Shown here: piece by piece, positions 1 through 64,000 of the stretch
How positions within the stretch are numbered: the first letter of the stretch is position 1
Layout: the number at the start of each line of letters is the position of its first letter
Assembly: GCF_963576545.1 (NCBI RefSeq)
Contig: NC_083639.1
Span: 21,360,118-21,424,117, forward strand
Direction of reading: 5' to 3'
Source of the DNA: Limanda limanda
Lineage: Eukaryota; Chordata; Actinopteri; Pleuronectiformes; Pleuronectidae
DNA length: 64,000 nucleotides
Position numbers and translations under genes: made by a program
Notes under the pieces: model-generated
Seen by the model: only the letters and a program-made list of their open reading frames with translations
Told to the model about the DNA's origin: nothing
Database searches by the model: none

Positions 1-1008
1 TTAAAGTATGGATTTTTTTCCATAGAGTTGAGCCGTCAATTTCCTACCCATGGCTGATGTGATTGACCCCATCTTGGTTTGGTGCTTGCTTCCAGATGGG
101 AGAATCAGAAACGTTAATCAATAGACTCTCTCCCTCTCTTCTGACTCCCCCCGTCTCTTTCACCTTAAAAGCAAGCAAAGAAAAGAGCAGCCCGCCCTCG
201 TTTACAGAGTCAGGCGTGAAAACAACTTGGTGGCAAAAAGTCAAGTGGCCTGTAGTCTCTGAGGCAACCTTGGTGAATGTGTCATGTTGTGTTGTGGCTC
301 CACCTTTGTCTTTTCTCTAGTCATAGCACCATAACCGCCTCCTGCTACTCCTCCAGTTCTTTCCTCTCCTGAGCCAAAAAACATAAGGTTTGGTGGGCAA
401 GCCCTGCAGGAGGGAAGGAAAGCTGCTACGAGTGAGCAAGGTCAGAGATAAGTGAAGGTATTAACTCGTGGAATGAGACAGAAAGAGACCAACAGAGATG
501 CACGTGCACGCCTGTCCGTGTGTGCACACTGCTCCATTTGAGCTGTTCCTACAGTCCTTCTGCACACAGGAAGCACGCAGGGAAACTTCCCCTGTCATTA
601 ATCATGGTGACAGGCCTTTTGTTGTCACTTAGCAGCTGTGTGCCGGGAAACATTACTCTACTGTTTGGGATTTTACACACACACACACACAAACAGACGC
701 ACGCACACAAACAGAGTTGCATGTACATATGGGACTATAAAGGTGCTGATGTTGGCCTTGATTGAACCTACAAAGATGATTGTTATTCTGCTGCACTAGT
801 TCTGTGTCTGCTCAACTGTCTCATACAACTGAATATCAGAGCAACAACAACAGCAGAATTTAATTAAACATTGGTCAGGAACCCGCCATACATATATACA
901 GGTAAAGGGCTATATGTTTTACCAGGAAGACAAGCACAGATACGACCCGCCCTACTCGGCCTCTGATGGCCTTACTCAAATGATTGTCCTAACCAATCAA
1001 AGGCAGAG
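1..1008. other. No gene recognised; short (CA)n tract
   Basis: I see no coding region, RNA gene or mobile element with supportable limits. A short CA microsatellite lies at about 675-691. The small open frames have no recognisable domains. Confidence 0.6.
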
Positions 1009-1012
1009 TTAA

Positions 1013-1536
1013 GGCCGGCTCATGCTTCTGCAACTGCGTCTTTTCACGCAGTTGTGTCGAAGGATTCGTTGTCATTCATGGTTCTCCAAGCGTTGCGCGT
1101 GTTGCAAAGCAATTCACCGCCAGAACACTAGGCGGAGTAATGTTTTTTGTCGAAGACGGCCTTAGAGACGTCTTCTTTGTGTGTGGCAGTCGTCGTCGAC
1201 TGTTTATTTACATCGCCACTGCTGCTCCTCATAGCCTTTTTTCTGGCGGACAAATTTGTCCAATATCTTCAGTTATACAAGTGTTCATACTTTCGGATCT
1301 CTTCTGTCAAACGCATTCTTCTAAATCTTCCGTGGTTTCTGCCGGTATTATAGGGCATGAAACCCAAAATGCGACTCCGGAAAGGATGTAGTTAGCAGAC
1401 CAATCACAGCCTTGCGGTCTGTGTGAGGCTTGCGGAGCTTTGCCATATAGTTAGAAAAATTGGGCGACGTATGCAAGCACGCAAGTAGGGATATTGCGCT
1501 TGCGTGCCCCTGAAAACGCAGAAGCATTCGCCGGCC
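1013..1536. mobile_element. MITE with TTAA target duplication (piggyBac- or Kolobok-type)
   Basis: The element is about 524 bp. Its left end GGCCGGCTCATGCTTCTGC is matched by the right end read in reverse (GGCCGGCGAATGCTTCTGC, 17 of 19 identical). TTAA directly abuts both ends (1009-1012 and 1537-1540). TTAA duplication plus terminal inverted repeats is characteristic of piggyBac and Kolobok elements; I cannot choose between them from the ends alone. No transposase is encoded, so it must have been moved in trans. A related single end occurs at 12705-12720. Confidence 0.85.
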
Positions 1537-1540
1537 TTAA

Positions 1541-2127
1541 GGCACGTGATGCTTGTGGGATATGGCTTGTAGGATATGAATGAATGATGTGCACAGCATG
1601 TGATTTAGAAGTGAATATGTGCTATGCTGATTTAAAAATAAGTTGGTGTATGCCACAGATTGTGTACACCCTTACACAACACTATTTCAATTAAATGTTT
1701 TAAATTTTCAAATTTTTGGGTGATTTTCAGCGCCCTAATTGGCGAGTGAAAAACTGTGAATAATGACCATGTAACATGGTGTATTGCCGCAACCCCAGAT
1801 TATGTGGCACTGGAACCTCCCACCTGGGCTGGTAAGTATAGGGTGAGCCTAACAGAAAGAATGGCAGAAACCACGGTCAACATGAAAAAACAAAAGGCCA
1901 AGTTAGGACGCTGACATTAGCCACTGGTTTTTGTTCATCTCCTTCACCCTGAAGCAGGACAGCTCCATGCCCACTCCAGAAATGTTGGTCTGCACCACAA
2001 AGGGCTGGTTGAAGTCTGGCCTCTGCAATACTGTATCATTAAAGAGAGTCTTTCAAACTCATGAACGCTTCTTCATGCTTCTCCTATCAGGGCAACTGGT
2101 TGGGGCTGCACTTGGGGGTCAGATCGG
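1541..2127. other. No feature recognised
   Basis: AT-rich sequence between the MITE and the Gypsy fragment. Nothing supportable is seen on either strand. Confidence 0.5.
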
Positions 2128-3053
2128 TTAAAGGAGCTGCAAATGTAGCAAGTGGGGCACAAATTGCCAGTACCACCCTGCCAACCCCAGAAAGGACTTA
2201 AGCTCTGACTGATTTTTGGGATGAGGACAGGTACTCAGTGCCTCCACTTTGTCTTGTCTCTTAGCCAAGTCTCCTGTTGAGCAATGGAACACTTCTTGGG
2301 CTGCAATGTCAAACCGGCTTGATGAAGGCGCTGCATAAGCTCTTTGAGATGCTGCCCATGATCCTCCCATGTGATACTAAAGATGACGATATCATCAAGG
2401 CAGGCCACTGAAAAAGACTGCCCTGCCAAGACCTGGTCCATGAGTCTTTGAAAGGTGGCAGGTGCTCCATGTAACCCAAAGGGCATAACAGTAAATTGAG
2501 GAAGGCCTTGAGGTGGTCTGAAGGCAGTGTACTGCCTGATCATAGCAGCTAAGTGCATCTGCCAATAACCTCTATACAGGTCGTATGTGCTAATGTACTG
2601 GGCTTTACAAATGTGCTCAAAAAGGTTATCTAGTCTTGGTGTAGGATATGCATCAAAGTTTGACTGAGACTTCAACTTACGAAAGTAAATACAAAATCTA
2701 GTGGAGTCCTTTTTCAGGTCAAGCACTATCAGACTATTCCACTCACACTTTGACCTTTCAATAACACCTAAAGACTTCATCACTTCGAGTTCATCCTTTA
2801 ATGCAGGAAGAAGCCGCTCAGTAACTCTGTACATTGTTTGATGGCTTAGGGTCAGATCCTGGTGGATATTACTGTGCTCCACCAAGAAGGTGTACCCTGG
2901 TTTGTCCACAAACAAACCGGGAGGAATAATGGCCAGCAGCTGCTCCTGCATCTCAGATGACAAATTAGATAAATCCAAGTTAACATGAGTGTCATCTGTA
3001 TTTCGGGGAAGAAACTGGTCATTTTGATCCTCTTCTTTCCAAACACAACTCAA
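2128..3053 (-). pseudogene. Ty3/Gypsy reverse transcriptase fragment
   Basis: Read on the minus strand, 3053 to about 2235 encodes the fingers and palm of a Gypsy reverse transcriptase. Visible motifs are a damaged primer-grip region RFCIYFRKL, then YISTYDLYRGYWQMHL, MPFGLHGAPATFQRLMDQVL and the catalytic box as CLDDIV, with Cys in place of the usual Tyr of Y(L/V)DD. A frameshift near 2300 moves the downstream part into another frame (2128-2370), which carries LKSFLGLAGWYWQFVPH, the conserved segment before RNase H. RNase H, integrase and LTRs are not seen. The frameshift, the altered YLDD box and the missing domains show a dead copy. The gag scrap at 6180-6434 has the same orientation and may belong to the same element. 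Confidence 0.9.
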
Positions 3054-3194
3054 TTTTTTCTTTTAATAACCAAATAACCAAATGTTTGATCTAGGGAGAC
3101 AGGACACAGAAGAGACTTTCAATTTTCAAACTTGCCATGATACAAACAATTGTTCACCATTGTTCTAAAGAACGCTACATTTCTGGAGCTATTT
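3054..3194. other. Short unassigned spacer
   Basis: Between the Gypsy fragment and the first tRNA-like repeat. No feature is seen. Confidence 0.4.
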
Positions 3195-3470
3195 TTCCAA
3201 CGATCATCGTCACAGCAGTTTGCTGCAACAGTGACTGATATCAGGTATAAGCATCTGTGGGGGAGTTGAAGATGTTTTTCCAGTAAACAAATCAAACCCA
3301 GGTCTTCCGTGTGATAGGCGAAGTTGCTTGCCACTGTACTTACGAGGACTGCTGCAATACAAAATTTGGCCATGTCAATGGAAAGGTGGCGCTGATCTGA
3401 ATGCCACAGCACTGTACGTCATCACTGGGTAATGATGACAAACTTTCTGTTGCACTGGCTTTCTACACCA
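3195..3470 (-). repeat. Diverged interspersed repeat with tRNA-like (SINE) core, copy 1
   Basis: On the minus strand this block aligns along its length with 4565-4835: similar order, spacing and many shared words, such as a conserved HLSI-DMAK / HLSI-GMPK stretch if translated. Inside is a tRNA-like core with an A-box-like AGTACAGTGGCAAG, then CTATCACACGGAAGACC and a B-box-like GGGTTTGATT. This suggests a SINE or a tRNA-derived region. Homology extends about 130 bp upstream of the A box, which is unusual for a plain SINE. The family is not identified. Confidence 0.55.
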
Positions 3471-4564
3471 GGAAACTGGATTTTGAAAAGGAACATTTCC
3501 TGAGGTTTCTTCCGGGTCCCTCTTGAGGACACTGCCTCAAGTGTGGAACGGACCTTATCTAAGCGAAGTTTCTTTTACATAGAGCTGTGACTTACTCTCG
3601 AAGCAAAGAACCATAGGGCACCTTTATATCTTGCTCCACAAGTAGAGCAGAATCTGTCATGCTGCTTCTATAGGAGGTTACTCTATTTGGTGGTGTGTCC
3701 GTTCAAACCCCTGGGATGAGCCTGGCATGATATTGGCTTGAGCTTGTGTGACAGAATGAAGCAGCGACTGCCTGAGAGATAATGTAAAGGTTGTCATCCC
3801 TAATTTTTATTAAAGTTTCCACCCCATCTGCAAAAACACATTCACTGTGAATAACAACAAGTGTGATTGTCTTCATCAAGCCTTGGAATGATGATCTCTT
3901 AAACCCAATACATCAAATGAAGATACCGAAGTTATGTGTCACAATTACTCTTTGTCAGCAGATTTTGGCATCACTGTGTCTGATAAAAGTATCGTCGCAG
4001 GAAGTTGTGTAGGCTCAGTTTTGAGCTGGCGATGGGGAACATGATAAGATATAGAAACTGATATGCCACATGCCATTCTTGCTTGACACTGGATAATACA
4101 TCGATACACACTGAGTCCCAATCATCTCTTCTCATCAGAGGAGCCAAATCCAAATATGTGGCATTTGAGTTCTTGTTGATAATTGAAGTATCGCCTACTG
4201 TCCCAATCTGTTGCCGAGATCAAGTGTGAGTTTTTCTCATCCAGACTTTGAAAGAGGATCTATGAAACACAATTGATGGAATAGAGATGCAGCAGTTATG
4301 AGTCAACAATTGTTGACTTACAATTATGACAAAGGAAACTGATTCTGCCCAGTTTTAAGCTGGGGACCGCTCGCTTGTTAAACACTACACTGAAACTGCC
4401 CTACTACAGACTATCAGAGCGAAACACTGAAATATACACCAATGCAAACCGAGTCCAATAAGCATTTTTCATGGAGGAGCCAAATCCAAAGGAAGAGTTT
4501 ACTATAGAGTCCTTTGAGATATCAGAAGAGAGATTCAAAACTCAAAGTTCACTGTGACCCAGTG
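3471..4564. other. Unassigned; shares a 17-bp word with its own downstream part
   Basis: No gene is recognised. A 17-bp word GAGGAGCCAAATCCAAA occurs at 4138-4154 (one mismatch at most) and 4474-4490, so this stretch probably belongs with the two flanking diverged repeats. Confidence 0.35.
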
Positions 4565-4835
4565 GCCCAATCACCGTTGAAGTAAATGCCTTTTGTGCGA
4601 GTTGATATCAGTTGATACAGGGGAAGGGAGCATTGTCCACCTCTGAGAGCAAAACCACTGTAGTGAAGAACCCCAGTCTTCCACGTGACAGGGGAAGAAT
4701 CTTGCCACTATGCCTACAAGTATTACTTCAATAACCAATTTGGGCATGCCAATTGAAAGGTGCGCTGTTCTCAATGTTTTTGCATTGTATGCTCTCTGTT
4801 GGGGAATGATGTCAAACTGTCCTACCCAAACCCAA
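4565..4835 (-). repeat. Diverged interspersed repeat with tRNA-like (SINE) core, copy 2
   Basis: Partner of 3195-3470, in direct orientation about 1.37 kb away. Its core is better preserved. On the minus strand it reads TAGGCATAGTGGCAAG (close to the pol III A box TRGCNNAGYNGG), then CCTGTCACGTGGAAGAC and GGGGTTC (start of a B box). The A-to-B spacing of about 35-40 bp fits a tRNA-derived SINE head. There is no tRNA cloverleaf good enough to call a functional tRNA. Confidence 0.55.
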
Positions 4836-6090
4836 AAGGCTGCTCCATGATTCTCAAATCACCGAAGTAAGGACACTCAGTACAAACGTATGCTAGCTTC
4901 ATATGTGTCATGTTACTAAAGGATCGACTTTGAACAGTGACAAATGAATATGCATCAGCTGAATCAGAAGATGCATATGGACATTATCCTCACACACACA
5001 CATATTCTCTCACACGTAAATGGATTTACAGTGTCTTCTGTTCTTTGTCCCTAGGCTTTGTCTGCACTGTTGGCAAATAACTGAATAGGCGACATTCAGG
5101 CAAGATAAGCCCATCAACTGTATGCTGGTTGTGTGTATGTGTGTGAGTCTTTCTAAGCAAAAAGGGCACTATGGGCTTTATCCCCCAAAATGCTAAATTC
5201 TGGACTCCACTATGCTCTGTGTGCATGTGCGCACACGTGCATGTGTGTGACAGTGAGTCTGGGTCCACTCGCTTAGAGTTGAACTTTATTTGACCTTACC
5301 TCCCATGTTGCACCCCTCCTAGTAACAGCCCACGGCTTCCCATAATTCCTACCATCTCTTTTATTCACTCACACACTTAGTGCAGAGATCCTGACACAAA
5401 CCCACACCTTCCTCCTCGCTCTGCCAGAGCTGTTTGCTGTGACAAAGAGCACTTGGCTGTTGGGTGACAGTCCTTGTTTACCTCCCTTTACTCACTCAGT
5501 CTCCTCCTCTTCCTCCTCCCTCTGTTCATCTCCAGATTCCTTACTATTTTTCTATAAACACCCCTCAAAGAGTTGGTCATAGATAAAGAGATCCTCAATC
5601 TAGGATTGAGAGAGGATGGCCCTGTTGTCTCTTCAGCTAGTGCCACAATACATGAAGATCTATTTCTTTACTTCTTAATGGTGTGTGTGAGTGAGTGTGT
5701 GACTACTTGTGTGAGTGTGTTTCCATCATGCCTCTGCAGTAATAGGTCACACACACAGCAGGGCCACAGTTTATCAGCTGCAAAATTTGTCCCTTATTGA
5801 TTTTACACCTGAAATGAAAAGAGGTGCTGGGAATGTCATAAAAAAGCTGCGGAATGAATTGACATCACCATTTCCAGCTTGTATAATAAACGTTAAGGGT
5901 GCAAAGAAAGATAGCTTCTTCTTTATCCACACATTGAACTCACCAACACACACAAAAAGTACTTCCTTATGACAGGCAGGTAGGCTTCCTTCAGAAGTGT
6001 AAATGAGCGAAGATATGTGTTTGGAGATGACAGGAGGAGGTGCCTGAAGTCAAATCCAATACTTTTACCTTTGCTAGAGTCAAAGCTCTT
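4836..6090. other. No gene recognised; GT/CA microsatellites
   Basis: Simple GT/CA-rich tracts occur near 4990-5010, 5140-5160, 5220-5250 and 5685-5725. Open frames here are explained by the repeats. No domain is seen. Confidence 0.55.
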
Positions 6091-6179
6091 CTAACTTAAT
6101 GTACCTTTTCGGTGACAAGCATGCACTCTAACATCACACATGGTATACATTTAAATAAAATATAAATTGCACTTTGATT

Positions 6180-6434
6180 ATAGTAACTTATTTCCGTATA
6201 GACAGTGTCGTCTTTTTTCATTGTTGATCCTCCGTGCTCGCTCCTCTGGGCTAAGCCAAGCTGCATGGATTCCTCTTCAGAACTCGGAGAGGCCGTTCTG
6301 GTGTAAAAACTAGCTGGAGAGGTGGAACTGGCCTCCACAGGCGTAGTAGGTGGAGAGTACGAGGGGACAGACTGAGAGGAGCACCCCCTGCCTTTCCAGG
6401 CGACGGACTGACCGGCTGTCACAGTAGAGCTCAT
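6180..6434 (-). pseudogene. Gypsy gag fragment
   Basis: The minus-strand frame starting at 6434 is Ser/Thr/Pro rich and ends in EEESMQLGLA. After a one-base frame change the sequence reads SPEERARR and then RRHCLYGN. An acidic MQLG followed by (L)SPEER and a Cys at the start of a zinc knuckle is the signature of fish Ty3/Gypsy gag just before the CCHC finger. The rest of the knuckle and the protease are not found. Same strand as the RT fragment at 2128-3053, so the two may be remnants of one element separated by the sequence between. Confidence 0.6.
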
Positions 6435-6665
6435 TGACCGGAGATGGATTGGTCTGTGGGTGTTTCCGTGCTGGTGTTCATGCAGGCCAGTTCATTATAT
6501 TTACACCATGGTAAACTGGACCCAATGTAGACACAGGCTGATACCCATTATAGTGAAGGAACAATCTATTCGGAAATCGCAGGCAATTGAGGGAGAAGAC
6601 GGACTATTTTGCCATCTTTCGGCTGAACTCGGTAGGTATGGATAGCTTGAATACATTTGAGTCCT

Positions 6666-7075
6666 GGTTAACCTTAGCCTGGGTGCCAGATGAACTTAGT
6701 CCCGCCCACAACATTTTTTGGTCGGGAAGTTCGGTCTGGAGTCGGTGAGAAATTATCTCCGAACAGAAGCTGTTCGGACCAATCAAATTGTCAGGGCGGG
6801 CTTTATACGATGATGGACAGATGATCAACAGTTACGTAATCAACTAAGTCATCAAAGAGCACTTGGGTTGACTTTGTTTTCCACAAACATGCCTGCCGCT
6901 GGAGAGCTGAGATGTGTAGATGCTGCCATTGAGTCTGTTTTAGGAGACATCGACAGCGCATTAATTTTGAAAGAGGAACAGAGAAACGCGATCGAGGCAT
7001 TTGTAGATCGAAAATATGTTTTTGCCGTCCTTCCTACGGGATTCATATGTCACATACTACGTTGCTCTGATTGAT
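6666..7075 (+). pseudogene. RecQ-like helicase first-exon scrap with upstream transposon-like end
   Basis: The frame from the ATG at 6889 encodes LKEEQRNAIEAFVDRKYVFAVLPTGF up to about 7044, split here as LKEEQRNAIEAF plus VDRKYVFAVLPTGF. LKEEQ...AI..F...(K)DVFAVLPTGFGKS is the Q-region plus Walker A of RecQ-family helicases. The Walker A stops at PTGF: the following GKS is absent, and the frame runs 9 more residues to a stop. This could be a truncated exon ending near a splice site or a mutation. RecQ-like exons of this type are repetitive in fish genomes and I infer a transposon origin. No downstream helicase motif is seen. Confidence 0.6.
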
Positions 7076-7315
7076 TGTAGGTCTATCCAATTGAGCGAAG
7101 AGGCATTCTTTTTCCTGGTGCGGTTGAAACAAGCCCCATAATCACAGCCCAAAGGAGCGGTCTCAGACTCATATTCTGACTAGAATCATGAGTATGACAA
7201 CGTCGGGCTAGGTTTACCTATCTGTGTGGTGTACAATTGTGTGAGTTGCCAACATAAGCTAATGAACAGGCACAACGTTATTTGTGCTGGCATTTTATTG
7301 CCGTGTCTGCCGGTT
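7076..7315. other. No feature recognised
   Basis: Between the helicase scrap and the GTTCA-rich hAT-like subterminal region. Nothing supportable. Confidence 0.4.
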
Positions 7316-7819
7316 TCTGTTCATTGAACACGTTCACTTTTATGAGAACGATGAACTGAACGCAACTCAATGACAAATAATTAATTTGAACGGTGAACAC
7401 GTTCATATTTTAGGGGTCCTCGCTTATAGCCGACAGGAAACTTCTCTCTTTATGTGTAACTTTCTTAAAGTCCAACGAACACAACACACTTCTTGTTCGT
7501 AACTCCGACACTCCTATCATCCACCACCGTATTCTTCACTCCACTTCCTCATTCACCCTTGACACACCAACTCATCAGCCAATGAGAGCCTGCCATCCCA
7601 CAAAACCCTACAGCCATTGGCCTAGAACTGTCACGTGCCCCACCCCTACCTGTTCACTGACCCTCAGGACATTTCAATACTTTCTCCTGAGGAAAGAGGC
7701 CGTCTAAATCGAATGCTTGCACCATGTCATTGCTCAATGCCCGTAAAATGTCCACTTTGTAGCCTAACCTAAACCAACTAACTTGACTTCGAACTACGTT
7801 ACCCTTGATTCATGGCGGG
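7316..7819 (+). mobile_element. Left half of an old hAT-like element split by the Gypsy insertion
   Basis: The region begins with short GAACG/GTTCA inverted motifs (about 7320-7410) typical of one end of a fish hAT family. The right half (32130-32539) carries the same GAACT/GTTCA-type motifs and a clear hAT-style end reading CAGTGTTGTGCAAGTTCAC in reverse. Two CCAAT boxes (near 7579 and 7613) make this the promoter side, and the TATA box of the right half lies just past the insertion. The last five bases, GCGGG (7815-7819), are the Gypsy target duplication. The left terminal repeat itself is decayed, so the start is approximate. Confidence 0.5.
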
Positions 7820-8210
7820 TGTGACGGCCTGCTGGCCTGTGCCGTTCCATGCCATTTATCTAACTCTCTGTTTGTGCTCTCTGGTCTCTGTGTGCAGTTT
7901 GGCTGATTGTAAGTGATGAGCCTTAATTGGGTGCACCCAGCACGAAGGTTCACCTGACTCGTTAAAAGCTCTGGCTCCTCCTCCTTCGGCAGATTCGACC
8001 TGACACTGCTGGTCTTGGCCCAGCATGGGCATGTTGTGCTGATCATTTGTTTTGTCTTTGTGCGTTGTCATTTGGATTTGATGCAGACGTTTTGTTAACG
8101 TGTTTTTGTTGGATAATTGCACCGCTCGAAATCTACAATAAAACCATCGTGTTACATGGTAAAACTTACTCCGTCCGCTCTGTTATGTCATTTCTATCCT
8201 AGGTGTGACA
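7820..8210 (+). repeat. 5' LTR of the Gypsy element
   Basis: 391 bp, starting TGTGACGGCCTG and ending CCTAGGTGTGACA. It contains a polyadenylation-like AATAAA near 8140. The last about 65 bp are repeated at 32065-32129 with few differences, which proves the right edge. The first 11 bases match the start of the solo LTR at 52671-52997 read on its own strand. Confidence 0.85.
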
Positions 8211-8212
8211 TA

Positions 8213-8224
8213 TGGGGGCTCGTC
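8213..8224 (+). other. Primer binding site, tRNA-Pro type
   Basis: TGGGGGCTCGTC lies two bases after the 5' LTR. It equals the first 12 bases of the classic tRNA-Pro primer binding site; the match decays after that. It fixes the direction of the element as plus. Confidence 0.75.
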
Positions 8225-8397
8225 TAAAACACCAGTTTCGTAGCCAAATTGGATAAGGTGGTAAGCGTCATCGTCTGATTATTTCTGATTAACTTAGATA
8301 AGAAAAGCAGGGTCTCCTGTTAAGACAGGCATCGGGTAATTTGTTGATCTCAATAGCAAATCAAGAGTTAATTGGGGAATATTTCGTTTGTTTGAAT

Positions 8398-9500
8398 ATG
8401 GCTTCAAAAATTGTGACTCCGTCAGCTGAGTTAATAAACTCTATGACTAAAGAGCAGTTAATCGAGGTTGCGGACAATTATAACATCATCGTTTCCTTAG
8501 TACAAAGGAGATTAAAAGAGAGCGTTAGGTGCGTAGTTGTGGCCGGGTTAGTGGATCAGCAGGTGCTAATTACTACAGCGCCACCATTTGAACCGCAAGC
8601 GTTTACTTTTGAGGAGCAAAAGGCTCTGCTGGTAATGCAGCGGGAGACGGAGCTTGAAAATCCGTCTCACGCAAGAGGTTGGGAAAATAAAGCTTGATCA
8701 AGAGCAACAGCGAATCAATCTGCTGCGAGATGGTAAAATTCCAGGTGGCCAGTCACCTACGCCTAATTTAAACGTTGAAAAGAAGATTCGTTTAGTTCCA
8801 CCATTTAGAGAGGCTGATGTGGACAATTTTTTTCAATTGTTCGAGCGGGTAGCTGATGCGCACAGTTGGTCAGACGTGGAGAGGACTCTGCTCCTCCAGT
8901 GTGTGTTGACCGGCCGCGCTCAGCTCGCCTATACAGTCAGGTGTATGATAAGGTGAAACTGCAGTGCTTAAAGCATACGAACTGGTGCCAGAGGCTTACC
9001 GTTTTCGTTTTCCGCAATATGTGGAAGATATACGAGCAAACTAATGTTGATTTGTGAGAGCTTTAACTTTGCAGTTTACTTGTTGGCGAAGATCCGAAAA
9101 TATTGCTACATTGGATGATTTAGTTGATCTATTTTTGTTAGAACAGTATAAAAACACGCTCTCCAAAGGTGTCGCCATGTACGTAAGGTGCGCACTGCTT
9201 CCGAGGCAGCCGTGCTGGCTGATGAATGGGAGCTGACCCACCGTTCACGCTAAGATCGTACAGAAATGGATAGAGGTAATTTTCGGTCATGGCCTAAAGT
9301 TGTACCTGTGCCTCAAGCTCAAGAGCAGTGGTCTGCTCAAAAATATCAGCCTGTGCAAAGGCCTGCTCTGGATAAGGATGCGTGTGGTTACTGTTTTGCA
9401 AAAGGTCATTGAATGAGGCAATGTCCAGTGCTCAAAGCAAAGAAAGCTCAATCGTTTAACACGACTGCCGAGGCTTCAATCCTGGGTGTTCCAGTGCCTG
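8398..9500 (+). pseudogene. Gypsy gag
   Basis: The frame from the ATG at 8398 gives an N-terminal helical region (MASKIVTPSAELINSMTKEQ) that shifts frame near 8660. The next frame carries RLVPPFREADVDNFFQLFERVA and LLLQCVLTGRAQLAY, the conserved capsid-like core of this gag family. Later parts are again frameshifted. At about 9387-9432 a CCHC zinc knuckle is visible as CGYCFAKGH, a stop codon, then MRQCPV. At least three frameshifts and one stop make it non-functional. The product would have been the structural protein of the virus-like particle. Confidence 0.85.
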
Positions 9501-9561
9501 CGATCGTTGCTTGGAGTTGCCCACTGACAGGCCGGCTTGCGCCTCTGCGTGTGTGGCAGAC

Positions 9562-9661
9562 CGCAATGTGATGTTTTATCCATTAATCTCTGATGGCTTT
9601 GTGTCACTTGTTGGTGGTCATAAAGTCCGAGTGAACATTTTGAGGGATACTGGGGCTAGTG
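9562..9661 (+). pseudogene. Gypsy aspartic protease, N-terminal part
   Basis: The frame around 9598-9660 encodes VSLVGGHKVRVNILRDTGAS. LRDTGAS is the retroviral-type aspartic protease active site (Asp-Thr-Gly). The coding sequence stops two bases later, where the hAT end begins. The remainder of the protease is at 31314 onward. Deleting the insertion and one copy of its 8-bp duplication leaves the reading frame continuous, so the insertion came after an intact protease existed. Confidence 0.9.
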
Positions 9662-9779
9662 CAGACATGGGCAAAGTACGGCCCGCAATTTTTTTAGCAC
9701 TTAAATGGCACGTACTTATAGAACTTTGTAGTTTTGCTTTATTTTTTAAATAAATCGTACTTTCTTGATTCTTGTTGTT

Positions 9780-9850
9780 CTGGGTTTGAACCCTCGGGGT
9801 TGAATGCACTTATTGTAAGTCGCTTTGGATAAAAGCGTCAGTTAATTTAA
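9780..9850 (+). repeat. SINE remnant (B box plus L2-type tail)
   Basis: GGGTTTGAACCC resembles a pol III B box. It is followed by GTAAGTCGCTTTGGATAAAA and GCGTC, the well-known 3' tail shared by fish SINEs and L2-type LINEs. It lies between the left hAT end and its transposase start. Only part of a SINE is present. Confidence 0.6.
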
Positions 9851-9938
9851 ATTTGCCCGGGAGTGTGGTGTATAGGGCTCGAAAGGGCACATGATCTCCC
9901 TTCACTTTTTCCCTTTGCCCTGTGAGCCCTTCTGTAAA

Positions 9939-10310
9939 ATGAGAGGATCAAGGAAACGAAAAGTGTACAATGAGTGCCAAGTGTTTAACACGGAGTCAAC
10001 AACAAAATACTTTTTGACTGATGTCCAATCGAAGGCTGTATGCCTGATATGCCGAGAAACTGTCGCAGTTTTCATGGAGTACAACATCAGCCGAAGCATG
10101 CTAACTACGCTAGCAAGCCGTCAACGCAAGAACGGGTGGCTGCAGCTCAGAGGTTGGCGACTAATTTACAGACTCAGCAACATTTTTTTTCACAGACAAA
10201 CTGCGATTAAAGAGTCATCTACCAAGACATGTTTTTTGGGGGGCATTCGAAATAAAGGCTAGCAAGCCTTCAGAGAAAGGCTTGCTAGCCTTTCTCTGAA
10301 GGCGAGTTTT
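9939..10310 (+). pseudogene. hAT transposase, N-terminal domain (GTF2IRD2/ZBED-like family)
   Basis: The start at 9939 gives MRGSRKRKVYNECQVFN, then TTKYFLTDVQSKAVCLICRE and VAVFMEYNISR. This is the N-terminal CxxC zinc-binding region of the hAT transposases related to GTF2IRD2 and SCAND3/ZBED proteins. Near 10090 the frame changes, and the expected family sequence continues in another frame (SKPSTQERVAAAQRLATNLQ at about 10112-10170, then FWGAFEIKASKP). The segment ends with PFSEGEF-like coding interrupted by a 22-bp inverted insertion at 10269-10290. Nothing of the catalytic RNase H-like core or hATC domain of this protein is seen further on. The product would bind the transposon ends in the nucleus. 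Confidence 0.85.
10255..10302 (+). repeat. Templated 22-bp inverted insertion in the hAT transposase
   Basis: The sequence has the order A-B-A'-B'. A 22-bp segment (10269-10290) is the exact reverse complement of the flanking sequence that would be contiguous without it (12 bp from the left flank joined to 10 bp from the right flank). Removing it restores the family motif SKPFSEGEF. This is the pattern of a replication template switch. Its length, 22, shifts the frame. Confidence 0.85.
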
Positions 10311-10430
10311 TGTTAAATGGCCTTGCAAATAAGTGCTTTGCTACTTGGTAAAGGCCAAATCCTTTCATGTAATGATATTAGTAGGGACGGGAATCGGCAG
10401 GGACCTCCCGATACGATACTATCACGATAC

Positions 10431-12687
10431 TTAGGTGGCGATACGATATGTATTGCGATTCTTCTCTGGTGTGAGGTTGCTCCTCTGGGCAGTAACGACG
10501 TCCCCTGCAGTAGAGAACATGCGTTCGGCAGACACACTTGTACCTGGTACACACAAGTACCACTTGGCCAGCTTGGCCAGGAGCGGGTACTCTGAGTGAT
10601 GACCTTTCCACCAGTCCAAGGGGTTTCCTGACAGTGGCAAAGGAGCAGCTTCTTTGTATTTCTTGATCTCCTGTTCTGCTTGTTCAAGGAATGACTTTTC
10701 TGGTGCCTCCCTGACATTCCCAAAAGTGTCCCCGAGTAGAACAGCCAGTGCACAGGTCTTCTTAGCAGGTGGGGGACCCTGGAGCACCTCATCCTCTTGA
10801 GCAGTTTCAAGTTCTTCCCTGAGCTCCTCCTGTTCCAGTCTCACCACTCCTTCCTGCAGGGTACAACAAATGAAAGACAGTTGGACAAATTGAGTTAAAT
10901 AATATAACTCCAGAATAGTCAGTAGGCTATTAGCAATACACAAATAAAAATGTATTATGGACAGGAAGCCAGGTTCACTATGGCAAATGTTTGTTTGTAA
11001 TAAGATTAAGATCAAGATACAGATTAAGATATATTTATTTGTCCCAAACACATGCACACTCATGCAAGGAGGGAAATTTAACCTCTGCTTTTAACCCATC
11101 TGGTGCAGGACACACAGAGCCGTAATATAAGTAATAGAGTGGTTTTTGATAGAAACCTATATCAATTTCAGCTACATGTCTATCCAGTGCGCACACACAC
11201 ACACACTGAGCTGTAATAGGCATTATGAACGAAAGCGTAGGCTAATTAAAATATTTAATTACCTGAGGATGCTGGTGCTGCGCTATTGCTACAGCTTCAT
11301 CGGCCACTCTTCTGTAGGTTTCTTGTCTTTCATCATCCGACATGAACGGCAGAGTTTTGAATCTTGCATCAAGTTCTGACGCCATTCTAAGTTTGGTCTT
11401 CTCCAAGTCGTCTGCATACCTTTTCTTGAGGTCTTGGTGAATGGCTTCCTTGATGTCCTTAAAAAACTGAGTATCACCAAATCTGTGCGTTTAGAGGGGC
11501 TATCACAGAGAGTGTTGGGTTGCTCTCATCCGACATAACACATGTCGCTACCTTGACTGGCTTCAGAGTTTGGATCAATTCTTCAGCATGAGATATGTCC
11601 GACTCTGTGAAGGTGTTTCTCCTTTTCGCTCTTTCTGACCTCGGGGGAGAGCAGTGCGGCGTTGATCGCAGGCTGCTGCTCGAGGAAACGTTCAACCATG
11701 TCATAAGCGCTATTCCATCTCGTTGATACGTCGGTTATCAGTTTGCGCTCCGGAAGCTCCAATAGCTTTTGTTTTTTCTTCAAAGCATGGAGTCCTGTGG
11801 CGCTTCTGTGGAAATATGCAGCTACGCGTCTGACTCGTCCGAGCAGTCGTGCAACAGCTGGCACCTTCAGTGCACGCTGTGTGGCCAGGTTCAAGGTGTG
11901 TGTAGCACTCGACATGGAAAAAGCCGGTTAACTCTGCGGTGACAATCATATTGGACGCATTGTCTGTGACTAAAGCTGGCTGTTTCTCGGTAATGCCCCA
12001 TTCCTCAGCTACGTTATTAAGTAGTTCTGCCATGTTTGCCCCGGTGTGGCTGTCGTGCAAAGCCCTAGTTTGGAGAACGTGAGAGGACATACACCATTCA
12101 TCAGTTATGTGATGGGCTGTTACTGTAACTTATGATTCAGTGGCCCTTGACGTCCACGCATCGCATGTCAGAGCAACTCGTTCAGCTTTACGCAACGATT
12201 CCTTAACTTCTGTCTTGATCTCGTTGTAGATCTTGGGCAGGGCTGTGTCAGAAAAGAAACGTCTTGATGGTATTGTGTACCTCAGCTCCAAAGTGTAAAT
12301 CATGTTTCGAAAACCTGTATTTTCGAACACACTATAAGGACGAAGGTCTTTGCATATAAAATGGGATATAGATTGTGTGATGCGATTAGCCTTTTCTGAA
12401 TTTTTGGGGAGCTTACTGAAACATGTATCCAGCGTTTGTTGTTTGCTGCTAGAAGATTTGGCTTCCTCCGCCATTTTGTCTGGTAATTCAGGATGGTGTT
12501 GAGTGATATGGGCACGTAAGTTGGTAGTATTACCAGAATACTTGATTTTTCCGTGGCATAGTTTGAAGACAGCATGGCTCAGGTCTAACTCGTTTTTTCC
12601 ACTTATATTATGAAAGCCTAAAGTCTTCCAGAGGTTCGTTTTAAAATGTTGAGGTGCAGAATGAATCTCGGGCCGAACGTGTGCCAT
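10431..12687 (-). pseudogene. ZBED1-like hAT transposase
   Basis: The minus-strand start at 12687 gives MAHVRPEIHSAPQHF. A BED finger follows (WKTLGFHN, AVFKLCHGKIKYSGNTTNLR, HITQHHPE). Its first zinc ligand is Phe instead of Cys (AVFKLC, normally AVCKLC), so the finger is broken. Next come VALTCDAWTSRATES then a stop, WGITEKQPALVTDNASNM (catalytic core), CYTHTLNLATQRAL and STRWNSAYDMVERFLEQQ. A helical part follows (11289-11480 and 11474-11704). The hATC dimerisation domain is at 10431-10640, with DWWKGHHSEYPLLAKLAKWY, VPGTSVSAERMFSTAGD and RSNLTPE. The pieces lie in at least five frames, and 11015-11125 is a separate repeat, possibly within an intron. Not functional. Confidence 0.9.
11010..11130 (+). 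repeat. Short interspersed repeat (LINE/SINE tail type), copy 1
   Basis: ATATATTTATTTGTCCCAAA, a CA-rich stretch, GGGAAATTTAACCTCTGC and TTTTAACCCATCTGGTGCAG match the element at 44620-44760 in order. It lies inside the hAT transposase gene. No coding capacity. Confidence 0.6.
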
Positions 12688-12704
12688 GTTTGCTGTCCAA
12701 CAGG

Positions 12705-12720
12705 TTAAGGCCGGCGCATG
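12705..12720 (+). repeat. Single end of the TTAA MITE family
   Basis: TTAAGGCCGGCGCATG matches the end of the MITE at 1009-1028. No opposite end is found downstream. It may be a truncated insertion just upstream of the hAT transposase start. Confidence 0.5.
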
Positions 12721-13153
12721 CTACAACGTGTTGATGTTGCTACAACGGAGCGACAGACAGGGGGGTGTCAAGCCTTCTTATTGGGTGAGGATGAGTCTCA
12801 GTGGGAAGGTAAAAGCGGAAGGACGCCGAAGGAAAGAGTGAGGGGAAGCTGGCGAGACAGCTCTGAAAACACCGTTAAGGTAGTCGAAAAGTGGAGGCAG
12901 TGAAATCCCTCGGGACTACCGCAACCGGACCTCGGAGAGACGGAGAAGAAACCAAGTCAGCGTTTGACGGTTGGCGACTGCTGGTGTCGCTGCCGGTCGA
13001 GCTGCGGCTGCCAGCCGGTCGAACTTCCGTTGCCTGCCGGTCGAGCTGCCGGTATAAAATGTATGTACGATTTTTGAGGGAGAGTGGCGATTTAAAATCG
13101 TCATTCACAAGAATCACGATTTGTAACAGAATCAATTTTTTTCCCCATCCCCA

Positions 13154-13388
13154 ATTATTAGTGAGCATAATAAACAAACAAACAAACACACACAAAACTT
13201 GAAAAACAGCAGGAACTGCAAAATGCAATGGATGCAACAACAGATTTAAAGGAAAAGTATCAGGTGTGTGCTAGGGAGATTCAAAACTTTATCAATGAAC
13301 AGAACATTGTTAACATGTAACATTATTAGTGAGCATAACAAACACACACAAAACTTGAACAAATTATGACACTACGGCCTGAAAGGGA
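13154..13388. repeat. 167-bp direct tandem repeat (target of the second hAT)
   Basis: ATTATTAGTGAGCATAA followed by AAAC and ACACACAAAACTTGAA occurs at 13154-13205 and again at 13321-13364. The left flank of the hAT (CATGTAATGATATTAG at 10366-10381) matches CATGTAACATTATTAG at 13313-13328. The repeat existed before the hAT landed in its first unit. Confidence 0.75.
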
Positions 13389-13729
13389 CTAAACCTTGCC
13401 GAATCCCATAGATTCCCGAAGTGCTTGAAAAAGCATTTTGTGGAGTTCCTCCTCCTCCGTGATGCCTCTCGGCAGGTACAAACACATCATGCAGGTTGAT
13501 GCATATGGCATCCGACGCTGGCCTTCCTTTTGCCGGAAAAAGTCTATGCTGGGCTTGTTTGTGAAGCCCAGCGCCGGAACCTCATCCGCTCCAATGATGA
13601 AGATTAGTATTATTTCATAGGTCAATTCACTTTTTTGACGATGTCCCACAGTTTCCCAAGGCATTCACTCCATTGGTGAACTGATGGATCATCTTGGCCG
13701 TTCTATAAACCAACAGAGACAAAACACGT

Positions 13730-15201
13730 TGTTGGGACATGGTTTTTGTGCAAAAAGGCAGGCCTCTCTTTCAGGCCTGTATTGGAAGTCAAAACCTGAA
13801 AGCACATGTCCTTTGTCCTGACAAGCCACATGGGCTGGAGAATACTCAATCTCCCAGAGTGCAACATGTTCTCTTTGTCCTGAGAAGGTCAAATAACTCA
13901 AACTCCCAGGAGGCAACATGTCCCCTTTGTTTCAGCATCTTCGCACATAGGTGCGAATATCTACCAGGGTCAACTCCAATTGGTCAGTCTGGTCCCATGA
14001 CCAAGGGGCAACCGGGTCTATAAAAGATCAAGGCTCCCCCAAAGTCTTCCTCTTTCTCCAATCCCTCGGAGGGCCAAAGGCTGCTCCAGCAGCGCTCTTC
14101 TCCACCGACCACCACTGAGGACAGCAGGCCGCTGGCCTTTCCTCCTGCATCGGCGAGTGGAGGAACCGGATTCCTCCAGCTCAAATATTCTTTTTCCAAC
14201 AACTGGAGGTCAAAGGTCGAGCTTCCAGCTCATCTTCTCAAGAAAACCTCCACGCATCTCAAGCTTCTTCTAAACTCCTTGCAGCGACTCGGTGTCCTGC
14301 AGGTAAGAACTACAGATTCAATAAGCAACTGAACTGCACAGCTCAACAGAACCGCAGAAGCAGAGACCACACGAACCAGAGACTTCAAAAGCCAGAACTG
14401 CTACCCGAACTGCACAGCAACTTTCTCCCTGTCCTTGGACTGGTAACATTATCTGGGCTTAATAATTTTACTAGGCTAAGCAAGACTGTTTAATTGATTC
14501 TGTGTGGTGTTTATAAGTTTGATATGTGGTGATATTGTGTTACAAGTTAAATCAAGGTTAATGTGAGTTGGGCTCTACAAAGACCCTGCCATTTTCTGAT
14601 TAGCATTCTCACAGACCCCGCATATCTCTTCACCTACTTAGCTACGTTCCCCGACGAGAAGGAGGGGGGGGCCCTGCTAGCTTAGAGATCTTAAAAGATC
14701 ACAGGAAGGTGTGACTCTCTTTGTTAGCCACCAGAGAGACCCTCACACACACACATACACACACACACCCCCACACACACACACATCTTTATTAGTTAGT
14801 ATATTGTTTAGTAATTGGTGTTTTATACTTATTATGTTTATAATAAATGCTTTCTTTTAACCTTGTCCTGTCATTAATGTTGCATAAGTGAAGTTTGCCA
14901 ACCTCTACACTGTCAAGAACTCTATAAACCTTAACTGTTCATTATATAGTCTTTAATAGTAAATATTAAGATTTCTAATTGAACTAGATCTAAATGAGAC
15001 TGATCTTAATCAATAAATTGGCTATCTTTTCCCTTCTATGAAGGGTGGTGCCCCGCGAGAACTTAGTCAAACTAAAGTTATGATTTAATATTAATATTTT
15101 ATATATTAATGTTTTATTTTTCTATTTTTGATAACCAAATTTATTGAACGCCTAAAGGCACACTAGCTTATGGTATCATTCCTAACCATTATTGCACAAC
15201 A
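13730..15201 (+). repeat. Solo LTR of an endogenous retrovirus-type element
   Basis: 1472 bp, starting TGTTGGGACATG and ending ATTGCACAACA (TGTTG/CAACA inverted ends), flanked by a perfect 4-bp duplication ACGT (13726-13729 and 15202-15205). The U3-like part has a TATAAAAG box near 14020. A CA-rich tract lies at about 14743-14790 and an AATAAA signal near 14842, in plus-strand order. The U5 side carries GGTGGTGCCCCGCGAGAAC. No internal viral genes remain, as expected after recombination between two LTRs. It sits in an intron of the HECT-like gene in antisense orientation. Confidence 0.9.
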
Positions 15202-15205
15202 ACGT

Positions 15206-15747
15206 ACATATAATAATACAATTATAACAATACAAATTACTATTACTGGATGAAATCAGTTTCTAATGTATATGTTTACACCGGCTTGCTGGTCTCAGCA
15301 GCCATGACCAGGACAGAACGACAAGAGCAAGCACAGGCGGAAACCTGTGCAAGTGAAAAGTACATGTTTCTAGTCTGACAAACAAGAAACAAATGCCCAC
15401 CTGATCCTTAGCAGGCATTATCAATAACATCATCATTATCATTTTTGATCAATTTGGTGCTGCATTGAGGGATTAAAAGTATTAACCTCTGTCCCAAATG
15501 AACAAATACATGTATAAACATTTCTTAGTGATTCCAAACTTCTGAATGTTAGCAAGTCACAATGCCTTGATGACACAATATTTATCCATTTGTGAACAAA
15601 ATGTAACAATTACTAAACACATATTTGATATTTTCCATATTTACATTATACAAATTTTCAGCTAATAGCATAAAGTAAATACATGTTTTTATTTTTACTA
15701 CTATTGTGTTGTACAATAAAGCTTATTTCATTTGTGTATGCGTTTAC
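15206..15747. other. Intron sequence of the HECT-like gene
   Basis: AT-rich sequence between the solo LTR and the exon at 15748-15902. No separate feature is seen. Confidence 0.5.
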
Positions 15748-16439
15748 CGAAGGAAGATGTAGTGCTTCACCACATAAGAATAGATCCTTGGGATGTCTGC
15801 ACATGATGCACTGAATATCCCTGGGACGCCGCACTCAGCGATCCAGTCACCTAAATCCTGCTGAAGTGCAGTCAGGTCCCCTGAAGTCTTGCACTGTTGT
15901 ATCTAAGAGAGAAATCTGAGTGAGTACAATGTTGCTGGAGTTTCAAATTGAGCAATTATTTGTCATGCAGTAGTCATTTAGTATAAACGCTGTTTAACGC
16001 TTTTGACAACTTTGAACAGAAGTTTAAAAAATGTTTTTTGTTTTAAATCCCAATAAATCTTAACATGATAATAAGCCCCCTTTCAATTTTGCTTTGGACC
16101 TCTGGGTCAGGCAGCACATGCCAGTCAAACTGGTCCAGTTGGGGATCCTGACCACACATCAGCAGAAAGAGGCTGGGATTCAGGGCTTTGAGGCACGGAC
16201 GTCTGTGGGCAACAGACTACACTGAGAAAAAGACCTGTAATCTTTACTTGCTTATTTTTTTAAATTCTACAATAAAATCTTAAGTAAGTGATTTTACTTC
16301 AAAATTCTCTATATTTTAATCTGATACTTGAAATTTGTTTGTTAATATGAATCCTCAATTTGATAAGTACATTTTATTATTCACGCCAAGTACTATTTAC
16401 TAAACTTTTTTATTGACTGCACAACTTTACACAATGAAG

Positions 16440-16560
16440 TGATGTTTACTTTGCTGACGTGAGTTAGACAACGCCAGTGACGTCAGCGTCAGAGACCGGA
16501 AAGCGGTCTTTTTAAGTCCCAGACTCACTTGCGGGAGAGACGTCGGCTGATGCTTACCTG
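16440..16560 (+). promoter_or_regulatory. CACTA transposase promoter
   Basis: Upstream of the first coding exon lie TGACGTGAG, GTGACGTCAGCG (a full CRE/ATF palindrome TGACGTCA) and a TTTTTAAG TATA-like box near 16508. The CRE feature recurs upstream of another CACTA copy at 50600-50645, which supports a real promoter element. Confidence 0.5.
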
Positions 16561-16600
16561 CACCGAGACGACAGACATCGAGTCGCCCACGCGAAAATAA

Positions 16601-18951
16601 ATGGACCTTGGGTAAGTGTTATGTTTCGTTTACTTAGTATACGTTCCTGTTTAGATTTGAAGTAGTTGCATGTGTCTTCAAAAACTGTAACTTCAGTACA
16701 AGCATTTATTCCACGTTTGCTACTCATAGAAACAGGAAACACAAATCGCATTCAACTGAGGACTTTAAAATTGAAGTCTTGAAAAAACACTTAGATCCAA
16801 CAGCAACTCAGGAAGAGATATTTGTTCAGGATGACCCTGAGTCTTTTGAAGAGGAACCACAGGAGTTGTCTCAAGACATAAAGGAGCATTTAGGAAAACT
16901 TTTTTTAAAGTTGGAAAGCACTTTTAATGTTACGAACAAGTGTATTGACGAAATAGTTGATGAGCTTCAGTTCCTATCCTGCAGTTCATCTGGTCCAGTT
17001 ATAAGAGGTGTGGTTGAGTCCACCTTGAAAAGCCATAGCTGTGATCTGGATTCAGCTGTTATCTCAGATTTGGTAAAAAACATTTGTGAGTCACACCCTA
17101 TAAGTACAGCTTTGGGAACAGACGGGCCTTTTGTTACTTCATACAAGAGACGAGAGTATATGAAGAAACAATTTTCCGTTGTTGAAAGTGAAGAACACAT
17201 ACTCGATAATAGAGAGGGTAAAACCTTCCAGTATGTCCCAATATTGCAGTCCTTGTTGCAGGTCTTAAACAATAAGGACTTTCCACAAAAGGCACTTGGT
17301 TGTGAAAAAAATACAGAAAATGTTTCACAATATCAGACATTTCATGACGGATCTCACTATCAGAACAATCCTTTTTTCTCTGCAGAGGAGGACAGAATTA
17401 GTCTCATTTTGTACATTGATGACTATGAGGTGTGCAATCCTCTCGGGACTTCCCGAAAAAAGCACAAAATCACAGCAGTGTACTGGGTTTTAGGAAACAT
17501 TCCAGCACAGTTTCGATCAGAGCTTACCTCTATTTATCTTGCTGTTCTGTGTAAGGCACAAGACTCTAAGCAGTTTGGATTCAAAAGAGTTTTAGAGCCA
17601 CTATTAACAGATCTTAAAACCTTGGAGAAAGATGGTCTTTTTGTTCCAAGTTTTGGAAAAGTCATCAAAGGCACTGTGGTCAGTCTGGTGGCTGATAATT
17701 TGGGAGCCCATTCGGTGGCAGGATTTGTTGAAAACTTCTCAGGATCATACGTCTGCCGGTTTTGTCTCGGGGAGCGATCTGAGTTTCAGTCCAAAGAAGT
17801 GAGAGGTGGGTTCTTTCCACGAAGAACTGAAGAACAGCATACACCGCATGTGCAGACAGCTGTGTCTTCTCCAAACCTCATTCATTGTTGTGGTGTGAAA
17901 AAACACTGTCCTCTTTCAGAAAAACTTGATCACTTTCATGTAACATCTGGTTACCCCCCAGATATTTTACATGACCTTCTTGAGGGCATTGTCCCAATGG
18001 AAATGGCTTTGTCATTAGATGTCTTGATCAAGAGGAAATATTTTTCTCTCATTGAACTCAATAATGCTATTCGTCAGTTCCCCTATAAGTGGAGTGATAA
18101 AACAAACTGCCCAAATATCATCCCTGCTAACTTTGCCACACAGAGATCAGTGGGAGGAAATGCACATGAAAACTGGTGCTTACTGCGTCTTCTGTCTCTG
18201 ATTATAGGTTTAAACGTACCTGAACATGAGCCCGTATGGCAGATGCTGATGACATTGAAAGACATTGTGGACCTTGTCATGTCTTCAGTCCATACAGAGG
18301 AAAGCATTTGTTATCTTGACAGTTTGATTTCAGAGCACCGACACCGATTCCTTGAAGCTTTCCCCCATCATAAGCTCTTACCCAAGCACCACTTCCTTGA
18401 ACACTACCCTCAGCTCATTCAGGAATTTGGTCCTGTAGCTGGCCTATGGACAATGAGATTTGAGGCAAAACACCCCTCCTCAAGAGAATTGTCAGACAGA
18501 CGGGCTGTTTTAGGAACATCTTGCTGTCCCTTGCCAATAAACACCAGCTAATGGTAGCTTACCATGAATCTCATGCTGTCAAACCATCACTCTCAGTCAC
18601 AAAAACATCAGTGGTCTCTTTAGATTTACTAAAGGATGACCTCAAAGACTTAGTGAAATGCAGAGTCCCATCTGTCACAACACTGCATCTTGCTCACAAT
18701 GTCTGCTTTTTAGGCACCAACTATGCAGTTGGAATGTTGGTGTGTTGTGGTTCCACTGCAGGATTGCCTGATTTTGCAGAGGTGTTGCAGATAATGATAA
18801 TCTGTGACAAATTTACCTTTTTCGTCAGACTCCAAAACACATGGTACATTGAACAGCTCCGGTGCTATGAGTTGGAGAACACAGGCAGAGTGCACTTACT
18901 TGAGCAAAGAGAGCTTCCAGTTTTTATCCTTTGGCTGCTTATAGTGTAGCA
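16601..18951 (+). pseudogene. CACTA (TNP2-like) transposase, near-intact, spliced
   Basis: Exon 1 (16601-16611, MDLG) ends at GGTAAG. The acceptor at 16728-16729 joins it in frame to exon 2 (NRKHKSHSTEDFKIEV then LKKHLDPTATQEEIF). Landmarks of animal CACTA transposases follow: LILYIDDYEVCNPLGTSRKK, HKITAVYWVLGN, FKRVLEPLLTDL, GTVVSLVADNLGAHSVAGF, YVCRFCLG, YPPDILHDLLEGIVP and HHFLEHYPQLIQEFGPVAGL. A frameshift near 18470-18510 makes the frame end early at 18551. Coding resumes in the next frame (SLANKHQLMVAYHESHA) and runs to 18949. Homologues at 40055-40860 and 48986-49356 have C2H2 fingers before the RKH motif. Here a four-residue exon replaces them, so end recognition may be lost. It excises and integrates the element if functional. 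Confidence 0.9.
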
Positions 18952-19098
18952 GGAAGACGATTGACAACCTTGAAACATTACATTTCCCTCTCCTTTTAGA
19001 TATCACCTGCAAACAACAAAAGTTGTTGAACTTATTTATGATTTTGGTTTATTTCAATAATAATTTCTCATGTTTATATTTCAGAGGCAGCCTTCCGA
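18952..19098 (+). other. Spacer between the two CACTA genes
   Basis: About 150 bp, AT-rich. The second gene starts at the ATG at 19099, possibly as a continuation by splicing. No separate promoter is evident. Confidence 0.4.
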
Positions 19099-21448
19099 GA
19101 TGGATACACTTGCAAAGTTTAGGATTATTTTTGGGGACGATGACGTTCGCAAACTGATTCTGCCTTCAGGCATCCCCAGTACACTGCAGGACCTTTTTAA
19201 TGCTGTCCATAAGAGACATTCCATATTCCAGGAATCTTTAGTATGATGTATGAAGACATGGATTTTGGTGGCCAGTTTTTCACTTTGAGCTCCTTTGAAC
19301 AAGTGCAAGACAAGGACACACTAAAGCTTGTTATGACTCAACCACCTGTCCTATTACTCATTCCTATGGAAAGGTCAGATGTTGACTCCCCAGTACCAGA
19401 AGAATCTTCTGATACAAGCTCTTTGAACTCATCTGCATCACAGGACACAATCCTGTTGTCCTCCTCAGATGAAACTGGAACAACTCTCAGGGCTCAGCCA
19501 TGGCCAGCTAAATTTAGATTACCTTCCTTTTCTTACAACGTTGAACTTTTTGCTCGAAGCAGGAAAACAAGCCTACAAAGAAGATGGCACTCTGTTGAAC
19601 AATCCAAGATTGAACAGTAGCATACTAGAAAAGCTAGCAGAAGCAATATTTTGCTACACAGCACACCCAAATGGTATCCAAGTTTTAGTTGTAGTAGAAG
19701 CCTTGATAGAACAGTATCCATGCCTCAAAGAGCCAGGGTCTTTTAATGGCTTATACGGATGGCAACAGAGGATAAAATTTAAGATGGGCAATTACCGGGC
19801 GAAATTAAGAAGTCAGCATCTAGCCATTCCAGAGCTGGAGGTTAACTCACTGAAAGGAAGATCAAGAAATGAAGAGCATTCACCCAAAGTCTTTAAAAAG
19901 CCTAAGAAAGCTGAAGTGAACTACATGCCGCCTTTGCCATTTGGTGAGACTGAGAACACTTTGGAGAAGGAGAGAGAGGATTTGCTGAGGGAAGTAAATA
20001 AGAGAAACAATGAGCTGGTCATTGGTCAGAAAATGGAGAAGTCTTTCTCCTATCGAAGAATGGAGGTTGTCAAGAAATGCCCTGCAGTCCAAGAACTCTT
20101 CGACTGATGGCCTGCGCTGTTCTGTGAAACTCAAGTAAGTCAAGTTCTTCTGAGAACTTGTATTTTTTTTGCATGGTGGGTTGTCTATAATGTTGTATTT
20201 TATCATCTTTTGTTTTAGATCAAAGACGAGTTCAGAAGAATAACAACGATACCTCTAGAGCAAACCTTCTTGTGTTCATTGGCCAGCTGCACCACCAAAC
20301 TCCTGGAGATATTTGGTGCAAAGGGCGGGAATGCTGGCAGGAAATTAAGACCAATGCTGGATTCATTCAGCCAGGTAATCTTTAAAACTCATCTGTGGGT
20401 GCATGCAGATTTGAAAATGTGTAAAGAAAATATTTTAAAAAGTATTCCGATATGAACTTTATTTTATATTTTTAAATGTGTAGACAAATCTGTTAATGAT
20501 TGCTCACAATGTCTGCTTTTTAGCACTGATGAAAAAATGGATAGATTTTCTTTACACATTTTTAAATCTGTTGAGACACACACACACGCACTCATTCTAA
20601 ACAGATTTGCAGAATCATGTACACATTCACAAATCTCCTTGCACATTTGGAGTCTTTTGCACATCCACAAACAGATTGAGACTATCATTTGTTAATCGTT
20701 TTGTTACAATGATGGCACCATACTACTGTTCTTTTCTAGTTGTATATGCAGTTAAACAATGTTCTTTCTATCTAACAGCAACATGTTGAAGGCAGACGAG
20801 ATGTTATTGTCTGGTGTTTGGTGGAGTACCTTGGGGAGTCTGGAGAGGAGCTAATCGAGGGCTACAAGGTAAATTTTGAAATTGATATTTTCTTACTATT
20901 ATGACCTTAATAATATGTAGTTCTCTTTTTTAAGCCTAATTATTGTCTCAATACTAATATTTCATAGGAAAATCACTTGTGTCGCTTTAAATTTAAAATC
21001 TAATACTTTTAATTATTTATTAAGGCATTAACTACAATTGGCATTTAAACCACTGTACCAATCAAAAATTTGGGGAAACTTTTGACCGGTATAGTCAGTG
21101 TTTCTAAATGATCAATTGTAAATAGACCTAAGTACTGATTTCCAATGTTTTTGACAGGATTTGAGCAAAGAGGACATGGAGCATCACGTCATGAAAATTT
21201 GTGTTGTGCAAGGAAATGCAGCACAGGACCGTGTTTCGATCATCATAGAGGGGAAGGAAGTTCTTGGGGACTGTACGAGTGTGGCTCGGGCTTGCTTTTT
21301 GCTCATGGGTTTTATTTATGCTATGAACTTGAGCTACCCACCAAAGTTGAAATACACATTCGAAGTGTTTCAGAAGCTCTTCCTCAAGCTTGATGTCCTG
21401 AAGATGTCTCCAAAAGTCCAAGGTTTGCACAACAAACTTTTGGCATGA
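19099..21448 (+). pseudogene. CACTA second gene: PB1-like plus SAMD3-like conserved protein
   Basis: Exon 1, 19099 to about 20135, begins MDTLAKFRIIFGDDDVRKL. It contains a PB1-like fold region (MMYEDMDFGGQFFTLSSF, VQDKDTLKLV), a Ser/acidic linker, then PWPAKFRLPSFSYNVELF, KLAEAIFCYTAHPNGIQVLV and FKKPKKAEVNYMPPLPFGE. Later exons with AG/GT borders are 20219-20371 (IKDEFRRITTIPLEQTFLCS), 20780-20870 (QHVEGRRDVIVWCLVEYLGE) and 21158-21448 (DLSKEDMEHHVMKICVVQGN, ending NKLLA). There are frameshifts near 19227 and 19549 and a TGA at 20105. The order PB1-like then this conserved block is known from repetitive fish proteins annotated as SAMD3-like. Function unknown; a partner of the transposase by location. 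A second copy of the PB1 part is at 36160-36426. Confidence 0.8.
20406..20570. repeat. Foldback repeat in a CACTA intron
   Basis: A 26-bp arm at 20406-20431 (CAGATTTGAAAATGTGTAAA...) is matched in inverse by 20545-20570 with 25 of 26 identical. It could form a hairpin or be a very small MITE of 165 bp. The surrounding intron to 20690 has further CAAATCTG/CAGATTTG words. Confidence 0.7.
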
Positions 21449-21484
21449 ATATTTCCACAGAAGTGGCTGTGAAGAAGTGAAGCA

Positions 21485-22385
21485 ACATCACTATTTAAAT
21501 TTCAGTTCAGGGTTGAGCCAAAGAGTGCTTTGTTCAGCTGTACGTTTGTTCTCTTAGCAGCCTGTTTGGTATTTGATCAAACACATTGTGAATTTTTATG
21601 TACAACTCTTAAATGAGTTCCCTTTTTGAAATCCTTAAAACTAAAGAAATAGTTAGGGATTTTACTTTCTACATGGTTCTTGCAAAAATGCACTTTACAT
21701 GTGTAAATGTTATGAAAATGTCAGACTAAGTGTTCTTCATGTCCACAATACTGTTTGCAACACTGATGTAGTTGATTTGGAATATATTCAGCAATATCAT
21801 TATTTACATTTCAGATCAGGGTTGGGCCAAAGAGTGCTTTGCTCTCTGTACGTTTGTTCTCTTAGCAGCCGTTTAGGTATTTGATCAAACACATTGTGAA
21901 TTTTTATGTACAACTCTTAAATGAGTTCCCTTTTACAAATCCTTAAAACTAAAGAAATAGTTAGGGATTTTACTTTCTAAATGGTTCTTGCAAAAATGCA
22001 CTTTATATGTGTAAATGTTGTGAAGAGGTCAGACAAAGTGTTCTTAATGTCCACAATACTGTTTGCAGCACTGATGTAGTTGATTTGGAATATATTCAGC
22101 AATATCACTATTTACATTTCAGATTAGGGTCGGGCCAAAGAGTGCTTTGCTCTCTGTACGTTTGCCTGAACACATAGTGAATTGTGATGTACAACTCTTA
22201 AATGAGTTTCCTTTTGAAATGCCTTTAAAAAAAAAAAAAGGAACGTGTAAGAATTTTATTTTCTAAATGTTTCTTGCAAAAATACGCTTTACATGTGTAA
22301 ATGTTTTGAAAATGTCCAAAAGTCAGACTAAGTGTTCTTAGTCTGCAATACTGTTTGCCGCACTGATGTTTAGATGCTGCTCGCA
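21485..22385 (+). repeat. Three tandem copies of a ~308-bp unit
   Basis: The word GGTTGAGCC/GGTTGGGCC/GGTCGGGCC, followed by AAAGAGTGCTTTG, occurs at 21511, 21820 and 22128, giving periods of 309 and 308 bp. Other shared words in each unit are ATGTACAACTCTTAAATGAG and GTTCTTGCAAAAATGCAC. The third unit is shortened. It lies between the last exon of the second gene and the CACTA 3' end, so it may be a subterminal transposase-binding or terminator region. Confidence 0.85.
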
Positions 22386-22821
22386 TAAGTATTTAAATAA
22401 AGAGGCTTTTCTTTAAAACTTTCATGTTTTGTAGAAGTGTTTTATTAGGACAATTGTATTGACAAAGAGGAGCCCGTGTTAAAAATGCAACAAATCCAGA
22501 GAAGAATAGTACTGTAAAGTAGTGATGAAATATTATGGAAATATTACTTAAAAACATCTTGATATATAGAAAATAAAAGCTAGTAAAATGTTAATATTAA
22601 CAAAATAGATACAAAGGTTGTCTGAGTCAAATTTAATAGCAAAGTTTGAGGAAATTACATAATTTTTTTATTTAGTAAGGGTCAAAATAGCTAGTAAAAT
22701 CTACTTGAGTATTCTTTATCTAGTAATTCACACTTTAAAGTAAACTTCACTTCAGAAGTGGAGTGAGAATTGTTACCTCACTTCTACTAAGTAAATGTCA
22801 CTCCAAATTTTTCTCAGTGTA

Positions 22822-24665
22822 GGCGATCAGTTTGCCAGCTTTGTAATATTTCCCTTGGTCCAATGCTGCCTGATCATAAGAGAGAAAGACCTGGCTGGCC
22901 TTTCCCTCAAAAATGCCCAGAGAGGTCTGAACTTCTATCATCAAGAGTCTAGAAGAAATCAACAGAAAAGAGAAATATAAGAATTTGTTTTACTGTGCAG
23001 TTAACCTGAAAACATGCAAAGATTTTTTATTATACATTTAATAAATTACTTGAGGTATTCAGACCTGAAAAACTCTCGCTGTGGCCCCCCCATATCATCT
23101 GCCTCTTCTCCAACACACTCAATATGAGGTGAGTGGGTCCAAGAGAAATTGACTCTGGAGATGGCCTTCATAGCACCCTCCAGAAGCCTCTTCCTCCTGA
23201 TGGAAATGGTGGATCCCCGGCCACCACAAAGGTGATCCTCATGATATTTATTCAAAATTGTTCCAAGATCTACTTCTTCCTAAAGTATATAAAATGTATG
23301 AAGTACATCATGCATCATTGAAAAATTCTTTAATAAAAAACCTAACACTACTCTTTAATGAAAAAAATGTAATAAAACTTACCAATGGAGGACCGTTGCT
23401 TTCCAAGGGAATTGAAAGACTCCCATCCTCGTCCTCATCCCCAGAGTCAATGAGGAAGTCATTGATGGGAGTACTAAACAAATCAGATTTTGTTCATTCA
23501 AAGTGTCAGTATTACATATTCAGGCTTGTCAAAAACTAATTTCAAACTTCTCTGTAAAATATATGTAGTAGATGAGTATTGACAGTGTTTTTTGGGTGGA
23601 AAAAGAAATGTCACACATGGTTCTACTTTGTAAACTTAAAAATACTGTACCTGATCAGTGGTTTCACCCTTGATCTTCTATAAAACACCTTGAAAGTACA
23701 AAGACTGCATTAAATAATAAAATCTATCAATATTTGAATGATATATTTAATACCACATTTGAAGAAAAATTTAACTACAGTATAATCGTCCAGATTCTTA
23801 CTTCTGGGGTCCCAGCATTTAGCCACTCTGATGGATCCAAACTTGCCTCCTGTTGATTGACAAGATTTAGCATTTATTCCAACTGTCTTTTATTGAGGTT
23901 AGATTTGAAAATTGAACTGATGGCTTTTCAACCCACTCTTCGACATTAAGATTGCTCTTTACTTTAATATGAATAATCTAAACAACATTCAAAATAAAGG
24001 GCTCCAGACTAACTTTTCCCTCTACACATTCATATTTTAACCTTTAATAATTTAGCCCCAGGACCCTTTTAATACCAGGTCTCGGTATCAACCCGTCGCT
24101 CCTTCCTGGTGTTACACGTGATATATGACCTAGTCATAAAAAATATGGTCGCAGTTTGGAGCCCTAAAATATATTATTGTTTTACAATTACTAACGTGTG
24201 ATGAGCTTCCATCAAGGTCCAACGTTGGCCCCTGAGCAGGCTGCTGCTGATGCTGAGTTGGATGGACCTGGTAGAGCGCTTTAAGCTTCTGAGATCTAGA
24301 TGGACAAAACAAAGGGCCTAATTAGTCACTATTATCAAGGTGCTAATATTCAAAAGGATGTTGAATGGGATGTTGGCCCAAAAGAACAACAAAATCTTAC
24401 CTGTGAAGGCAGTGCTATGTTGGCCAGGGGAATAATATAGAGCCTGCTCCTGCCAACAACAGTCTTCAGCTCCTTCAGCGTACTTGCCTGAATTATCTTA
24501 AGGACCCTGCTCTTATCAGCTCTTGCCAGCTGAAAACCAATAACATTCAGGCTTACTGCTGGAAAGCTTTGGCAGATGTAGTTATTGAGTTCACATAGAG
24601 TCCAGGAAAGTTGTATGGTAGCTCCCTGTGTGACTGCCCAGGCAAATCATGACTCGGGCTCCCTG
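22822..24665 (-). pseudogene. HECT E3 ligase-like gene, 5' exons and HECT N-lobe
   Basis: Minus-strand exons with plausible AG/GT borders: about 24665-24401 (LCELNNYICQSFPAVSLNVI, GFQLARADKSRVLKIIQAS, YIIPLANIALPS), 24295-24196 (SQKLKALYQVHPTQHQQQ), 23849-23802 (ASLDPSEWLNAGTPE), 23676-23651, 23473-23383 (TPINDFLIDSGDEDEDGSL) and 23279-23065 (STISIRRKRLLEGAMKAI, ECVGEEADDMGGPQREFF). The next, 22948-22822 (LGIFEGKASQVFLSYDQAAL, KYYKAGKLIAY), is cut by the CACTA element. VGEEADDMGGPQREFF is the start of a HECT domain, the region that binds E2 and transfers ubiquitin. A TAG would lie at the CACTA target after repair. No promoter or first exon is found upstream of 24665. Either a captured host gene fragment or a transposon-carried gene. 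Confidence 0.8.
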
Positions 24666-24799
24666 GAAAAAAAAATAGTGTCAATATGATGTCAATTAAA
24701 TGAAACAAAATATTGTGTCTTATTAGCTATTGACTCACAGTTGAATCGAAGCCTTATTGTGTATTTTGTGATCCATGCAGTGTGAACTCCATTTTAAAT
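24666..24799. other. Short unassigned interval
   Basis: Between the first visible HECT-like exon and the LINE scraps. Nothing supportable. Confidence 0.4.
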
Positions 24800-24866
24800 T
24801 GCATTGAGGATGTAAAATCATGGATGGCAAACAGCGTCCTCCAGCTCAACCAAACCTAAGTCATAA
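24800..24866 (+). pseudogene. LINE reverse transcriptase scrap on plus strand
   Basis: Encodes CIEDVKSWMANSVLQLNQ, which matches the (D/I)I..WM..N.LQLN motif that follows the YADD box in L2-type LINEs. The adjacent L2 on the minus strand has the same motif ([22 protein letters not shown]). Opposite orientation, so it is a separate fragment. Confidence 0.65.
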
Positions 24867-24869
24867 GTA

Positions 24870-27800
24870 AGTAAGTTTTATTTATAGAGCACATTTAAAT
24901 ACAGCATAAACTGACCAAAGTGCTGTACTATGACAATAAAAGGCAAATAATACAATATAACAATACAAATTGACCATAAATCCTAATATCCAATACAAAG
25001 AGCAATAACATTCATTAACAGGACACCCCACATAGACAAGAACAGGGGGTGAACAGTTAGGGGGAAAGGAAGGCAAGGGAGTAAAAGTGGGTTTTTAGCC
25101 TAGACTTGAAGGCAGAAATGGAGGGGGCGGATCTAATGTCCAGAGGGAGCTGGTTCCATAGACGTGGAGCGGCGACAGCAAAGGCCCTGTCACCTTTCTG
25201 CTTGAGCCGTGAGCGTGGCACGTGCAGAAAACCTTTGCTAGAGGATCTGAGGGACCTTTGAACTGACTGGGGCTGTACAAGGTCAGTGATGTAGGCTGGG
25301 GCCAGCCCATTGAGTGCCTTAAAAACAAATAATAAAACTTTAAACTGTATCCTAAAATGAATGGGGAGCCAGTGCAAGGAGGCCAGAATGGGGGTGATGT
25401 GCTCACGCCTCTTGGTGCCAGTTAAAAGACGTGCAGCTGCATTTTGAACCAGCTGTAGACGTCTGAGTGAGGATTGGGGGAGGCCGAGGTAGAGGGAATT
25501 GCAATAATCCAGCCGTGATGTAATAAAGGCATGAATTACTATCTCCAGGTCTTTATGAGATAGGAAGGTTTTGAGGCGGGAAATCACTCTAAATTGGTAG
25601 AAACTAGTTTTGACCACATTACTAATCTGTTTGTCAAGACAGAGTTCAGAGTCGAGGATGACACCCAGGTTTCTGGCGTAGGGTGTGACAAATGGAGTGA
25701 GTTACCTAAATTATTTAGAGCAGTGCATCTTGCATTGGGGGGGCCAAAAATGATGACTTCTGTCTTGTCACCATTTAACTGGAGGAAGTTGTTGGCCATC
25801 CAGTTTCTGATGTCTTCAAGACAGACCAGGAGAGATTGGATGGAGTCCCTAGATTTTAATGGCAGGTACAGCTGTGAATCATCTGCATAGAGGTGAAAAG
25901 AGATGTTATGCTTTCTCATAATGTCACCCAGTGGGAGCATATACAGGCTGAATAGCATGGGACCCAGTATGGACCCCTGAGGGACCCCATAAGAGACAGG
26001 GGCAGATGATGAAGAGAACTCGCCTATAGAGACAGAGAAAGTACTGTGTTTAAGGTAAGAGCTGAACCAAAGTAATGCAGTCTCCCTGATACCCACCTGC
26101 TGGTCCAGGTGGGTGAGGAGGATGTTGTGATCTACAGTGTCGAAAGCAGCACTAAGGTCAAGTAATATCAAGATGGCATTTTCACCAGAATCCAAAGTGA
26201 GGAGCAGATCATTAGTTACTTTAAGCAGGGCAGTTTCTGTGCTGTGAAGGGATCTAAAACCTGATTGAAAGGGTTCTAGTATGTGGTGGGTGGTCAGAAA
26301 GGGAATCAACTGTGACAAAACAGCTTTCTCTAAAACTTTAAAAAAACTTTTTTAGGCATTCAGCATCAAGGTTGTGTTTTTTAAGCAAGGGTTGGACAAC
26401 CGCATGCTTAAAACATGTAGGGACAGTTTAGAATTACCTGAATAGAGGGGCCAACTGCATCAAAAACATCCTTTATGATAGAAGAGGGAATGGCATCATG
26501 GGGGGATGCAGTGGGTTTCATGTGCAATACTAAATCCTGCAGTTCAATGAGAGAAATGGGCTGAAATTGGTTAAAAATAGCTGGTGCACCAGAATAATCT
26601 GGTGGAGTGGGTGATGAGGAGGGGGTAAACAATGGTCTAATGTTCTCTATTTTATCGGTGAAAAACTTAAGGAATTTCTCGCAGGTATCAGTAGATACAT
26701 CAGCAACTGGGGAGTTAAGAGGGTTGATAAAATAATTAATAGTGCTAAATAAAATGTTGGGTCTATTAGAGTGTTTGCTAATCAGACCAGAGATGTGTTT
26801 TGACCTGGCTTTTTTGCTGCTGCCTGGAAGGAAGCTAGTGCAGTTTTAAAAATTTCAAAGTAGACAGTTAGGTGATCCTTTTTCCATTTCCTTTCGGCTT
26901 TACGGCAGGCCTGTCTGAGAGAGCGGGTGGCCTCATCCAACCAACATTGAGATTTTTGCTTGGGGCGGCTATATGTGAGAGGAGCTATAGAGTCAAGTAT
27001 GGAAGAGCAAGAAGAGTGGAAAAGGCTGACTAAATCATCCGGGCTAGAATAGGATGATGCCGCTGTTGCAATGGTAGATGCAACAGTTTTACTAAGAAAG
27101 CTATCAGAAAACTGGGCTGCAGTAAGAGAGTTTATGTGGCGAGAGTAACGACCTTGAGCTCTGGCAGTTCGCAATGGATTGGAGAGGGTAACATCAAACG
27201 TAATAGGCGTATGGTCAGAGAAAGTGGCATCCTCAATCACAATATTATCTACAGAAAAGCCATAAGATAAAATAAGATCAAGTGTATGTCCCAAAATATG
27301 AGTAGCTTTATTTATATGTTGAGTAAGACCAAAGGCATCTATTACACCACGGAATTCGTTAACCATGGGTCTGTCTGGACAGCAGACGTGGATATTAAAG
27401 TCACCAAGTATGAGAAGACGATCATGCAATGAGACAAAATGGGAGAGAAAGTCAGAGAATTCTGTTATAAAGTCTTTGTCAGGCTTAGGGGGCCTATAGA
27501 TGAGTACACAAACCAGTTGGGACATAGCAGATTCTACAATTACGCATTGCAGTTCGAAAGTGGAGAAACTCCCTACAGAGAGTGTCCGTAATTTAAAATT
27601 ATTTTTGAAGACGAGAGCTACTCCACCTCCTCTTCCAGCGCACCTCGGTGTGCTAATGAACGAGCAGTTAATAGGGCAAAGTTCGCCGAAGACAGAAGAC
27701 TGGCCAACTCCAGCGCTGATCCAAGTCTCGGTTAAAAACAGGAAGTCCAGATTGTGATGAGAGAAGAAGTCATTTAAAACAAAAGTTTTGTTAGACACAG

Positions 27801-28427
27801 ACCTGCAGTTGACCAAGGCGATTTTTGCCGTGGAATGAATCCGGCCTGGGGGCAACGGGAGTAATCCAAAGGGCGGATGTTCAGGGAGTTCATCCCACCG
27901 CTACGGATCCGCAGTCTCGGACGAGCAGAGCTGACATGTGTTTGGGGTCGATGCGGACTGATGGATACATGGCAGGAGTACCTCGGATCCCACGAACGAC
28001 GAGCCAGGAAGAGATCTTTCCGTCCTAGATGGGCTGCAGAGAGATGACAGGGCCACGGCTGTGCGGGAGAAACACACGCTCTTTTCCTGATCGCCACCCG
28101 GACTCCTCCGCGTTTGCCTCGGCGCCTCCGACGCTTCTTCCGGAGAGAGACACAGCAGGGTAGCCGAAGGACACACACCAGGTAGGGGTATACAAACGGA
28201 GGGTGACATCTGGTGTAGGGAACAGGAGACCCACTAGTATGGGTCACCAGTGCATTTCTGAGATGTAGCAGAGTCTGATGATCATAGGTCCAGTTAGCGG
28301 CAACAGAGCAGTGCCAGCATAGCATAAGTGCCAGCATAAACAAACATAGAACAACTCGGACAGCTAGGAGTTGACGGAGCTGACGGCAGGCCGACAAACA
28401 CACTGGCGCCATCTTGGAGCTCCGTAA
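24870..28427 (-). mobile_element. L2-like non-LTR retrotransposon, near full length
   Basis: About 3.56 kb on the minus strand. The 5' end is near 28427, with the first ATG at 28412 inside a CCAAGATGGCGCC motif that matches a YY1 site. The 3' end at about 24870 is a TTAC/TTACTTAC repeat preceded by the L2-type GCTCTATAAATAAAACTTAC. The coding region is described in the next entry. Length and 3' repeat tail fit the L2/CR1 group. It lies between the HECT-like exons and the ACTAGT array. Confidence 0.85.
25057..28412 (-). pseudogene. L2-like endonuclease/reverse transcriptase
   Basis: Minus strand. A leader frame (28412-27774, MAPVCLSACRQLRQLLAVR, with an RKKRRRRRGKRGG basic run) precedes an APE-type endonuclease (27855-26782) with ALVNCRSVSNKT, FLFLTETWIS, CVLIYRPPKP, LLILGDFNIHV, HTLDLILS and FSDHTPI. 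The reverse transcriptase (26632-25584) has [48 protein letters not shown] and the active site [12 protein letters not shown]. The C-terminal part (25617-25057) has FKVLLFVFKALNGLAPAYI and RLWNQLPLDIRSAPS. Three or four frameshifts or stops separate these, so it is recently dead. Catalytic residues are still present. It would nick genomic DNA and copy its RNA at the target. Confidence 0.9.
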
Positions 28428-29190
28428 AATAAAAAGATAAATACATCATAAACAAGCTGTCAAAACCATTTTATTATCAAACCCTCTCTGGTGGGACGAC
28501 GTACGAACAAGCTCTGTGATGCTTTTTGCTTCAGAATGATGACTTTCTTTATGCATGTACATGCGAGCAATTCAAAGTCAGTGATATGTTTTCAGGCTAA
28601 AATGTGTCATGGTATACATATATTTGATATATGCATGTGCACACCTCCCTCTAAGGGGCTTAATACCATTATGAATCTCACTGTGTGAAATTTCCAGTAA
28701 TATATGGTAATCAAGATCTATCTGTCCGTCTGACTTATCAATATAATATAAAGTGGTAAAAGATTCAATTGATTAACTGGTATGGCTAGATGTGAAACAT
28801 TGTTAGATTTCAGTTACAAGATATTCTTTTTTTCTCACAACTGCTGATATAATTAACAGTTTTTATATAACTTTAAAGAACAGAATTAATAATATTAACA
28901 TTATTGATGAAATGTGTTGTTGCAAATGTTCTATACATATAATATTGATGTTACATACATTTTGCTTCCCATGTGTGCATTAAGCTGTTGGACATTTAAT
29001 CTTCCACAAAGCTTTCATTTAATTGGCATTTCATAATATAACACAATAAAACAAATGAACACACCTCCTGAAATGAGTGCTCCTAAAACTGAAGCGACTA
29101 TTCAGAGCTGGCACTTTAAGGCTTTGAAACACAGTTTGAACACTGACCAATCAAAATCCTTGTCATGCCTGCCTCATTTGCTTACAGTAC
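28428..29190. other. No gene; promoter-like words just before the array
   Basis: AT-rich sequence with no coding domain. The last 60 bp before the array contain GACCAATCAAA (CCAAT box, about 29147) and CTCATTTGC (about 29173). Related words occur just before the second array module. Confidence 0.5.
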
Positions 29191-29854
29191 ACTAGTTAAC
29201 TAGTGGACATTTGCGCCCCACTAGCTAACTAGTGGCTGCATTGGCAGTTTACATGTAAACTAGTGAGGCACAATTGTCCACTAGTATACTAGTTCGGGTC
29301 TTTTTGACCTTACTAGTAAACTAGTGAGGCTCAAAATGGCTCACTTGCTTACTAGTGAAGCCTAAAAGTCCACTAGTGAGCTTGTTGAGGTCTTTTTTGC
29401 CGTACTAGTGAGCTAGTTACAGTCACATTATTTTACTAGTAAACTTGTAGGTTCCAAAAAGACCCACTAGCAAACTAGTGGCACTGATGTTTCCTTTACT
29501 AGCTTACTAGTGGAAGACATTTTGTCTCACTAGTTCGACTCTGTACAAAACATGTAGGGACTTTGACCGAACATGTTGAATATTTTTCTTACATGTTGGG
29601 CATTTTCTTAAACTAGTTGAGCTTTTCTCAGAACTTTTGAACGACTGTGCACAACTAGTAAGACATTTGATCGACATGTTGGGCTATTTGTCCAACTAGT
29701 TGACATTTTGGGCCCACTAGTTGAGGTTATCATCTTTCTAGTTTGACAAAACTGCTCACTAGTCGACATGTGCACGCAACTAGTTAACTAGTGAAATTCT
29801 GTATTGTCCTACATGTTATCTAGTGACCCTTTATCACATCACTAGTTAATTAGT
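29191..29854. repeat. ACTAGT palindrome array, module 1
   Basis: The array starts with pairs of six-base palindromes 8 bp apart (ACTAGTTAACTAGT type). Pair starts are at 29191, 29220, 29251, 29280, 29312, 29343, 29372, 29404, 29435, 29466 and 29498, mean step about 30.7 bp. From 29529 it switches to single sites at 29529, 29550, 29571, 29591, 29612, 29633, 29654, 29674, 29695, 29716, 29737 and 29758, a 21-bp step. It closes with three pairs at 29779, 29811 and 29841. Degenerate sites keep a palindromic core (ACATGT, GCTAGT, ACTTGT, ACTAGC). The 14-18-bp spacers differ and often contain an A- or T-run. Confidence 0.95.
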
Positions 29855-29924
29855 CGCGTTGCTGGAGAGCCAATAGGAAGCTTCGATTGTAATCCCCTCA
29901 TTTGCATGTGTGTCCAGGAGTGTT
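29855..29924. promoter_or_regulatory. Header between array modules (CCAAT plus octamer)
   Basis: A 70-bp interruption without ACTAGT. It holds GAGCCAATAGG (CCAAT box) and, 30 bp on, CCTCATTTGCATG, which contains the octamer ATTTGCAT. The sequence before module 1 has the same order, CCAATCAAA then CCTCATTTGC. I infer a repeated unit of header plus array. Whether it drives transcription is unknown. Confidence 0.5.
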
Positions 29925-30506
29925 ACTAGTGAGCTAGTAGGCATTTTGACTGCCACTAGCTTACTAGTAAGCCCTTACAGCCTCACTAGTTTGCTAGTAC
30001 GGTCAAAAAACACTGCAACTAGTAAACTAGTGGGTTTTTCGACCCCACTGGTTTACTAGTACACATTTTGCACCTCACTAGTTTGCCAGTAAGGTCAAAA
30101 TAGGCTTTTACTAGTAAACTAGTGGGTATTTTGGCTGCACTAGTTTGCTAGTGTGCATTTGGGCTCCCACTAGTTAACTAGTGCAACAAATTGGAGGCCA
30201 ATAGTTAACTAGTGAGCTGAATCCATGTTTGACTAGCTTACATGTCAGAGCTTTTGCAGCTCACTAGTTAGCTAGTAACACTTTCAGCCTTACTAGTTTG
30301 GTCCAGAGGGCAACTAGTACAGCAAAAAGCTCACTAGTAGAAGCGCACAGTGTTACTAGTAAGGTTTCTGTTGTAACTAGTTGAACAAAAGTGCCACTAG
30401 TAGCTGAAAAAGAGTGAATAGTAAGATTTTTTTTTCAACTAGTTCAGTAAGATGCTGAACTAGTGTGACCAAATGTCCAACTAGTGCTGACAAAGACCGA
30501 ACTAGT
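29925..30506. repeat. ACTAGT palindrome array, module 2
   Basis: Pairs start at 29925, 29955, 29985, 30018, 30047, 30077, 30110, 30139, 30169, 30200, 30232 and 30263 (step 29-33 bp). Single sites then follow at 30292, 30313, 30333, 30355, 30376, 30396, 30417, 30438, 30459, 30480 and 30501 (step 20-22, mostly 21). Order and counts closely repeat module 1. Typical pairs are ACTAGTAAACTAGT, ACTAGTTTGCTAGT and ACTAGTTAACTAGT. No ORF spans it with a recognisable protein. Confidence 0.95.
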
Positions 30507-31304
30507 GGAGGGGACTGAAATTTGATATCAAGGATTTTGAATAAATGCTCAATCGGCTTGCCATAGTTGCTCTCCCTAAGACACAACCTCGGTGATTCGC
30601 TCACCATCGTCACGCACAGTCCAATCCCATCGGTCCTGGAGTCTGAGACACAGCGATTGGACCGCAGCCTGAGAAACTCCAAAATGAAGCTTTTGGCCAA
30701 ATGAAGTCAGCTGTTCTGTCACCATGGAAACAGATTGATATTTGAGAGGATATTAAAGTGATGATCTGTTTCATCTGTGTCACTGGACACGAAACAGGAA
30801 GTGAAGTGTCCAACCACAAGTCACGTCTCTCTGACGCTGGTTTAAGCAGTAGCCAATCAGCAGCCAAGCAGCAGGAGTGTGTACCTGCAACATGAGGCTC
30901 ACTTTGTCTACATGTGAAAGTTATTTTCAATGTGTGTCAGTTTTGATTGTTTTCTATTCTGTTTACATTGTTACGACACACTACGTTTCCAATGATCCTC
31001 AGCCTTAGCTGCTTCTGGTTCACGTGAAGGTTAAAGGTCGGCGCTGATTGTTGAAAGTTCAATAAAGATTTTATAAACTGAAGTAGCTTTTGATTTCTGT
31101 ACTGAGTGTAATGCCAGGCCCAGCCTGCAGGGGGCACTAACAGCACTTTACCACCATGGGCAGATGTTGATACTGAAAACTTCCTGAAGGAGGCGCTCCA
31201 GGAGTCAGTTACCATGGCAGCTGGTCTCCCCCTCCTGTTCCTAGCCCCTCTGTCAAATTTTGGAACCCATTGTGGCCCGCGAGTCAAAAAGTTTGCCCAC
31301 CCCT
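30507..31304. other. Right flank of the composite; no gene recognised
   Basis: About 800 bp between the array and the right hAT end. An AATAAA lies near 31061 on the plus strand. No known domain is seen in any frame. The final about 55 bp carry the hAT terminal sequence. Confidence 0.5.
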
Positions 31305-31313
31305 GGGCTAGTT

Positions 31314-32042
31314 GGTCTTTCATATTAGGGTTGGTGTTTCCTTTCTCTAATGAGTCTTACACTGGAAATTCGCTGTTAATTCGTGGAATTGGCTTAAACA
31401 CAATTTCAGTGCCGTTGCACAATGTCTCTCTTGAGTGTGAGCTAGTGGAGGGTGACATAGTGCTTGGTGTTCGGCCTGCACTACCTATTGAGGGTATCTC
31501 ATTGGTGCTTGAGAACCAGCTGGCAGGTAGACGCATCTGGTCAGATACGTCTTCTCCTCTGGTGGTTACTGAAGAGCCGCTGTCCACCGACAAGACTGCA
31601 AAAAAGTATCCAAAGGTGTTTACCGCATGTGTAGTTACTCGCTCTGCCAGTCAAAAGACTGAAACTAACAGAGTGCAGTCAACTAAATCTAAAACTTTTT
31701 CGCTCACTGATTATCCTGTCTCTGTATCAAGTGAGGAATTGGCAGAAGAGCAAAAATCAGATGAGACATTGAAATCTCTGTTTGAACTCGTTGACAATGA
31801 AATATGGAATAAAGCGGGGGGTTACTTCATTAAAGACGGCATGTTGTTGAGGAAATGGTCTCCTCACGCCGATTGTTTTGTTGGTGATCCAATTGTCCAG
31901 GTGGTGGTTCCTGCTAAATTTCATCCGCTGGTACTCGAAACCGCTCATGATAAGCTCGCTGGTCATGCCAGTGTACAGAAAACGTATGATCGCATTTTGC
32001 GCTATTTCCACTGGCTGCGAGTTAAGCGTGACGTTGCCAGGT
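31314..32042 (+). pseudogene. Gypsy protease remainder plus H2C2 integrase finger
   Basis: Resumes the protease in frame after the insertion: SFILGLVFPFSNE, then LNTISVPLHNVSLECEL and GVRPALPIEGISLVL with LAGRRIWSD, the C-terminal half of this protease family. A linker containing FTACVVTRSASQ leads to VVVPAKFHPLVLETAHDKLA, GHASVQKTYDRILRYFHW and RVKRDVAR, the HHCC-type finger at the N-terminus of integrase (its first His-Gly pair is AHDKLAGH). The frame ends at 32042, where the element is deleted into LTR sequence. No RT lies between protease and integrase. Confidence 0.88.
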
Positions 32043-32064
32043 AAACCCAATGTGACCTTGAAGC

Positions 32065-32129
32065 GTCGTGTTACATGGTAAAACGTACTCCGTCCGCTCT
32101 GTTATGTCATTTCTACCCTAGGTGTGACA
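32065..32129 (+). repeat. 3' LTR remnant of the Gypsy element
   Basis: 65 bp equal to the end of the 5' LTR (GTGTTACATGGTAAAAC, CCGTCCGCTCTGTTATGTCA, GGTGTGACA). It is followed directly by the target duplication GCGGG. The rest of the LTR is deleted. Confidence 0.9.
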
Positions 32130-32539
32130 GCGGGTCTTTTCCCACAAAACCCGTCACTACGTCACACACTACAAACTTTCCTTAAAGGGGCAGGCCATAC
32201 CTCCAACACAAGACAACAGCTCTCGGTCTCATATAAAAATGGCAAGTGAAAGCAGAGAGACGCAGACTCAGCGATTACATCCGATTCACCTTATTATTAT
32301 CTGAGTGATTTTTACACACTGTCTGATAAAGATTCCGACAGTAAAGGCAAGGGGAGGTGATGGATAAAGTTTTCTTTAAAAAACAAGTTAAGTCTTTCAT
32401 TCTCACTTTCCACCTTTAAAACTATGAAATGAACTGAACTATGAACTAGTTCAGAATTTAAATGGTGAACTATTCATGTTTACTTGTATGAACTGAACTT
32501 TGAACTAGGTCATGAGAGGTGTGAACTTGCACAACACTG
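32130..32539 (+). mobile_element. Right half of the outer hAT-like element
   Basis: Contains a TATATAAAA box (about 32230) and a short frame with SDFYTLSDKDSDSKGKGR (about 32285-32350), similar to the acidic start of fish hAT transposases. The end has GAACT/GTTCA-rich subterminal sequence finishing ...TTGCACAACACTG at 32539. The transposase body is deleted. The Gypsy inserted between the CCAAT boxes (left half) and this TATA box. Confidence 0.55.
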
Positions 32540-32619
32540 CATCGTTGTTACTACGGTGCCCAACTTAAAATTTCTCAGTGCATTTCTTTGCATTGGTAGG
32601 CCAACCTTGATAAGATGAT

Positions 32620-32889
32620 TGTGGAGGTGAGGGGGTTGGGAGAGCACCCTCACCTGCACCACAGAGGATCAATCAGCACAGGTGAGAGCTGTTAGCTGAT
32701 TGGTCCTCACACTTTAAAAGGCAGCTTCTTTGCTGTCTCAGGGCACCTCAGAGACTCACAGACTTGTCACTTTGTGTGTGTTAAAGTTTATGTTTTTGAT
32801 CACGTATGTTGTCAAATAAATCTGTTAAAAAGGAATCATTCCGTCTCTGGCTGTGTGTGGAGAGCCCCTTGGCAAGCACCACTGCCACA
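32620..32889 (+). repeat. Solo LTR A (270 bp)
   Basis: Starts TGTGGAGGTGAGGGGG and ends GCACCACTGCCACA, with a perfect 5-bp duplication ATGAT (32615-32619 and 32890-32894). It has a TTTAAAAGG TATA-like box and AAATAAA. It is a close relative of 45898-46190. Five-base duplication and size fit a Gypsy-type LTR. Confidence 0.92.
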
Positions 32890-33037
32890 ATGATACAGAA
32901 TGATTGCGTCTTCAATGTATTCATAAATAGCGGTTACAGTGGCATGATTTAACTTCGTAGGTGTGTTGGTTACCTGTTGAATTGGCTTGTTTAACCATGG
33001 TAAGCTTCGGACAAGAGGGACTATGGGTGCTCATTTC
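32890..33037. other. Spacer, no feature
   Basis: Between solo LTR A and the next hAT end. Confidence 0.4.
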
Positions 33038-33074
33038 CAGTGGTGGAGGAAGTACTGAAGTCTAGTACTCAAGT

Positions 33075-34045
33075 AAATCAGAATCCTTTAACGGTCCCAC
33101 AGTGGGGAAATTTGAGGGTTTTACAGCAGCAGCGCAGGCACAGCACAACGAGCAAAAGAAAGAGCAAAACAACATAGTAAGAAACAAAAACAACAATGAG
33201 CAAAAAGTAAACAGTAAATAAGCAAATAAATAGTAAGTAGTAGAACAACTAAACAATACAAATAAATAAATTAAATTGCACGAATTGTGTTGTGTTCAAT
33301 GGGATCACAGCTGGTTGTACAGTCTGACAGCAGCAGGAAGGAAGGACCTGCGGTACCTCTCCCTCACACACCTGGGGTGAATCAGCCGGTGGCTGAAGGA
33401 GCTGTTTAGAGCTGCCAGGGTGTCCCGCATGGGGTGGGAGGAGTTGTCCATCAGGGAGGATAGCTTAGCAACCATCCTCCTGTATCCAGTGGACACCCCA
33501 GCACACTGCTGGCCTTCCTGATGAGCTTGTTAAGTCTCTTCCTGTCGGCTGTCGAGATGCTGCTGCCCCAGCAGGCCACTCCAAAGAAGATGGCTGATGC
33601 CACCACCGAGTCTAAGAAGGTCCTCAGGAGTGCTCCCTGCACACCAAAAGACCTCAGACTCCTCAGCAGATAGTCTGCTCTGTCCCTTCTTGTAAATAGC
33701 CTGTGTGTGATCAGTCCAGTCCAGTTAATTGTTTAGGTGAACACCCAGGTACTTATAGGATCTCACAATGTCAATGTCCGTTCCCTGGATGTTCACTGGT
33801 GTCGGAGGAGAGTGTTTACTCCGGCGGAAGTCCACCACCAGCTCCTTGGTTTTTCCAGAGTTGATCTGGAGGCAGTTCCACTGGCACCATGTTATGAAGT
33901 CCTGGTTCAGTTCTCTGTACTCCCTGTCATCACCGGCTGAAATGAGGCCGACGATTGCAGAGTCATCAGAGAATTTTTGCAGGTAGCAGTTAGTGGAGTT
34001 GTATGAGAAGTCCGAGGTGTAGATGGTGAAGAGGAATGGAGCAAG
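33075..34045 (-). pseudogene. Rex1-like LINE, 5'-truncated
   Basis: Minus strand. It begins inside the RT with LAPFLFTIYTSDF, KFSDDSAIVG (altered YADD), WCQWNCLQINSGKTKELVVD and KYLGVHLNN. After frame changes it carries LLRTFLDSVVASAIFFGVAC, NKLIRKASSVLGCPLD and RYRRSFLPAAVRLYNQL, the conserved C-terminus of Rex1/Babar LINEs. The 3' UTR ends at about 33075 with a CCCCACTGTGGGAC hairpin-like motif. The typical 5' truncation and several frameshifts make it dead. Confidence 0.85.
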
Positions 34046-34628
34046 TACCCAGGAAAATATATACAGTAAAAGTACTACATCAACAATCCTACTTAAGTAA
34101 AAAGTACTTACTTTTAAATTTACTTTAAGTATGAAAAGTAAAAGTACTCTCCAATGTCTAGGCTGTGCCATTTTGATAAAGAATGCAGATATAGCTACTG
34201 GTAATACTCATGCCTCTACAGATGTCACTACTAGTAATAATTATAAGCAACAACATTTGTTTATTGGAAAGGTTGGTGTACTTGTGCTTACCCTCTGTAA
34301 TACTGTTCACACTCTCTTACAATTCTACGGATGACAAGTTATCTACCAGGGATTATCTGCAAAATGAATACCATTAAGCCAAACTAATAAAGACAACATG
34401 TTATATCTTTAAATCTTTTATTTAATTGTAAACGTGTAAATACTGGAAACATGGAACATGAAAAACAACTGTAAAACTGGTCAGAACAAGGCAGATCTTA
34501 GAATGAGAAATTTAAAATGAAGGACCTTGAAATGAAAATTTGACCATTGGTCAGGCAGCCAACAGTTAGTCCAAAAAAATGGCCATCACAAGAACATGGC
34601 AGTATAAGTGCCATTCAGAGCCCTTGCA

Positions 34629-35000
34629 TTAACATAACCTTTTGTTCAATTTCAACAAGAGTTGGTTTTCAAAATTGTTGTACCCTATTCTGCCTCTTTT
34701 TGCAGAAAAAATATGCCCTGCTGTACTTAAGAGCCGTTCACATGCTGCAGAGGCAGGCAACGGCGTGTTGAGCTTAAGGGACAAATTGGCAATTGCGGGC
34801 ACTGACATTAGGGTGTCCATGGAGGTAGCTGAGTTCGCCAGGTAGGCATCCAGTTGTCTTGTGGTTTCCTGGACGTTTCTCTTCATAAGGACAAAAAAGT
34901 CCTCCTCCTCTGACCCGGAATTGCTAACTGGTGATGGGACCGGATCCGCCTCCATGTGTCTCTTGATGTAGTCCATGCCTACACAGAACAACCCAAACAC
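34629..35000 (-). pseudogene. hAT transposase C-terminal (hATC) fragment
   Basis: Minus strand: MEADPVPSPVSNSGSEEEDF, then LMSVPAIANLSLKLNTPLPA, SAACERLLSTAGHIFSAKRG and NNFENQLLLKLNKRL. The S.(A)CERLLSTAG..FS..R motif is the hAT dimerisation domain of the ZBED-like group. It is probably the last exon of the hAT that starts at 33038. Upstream exons are missing. Confidence 0.8.
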
Positions 35001-35067
35001 AGAATAAAGGAAACATTATTTTAAGAGTACTGTTTGTCTCTATAACCATCATGATAATCGTAATAAC

Positions 35068-35954
35068 TAGAGATGAGCCGGATACTCGGCTGAAACGAGT
35101 ATCCGGTACGGATAAAGCACTTTTGCCGATTACGAGTAATCGGAGTCATTATCTGTGCTCGGACTGAATGAAAAGCGTCACAGCGCTCCTCCCGTCACAC
35201 ACGGCTCTGCCTCTCAGTCACTCAGGTTCACTGCGCATCGGGACTGTTCCATAGGCTCAATCAAGGAAGCAGAAATGATTCGTTCATTTCCCGACTGGGT
35301 CTTCGGGTACGAGTCTTTTGAACATTTTTCACGAGACCTGCAATGGCTCAGTAGAGGGGCGCTGGAGATGCGAGGGACGTTCACTGTCTCCCGGAGAAAT
35401 GATCACTGTGTTTTTAGTATAGAAAGATGTGAATTATATTTGTTCACAAGTCATAATGACTGGTTTTGTTATTTTCACTTTACATTTACACTTACTTTAC
35501 AGTAAAGTAAACCTCTATTAAATACAGTACAACATGACAGTTTGTATGGTTTGAAATTGTCATCAATTATCACACTGGCATTTAATTATCACGGCAAACA
35601 ATTACACTGCACTAAACTTTAAGTGTTAATGTAAAGTTAAAATAACAAAACCAGTCTGTATGACTTGTGAACGAATATAATTCACGTCTTTCTATACTAA
35701 AAACACAGAGTGTTCATTTCTCCGGGAGACAGTGAACGTCCCTCGCATCTCACTCACACACACACACACACCGTGTGGAAATAAATTTAAAAAAAATAAA
35801 AATAAAAAAATCATGAAAATTTTTCATGTTGAACCAGCCCACTTCCGGGTTAAATCACACCCACTTCCGGGTTAGACCCCGCCCACTCCGAGTACGGATA
35901 CGGATAATTCATATGGTTAACAGATACAGATAATGCTGTACTCGCTCATCCCTA
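35068..35954. mobile_element. Foldback hAT MITE
   Basis: 887 bp. The ends are TAGAGATGAGCCGGATACTC and, in reverse, TAGGGATGAGCGAGTACAGC, with a perfect 8-bp duplication GTAATAAC (35060-35067 and 35955-35962). Inside, 35366-35482 and 35633-35750 are near-perfect inverted arms of about 117 bp around a 150-bp loop. A CA tract lies at 35751-35775. There is no transposase. Relatives of its internal sequence occur at 56640-57260. Confidence 0.93.
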
Positions 35955-36159
35955 GTAATAACTATGGCTGTGGTATTTTTTCTCCTAGTGACTATAATAT
36001 TTTTGGATCAACTGTCTGGAACAGGGTAGGTCCTTTGCCAGGCTTCCTTTACAATTGAACACTTGCCAATTTAATAACCATTTAAATGACTTGCCCAACT
36101 TCAGCAAGTCCTCATTGCTTGTCCACGATTTGCGAAACCTAGTCAGGAGTCATCACTGT

Positions 36160-36426
36160 CTAGTCCAACCAAAGGGATGCTACTAACTGGAGTACTTTGA
36201 GAACTGTAAGATCCTTAATTACAGTTGTAGAGGTCAGATTCACAAATATGTTCCCAAAATCCGTGTCCTTGTACTGCAATTTTATGAATCCCCCTAATCC
36301 AAATGCATTCGTGACCTCATTGATTAATTCTTCCAGTGAATTGTGAATCCCGTTGCGTAGCTCCATTCTCACGCTGCTGTCTTCACTCAGGATAACCAGC
36401 AATCGAACAGATGTGTTTTCCATCAT
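36160..36426 (-). pseudogene. CACTA second gene, PB1-like first exon
   Basis: Minus strand, MMENTSVRLLVILSEDSSVR, then IHNSLEELINEVTNAFGL, IKLQYKDTDFGNIFVNLTS and DLTVLKVLQ. It matches the PB1-like start of the second CACTA gene at 19099 onward (FRIIFGDDDVRKL..., YEDMDFGGQFFTL). It lies downstream of a transposase piece on the same strand, as in the complete element. The conserved block after the PB1 region is not seen here. Confidence 0.7.
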
Positions 36427-36819
36427 GGTGCCCTGTGAGAGAAAAAGAGAGAGAAATATGACTCAGTTGCTTTTTAATATTTGTAATAGTTAATATTTTC
36501 AACATTAAACTTAAGGTGATAATATATACAATGCAATAGAATATTATTTCCTGCTCCATCTCTCAGTAAACGTGTGCAGTAGATTTGGCTCCCGCAATAT
36601 TATAAAGGAATCTGTTGAACAAAGACCTCCTCAAGTAGGCTGACTGTTCGTCGCCACTGAAAAGCATCTGCATTAAACTCTTTTGTTTGCTCCAAGAAGT
36701 CCAAGAAGTGTCCTCATCTTCTGAGAAAGTGAAGAGCACCAACTTTAAATAATGAAAATATACTCTAGTGGAGTTAGAGAATAAAACCCTAAAGCAAAAT
36801 TTTTAATTACTTTTTTGTT

Positions 36820-38500
36820 GTGTTCCACTTTAAGACTGACCTTACACATGTATGTATCTTTTGAGTCTTATCAACCGCATTCCTCCAATTGTGTAGTCAG
36901 CCAATGGGTATGGATCGGACAGTTCATTCTGGTCAACCAGTCCCAACTTCCTCGTAGGACATGGTTTCAGTTAGTATGCCCTGAAATGTTCCCAGTACCA
37001 CGCACTCAGCTTTCTGACGATGAAAAGCAGGTTATCCTCGACAACAATCATCTGGGTTATTTCCACAAATTCTGGCAGCCCTGCCAATGAGCTAGGATCA
37101 TTCCATTCCTGTAGTTCAGTACGTCGCACTTTAAGCCAGGCATACACCATCCAACGCTGGGTGCCTCTGCTTCAGAGCAAATGCTATGTCCTCTTTTAAA
37201 ACATCAATGGGAAGACTTGAAACATTTGCTACTTCCAGGGGAGATTTAGGAAAACTACACATGTGAAGGTGATGTGCCATGAGAAACTGGTGTTTTTGTA
37301 CTAAGGACAGAAGTACACTTTTGAAGCAGGTTGTATGCCGCACAACTCTTTTGAAGAAGCTGTGCTTCGATTCGAAGCGCATGGTCCATAATGAAACCAA
37401 CGGTCCAAACTCACAGATTAAGTGAGGATAATGTTCTAAAAACTGGTGTTTAGGTCGAAAGTATGATTCAGGGAAAACCTCTTTGAATCTAACTCTGTGC
37501 TCAGAGATCTTCAAGTTCAAATATGCAATTGATACAACAATTTCTACAATGTCCTTCAAATCCGCAAGGAGTTTCCAGGCTGGTTCATCAGTGGGCACTT
37601 TCTGTCAAAGTAGTAGTGGAACAAATCTTATAAGGCACCAATTTTCATGTGCGTTTCCACCCATAGTTTTCCTGGATGCATAGGTCAGTGGAACAGAGTG
37701 GGGCCGATTGGTTTTATCAGTCCATTTATAGGGAAAATCTTCTATTGCCTTGTTTAAAGCGTCCAAAGTGAAAAAGTTTTTGGAAATGAATAGTCAGAAA
37801 GAGATATTTCAACCTGAACTATTCCTTTGAATAAATCATGGACAATGTCGGGAGGGAAACCACTAGGCACATTGAAAGTGGTAAGCTTTTCTGACAGAAC
37901 ACGTTTCCTCTGAACACCATAACATTTGTTCAAGGAATTTTCTTCAAGGGTTTTCAGATGATTTGTGTGAATCTCCTCAGTTAGAAAGCTCCAACTTCCT
38001 TGTCCTGAATTTCTGACCTATCTGCTGTACAAAACCTGCAAATATAGCTGCCATAAAACTCTCTACAAAACCAGCAATGCTGTGTGTGCCAAGGCTATCG
38101 GCAATAACACACTGCAATGTACCCTTCAAAGTTATTCCCAGCTTTTCCACAAAATCCCCATGTTCCAATGTTATGAGATCAGCAATCAAAGGCTCCAACA
38201 CTTTTTCGTTACCATAGACTTTAAAATCACTGCTATTGATCAATGCAGCCAAATGGATAGAGGACAATGAGGAGTGACAACCAGGTGGCAGATAGCCTAA
38301 TATCCAATACAAGGCACAGATTTTGTGTTTTCTACGGGATGTCCCAAGGGGATTGCAAATTTCAAAGTCGTCAACATACAAAATCACAGAAATTGCACAT
38401 TCTTTTGAGAAAATAGCATTACTTTTACAGAGGCGTCCATCTCAAAATGATCTATATACTTGTTTATCACTCTGCACTGGATGTTTTTCCTTCAAATGTA
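36820..38500 (-). pseudogene. CACTA transposase, central and C-terminal parts (second element)
   Basis: Minus strand. 38500-37977: ECAISVILYVDDFEICNPLG, KHKICALYWILGYLPPG, NEKVLEPLIADLITLEH and GTLQCVIADSLGTHSIAGF. A degenerate middle follows. 37598-37131: EPAWKLLADLKDIVEIVVS, KHQFLEHYPHLICEFGPLVS and RFESKHSFFKRVVRH. About 37085-36830: GLPEFVEITQMIVVEDNLLF and YPLADYTIGGMRL. It aligns end to end with the transposase at 16601-18951 but is clearly diverged, so it is another family member. Frameshifts and stops throughout. Its N-terminal half is missing at the pogo border (about 38505). Confidence 0.88.
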
Positions 38501-38504
38501 CCGT

Positions 38505-39600
38505 ACTTTCCGGATTATAGGCCGCACCTGCTAAAATTTCAAAGAAAAAATAAATTGTACATAAATAAGCCGCACCTGTCTATAAGCTGCAGGTGTCCCC
38601 GTTGAAACATGAGATATTAACACGGAAAGATGTTACAGGAAAGATTTTTTAAAACTTAATTAAATAAATGCCGGTAACATCCACAACATACGCAAATGAT
38701 TTTTTCAGAACACTGCTTTTAACAGTACTAAAGTTGTCTCCTTCAGTATCGGAATTGAACAGCCTGAGGGTATGTTATTCCTTCGTTACACATTTTATCA
38801 GCGAAAATATAGAAACCTACCATCAAAAGTCATTAATTTAAATAAAATAAATGCCGGTAACATACACAACATACGCAAATGCTTTTTTTCAGAACAGTGC
38901 TTTTAACAGTACTAAAGTTGTCTCCTTCGGTATCGGAATTGAACAACCTGAGGGTATGTAATTCCTTCGTTACACATTTTATCAGCGAAAATATAGGAAC
39001 CTACCAGCAAAAGTCATTAGTAATTAGTCGCCATCGTCCTCATATGCACTAAAACCATTGAAGTCCTCTTCTTCAGTGTCCGAATTAAAAAGCCTCAGAA
39101 TTGCTTCGTTGCACTCAGTCTCTCCTTCGTTGGCGCTTACAATGTCACTTTTCTCCCGAGGCAAATCCGCCATTGAACTTGCGCTGTCCTCCTCATCACG
39201 CAGCAGTCCAGCCCTTTCGGAACCCGTTGGTGATTGTAGATTCTCTGACACTTCTCCATGCTGGCATCCACTGGCAGACTTGAGAAAAAGTTGCTCTTCT
39301 CATGCGGCCAGTTTTTGTAAAGAATTTCGAGCCGCTCGTCGTCCAAGCCGCCTACTGAACTCGGAGTGCAATCTTAAATGAACGGTTCACACTAATGTCG
39401 AGGGGCTGCAAATACTTTGTTGTGCCCCCAGGAATCACAGCTGGAATTGAGTTTGTCTTCTTGCCGGCTGCTTTCACAGAATCTGTGATATGGGCCCTCA
39501 TGCTGATGTTGTTGTATTAAGGACAATGTTCAGCTGTGTGTCTTCATATCTGGAGGCAAAGTCGGATTTTATTTGGTCTTCCATGGCACCTGCATGACAC
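38505..39600 (-). pseudogene. Pogo/Tigger-like transposon fragment
   Basis: The left end GTACTTTCCGGATTATAGG follows a TA at 38512-38515. Minus-strand coding pieces: MRAHITDSVKAAGKKTNSIP-like and KYLQPLDISVNRSFK (about 39500-39375), the conserved LQPLDVS(V/I)N motif near the end of pogo DDE transposases. Next come SERAGLLRDEEDSASSMADL and an acidic tail ILRLFNSDTEEEDFNGF at 39251-39024. The N-terminal half and the right end are missing; hAT sequence begins near 39605. Inserted in, or fused to, CACTA sequence. Confidence 0.75.
38664..39018. repeat. 183-bp tandem duplication of the pogo tail region
   Basis: TAAATGCCGGTAACAT, CACAACATACGCAAATG and CTTTTAACAGTACTAAAGTT repeat with a 183-bp step (38667 and 38850). 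Each copy encodes LRLFNSDTEGDNFSTV on the minus strand, a relative of the acidic tail in the main frame (39058 area). So three successive copies of the tail exist. Confidence 0.85.
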
Positions 39601-39613
39601 GTTCTCCATCCTT

Positions 39614-40055
39614 CTACTCCAGACAGGAAAATAACTTCCATTTAAGAGGCAGCACAGAAGACAGTGTGGGTACCTTTTCTCCACTTAGTGAATCCGTTAG
39701 GTTACTTTTCGGGTCAAGTATCTCTCGAACAGTCTCTAAATTTGCCACATCTGAATCTTTTGGCATTAGATGCCACTTCTTTCTGTTTTCTGCCAAAACA
39801 GCAAAGACAGCTTGTTGCTGTTGACATAATCGGTCCACCATCTCAAAGGTGGAATTCCACCGGGTGGGCTCATCATGAATGAGCTTTTGCACAGGAACAT
39901 TTAAGAGCGTCTGTTTGTCTTTCAGGCTCCTTTGCATCTCAATTGACCGGGAAAATGCAGACAAGGTTGTCCGAAGCCTGGACAAGCTTGTTTTAATGTT
40001 GTCCAGGTCTAATGCCTTGCTCACTGCCAAACGTAGATTGTGTCCAAAACAGGGT
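39614..40055 (-). pseudogene. hAT transposase fragment
   Basis: Minus strand: CFGHNLRLAVSKALDLDN, IKTSLSRLRTTLSAFSRS, HDEPTRWNSTFEMVDRL and QQQQAVFAVLAENRKKWHLM. This is the region after the third catalytic residue of hAT transposases (CxxHxLxL, TRWNS). It is joined at its N-terminal side to CACTA coding sequence at about 40055, in a frame that happens to stay open. No hAT ends are visible. Confidence 0.85.
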
Positions 40056-40860
40056 ATACATTGTACTGTGCCTTTAATATTTTTTTCCAATTTGTGGGAC
40101 AAACACCCCATGCTCCTCAAAGACAACCAGATCACGCAAAAGAGGTTCAAGCACTTTTCCATATCCATATTCCTTGATGTAGCTACTTTTACACAGTAAT
40201 GCCAAGTAGATGGATGATAAAGAAGGAATGCTGGCCTGGGGATAAGTTGCTCAAAATCCAGTATATCGCGCAAAATTTCAACATTTTCTGAGACGTCTGT
40301 CTGAAAACTTGACTTTGTCTCTAGCTCGGCTTCTTCATTGTATTCATTTTCAGCTGAAAGACTTGCATTTTTAAAACCGTCTCTTACTACACCTATGCCA
40401 GGTTTAAAGTTATTGTAAGAGTAGCCGTGGTGCTTTCTATTTTTATGCAATTTAAATCCCGTAAATGTTTGTCATGAAAGTACAACTGTTGAACATACAA
40501 GGTACTGTTTCAGTGGCTTTGAGATGCAAATGTGCAAAATATTCCTTTTCAGAGGCAACTTCAGAGAACCCACAAAAAAGACAGTTGAATGTGGCCAATG
40601 ATAATGTTTGTCGAGATGTCTCTATTATGAGCTCTGCCGACATGTGACCTAAGTGCATTCCATGATTTAAATGTACATGGACAACTGATATATGGCCAAG
40701 GATATGGGTGCCTGCGCCCATAATGTGGATGTTTTAACCTATAATGTTTAAGTAACTGGCCCCTAGTAAAAGTCTTTGAACTGCAACCTTTACAGTGCCA
40801 CATTCCAATATGGGGTGAAAAACAACCAGAAAGAGGTATCAGTAAAGTAAACCTCAATTG
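40055..40860 (-). pseudogene. CACTA transposase N-terminus with two C2H2 fingers
   Basis: Minus strand from about 40860: MWHCKGCSSKTFTRGQLLKH, YRLKHPHYGRRHPYPWP and CPCTFKSWNALRSHVGRAH form the first finger region. FNCLFCGFSEVASEKEYFAH and MFNSCTFMTNIYGI then KHKNRKHHGYSYNNFKPG form the second. After an acidic stretch (SENVEILRDILDFEQL) an internal deletion jumps to IPSLSSIYLALLCKSS and YGYGKVLEPLLRDLVVFEEH. The finger block corresponds to the part absent from the 16601-18951 transposase. Probably the upstream portion of the same insertion as 36820-38500, now separated by pogo and hAT sequence. Confidence 0.75.
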
Positions 40861-42059
40861 TAAAACTATGGGGCCATGATTGCAACAAACCTATTTGCAA
40901 ATGTGAGTGGAGAGTCTGTTTATCAATCCATGTAATGAGATTTGTAAATGTATGAAATAATCTCTAAATGTGTACTGAGATTTGTGAATTTTCCAGGAAT
41001 CTGTAAATAGTTATTCGGATTCAGTTTGTGAAATCAAAAGAAAAAAATAATAAAAACCAGGGTATTGATATTTCTGAATGTGTATGCAAATTAGTACATG
41101 TTTAAATAGATCTGTTAATTAAGAAAAAAAGACTAATCAAATGTGAATGATTAAACACCAGAGCACCTGAGCGGAGCCAGAGGGAGTGAGGAGTGTGAGT
41201 GGTTGGACATTTGTAAATATTTTTGCTATAATAATGCCCCATTATATAACAGTTTTCTTAAGAAAAGTCTAACTGTTAACATACCACATAAAGGCTCAGC
41301 AGTGCCAGCTCAATGAAGGAGGGAGAAGATACAGGTTGTCACAGCTATAATCTGAAATTCAACATAAAAAAGGAGCCATCAACTAAATTAAATTGATTTC
41401 ATTTTTCTGTTACGTTTTTGTGGCTTCGCGGAAGCACACATGCAGGTGATGCGTTCAAGTGAGGAACCTGTGAATGGAAGACGTTTCAACTAAACACAAC
41501 ATTTTATTTATATTATTATGTGTCATTCACTTAATTAAAACGTGTTCATAAACGTTTAACAAACTGGTTTGCTTTACAAACGGTGAACACCTGAAGACTT
41601 TGGCTTGGTTGTCCCCTGTTAGTCCGTAAGGTGAACCCTGTTATCGTTTCATCCCGCTCCACAGTCTGGCATCTACACAATCTTTAGCTCATAAAAAATA
41701 ACGAGTGGTGTTAAGCTACCAAAAAAAAGTTTGTCGCTGACATTCCAGTCGATTGTCGATGCGTCTATGTTTTATGCAGAACTAGTTTCTTCAGAGCGTA
41801 ATAGGATTTTGGTCGCGAGTGGTGGCACGGTTTGACACGTGATCGTTCGACACCAATGAGGTAGCTGCTTTTTGTCAACAGAAAAGCAAAATAGCGGCTC
41901 CCATGGTTAGATTCAACGTTACCGATAAAGAGGAAAACACCCGAACTTCCTCAAAAGTGGGCCAAATGGATTCTAAACAGTGCTGCATATATAGCCGCGT
42001 CCAAGAAGAACAATGAGGCAAATATACTGACGATCTAACATGGACTGTGAACACCCAGC
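40861..42059. other. No gene; AT-rich AATCTGTAAATGTG motifs
   Basis: 40920-41120 holds repeated short words (ATTTGTAAATGTATGA, AATCTGTAAATAG, TTCTGAATGTGTATG) similar in style to the CACTA intron repeat at 20406-20690. From 41400 the base composition rises. The stretch could include the CACTA 5' end, but I cannot place it. Confidence 0.4.
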
Positions 42060-42475
42060 ACACGCTGAAGAAATCAAGGCAAAGACTGTACTTCCTACGT
42101 CAGCTGAGGAAGTTCAAAGTATCAGCACCTATCAGCTGGTGATAGTGTTCTGACATGACCATGGACTTTTCAAAACATTGAGGTCAGGCAAACGTCTCTG
42201 CCAGAACAGAAAGACTGAGGAGGAGCTTCTTTCTCATGCATTCCCTGAACACATACAACGACTATATAAACTGCAATTACACTTTTTTTCACACTTGCAC
42301 ATGGACTGTACACACACTGCACTTTATACTCCCTCTTTCTATTTATGAAAAATATTTCTTGATCTTTCTTTCTTCACACTCGCACAGAAAAAGCTTAACA
42401 CCAAACGAAATTTCGCTACATGCTTTACGTTAGTATTTCTATGTATGTGACAAATAAACCTCCTTCCTTGTATCA
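42060..42475 (+). repeat. LINE 3' end fragment
   Basis: Plus-strand AKTVLPTSAEEVQ-frame sequence overlaps coding words for RLYFLRQLRKFKVSAPIS, a motif near the RT C-terminus of fish LINEs. Farther on are CTTGCACATGGACTGTACAC and AAATTTCGCTACATGC, with AATAAA close to the end at 42460. It fits the 3' portion and UTR of a Rex1- or Tx1-like element. Internal coding is deleted. Confidence 0.55.
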
Positions 42476-42635
42476 ATAAGAGGCAGTAATTGTACTTATA
42501 CCAATGACCATTTGTTCATTCATTCATTCTTCCACAAATGAAAACACTGATCAACCATAAAAACAATCTTTATGAAAAATATGAAATATGACATAACTGT
42601 ACAAAACAGAATAAGGAATAACAGATTAAGGACAC

Positions 42636-43429
42636 TCAGTCCTCACTGTCAGTGTCAGGACAGTTATTTTTTAACGACATAAGTCTGTGCAACACAGTCC
42701 TGAAGAAAAACAGGAACATCTGCCTGTATGCCATACCATCAAAAAGAATGGCACCATCCACTGGAACTTGGTCAACCAAGCAGTCTCCACCTTTGTTTTC
42801 TAATAGATCCATAAGAGCTGATTTATTAGTTTTGGCAAGTAAACCATCAGCACTTGCTAATGGATGTGACACAGTTCCCAAGGAAAATGACAATTTCCCT
42901 CATTTCAATTTTTATTATTTTTTATTATTTAGCAAGGTACACAATGTCTTGACAGACAACACTTTCAAATGCAAGTCATCAGCAATGTTGACATAATGAT
43001 CCAGTGTTGGCTCCTCAGTGGCGCCTCTATAATCCAGCTAACTAGATTGTATAGTGCAAGGGGAACAACAGTTTGTGCTTCAGTGACATTCAAATTTTCA
43101 GAAGTTGGAGGCCATGGGCATGACATGCCAGGAGTGTCACTAAGATGTATTTTTAAGAACAACGCTGCTGTATATAGTGACCTTGCGTCCTCTTGTGGTG
43201 TTTGGCACTTTGTTGTCCCTTTTTCAGTCTCGCTGTCTGTCTGGCTCAACTCACTAGACAGTGTGGTTTCCCCACCTGATGGATAAGGTAGCATGTCCAT
43301 GTCCACTGTTGACAGAGTCTCTGCAAAAACCAGCTTGCAGACGTTGCGCTTGGTGGGGATGTGAAACACCAGCTGGGGGAAATAACGAGTCAGCCTCTTC
43401 TTCAACATATCCTGTCTGCAACACAACAA
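42636..43429 (-). pseudogene. Unrecognised repeat-like ORF (two blocks)
   Basis: Minus strand. Block 1 (43429-42965): MLKKRLTRYFPQLVFHIPTK, an acidic Ser/Thr linker, then LYTAALFLKIHLSDTPGM and WPPTSENLNVTEAQTVVPLA with LYNLVSWI. Block 2 (42893-42636): LGTVSHPLASADGLLAKTNK, LMDLLENKG and VPVDGAILFDGMAYRQMF, ending CPDTDSED. I know similar pairs of motifs from highly repeated uncharacterised ORFs in fish and marine invertebrates, but I cannot name the family. The two blocks are separated by lost sequence. A promoter-like GC-richer region lies upstream at about 43856-44040. Confidence 0.5.
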
Positions 43430-44189
43430 AACAGTGACAATTAAGAGTCACAGGAGTACCATAAAAAGCAGATAGTGGTGGAGGTGGTACAAGACATTAC
43501 AGGCTAGAACCTATCTGCCATAGAGCACGTTTAACACCAAAGATACCCAAGAAAGGCACACAACATCACAAACCACACCACTCACACACACTACACATAG
43601 CATTTTTCTTTTTACATTGCTTCCCAATAAAAGCTTCCCGCTGATTCGCACAGGTACATTTTTTTTTTAATGAAGTACCAACAGGAAGATGATGGGTTTT
43701 AGTAATAACGTAATCATTAACTTGAATTCAGACAGACACAATTATAGAAACATAGCGAGGCATACTCCGTAAAAAACAAATACACAACTTCAAACCCCAT
43801 TTTTACAATATAAATAATACTGCAAGTTAAAAAAGTTAAAAGAAATTTCTCTTACCTATTTCCACTTGCCTGCCGCCAAAAAATATTTTTGGAACTCCGG
43901 TCCAGATCCTTCTGAGCATGCCCAGTGTAGAGTTCTTCTTCGGGGCTTTACTGCACCTGGCATTGCATTACTGCCACCTTCTGCGTGTAAGAAGTATCTC
44001 GACCCTAATTGACTTGACATCATTATTTCGAGCTTGTCCAAAACATTATTATTTTGTAAAGTTAACTAGAGGCACAATTACATTGACTTGATTTTAAAAA
44101 AGTATTTTAACTTAACAAATTAATTTTTTTAAATTAAATTAAACATAAAAAATATATATAAAGTCAACAACAACCCGGATTCATTTTCT
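43430..44189. other. Upstream region of the unrecognised ORF
   Basis: The only structure seen is a moderately GC-rich block at 43856-44040. The rest is AT-rich. Confidence 0.35.
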
Positions 44190-44600
44190 TGAGTATCCAA
44201 GTGACATTTTCTCATGCCTTTTTGTTGTTGGAGGCATTGTCAGTAGTTATAACAGCCATATTTGAAATGTTCAATCCACATTTCTCACATACCATCTCCT
44301 CCAGCGCTTCATGGATAGGATCTGCAGTATGGTCTGAACACAAAGGAGTACACCCTAAACACTAGAACTGCATTTCCCAGGTTGGTGTTATGTACTGGAT
44401 TGTGAGTGCCATGTATGCATCAACTACCCTGCTTGTCCAAAGGTCAGTGGTGAGAGCAAAACAAGGCTGGCATTGAAGTTGATAACCTGATTGGTCTCAT
44501 TGTATATCTGGAATTTTAGTATTCATGAAATAATTTCTCCCTGGCATATCGTACTTCCTGTCCAACGCATGCACAAGATTCCTAAATCCAGTCCTTTAGA
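44190..44600 (-). pseudogene. hAT transposase fragment (ZBED-like)
   Basis: Minus strand: FALTTDLWTSRVVDAYMALT, IQYITPTWEMQF, DHTADPIHEALEEMVCEKC and GLNISNMAVITTDNASNNKK. T.D.WTS and TTDNASN are the first catalytic-core motifs of ZBED-type hAT transposases. Two stop codons are present. No ends are seen. Confidence 0.8.
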
Positions 44601-44619
44601 CTGTATATATATATTGAAG

Positions 44620-44760
44620 AAGATACACTTTATTTATCCCACACACATGCACAAACATGCATAGACACACTCATGCAATGGGGAAATTTGTCCTCTGCAT
44701 TTATCCCATCTGGTGTGATCTTTGGATAGACACACAGAGCAGAGCAGTGGGAATCTGATC
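44620..44760 (+). repeat. Short interspersed repeat (LINE/SINE tail type), copy 2
   Basis: ACACTTTATTTATCCCACAC, a CA-rich stretch, GGGGAAATTTGTCCTCTGC and CCCATCTGGTGTGATC match the order of words at 11010-11130. The end ACACACAGAGCAG is typical of fish SINE/LINE tails. Confidence 0.6.
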
Positions 44761-44889
44761 AGTTCAGATTAACTCAGCCAATGCTCAAAAATATGAATAC
44801 AACTCCATTATTACAATTTAAGTTTTTTATTTAAAATAAAACAATTAGCTTGAAACATTTCCAGCAACTTCACTATTTCGTTGAAATAT

Positions 44890-45900
44890 TGGCATTTCTA
44901 TTAAACAAGTAACCATAAATGTCCGTTGCAGCAAATTAACTAAAACAATAAATGAGGGTTATTTAAAAGTGCATTAAAAGAAAATAACCAATAAAGGTTT
45001 ATGTAAAAGTGCATATAATATACATTTTTAACCAATAAATAAAAAGGTAACCCAAAATGTTAACTTCAACTTAAGTTCCCCAATTGGAAATGTTGCAAAC
45101 AGTGCAAATTGTCAGGAGAAAATTTAACATAATTTAAAGGAACATTGTGAGGTTGGCTTTAAAATGCTTTTAGGAGTAACAAGCAAATAAATCTCCAACA
45201 GCCTTTCAGTTATATAAAAGTGCAAAAAACAGAAATTAACCAAAAAGGATTATTTATAATATATATATATATTTAATAATATTAATAGTATTTGTTATTG
45301 CTAATAAAAGACAATAACCAATAAAGGCTCATTATTTAATAATATATAATATAATATTGTAGTGAGTGGGGGACTTACATAATTCAACCTCCGCGCTCAG
45401 TATGTGTTCGCACCATTGTTTACGTAATGCGTTCGGCGTCAGGCTCCTGCGTGGGTGATGACGTCGACCCCAGTGCATGCCGGGTGGCGTGATGACGTCA
45501 GGGGCCCGGCGCGACGGGAACGTAATGACGTCCGGGACCCCGGGGCATGCTGGGGTATTTAACGCCATCTTGTTTGTTTTGATTTTGATGCTAACTGATG
45601 CTAAATAAACGGAGCACCACTCGTGTTCCAGACTAGATGGAAGTTGTGATGTGATTTATCTCAATTTCCACAATATATCATAATATAAATATAATATAAT
45701 AAGCTATTTTTATTTAATTTTTTTGGGTTGAAATTACTGAGCATTGCTTAAAGAGAGCCTGTGACCCAAGTATTTCATTGAGAGTGACTGCTTCATGTTA
45801 TCTCTGTGCATTTGACAATAAAAATCTTGAATCTTGTTATTGCAAATAAAAGACAATAACCAGAAAAGGGTTATTTAAAACTACAAATAAAAGACAATGT
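44890..45900. repeat. AT-rich degenerate minisatellite
   Basis: Variants of AAAAGACAATAACCAATAAA followed by GGTTATTTAAAAGTGCA recur near 44950, 45000, 45040, 45230, 45305 and 45845, at irregular spacing. Two solo LTRs have landed in it (45358-45672 and 45898-46190). Confidence 0.6.
45358..45672 (+). repeat. Solo LTR with three CRE/ATF motifs (315 bp)
   Basis: Starts TGTAGTGAGTGGGG and ends CTCAATTTCCACA. ATAT flanks both sides (45354-45357 and 45673-45676), although the AT-rich setting makes this duplication weak. TGACGT occurs at 45458, 45493 (full TGACGTCA) and 45526, followed by a GGGGTATTTAAC TATA-like box and CTAAATAAACGG as polyadenylation signal. The order fits a plus-oriented LTR promoter. 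Confidence 0.75.
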
Positions 45901-46190
45901 GGAGTTGAGGGGGCTGGCAGAGCACCCTCACCTGCACCACAGAGGATCAATCAGCGCAGGTGAGAGCTGTTAGATGATTGGTCCTCGTGCTTAAAAGGCA
46001 GCGTCTGCTGCCTCACGGAAACCTCAGAGACTCAGACACTGGAGAGAAGCCCGGACTAAGCTGCAAAGCTAGTCACTTTATGTTTGATTTATGTTTGGTG
46101 ATTTTGTTGGATCAATAAAGTATCCTTAAAAGAAACACTTCCATCTCTGGCTGTGTGTGGGAGAGCCCCGTGGCAAGGTCCACTGCCACA
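45898..46190 (+). repeat. Solo LTR B (293 bp)
   Basis: Starts TGTGGAGTTGAGGGGGCTGG and ends GTCCACTGCCACA, with a perfect duplication GACAA (45893-45897 and 46191-46195). Same family as 32620-32889, with long shared stretches such as CCTCACCTGCACCACAGAGG. Contains CTTAAAAGGC and CAATAAAG. Confidence 0.93.
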
Positions 46191-46195
46191 GACAA

Positions 46196-47160
46196 TAAAC
46201 CATGAAGAAATAAAATACAACTGTATTCATGCATGTTAGAGTCACGTTACATTTAAAAACTTGTGCTTGAGATTCAGTAGGCACGGTTTCAGTGGTTTGT
46301 TATAAAGACACATCACCATCTTCTGTATGAAGGTGAATGTGTTGATTAGTTGTTATGGATAATTTAAATCAGTGCATAGACCAAGCCCAAAAACAACCAC
46401 GCGCATCTGTCAACCTGGGGAGATCACCGAAAACAATTTCATCCTAAACCACAACAGAAGTGTTCACTGTATTAGAGTGGACTGCGGCACTGGCGTCGTC
46501 AGTGACGAGAGTAAGTAGAGCCACAGGAGTGTCCGAAATGTCTGGCTCATCTTCCCGCTGTAAAAAAAGTAAAAGGGTCAATTCCTGGGAGTTGTTTATT
46601 GCTTGGAAAAAACATCCAATTCTTCTCTTTTTACTTGAAATACATATATTAGCTCAACTAAACTGAGGGATACATTTTTGGATGAAAGGAGGAGTGTGGA
46701 TTTCATCATAATTTCTTGCACCTGGGTAATTTCTAGAAAGATATTACTTCATGTCATAGGAGGCATGATAACAGTCACCAATAAGTCTTTGACAAATAAC
46801 ATTTGCACATTGAGTTGAGATGAACACAAAAATTAGAAATCTAGTGTATTTGAATTGCTAAAATGCTGCAAGAGGTATTCAAGTTGGTTTTCTAAACAAT
46901 TTGTCATTCTGACAGTAGTAACTGATGTTGACATTTCAGTACGTGAATTGAGTATTTCCACATAAGGTCTTGCAGAAATGATATTTTATCTTCCTAGATA
47001 AACAGGAGATGGCTTCTTCTGCAACAATGTTTAAAAAATCTCTACGTGTGATAATCTAGGGAAAGTACTTCTAACACTTCTGTCTGCAGTTTGTGTGTGT
47101 CTGCCCGTCTGTGCTGCTCACAAAAACTGATAACCACATGTATTTAGTTATTACTCTATA
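46196..47160. other. No gene recognised
   Basis: AT-rich. A short plus-strand frame at 46460-46666 has no known domain. Confidence 0.4.
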
Positions 47161-47161
47161 G

Positions 47162-48310
47162 CAGGAGTTCTCAAACTTTTGCAAGCTGGGCCCCCCCAAA
47201 GCTGATTAGGGGTAGTGGCCCCCCCCCCCTCAACTACACCACCATATATAGATAGATAGTAGGTATATCAAATTGCAATGCAAAAATTACAAATCGTCCG
47301 GGGTTGCATTTTGTTCGGACACACATAAAACGACTTTTGCAAAGTTTTGGGAAAATTCATTGATTTAGAGGTGGAACACAGCATGTGAAAAATATGAAAA
47401 TGGGCCGTTTTGGGTGTTTTCCTAGGCAATTTAAAAAAACCGCAAGAAATTGTGTATGAGAACATGTATTTTCAATAGAACAACATTTATTTATCTAAGA
47501 ACAAAAAGAACAATATTCAAATTGAGTCCTGGTCTAGCTTGCACAAAAGACTCGGCCGGCTGAGGATGTCTGATGGAATGAAGGCTGTGGTGCCAGTCTT
47601 CTTACACTTGTGGGTGGTTGTGTTCTCCGCCGGTAGAGCAGCTGTTTCATCAGCCTTGCAATCCTCATCACTGTCGCTTTCCAACACTGCCATGCTGTAT
47701 GTCGCAGTCATCTCCTGCTGCTCTTTGGCTAGGTATGCCTTCTGGGCTGCTTCGCGCTCCTGTTGCCGCTTCAATTTGGATTGCATTTTGGTATCCAACA
47801 CTCCAAATGTGGCCACTCTGTCACCCTTCATGCTGGCCAAGAAATCAATGTACTCGGATTGCGGATCAGCTGCTTGGCGTTTGGAGACCACAGTGGGAAT
47901 GTGCAGTACAGCCTGTGCTCCATTGCATCCACCAGTTGAGCTGTAGCCTCACTGGAGCGCCTGGCCTGCGGAACGTGCCGCAACTTGTTGTTAGCGTCGA
48001 GAAGTGCCACCATTTTGTCGCATGCTCGACGATCGCTCACCATTGGGATATTGGCCTTGCCATAAAATGGCCGCACCTGCTCCAAAACGACCTTGGCCGC
48101 CTCAAACCGTGACAAGGCTCTGTTCAAACCTGGTCGCTTGGCATGCAGTTGTGCGTCACAGTTGTAAATCATGCACCGCAAAATCTGGCGACCACTTGGC
48201 AGCTTGGCGCCAGTGATGATGGCATCTGTATGGGTGATGCTGGCACCCAGACCAAAGACCAGGCTGCGGCTGCTCGGCCAGGAGCCTAAAGGTGGTGGTG
48301 TCATCTTGTG
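47162..48310 (-). mobile_element. hAT-ended element carrying an unrecognised ORF
   Basis: The left end CAGGAGTTCTCAAACTTTTG, followed by a C-run, is the well-known hAT (Charlie-like) end. The opposite end is not found; the body stops near 48310, where CACTA sequence begins. The C-run and G-run near 47195-47232 are low complexity. Confidence 0.5.
47517..48304 (-). pseudogene. Repeat-family ORF of unknown function
   Basis: Minus strand, two overlapping frames. First part (48304-47828): ITHTDAIITGAKLPSGRQIL, RCMIYNCDAQL, FEAAKVVLEQVRPFYGKANI and VSDRRACDKMVALLDANNKL. Second part (47891-47517): YIDFLASMKGDRVATFGVLD, QSKLKRQQEREAAQKA (coiled coil), an acidic stretch, and KKTGTTAFIPSDILSRPSL. It reads as one protein with a single frameshift near 47860. 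I have seen this architecture as an uncharacterised repetitive fish gene. I infer that it belongs to a mobile element, but do not know its function. Confidence 0.6.
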
Positions 48311-48339
48311 AGAGCTGGATCCTTTTGCAGGTGTTGGTG

Positions 48340-49360
48340 GTGTTACGGCCCTAATAATCTGGACTTCTGACGCTGTGTTAAAGAAGGCACATTGTCCAGT
48401 ATGTCAGTATGTGTAAACAGTCTCTGGATCATCTCAAGAATGGGAACGTGCATTGCTGTATGTCCTGGATCTAGCACATACTGTACAGGAATTACCACAG
48501 GGAAGTTTTTCTCAACAAAGGTTCTCCTTCTCTTGCATGAAGATAATTGTCCCCCTTTAGTTGTGGCACTGATGAAAATGTTACTGTCCATAACAACACT
48601 GGCTACTGCATCCAGAGTGTTTTCACTAGCAGATGTCATGACTTTGTAAGACCTCTCTAATGGTCTTCTTGAGAAGAGGTTGGGACGAGGAAAATATCTG
48701 AGTCAAATACTCCACTATTTCCTGAGATGCCATGTCAGATACATGAATAATTGTTTGCATTTTTAGGAACAATGATGCCAAGTTATGGTGTAACTGGGCT
48801 CCTAAACAGTCATTGTCACATGACTCTCAACCTCAGAAAGATCTAATGCATCTGTGCTCTCACACTGACTAGGTCCCTCGCCTGCACATTCAGCTGTAGC
48901 AATGTCTGGGGAAATGTTATTTTCTGATGAAAAAACATTATCATCAAAGTCTGAGCTACCATAATGTTTTCTACTTTGGTGTGCATTAAATGATGAATAT
49001 ACATATGTGCTGTATGTAGGTATTGAATGGGCATACTACCGTGTCATGACTTCTTAAATGACCCCTCAAATGACAAAATAGTGTTGCCTTAGAAAATGGC
49101 TGCTTAAAACAACACAAGGGACAAGTAAAAAAAAATGCATGTGCTCCTTCAGCTGTGACTTTCTTCTGGGTCTTTATGACACTATGATACATGAGTTTTT
49201 AATTGCGTTAAAGTACTGAAAAGTACAAATGCAATTGCTGTAGGGGCATGGCAAAGGGCTAACTCTTGAAAACTGGCTATTTTGCAAACGATAGTGTATA
49301 AATGACTTTGCCCAAGTGTTTAGGGATACAGAACACAACTTGCACTTCCATTCCATTGAA
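48340..49360 (-). pseudogene. CACTA transposase N-terminal exons (third element)
   Basis: Minus strand. 49356-49174: MEWKCKLCSVSLNTWAKSFI, HYRLQNSQFSRVSPLPCPYS and CICTFQYFNAI (first finger block, as at 40860). 49192-48986: FFTCPLCCFKQPFSKATLFC and HLRGHLRSHDTVVCPF (second finger). An acidic middle follows. 48639-48343: RRRTFVEKNFPVVIPVQYVL and PILEMIQRLFTHTDILDNV, which corresponds to KRREYMKKQFSVVESEE and VPILQSLLQVLNNKDF in the 16601-18951 transposase. The catalytic part is lost at the hAT-type junction near 48310-48340. Confidence 0.75.
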
Positions 49361-50559
49361 TCACTGGAAACCTGGTTATCAGTGAGGAAGAGACATTGAC
49401 TTTGAGGAAAACCTTATGATGCTTGTAAGGACCCTTAACGTGCAAGATATGCAAGAAGAAAACATACCTTTTATTGCGGTAGAAAGAACAGTGTCACCCT
49501 CAATGTGATCCTGCAGGAGTACATTTAAAAACAATATGAAATAAGTCACCTTAGTCGAGTCATGGACATCATGATCAAATGCAGATTTAAAAACAGAATC
49601 GACAATTTAACTCACCGACAAAATATTGTCTTTCTAGTGATTCTGGAGTGGTTGATGAAATGGCTTCACCAGCAGTCTCTATAACCTTTAATGGGCATAT
49701 AATACAAATGAATGGTCAGGTAAAATTATTTATTCACATGAAATGGGAACAATTTTAAATTATGAAATATGACTTCAAGACCATAGAAACGCATTGTATA
49801 TTCATCATAAAACTTTGGACTAAAACTTTGGACTGAGGACTTAGAGTTTATACTGCTTTCATTTGGCTTATTAGGGGTGTAGTATTTACTCAATTATTGC
49901 ACTCAATTCAAAGTACAATTTTAGGAGACCCATACTTGACTGTTAAACATTTTATGGAAACTTTAAAAAGGTTCATTGGAGTCTTCCTTCCTCCATCCAT
50001 TTTGTGTATATTGCTTTCTTCCCACTTTTTTTTCCTTGAATCAGTCCCACATTTTGTTAATTTAATCTTTGGACTATGCTAAATTTTAACTGCCTGCTAT
50101 TCCAATTGAATAGAGGATTTGAAAATATCCCAGATTGAAGACATTCCTTTTTTAGTTAAGTGAAAAACGTCTCTACCGGTCCTCATTTATCGAACAGGTG
50201 TTGATGCCCGACAGAAGTTAAGAAGCTAACTTCAAACAGCAACGTTATAACGTGCGCTACGTTACAGCGCCTGACAATGGATATTTGATTAAAAAAAACA
50301 ATGTACTCACCAGACCAGACAGATTATAACAAAGAGCGGCAACACACTTATTGCCGTTGACGACTCAAAAGGTTTCAATGAATGGAGAAATGTTATATTA
50401 CTTACCGGAAATAGCGACGCGCCCAACTGCCTCAAAGTAACTAGTGAAGTGAATAGAAACCAGCTAAGTGTGTTTTAAAACATTTATATCACGGCCCTCA
50501 GATGAAATCCACCTTATTTAGCCTACTTTCTCCGTGACTCTACTCCTCTCTCTTGCATC
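49361..50559 (-). other. Probable 5' non-coding region of the third CACTA
   Basis: No coding domain. On the minus strand it lies between a promoter-like block (50560-50650) and the finger exons, so it is most likely intron and leader. Confidence 0.4.
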
Positions 50560-50650
50560 AGGGTAGCCATCTTGAATTTTTGGAAAACCGAGCCTGAACG
50601 CTGTTACGTCATGACGTCAGACGTTACGTCGACGACGTCAGACGCTACTT
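50560..50650 (-). promoter_or_regulatory. Candidate CACTA promoter with clustered CRE sites
   Basis: Contains GTTACGTCATGACGTCAGAC and CGACGACGTCAGACG: at least three (T)GACGTCA motifs within 45 bp, next to a GCCATCTTG YY1-like word. The equivalent site upstream of the complete CACTA gene also has CRE motifs. Confidence 0.45.
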
Positions 50651-52670
50651 TCCTCCGCTAACTCATACATTTTAACTTATATCTGGATGTTCACTCAGAA
50701 ACTTTGATCCATTGGAAATTAAAACAGCATCAATAGTTAACAGAACTCGAGAAGTTTATTGTTGGGTTTACTCTATAGTATTTTTTGAATGCTCTAACCA
50801 TAATACTTATGAGTTCGTAGTACTGTTTGGGTTTACAGTGCACATGGCTGGCAGCCACCCTTTTTATCTACATGCATGCACACATGCTTCACTCATCCTA
50901 ACAACACACTGTCGCACTGATTCCCCACTTTTTGACAAGATACTTGAATCATGCACAACTTTTATGGACTCTTTTCACTTGTACCAGTAAAAAAGTCAAA
51001 ACCATAATTATTTGCAAAGCTGTACATATTTTATTCAATGTGAGTCGGCTTGAAGTTTAGAAAACATTTCTTTTAAAATGTTAGAGAACTAGGGTAATGG
51101 CATGTTAATCAAAATCCTCACGTCTGTCTGGTAAAGGTAATTATTCAGTTGCTAAAAATGCACCCAAACTCTTGCCTTGAAAATGAACTTGCAGAAAACT
51201 GCAAAAGTAACTGAACACCGTCCAGATGCTGTAGCGTGCCCTTGTGAGTGATTTCTTCTTTTCTCCCCTCAGTCTCATCAAGAACCCTGCTCTGTATACT
51301 TAGAGTACACACACGGGATTGCCATTGATCTTCCTATACCACTTGGGAAAGAAAGCAAATGAATGTTTTCCTTTAATGATGCGAAATATCTGAGTAAAGA
51401 AAACATCAAGGTCTATAAATACCATGTGAATTTGGATTCCCATTGGAGAGATTTCATAGCTTTCCCCATCATACTATGTCCTAATTAAACTCACTGGACA
51501 AATTCCGACATTTATTAATTTGAGCCAATGGTCTTCAATCATTTCTGTCTCTTTATCGTTTTTATTATTGATTTAAGATGCAACACACCACATGTCACAC
51601 ATCAGGCTCTTTCTAGCCCTAACTAGCGCATATACAGAAGGCAAGAAAGACACACAAACACACACACACACAGTGTCCGACAGGGTCCCAGTGGAGCAGT
51701 CCCTGTCACTTTGTCCACTCTCTGGGTTTTCAAACAAGTCAAGACAAGCTTTCTTGGAGAGAAGATACAAGACAACTCATCACTTTTGTCTGTTTGTCTT
51801 TTGGGATGTGAGTCATGTGCTGAAATATCATGTTCATGAAAAAAATAAAACAGTGGGGGGAAAAAACAGCAGCAAAGCCTATGGGTCATCATGTTGTAGT
51901 TCCAGGGCTTATTCTTGTTTTCGTGGAAATTGATTGGTAGGAAGTGTTGTGTGTTGTGAGAGGACACTTGAGGCTTAGAGGCAGCCTGCTAATTAGGACT
52001 AAATTGTATTAATACGACAACAACACTGACCCTGCAAAGCTCTCTCTCTCTCACACACAGACACACACTCTGTTTTCTCAGATACACACACACATTCATT
52101 CATACAGTTTCCTCATGCACACTCTAAAGTGTGACCTCATTATTGATATTGTTCTTGGTTAAGACCCTCTCACGGTCCCTGCTGCTCTTGGCTCCACATG
52201 GGAGGGGGAAAAAATCAGACTCACTGTAAACCATTCAACACCATATTCTTTTTTTATTTCGAAGACCTGGCTAATCATGGACTGGTCTTCACCCGATTTT
52301 CATTTATTGATACCTTCCACTGATTTGAAACATTAAATTGGTGACGAAAGAAAAATGGTTATCAGATTCAGTCAGAAATTAGTAATAGTTTGAATTATTG
52401 ACTTAAGTTGAAGAGAGAACCAGACCATGTATCTGCTCCCACCATGTTTTACTTTCATCCTATTTTCTGATCTTTTTTATATTTTAGTTTTCTGTTGATT
52501 CTGTTTGTTGTAAAAACTCAACACTTCCACCATGCTCACTTTGTCTTGATAAATTCAGGGTATTGTACAGAACATTCGACGGCATTATTAACAGTCATAT
52601 CCTACTCACAGAGTAACCTTGTATGGGACTTTCTAAAAAGGCTCAGGGAAACTATTACACGTTTAGCTCC
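50651..52670. other. No gene; CA microsatellites
   Basis: CA/GT-rich tracts at about 51650-51675 and 52040-52105. No coding domain and no clear mobile element. Confidence 0.55.
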
Positions 52671-52997
52671 TGTCACGACCCGGCTCATGGTCGGACAAAT
52701 AAAAGGAACTGCGCAGGTAAAAGTAACAAAAGGATAATTTATTTCCCTAACACAAGGGACCAAAATGACGGCAAAGCAAACCAAGAGAACACAACAGAAA
52801 ACGAGGGGCTGCGGCGGAGCGGCACACCGCTCTCCCTCCGGAGCCAGGCGATGTCAGGAAGAGACTGAGGCAGGAGGAAGGACCAGCTTAACACAGGTTT
52901 GGGAATTGGCCACGCCCACCAGCTCATCACCTGCAGCTTGACAAAGCAGAGGCCACCATACACGCATACACACATCCACAGGCAGGAGGCCGTCACA
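52671..52997 (-). repeat. Solo LTR C (327 bp), minus orientation
   Basis: Read on the minus strand it starts TGTGACGGCCTCCTGCC and ends GAGCCGGGTCGTGACA, with a CTCC duplication (52667-52670 and 52998-53001). AAATAAATT lies about 70 bp before the end. The first 11 bases equal the start of the Gypsy LTR at 7820, which suggests a related family. Confidence 0.88.
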
Positions 52998-53001
52998 CTC
53001 C

Positions 53002-54889
53002 ATTCTCATTATTTTCTATCCTGGACGCCTTTGTCATATACATGAAATCTACCCCTACTTTAGTGTGAACATCACCTTTGTGAAACTTCATTAATGTGGT
53101 ATGGTCTGTTGCAACTGCCTCTGTTTTAACATCCAGTTGTCTAATGTCAATGTGCTGTCGCTTTGAGATTACTGTTGGCTGTGTATATCACTTGTTTTAG
53201 AAATAAGCACTTTGTTTTCACATGTTTATTTCTAATTTTGCATGATGTGTCATCAGAGGTGTCTATAGAATATTCAAGGTTGTTGACACCCTCACCTTTA
53301 CCTGAGGAGGACCATTTCCCAACATTGTAAAGCCCGTGCAGAATTATATAACTCAGAGCAAGATGACAGTGTATGTTTTTATTTTATTCTCATATAATTC
53401 TGTGCCTTTCTTGTCTTTGTAAAAAGCAGCAAAGCTGTAAATGTCTTCCACGAAGTGGATACTGGGTGAACCCAACACCTTTAGCACAGATCCCATTTAA
53501 CACCTTCCACAACTCAAACGAAATCCTACTGCTTCCTGGTAGGAGGAAGTGTTTCAGCAGGAAGTGTGGAGTTTCACAGACTGTATAATAACAAGGCACA
53601 AAAGAACGGAAAAGTAGAAAGAAGTGGAATTAAATCCATTGATCCATTGAATCCAAACTCATATTTAAATTAATTTATTATACGTTTAAATGTCTTTTTG
53701 GGGGAAACTGTTTCTGCAACCATTACAGCGTGACACTCTACCGCTCATGTCGTGCCAGAACACGTGGCAGACGGTGCCTCCCATGAGTTGAGACATTGGC
53801 AGCAGGTCATGCACTAGGATAGAGATTTAATAAATCAGGATTTAGTTTCTGAATTTGAGTGTTGTTAGAGGTTTAAGTCACAAAGAGCGTAGTTTTACAA
53901 ACTGCAAGACAAAATTCTGTTATGTCGCTGAAAAATATGTTGAAGTTGGACCTGAAAAACCAGACGTTGTGTCTGTCTCTACTGTGACCTTACACTTTGA
54001 GGACTTACCAAAATTACAAATGTTCATTCAGCTTACCAAATAAAAATAAAAGCTTTTTCATGTATTTAAATAGCATTATATCGGAGCATCAAACCAGTCT
54101 GTGTTCGCCAACAGCCTTTAATTCAGTCATGCTGGTATTATTGCGCTGGTTATTAATTAGGACTTCACACATTCTGATTACAGGCTTTTATTTGATTACA
54201 CCATGAAGATAAAATCTTAGCTCACACTCCTCTACATGTGCAAGGATACTAGATAGATGAGTCAACTATTTATTCATGAATTCACATGTGCAGTCTTAAG
54301 TGTAATTTGTTCAAATTAAACAAAGGATTTACTGGTGTTGCTGTTGTCAGATTTTCTTTAGCTATTTTATGAGCCACAAACTATCTGAATTTCAGCTCCA
54401 CCCATGTACTGAGGAAATGAAGGCCAACACCTTAAAACATGAGATGTCACTCTGCCACTTATTAACAATGAGCCTGCTTTTTAGAAGCTTTAGTTGTATC
54501 TTAGGTTCTTTAGGTTTGTCTTACTAGACACACATAGATTGTATAGAAAGTTACACAAAATGTCTCCCCAAAAGTAAAGCCAAAGCATCTTGACTCCCCC
54601 CCACTAGTGGCTGGCTGTAGTATATGTAATAAACCTTAATCCTCCATGTTAGAGGATGCGACAGGGACCAAACAAACAAGTCGGAATACACATCGAAATA
54701 AATCTCTCAAAATTGTTTTTTGTCATTTTCAAATAACTTTACTTATTTTATGCGTTAAAAAAAAGGGTGACTCATCATTATTGATAACTGAGACGGACTT
54801 GCAATTGGTCTTGTAGGACCTCAATACCATAGCCCCATCCCCTGATCGCTACTGTGCAGACTCTTGCTCCAAATTATGTCTTTAGCGCA
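53002..54889. other. No gene recognised
   Basis: Unassigned sequence with no coding domain or clear repeat border. Confidence 0.5.
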
Positions 54890-55040
54890 AGTTGGGGTGG
54901 CTCAGGAGGTACAAGAGGGTCACCCACTAACCAGAATGTATGCGGTTTGATTCCATCTATGGTTTACACAAATATCAGCCAGAAGCAGCAGCAAATGCAC
55001 AAGCTGATGAATTTGTGTGTTGTAGGAGACAAAAAAAAAT
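54890..55040 (+). repeat. tRNA-derived SINE head
   Basis: GGGGTGGCTCAGGAGGTACA is a pol III A box (TGGCTCAGGAGG at 54898-54909). GCGGTTTGATTCC (54942-54954) is the B box, 46 bp on, which is correct tRNA-like spacing. The intervening CACCCACTAACCAGAATG is typical of a common fish SINE. The 3' body is short and ends in an A-rich stretch near 55030. Confidence 0.8.
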
Positions 55041-56639
55041 CAGTGATATCAGTGAACATATGCAGGTAAATGAGACTGAATAATCAACGCTCTTTGCCCA
55101 AAGCATACCATACTAATCAGGCTGTGAGTCGTGTCTAAGGGAACATTACATAACTTTGTATAAATATACTTGAGCTGTGTGTCAAACATGGTGAGACAAG
55201 GAGCGCTGACAGATTACAGTTCAGTCCTGGCTGCTCAGAGGAAGCATGGCAGATCAGCAGCAGGCGACGGCAGAAAACTTTCAGATGAAACAAAGGCTCA
55301 TTAAATCCAGTTGACCTGAATGCTCTCAGAGATGTCGTGGGGTTACATGGCCAGGTTGAAGTCGTGGCCCACGAAAAGATTTGCTCAAGGGAAGAACCTT
55401 TGAAGAAATGATTCAAATCCCACAATGATTATGATGCTTAGCAATAACATTCATGAAAGCTGGTGAAAGGATTGCAGAAAATACATGAAAAGGACCAGAG
55501 AGCTGATTGTTTTCCACACCGATGTTTCTGAAGTGTGCAGGGAGTGCAGTTTACGTTTCTGGTGGTTCTGTGTTCTGTGGTCGAAACTACCATTTATCCT
55601 TTATTTATATAAATAATCATGGTAATATCACATTATGGTAGGGTCTTCAATGTCTGACATTGTGCAAAAGGTGTCGAAAGCAAAAATTTCAAGAACACAT
55701 TCATTAAATATAGAAAGTTCCTGAATGTAATCCAGAGTTAGACTACTAACCCTATGTTTTTGACCGGCAAGAGGAGTGTTGAACTTGATGGCGCACTGTG
55801 CAGTACTGACTTAACGTGATGCATGCTGGTCTTAACACAATGCATGCTGGTTAGAATTATTGTCCAACTTTATCAAGCTCTTCAAAATGTCCACAGGTCA
55901 CGTGACCTAAAAACATCCATACAGTTGCTTTTTACTTTTTACTTTAAAGTGTCATGTGTGGTCTCCAGTTTTGTCCGTCCCTTGAGCCAGGTCGTGACAA
56001 CCGGCATTTGTTGATGAGGCACATCAAAACAAGTTTCTATGTAAGGTCCCATAAAAGCCCTGTTAAGACCTGGTATTAACATCCGTCCTGAGTGATCTGA
56101 TCACAAGTGGACAGCTCTAAGTTCACAACTGACATTAAAATGAGTCCTGAATGTGTTTTCTGTGACCTCATGGGATCAGATCTCACCTCGCTGCCATGCT
56201 TTCAGAGATGCACTGAACTCTGGATAATCTCATAACATTCTCTGGAGGGCCTGTATGTGAGAACGCAAGTGTCCAAGGGAGAGGCCTAAGGTGTTCTCAA
56301 GATAAATGGTAACAGCAGGAGATCCTTGGCAGGATTAACCGTGAGCAAGTGGGTGTGTTGATGACGTTTCAAACACGTGACAGACACAACACTGGAAAAA
56401 AAAAAAAAAAAGAATACACATATATATCAGGATTAGAAAGCGTAGCCACATTCGTAGAAAACACAGAAGAAGATGTCAAGAGAGCTTTTGCTGATAAGGG
56501 CCGACACACTTTTGATTAATTGTGAAACTATAGTGGGTCAGAGATTGTCTGTTGAGTTGGTGGTCCTTCAATGTGGCCACATGAGTCCTGGCCAGATCCC
56601 CTATGAATGTGGTCTGACACATGAAATTCCTGCATTAAA
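55041..56639. other. No gene recognised
   Basis: Unassigned. An 18-base A-run lies at about 56396-56413. A GATGCATGCTGG/AATGCATGCTGG short direct repeat lies at 55819-55852. Confidence 0.5.
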
Positions 56640-57260
56640 ATAATGTCATGTCAGTTTGGATGATGGTCATTTATTATCACACTAGCATTTAATTATCACG
56701 GTCAACAATTCAATGCACTGAACTGTAAGTAAAGTACAAAAAAGTTAAAATAACGAAACCTGTAATTATTATTTGTAAACGAATATCATTCACTTCTTAC
56801 TAAACCTAGTCACGCGAAAGTGAACGAGGTAAACAAATCCTTTGTTTCCTCTTCTGAGCCTATGCAGGTCACGTGGAAAAATGATCCAAAGATCCTTATC
56901 CGAAGACCCAGTCAAAATGAACAAATCATTTCTGTTTTCTTTAGCTCTACCAGTACTAAGCCTATGCAGGTCATGTGGAAAATGATCCAAAGACTCGTAC
57001 CCGGCAGATGAACGAATCGTTCACCTCCCGACCGTGTGGTCGGATACATTTTTCGTTATTCTGCCAACAGAGTCTTCGGATCAATGATTCGTTCATCTGC
57101 CGGATACGAGTCTTTGGATCCTTTTTCACGTGACCTGCCGATATACGCGGCCACGAGAAAATGAACGAGTCTCTTTGAGAGGACTCGTTACTCCCGAGTC
57201 CTTGTAAGGATTCGTTCAAAATTAACAAATCATTCCTGAACGACACATCACTAATAGGCA
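56640..57260. repeat. Foldback repeat related to the hAT MITE at 35068-35954
   Basis: CACTAGCATTTAATTATCAC followed by GG is shared with 35573-35597 of the MITE, as are GATTCGTTCAT, GAGTCTTT and CACGTGACCTGC words. GCAGATGAACGAATCGTTCA (57003-57022) is matched in inverse at about 57083-57103. GCCTATGCAGGTCA(C/T)GTGG is directly repeated at 56859 and 56961 and inverted near 57120-57140. Terminal TAGNGATGAG ends are not found. Confidence 0.65.
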
Positions 57261-57299
57261 CAAGAAAATACAACTGCCATTGGTTACTTTTTAGCTAAA

Positions 57300-57595
57300 G
57301 ATATGCACCCTATCAGTACAGTCGAGGGTGAGGGTTTCAAGAAGCTAATCCATACTTTGGACAAACGGTATCCGTTGATATCTCGGCACCATTTCAGAAG
57401 AGTGATTCTGCCAAATATGTACCAGAAAAACTGAGAAGTTGCAAAAGTGTCTAAAGCGGACTACTTCGTTGCGACGACAGATCTTTGGTCCAGTCACACA
57501 ATGGAGCCATATATTAGCCTGACCCTCCACTTCATCAACACAGAATTCAGTTTGAGAGTAAGATGTCTCCAAACGGCGTTCATGCCTGAAAACCA
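57300..57595 (+). pseudogene. hAT transposase fragment, first part
   Basis: Plus strand: DMHPISTVEGEGFKKLIHTL, DKRYPLISRHHFRRVILPNM, a stop, ADYFVATTDLWSSHTMEPYI and SLTLHFINTEFSLRVRCLQ. This is the ZBED1-like order P.S.VE..GF..L...L.PRY...SR..F and TTD.W. It continues at 59340 after an interruption. Confidence 0.85.
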
Positions 57596-57749
57596 TATAG
57601 TCCAAGCAAAGTAATTCATTTGAGCCAAAAATAGAACTAATTGTAAAATGTATGTAAACAGGGAGAAATGGAGAATTGTGTGCGGTTAGCACTGGCGGTC
57701 ATTCAGTGATGAAAACACATCGGTTGTTCTACGAGCAAAGGCAGCAATG

Positions 57750-58725
57750 GTGTGAACCGTGCCAGTGTTCAATGTGGAAGTAGCTTAGTGACAATTCCTG
57801 GAGAAAGAGTACACATCGAATGCCGCTGCAGCTATTGTAAAGCAGAAAATATTGTATGTGATAATGTAATACCCTCTTTGCAACCACCACAAATCAAACA
57901 ATCTCCGCTCGGAACAGAACTTCAATTTTCAACCAACTGAAATAGATAATAAAAATAAGCAGAGAGAGAAAATTGATATCTAACCAGTAAGAACAGGAGA
58001 CTTCAAAGATTCAAAGTTGGAAGACCTGACGATTATGAGAGAAGAATACGATGATGAACAAATTACTATTCAAGACCGTATGGTGAAGATGACAGAGTAC
58101 TTGCAAGACACAGGTTGTGACCCATATTGTGCAAAGTGGATGAAAATTTAAAAAAGGAACACTTTGGAGATAGAGTAATAATGACTGGCCTGGAAAATCA
58201 ATGTGTGGTCACTTTGCGAGACACAGACCACTCAATTCTTTGTGAGCAAGCAACAAAAATCTAAGAATCCAGAAGACGAGAAGCTGAATATAATTAAAAC
58301 CGCTGCAAAGTTAATTGGAAGTGATGTCAAATTCATGGAAGTCCTAAACGATTCTAACCCAGACTCAAGTGACATGTTCCAGAGCCACTACAAGTTCTAC
58401 TGAGGAATATGTTTGCTGGTAAAAACATTGATACCAAATGATGGAGTGGAAAGGGGGAAGTGAAAGTATGGACCAAAAGACTGGGGGTGGCATGTTTTGG
58501 ATGGGCGATTTATGCCCATAATGACAGCTCAGCCTGCAGCACCACCAGAAATACTAGACGTAGTCCGCTGTAGTTGCAAGAAAGACTGCAGCACAAAGAG
58601 ATGCACATGCAAAAAACTTGGACTCCCTTGCACTGCCATTTGCGGAGAATGTCATGGTACTAGCTGCACAAACTCACAGTTGCCTGATTTATCAAATGAA
58701 TATGATCCAGAGGGGAAGAACTAAG
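57750..58725 (+). pseudogene. Cys-rich repeat-family ORF inside the hAT transposase
   Basis: Plus strand, in several frames: SSLVTIPGERVHIECRCSYC (57780-57840), DRMVKMTEYLQDTGCDPYCA (58075-58135), EDEKLNIIKTAAKLIGSD (58275-58325), then WGWHVLDGRFMPIMTAQPAA and PPEILDVVRCSCKKDCSTKR plus CTCKKLGLPCTAICGECHG (58485-58665). The last part has nine regularly placed Cys, like a CXC (tesmin-type) zinc cluster. The same set of pieces occurs in uncharacterised repetitive fish genes. I infer a mobile-element passenger of unknown role. Frames are broken. Confidence 0.6.
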
Positions 58726-58774
58726 CAAAGAACAAACCAGGAACTGATATAGGGGTTGCCAGAACCAAGAGCCA

Positions 58775-58930
58775 CAGAACACCAAAAAAAACCCTCCCCT
58801 GCTGTTGCTACCTTGTCGTGGTGGGGAGGCTTGTGTGCCTCCGTGACCCTGAAGACTATACCGGCGGGGGTTATACCCCTGGCAGGTACTACCAAGCCAG
58901 ACAGTTTTCAGGTTAGGGGCCAGTCTAAAA
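58775..58930 (+). repeat. LINE 5'-region-like fragment
   Basis: GCTACCTTGTCGTGGTGGGG, AGGCTTGTGTGCCTCCGTGA, then GGGGGTTATACCCCTGGCAG and TACTACCAAGCCAGACAG. I associate this order with the 5' region of I/Nimb-like LINEs in animals. Several short stems can form (GAGGC..GCCTC, GGGGGTTATACCCC). No ORF is attached. Confidence 0.4.
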
Positions 58931-59339
58931 GCAGCATTGCCATCACCCATTGGCAGTGGGATGATTGGATGAAGATTGGGCCGATGTATTTGTCATACAT
59001 ATGAATGGTGTTTCTGCATATGCAAATTAGGACATACTCAATAAGTGTGGAGCTCATTTGCATATTCAAATTAATTTGAAAGAAACTTGTAATAGAACAT
59101 TTTTTACTTTTCATGGGTACTTTCATTGTGTAGAGTTTCATTTTGATAGGAGTAAAGGAAAAAAATAGCCCCATTGGGATGTATTGTTGCCTGGCCTTAT
59201 TGGCACACATCTTGGATTGATGAGAATTTAACAGATTTCCTCAACAAGGATTTCTTAGGACTTTTAGTAGGTTGTTCAGGACACCTTATAAAAATGATCT
59301 AAGCTGCAAATTCTTTTTTTTACAATTAGTCTGTCGTAA
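58931..59339. other. Unassigned sequence before the second hAT part
   Basis: AT-rich sequence. The word GCATATGCAAATTAG near 59019 and CATTTGCATATTCAAATTA near 59054 contain octamer-like sites. No gene. Confidence 0.4.
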
Positions 59340-59540
59340 AACGCTACTTTGCCTGGACTAATACTGGACAAAACATCGCCCATGAACTGAGGGAAGGTCT
59401 GGCGGAATGGGGATTAGATGAGGGAAAGCTAGTCTGCATCACCACGGACAATGCAGCTACCATAAAGCTGGTGGCTGAGGTCAATGGATGGTTGAGGCTC
59501 CAATGTTTCGGGCACAGACTCCTCCTGGCCATAAGTGAGT
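59340..59540 (+). pseudogene. hAT transposase fragment, second part
   Basis: Plus strand: FAWTNTGQNIAHELREGLAE, WGLDEGKLVCITTDNAATIK and WLRLQCFGHRLLLAIS, ending at GTGAG (a possible donor). ITTDNA..I and RLQCFGHRL.LAI follow directly on the fragment at 57300-57595 in the ZBED1-like protein. So about 1.75 kb, including the Cys-rich ORF, separates adjacent parts of one transposase. Confidence 0.85.
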
Positions 59541-59589
59541 AGCAACTATTCTTATGTGAAAATTGCCATGAGAGTTAGATTAGTCAAGA

Positions 59590-60110
59590 TACTCCGCTCA
59601 GTGAACCAGATAACGCCGGGTTTACACCGGGTGTTAAAGCCTCGTGCCGCTCCGCTCAGCGCCATTCTCAAGCGCGCAGCCGCCTAGCTGTTCACACCGG
59701 ACCCACATTTCTCGGCGCCGGTCAGCCTGCTATTCTTCGCTTGTTGTTGTATGTAACCCGGTCAATGTAGGGGTTCGGGGGGTAAATGATGATGGTCCTC
59801 ATAGCCATCCCCTACCCCTCTCTTTCTGTCTGCTTGTAGTTGGGGGGAAGATTGGGACATATTTTGGATACATTTAAGTTTTTCTGTCTTATTTAATTTT
59901 TTAAGTATATTTACTTTAGCCATTAAATGTTTTATAAAGCTGGATACATAAAGCTGGGGAAATTTCAAAGTTCTCAGTTACAAAGTGTTTTTTTGGAGCG
60001 AAATACAGAATAAATGCATCATGTTTTCAAACTCAAAAGTTATCTTGATTTCAATATTGTCCAAAATAATCGTGATTATGATTTTTTCGATTATCAAGCC
60101 ACCCTACATC
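59590..60110. repeat. Scraps of MITE ends
   Basis: GGGTTTACACCGGGTGTTAA with TTCACACCGGACCC (59609-59703) resembles the TTCACACCGG-type ends of Harbinger MITEs. AATAATCGTGATTATGATTT with GATTATCAAGCCACCCTAC (60065-60105) resembles a hAT MITE end. Partners and duplications are not found. Confidence 0.35.
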
Positions 60111-63100
60111 TGGGTGTGTACAGTCCTGTACCACTTGTTATTGGATCCCCCAGGATGGATGATAATATCCCTCTCTCTGACCTACTGATTCAAGATTCTT
60201 CTGCTCAGAGACATCATTTTAAAATACTTACAAAAGTGTTATATGTATTTCTTGTAGTGACAAAAGTAGTGTGGATGATGTAAGTGTATGTAGCTGAATT
60301 TGAACCTCGCAGTTGGTGTTTGACCAATTACAGTCCGAGGGATAGGCAATACAGAAAATTGCCTAAGATTAATCTAATTTGAATGTCTATGTTGGAGGAT
60401 GTGGCTACACCTTGCTGTACGAGCAAATACGAAATACAGTGATTGATACATGTTAGCATTGTACGATGATATGCTCTGTGTTCCTGGCATCCCGTGGCCA
60501 ATATTAGCCAGTAGGTTTATACTATCGTAAATTGAGGGTTAATGAAGTGGACACAGCATAACATGCATTTGAAAATGTGTGTACATGGAGGTATGGCTCG
60601 GTAGACCTCTCAGGTGTCTGATGACGGGCGCCAGGGTGTCATAATCCGTCTTTTCTAATTAGGTGCAGCATCTACTTTATTGCAAGCACTGGATCGCATC
60701 ATGGCTATGATGGGAATAGTCCCACTATTTCACAGATGAGTCTTCCCTGAGATGTCGGGGGACTTAAAATGGGATGACCTGCAGACTGGTACATTGGTCC
60801 CCTTTGGATTTCTATAAAGCATTGTCCTTGTCTTCATTGCTGGATGCTGTTTTTGTATGTTGAAGTATGCAGCATCAAATACTGTGTAATGTGTATAATA
60901 CTTTATTATCATCTACCATCTATTTGATGAAGGGCATTGTGCACGACTACCCACAACTGCTCAAAATGCTCAGCCCCTCGTTTTTTTCAGCCTGTTTTGA
61001 CTCTACCACTCTCACTCAAAAAGCTCATCTCGGTGAGGCTACCTGTTAAGTACAGCACCTCTGACCTGGAGCTGTGTAAGCTGGAGCTCCCTGATAAGAG
61101 TTCACTGACCTGCGTGTTGGAGGGGGGAGTACAGAATTGGGGATGACAGAAATAACAGATGAGGTGATGCAAAAAGCTTTGCAGGAGATCTAAATGGTTT
61201 TAGATCCTCATTGTTTCTCTGCTGCTATTGCCATGGAGGGAGACAAGGAGGGTGGCAGGAGTTTTTTATCTACTTACTAATTCCTCAAACGTCTGACTGT
61301 CTGTCTGTGGAACACATATCTCAAAAAACCTTTTATCTATCGGTTTCAATATTAGTAAGTGTATAAATTGCACAGGGAAATGCAGTGCAATTTGGACACA
61401 TGACAGACTCTATAGCAGTCAATGGGGAGGGGCAGTCTGTGAACATGTCCAGTTGAACATGTCCTCTTCTACGTCCTCTGATAAACTACAGCAGTGGACT
61501 ATGACTGTCGGCCTGTGGCCAATAATATCTACCCACCAAATAATTTTGATCTTTTTATTCCATCTTATCAGAATGTGACAGACATTCATTGGTATGTCCA
61601 GCACTGACTCTTAAGCAAGTAGTCTTTTACGTAAAAACACAAATGTTGTTTTGCTGCTTTAATTTTGAAAAGTTGTGACCTTGGGTTTGAAGATAGTGTT
61701 GGTTGCTTAACAGATCTCTGAAATAGCCGACATGCAATGTATGACAAAATAACTCGTCTTAATAAAACTTTATGCAATCAAAGACATTGACTATAAAATT
61801 TTCATTGCAGATCAGGATGAATGCAAAGTTTTTAACTGTATACATATAGCTCTGCACACAAGGTCTAGCACAGAAACTACAAAAAGTTTTGGTATATTGT
61901 AGAAATGTTTGAGGAGGACTCACTAATGACAACTAATTCTGAAGTAGCTCCGGAGCATTAACTCAGGACAAGAGAACAAATTATTCCAAACAGGCAGGTT
62001 TGCAACAGGCATTGCACAAGTTTTATCAAAGAGGCCAAGTTTGTCAGAAGAACCTTTTTTTTAGAAAGGCATTTTCCTTTGTCAAGCCCTCGGACGAGGA
62101 AGCTTCGACAATGGTCCTCTACTAGTCTTCCGTCATTGGCTTCCAATTAATTTAAGAATTGTTTTTAAAAATTTACAGTTGGTTTCCAAAGCCCTGACCA
62201 AATCCCCCCACACAAACTGTTTCATATACCTCTAAAAACTGTACAAAACCTCCACATCCATCAGATCACCTGACATTGTCCTTTGTCATAAGATATGGTA
62301 AAGCTTGACTCACCCATTCTTAAGGAGAAAACAGGTATGTCTTTCAGTCCTGCATAAAACAAGTTCTGTTCCGACAGCTGGTACTCACATTATGGCATAG
62401 GATTTGGCAAGCATGAACATATAAAGCATGTTGCCATTTAATAATTTATTGCAATTAATTTGGATTTGACATTCTTTCAATAATTGTTTTATATACCATC
62501 AATGTAACGCTACACTAAATTTGAAAGCCTATCTCAAAAGGATACATTTTGGCTTTCTATTTGTAGTGACACTTTTGTTGTGACACAAACATTCAGTTTA
62601 ATCAAATTTTCAACAACTGGAGAAGGAAACTCCAAAGAAGTAAGAGAGTAACACCATATCAGCTGGGTTGCCATCACACCCTTTTGGAGAATCGGGGTAT
62701 ACCTCCTTTGAAGCAGTATCTGCCACACGCTGTTTGATGTAAAGTCTCAAATATGAGTTGCCGTGGGATTTACAGTATAGCGTCCAGCACTACTAATCAC
62801 ACAAAATATCTTTGCCTTTTGATTTGATAAATTCAGTAATGTTTTAATTTACTCACCAACCTGCTGCTCTGAGTTTGTCTTTATAGTATAAACACTGATC
62901 TCACTTTGTCATTGATTCTAATCAATTCGACATGAATCTCAAAGAGCACACACAATATACTTTATTCTGTAGCTTTACAAGATCTGGGGGGAAAACAGCA
63001 AAGTAGAGTAATTATGAATTATTAATAATAAAGTAAAGAAAAGCTGTATTGTTTTTAAAAGAGGGAAACGTTGAGTGTGGTAAGACCTGACGATCATGTA

Positions 63101-64000
63101 TACCAGTACTGTAGAAATAAACATAAAAACAGGAGCACGGTGGAAAATATGATAAAATATACTTATAATACAGGGATAATTAGAAATATAGGCTTAAATC
63201 CCTTGTCTCTGTTTGAGCATGTACAATACTAGTAAATCCTACAAAATATGTCAAGGAAAAAAAATTTGGGAACAATACTTCTCTGTCATTCATTACGATA
63301 ATTGCTGTCGATAAGCGTTGTCGGGTAAAATTATGGCTTTGACCATCAAAGCTGGTTTATAGTTGAAATTAATTTACCTGAAATTAATTGACTTGCTTTG
63401 AAGTGACTCGCTTATATCAAGGTGAAATGAACTGAGCCGAACTGATCAAAGAATTAAAGTGAGACCAGTGACAGAGTCTGTGACTGGGCTCTGAGCCGCT
63501 CTGTCACTACTGTGCTATATTTAGCCAACGCACAGCAACAACAGCCCCACAACAGTAGGCACGAACTGACCCCCACCATCTGCTCGCTCACACACACACA
63601 CACAAAATCATATGCACATATTCAGTATATACAGACACACACCATGAGGTTTTGATGCCAACTGCCCCCCCAAAACACACACACACGCACAGAGGTGAAC
63701 CCAGATGGACTCATGAAGAGTCACGAAGTGGTCTCACTCTAACACACAAATACAGGGGACTCCCTATATTGTTGCCGCAGTGATATAATCATCAGTGAAT
63801 TTTTCAGGTATGTTCCTGTACACTTTACCATAACAACACATACAGATGCAGATAACGTACACACAGCCACTTACACACAATGTATGTGTATACAATAACA
63901 CGGCTTCTGGAAGACTCACTGTGAGAGCACAGAGCTATGGGGAGCCATTTTAATGAGCTTGCTAGTGTGTGTGTGTAATATCACATCTATTACGCATTTC
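60111..64000. other. No gene recognised; CA microsatellites near the end
   Basis: I find no domain-bearing frame. CA-rich tracts lie at about 63588-63605, 63635-63650 and 63672-63690. No mobile element with definable borders is seen. Confidence 0.5.

Follow-up and report, generated by a model that had tools for sequence, protein, structure and literature searches.

The array of ACTAGT palindromes at positions 29191-30506 of the window (the 64-kb stretch of Limanda limanda DNA that was analysed) is, with a probability that we put at about 0.9, the end region, with its internal repeats, of a DNA transposon. The transposon fits the IS3EU superfamily by its tips, the length of its target duplications and its integrase domain. 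Judged from the alignment of its copies, the array is mobile DNA, with copies in the terminal as well as the internal parts of an IS3EU-type element. The transposon is ordinary in kind; its unusual features are a putative phased operator array and palindromic derivatives of 8 kb.

Composition and spacing of the ACTAGT array

Exact ACTAGT hexamers occurred 47 times between 29191 and 30506, whereas the dinucleotide content of the flanks predicts 0.31; this agrees with the first-pass annotation, which had counted about 47 in 1.3 kb where less than one was expected. Across the entire 64-kb window the count was 57, against 16.7 +/- 4.75 in 100 shuffles. With sites of at most one mismatch and the variant ACATGT included, the array resolved into 48 units, of which 24 were dyads, with two hexamers 8 bp apart, and the other 24 were singles (lone hexamers), arranged as DDDDDSSDDDDSSSSSSSSSSDDDD, a 70-bp gap (29855-29924) and DDDDDSDDDDDDSSSSSSSSSSS. 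Both of the spacing modes described earlier were recovered: 18 of the 20 dyad-to-dyad steps measured 29-33 bp, the remaining two being 21 and 84 bp, and single-to-single steps were exactly 21 bp in 14 of 20 cases, 20 or 22 bp in five and 42 bp in one. The statement that variant sites stay palindromic was right for ACATGT, present at no more than 7 per 600 bp, but not for the 17 one-base variant sites of the array, which are not palindromes because each differs by one base. Similarly, the proposed helical-turn periods held locally, where phasing was strong and the hexamer spectrum peaked at 10.35 bp, but a phase over the full 1.3 kb was not clearly kept (step shuffles, p = 0.039 and 0.088, borderline). 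The sites were flanked by AT/GC alternation. The likeness to a CRISPR array is one of geometry only, as annotated.

A stretch reading TTGT.AT.CC..CCTCATTTGC adjoined both array halves (29160-29181 and 29886-29905, the latter inside the 70-bp gap), with a local alignment score of 25 compared with a shuffle mean of 15.7 (p 0.01). A similar TCAAAATCCTTG was seen next to array A and close to tip B, as defined below. Elsewhere in the window, the best match to the array covered 52 bp at 71% (E 0.001).

Dispersed copies, tips and target duplications

A genome search for further ACTAGT arrays, as the first-pass annotation had proposed, found dense arrays at dispersed places. The dyad pattern, which counts twice per place because it is a palindrome, matched 104 times per strand genome-wide, compared with 271 for the reversed control; since the control is commoner, the pattern itself shows no enrichment, and what sets it apart is its clustering. 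Among the matches listed, 18 dyad-pattern places were chosen (L220-L237), half of which (L220-L228) were dense arrays with 24 to 57 ACTAGT per stretch and half (L229-L237) isolated dyads with two or three. Comparison of four dense arrays showed that spacers of the window recur there in the same succession, on either strand. A left query (29090-29540) gave at least 67 matches (40 of 59 candidates scored), and its near-full-length matches numbered 18, namely the window's own match and a further 17 at 91%, from 11 loci; a right-end query (30280-30620) gave at least 43 (40 of 53 candidates scored). Where aligned copies differed by a gap of 6-200 bp, its length was 7, 10, 20, 23-24, 29-30, 84-85, 87, 89 or 94 bp; most of these lengths resemble those of units and approach a whole number of helical turns, with 7 and 23-24 as the exceptions. 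The 5.4-kb copy L228 shared 98.7% identity with L268 along 4.0 kb, which indicates that the spread is recent.

The shared sequence ended sharply at TATGGCAAGCCG, window position 30565 in minus-strand reading. The transposon tip was TATGGC in copies that came from a search requiring similarity to the tip; in the divergent copy L222 it was TATGCC. Such ends occurred as facing pairs bounding elements. Among 13 end pairs taken from the right-end query matches, target duplications were exactly 6 bp in eight, three of which weigh less because they sit in dinucleotide repeats; the remaining pairs agreed at 5/6 positions in one case, 4/6 in one (C21) and 0-1 of 6 in three. Flanks of different copies crossed as a control gave 2/156. 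In the available passages of PMC10045372, the marks of IS3EU are TA..TA tips and usually 6-bp target duplications. Both were found here, the duplications at other copies.

A host lattice unrelated to mobile DNA, whether nucleosome-positioning or architectural, would suit the local helical phasing and the AT/GC alternation near the sites. However, the array copies are dispersed and carry sharp ends and target duplications, on which grounds a host chromosomal lattice was rejected, and we regard it as extremely improbable. A non-autonomous EnSpm/CACTA element was also rejected: no target duplication, which would measure 2-4 bp in such an element, was found at the CACTAGT borders of the array, and the real tip lies 58 bp farther out. 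Compared with the end of the EnSpm-like element in the window, the array gave a best match at chance level (E 6.1).

A full-length relative and the window copy

The ends of a full-length relative on C21 are 14,445 bp apart. Its terminal inverted repeats measure 1,097 bp at 99.7% identity, and each contains an array that starts 59 bp from the tip; array A, a second and internal array, lies 2.3-2.9 kb inward of the left end. The relative encodes an integrase (PF24764, E 1.2e-76) with a catalytic D-39-D-35-E, and a pattern scan of the integrase region in three frames found no HHCC motif. This DDE core without an upstream HHCC motif is shared with IS3EU, as are the tips and the 6-bp target duplications. 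An upstream exon gave a weak match to HTH_38 (E 1.1e-4, below the Pfam cut-off). A protein search with the C21 integrase yielded 2714 relatives among 3019 candidates, and the named proteins among the first 12 of the relatives listed belonged to ray-finned fish (78-82% identity). The opposite strand of C21 carries homologues of the coding remnants in the window, with no Pfam match in the pieces scanned, and C21 DNA also matched the window's HECT remnant. The integrase and the remnant homologues form two convergent coding regions, so that arrays lie upstream of both. The P superfamily, with Galileo, was rejected as a candidate, because the enzyme of the C21 relative has an integrase core and nine scanned pieces gave no P-type match.

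The copy in the window is broken, since only the last 41 residues of its integrase were found there and its second end was not. Its parts are as follows.

30507-30565, minus strand: the last 59 bp, beyond the array, with TATGGC at the sharp stop of the shared sequence
29859-30565, minus strand: end B, a terminal repeat with 88-90% identity to the terminal repeats of L268, L228, L269 and L271; dyads at 29925-30277, singles at 30292-30506
29794-29859, no strand: A-B junction, where L269 positions 1030 and 2582 meet
28702-29793, minus strand: array A (second, internal array) and flank, 88% identity to L269 2582-3691 (C21); dyads at 29191-29511, singles at 29529-29742, dyads up to 29793
24930-28445, minus strand, bounds approximate: LINE-like block inside the transposon, with PF03372 in ORF 26785-27900; C21 similarity stops on both sides
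24371-24691, minus strand: coding remnant, 75% protein identity to the C21 relative, no Pfam match
22816-22989, minus strand: coding remnant, part 1, 91% protein identity to L270 3890-4231, residues 1-58; cut by the EnSpm-like insertion
16220-22819, plus strand: EnSpm-like insertion, foreign to the transposon, with a 12-bp TIR CACTGAGAAAAA and TA on both sides; target uninterrupted in L270
16046-16216, minus strand: coding remnant, part 2 of the same piece, 91% protein identity, residues 58-114
13392-13664, minus strand: HECT domain, C-terminal part, with a match to PF00632 at E 1.7e-9 that passes the curated cut-off
13195-13317, plus strand: last 41 residues of the integrase, 88% identity to residues 237-277 of the L271 integrase

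End B in L271 and L269 is part of the 1,097-bp terminal inverted repeats, and array A from 29097 onwards also occurs in foldback copies at 91-92%. At the A-B junction the window copy lacks about 1.55 kb that the C21 copy has. A deletion, as this alignment indicates, joined arrays A and B in the window copy, and the array is therefore nearly continuous over 1.3 kb. Similarity to C21 resumes at 24813-22821, 16217-15692, 15568-15475 and 13729-13154. The LINE-like block holds a reverse-transcriptase-like ORF that was recognised by eye.

Several other repeats were noted in the window. The EnSpm-like element contains a 637-codon frame that matches Plavaka below the cut-off (E 0.009), and tandem 308-bp units at 21481-22164. 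Just to the right of the transposon end, an ORF at 31112-32041 has an Integrase_H2C2 domain (E 9.4e-10) and belongs to a gypsy-like retroelement; just to the left of the remnant's limit, hAT-like ORFs were recognised by eye at 10431-12720. A separate small foldback at 35365-35751 has inverted repeats of 51 and 89 bp that are 93-94% complementary, and 184-bp units are repeated in tandem at 38658-39019.

Palindromic 8.24-kb derivatives

Positions 442-8684 of L268 form an 8.24-kb stretch that is its own reverse complement at 99.6% and is flanked by a 6-bp duplication. No ORF of at least 90 codons lies wholly within this palindrome. Five more loci have the same size and layout, with facing B ends 8,241 to 8,274 bp apart at all six loci and facing array A pairs 1,445 bp apart; the palindrome was read over its whole length in L268, and the other five were assigned by the size and layout of their facing ends. 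Long near-perfect palindromes are normally unstable DNA, and the apparent amplification of palindromes of several kilobases is relevant to the question of how vertebrate genomes retain long palindromes.

Conservation of sites and spacers

The spacers, which the first-pass annotation had taken to be unrepeated, proved to be related. A weak common pattern, RGG..ATTTTG..CCY, was found in 41 spacers on either strand (mean pair score -3.56, compared with -4.85, sd 0.14, after shuffling), and the same spacers stand in the same order in other genomic copies. They begin with purines, pass through an AT-rich core (ATTTTG/CAAAAT) and finish with pyrimidines, with both strands equally represented. Spacer pairs scoring at least 6 numbered seven in direct orientation, where 0.3 were expected, and seven in inverted orientation, where 0.2 were expected. 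The annotation's conclusion that the array is ordered and no ordinary minisatellite stands in both parts, but its argument from unrelated spacers does not. A satellite or minisatellite of head-to-tail copies with conserved spacers was rejected, as twenty 15-bp spacers were 31.5% alike directly, against 25.4% by chance, and the copies are dispersed. The annotation had named whole-unit tandem repeats with conserved spacers as the mark of a normal satellite and unconserved spacing as that of chance phasing; tandem repeats of one unit were absent from the copies and spacing was largely kept, but the spacers were conserved between copies.

Traces of inverted duplication were also present within the array. 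The dyad block 29185-29486 matched the reverse complement of 29919-30219 beyond shuffled spacer order (z 2.7), compared with z -1.1 in direct orientation, and block D1 and inverted D2 agreed at 64% of the positions that lie outside sites. In duplicated blocks the hexamers were 87-91% alike and the rest 60-64%, in alignments that were partly driven by the sites themselves. In two short well-matched inverted pairs (sites 10/12 and spacers 23/26; sites 14/15 and spacers 24/29), the spacers were as conserved as the sites. RNA folds of the array were strong (z -10.0, -5.4 and -10.2) because palindromes are repeated. Hairpin selection was rejected, since pairing within the 41 spacers (77/246) equalled that of shuffled partners (mean 75.8, p 0.46), and pairing across sites was no better.

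Between two subfamilies, in the best-aligned block, sites changed less than spacers: 2/78 compared with 25/186 for L271-L265, and 3/72 compared with 23/172 for the window and L265. Pooled copies of array A gave no clear difference (sites 6.3%, spacers 7.4%), as is expected if recent copies decay neutrally, and there was little difference between L220 and L222 in block S2 (sites 5/48, spacers 13/112). Array B, pooled, gave 7.6% for sites and 13.8% for spacers, a difference part of which may be explained by misaligned units.

These data bear on the possibility that the array, within the same transposon, is a by-product of tandem and inverted duplication, the palindrome being kept by unit exchange with no protein to read it. 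Array size does differ between copies by unit-like gap lengths, and the match of D1 to inverted D2 outside the sites, like the traces of common descent in the spacers, is what such duplication would leave. However, the hexamers of duplicated blocks are more alike than the remainder, even though the sites help to drive those alignments, and one block shows fewer site than spacer changes between subfamilies. We consider an array without a reader improbable.

Predicted function of the array

Protein binding is the natural reading of the array and is predicted here. The ACTAGT palindromes would be putative operators for a dimeric protein encoded by the element, for which the integrase, acting through its HTH exon, is the most economical candidate, although a regulator of the element's own is also possible. 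Two units may sit next to each other on a dyad of 8-bp spacing, and with steps of 21 and ~31 bp the complexes that follow one another along the helix would face the same side. Binding to one face could load integrase near both tips and help the ends to pair; at high integrase levels it could also turn off the element's genes, since arrays lie upstream of both convergent genes. That the palindromes are read in this manner by the element's own integrase or regulator appears to us somewhat probable. Rather doubtful is a more elaborate form, in which integrase would coat dozens of ACTAGT in both terminal repeats, the dyads and the 21-/31-bp steps would represent two binding modes, and the lattice would repress the element's genes as well as let the 8.24-kb palindromes be mobilised as passengers.

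Alternatively, the array of the same transposon might serve mainly as a promoter or enhancer to which a host factor, and not the integrase, binds. The arrays do lie upstream of both convergent C21 coding regions, and each half is preceded by the stretch with CCTCATTTGC (29172-29181 and the 70-bp gap), which we take to be a CCAAT box and octamer-like stretch. Nevertheless, the array stands in both terminal repeats, even in copies without an internal 90-codon ORF, and its 40-80 sites are more than a promoter alone needs; we regard a host-factor promoter as fairly unlikely.

The transposon family would be suitable as a test system, with its 1.1-kb ends (99.7%), many non-autonomous copies and a candidate integrase. 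The putative operator code is simple, and its sites and spacing can be altered singly.

Comparison with known systems

IS3EU is a minor superfamily. Phased palindrome arrays, a HECT gene and 8-kb palindromic derivatives were not found described in the available passages of the printed accounts of it. No mechanistic study of IS3EU appeared in the part of the literature that the searches returned, and searches with the array letters and for IS3EU gave no title on such an array among the results listed.

Foldback elements have repeat units of 10, 20 and 31 bp. The dyad ACTAGTTAACTAGT presumably matches the core of the E. coli trp operator; we take this likeness as a coincidence of geometry and claim no homology. 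Galileo resembles the present transposon in its repetitive long ends, foldback derivatives and variable repeat number, and extra transposase sites have been proposed in its repeated ends, according to the available passages of PMC3573991. In contrast, Galileo belongs to the P superfamily, whereas the enzyme here has an integrase (rve-type) core. In EBV oriP, as the available passages of PMC3798644 and PMC3095595 describe it, EBNA1 sites are 21 bp apart in DS and FR holds twenty 30-bp repeats. The likeness extends to two modes, of about two and about three turns, and to a palindrome bound by a dimer, but oriP is a viral plasmid origin, and the likeness is one of geometry and function. Both parallels are analogies, which would reflect function and not descent.

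Rfam gave no match, and four matches in phage records (E 5) were at chance level. Stretches fitting the spacing patterns numbered 6 and 91 in the viral collections and at least 118 in the prokaryote collection. Four dense loci were read out of the 215 spacing-pattern loci, with conserved spacers in L083, L128 and L208 and partly conserved ones in L097. The bacterial arrays in L128 (3196-3660) and L208 (4885-5235) carry ACTAGT at 20-21 bp and differ from that of the window in that spacers are conserved within the array; they are ordinary tandem repeats.
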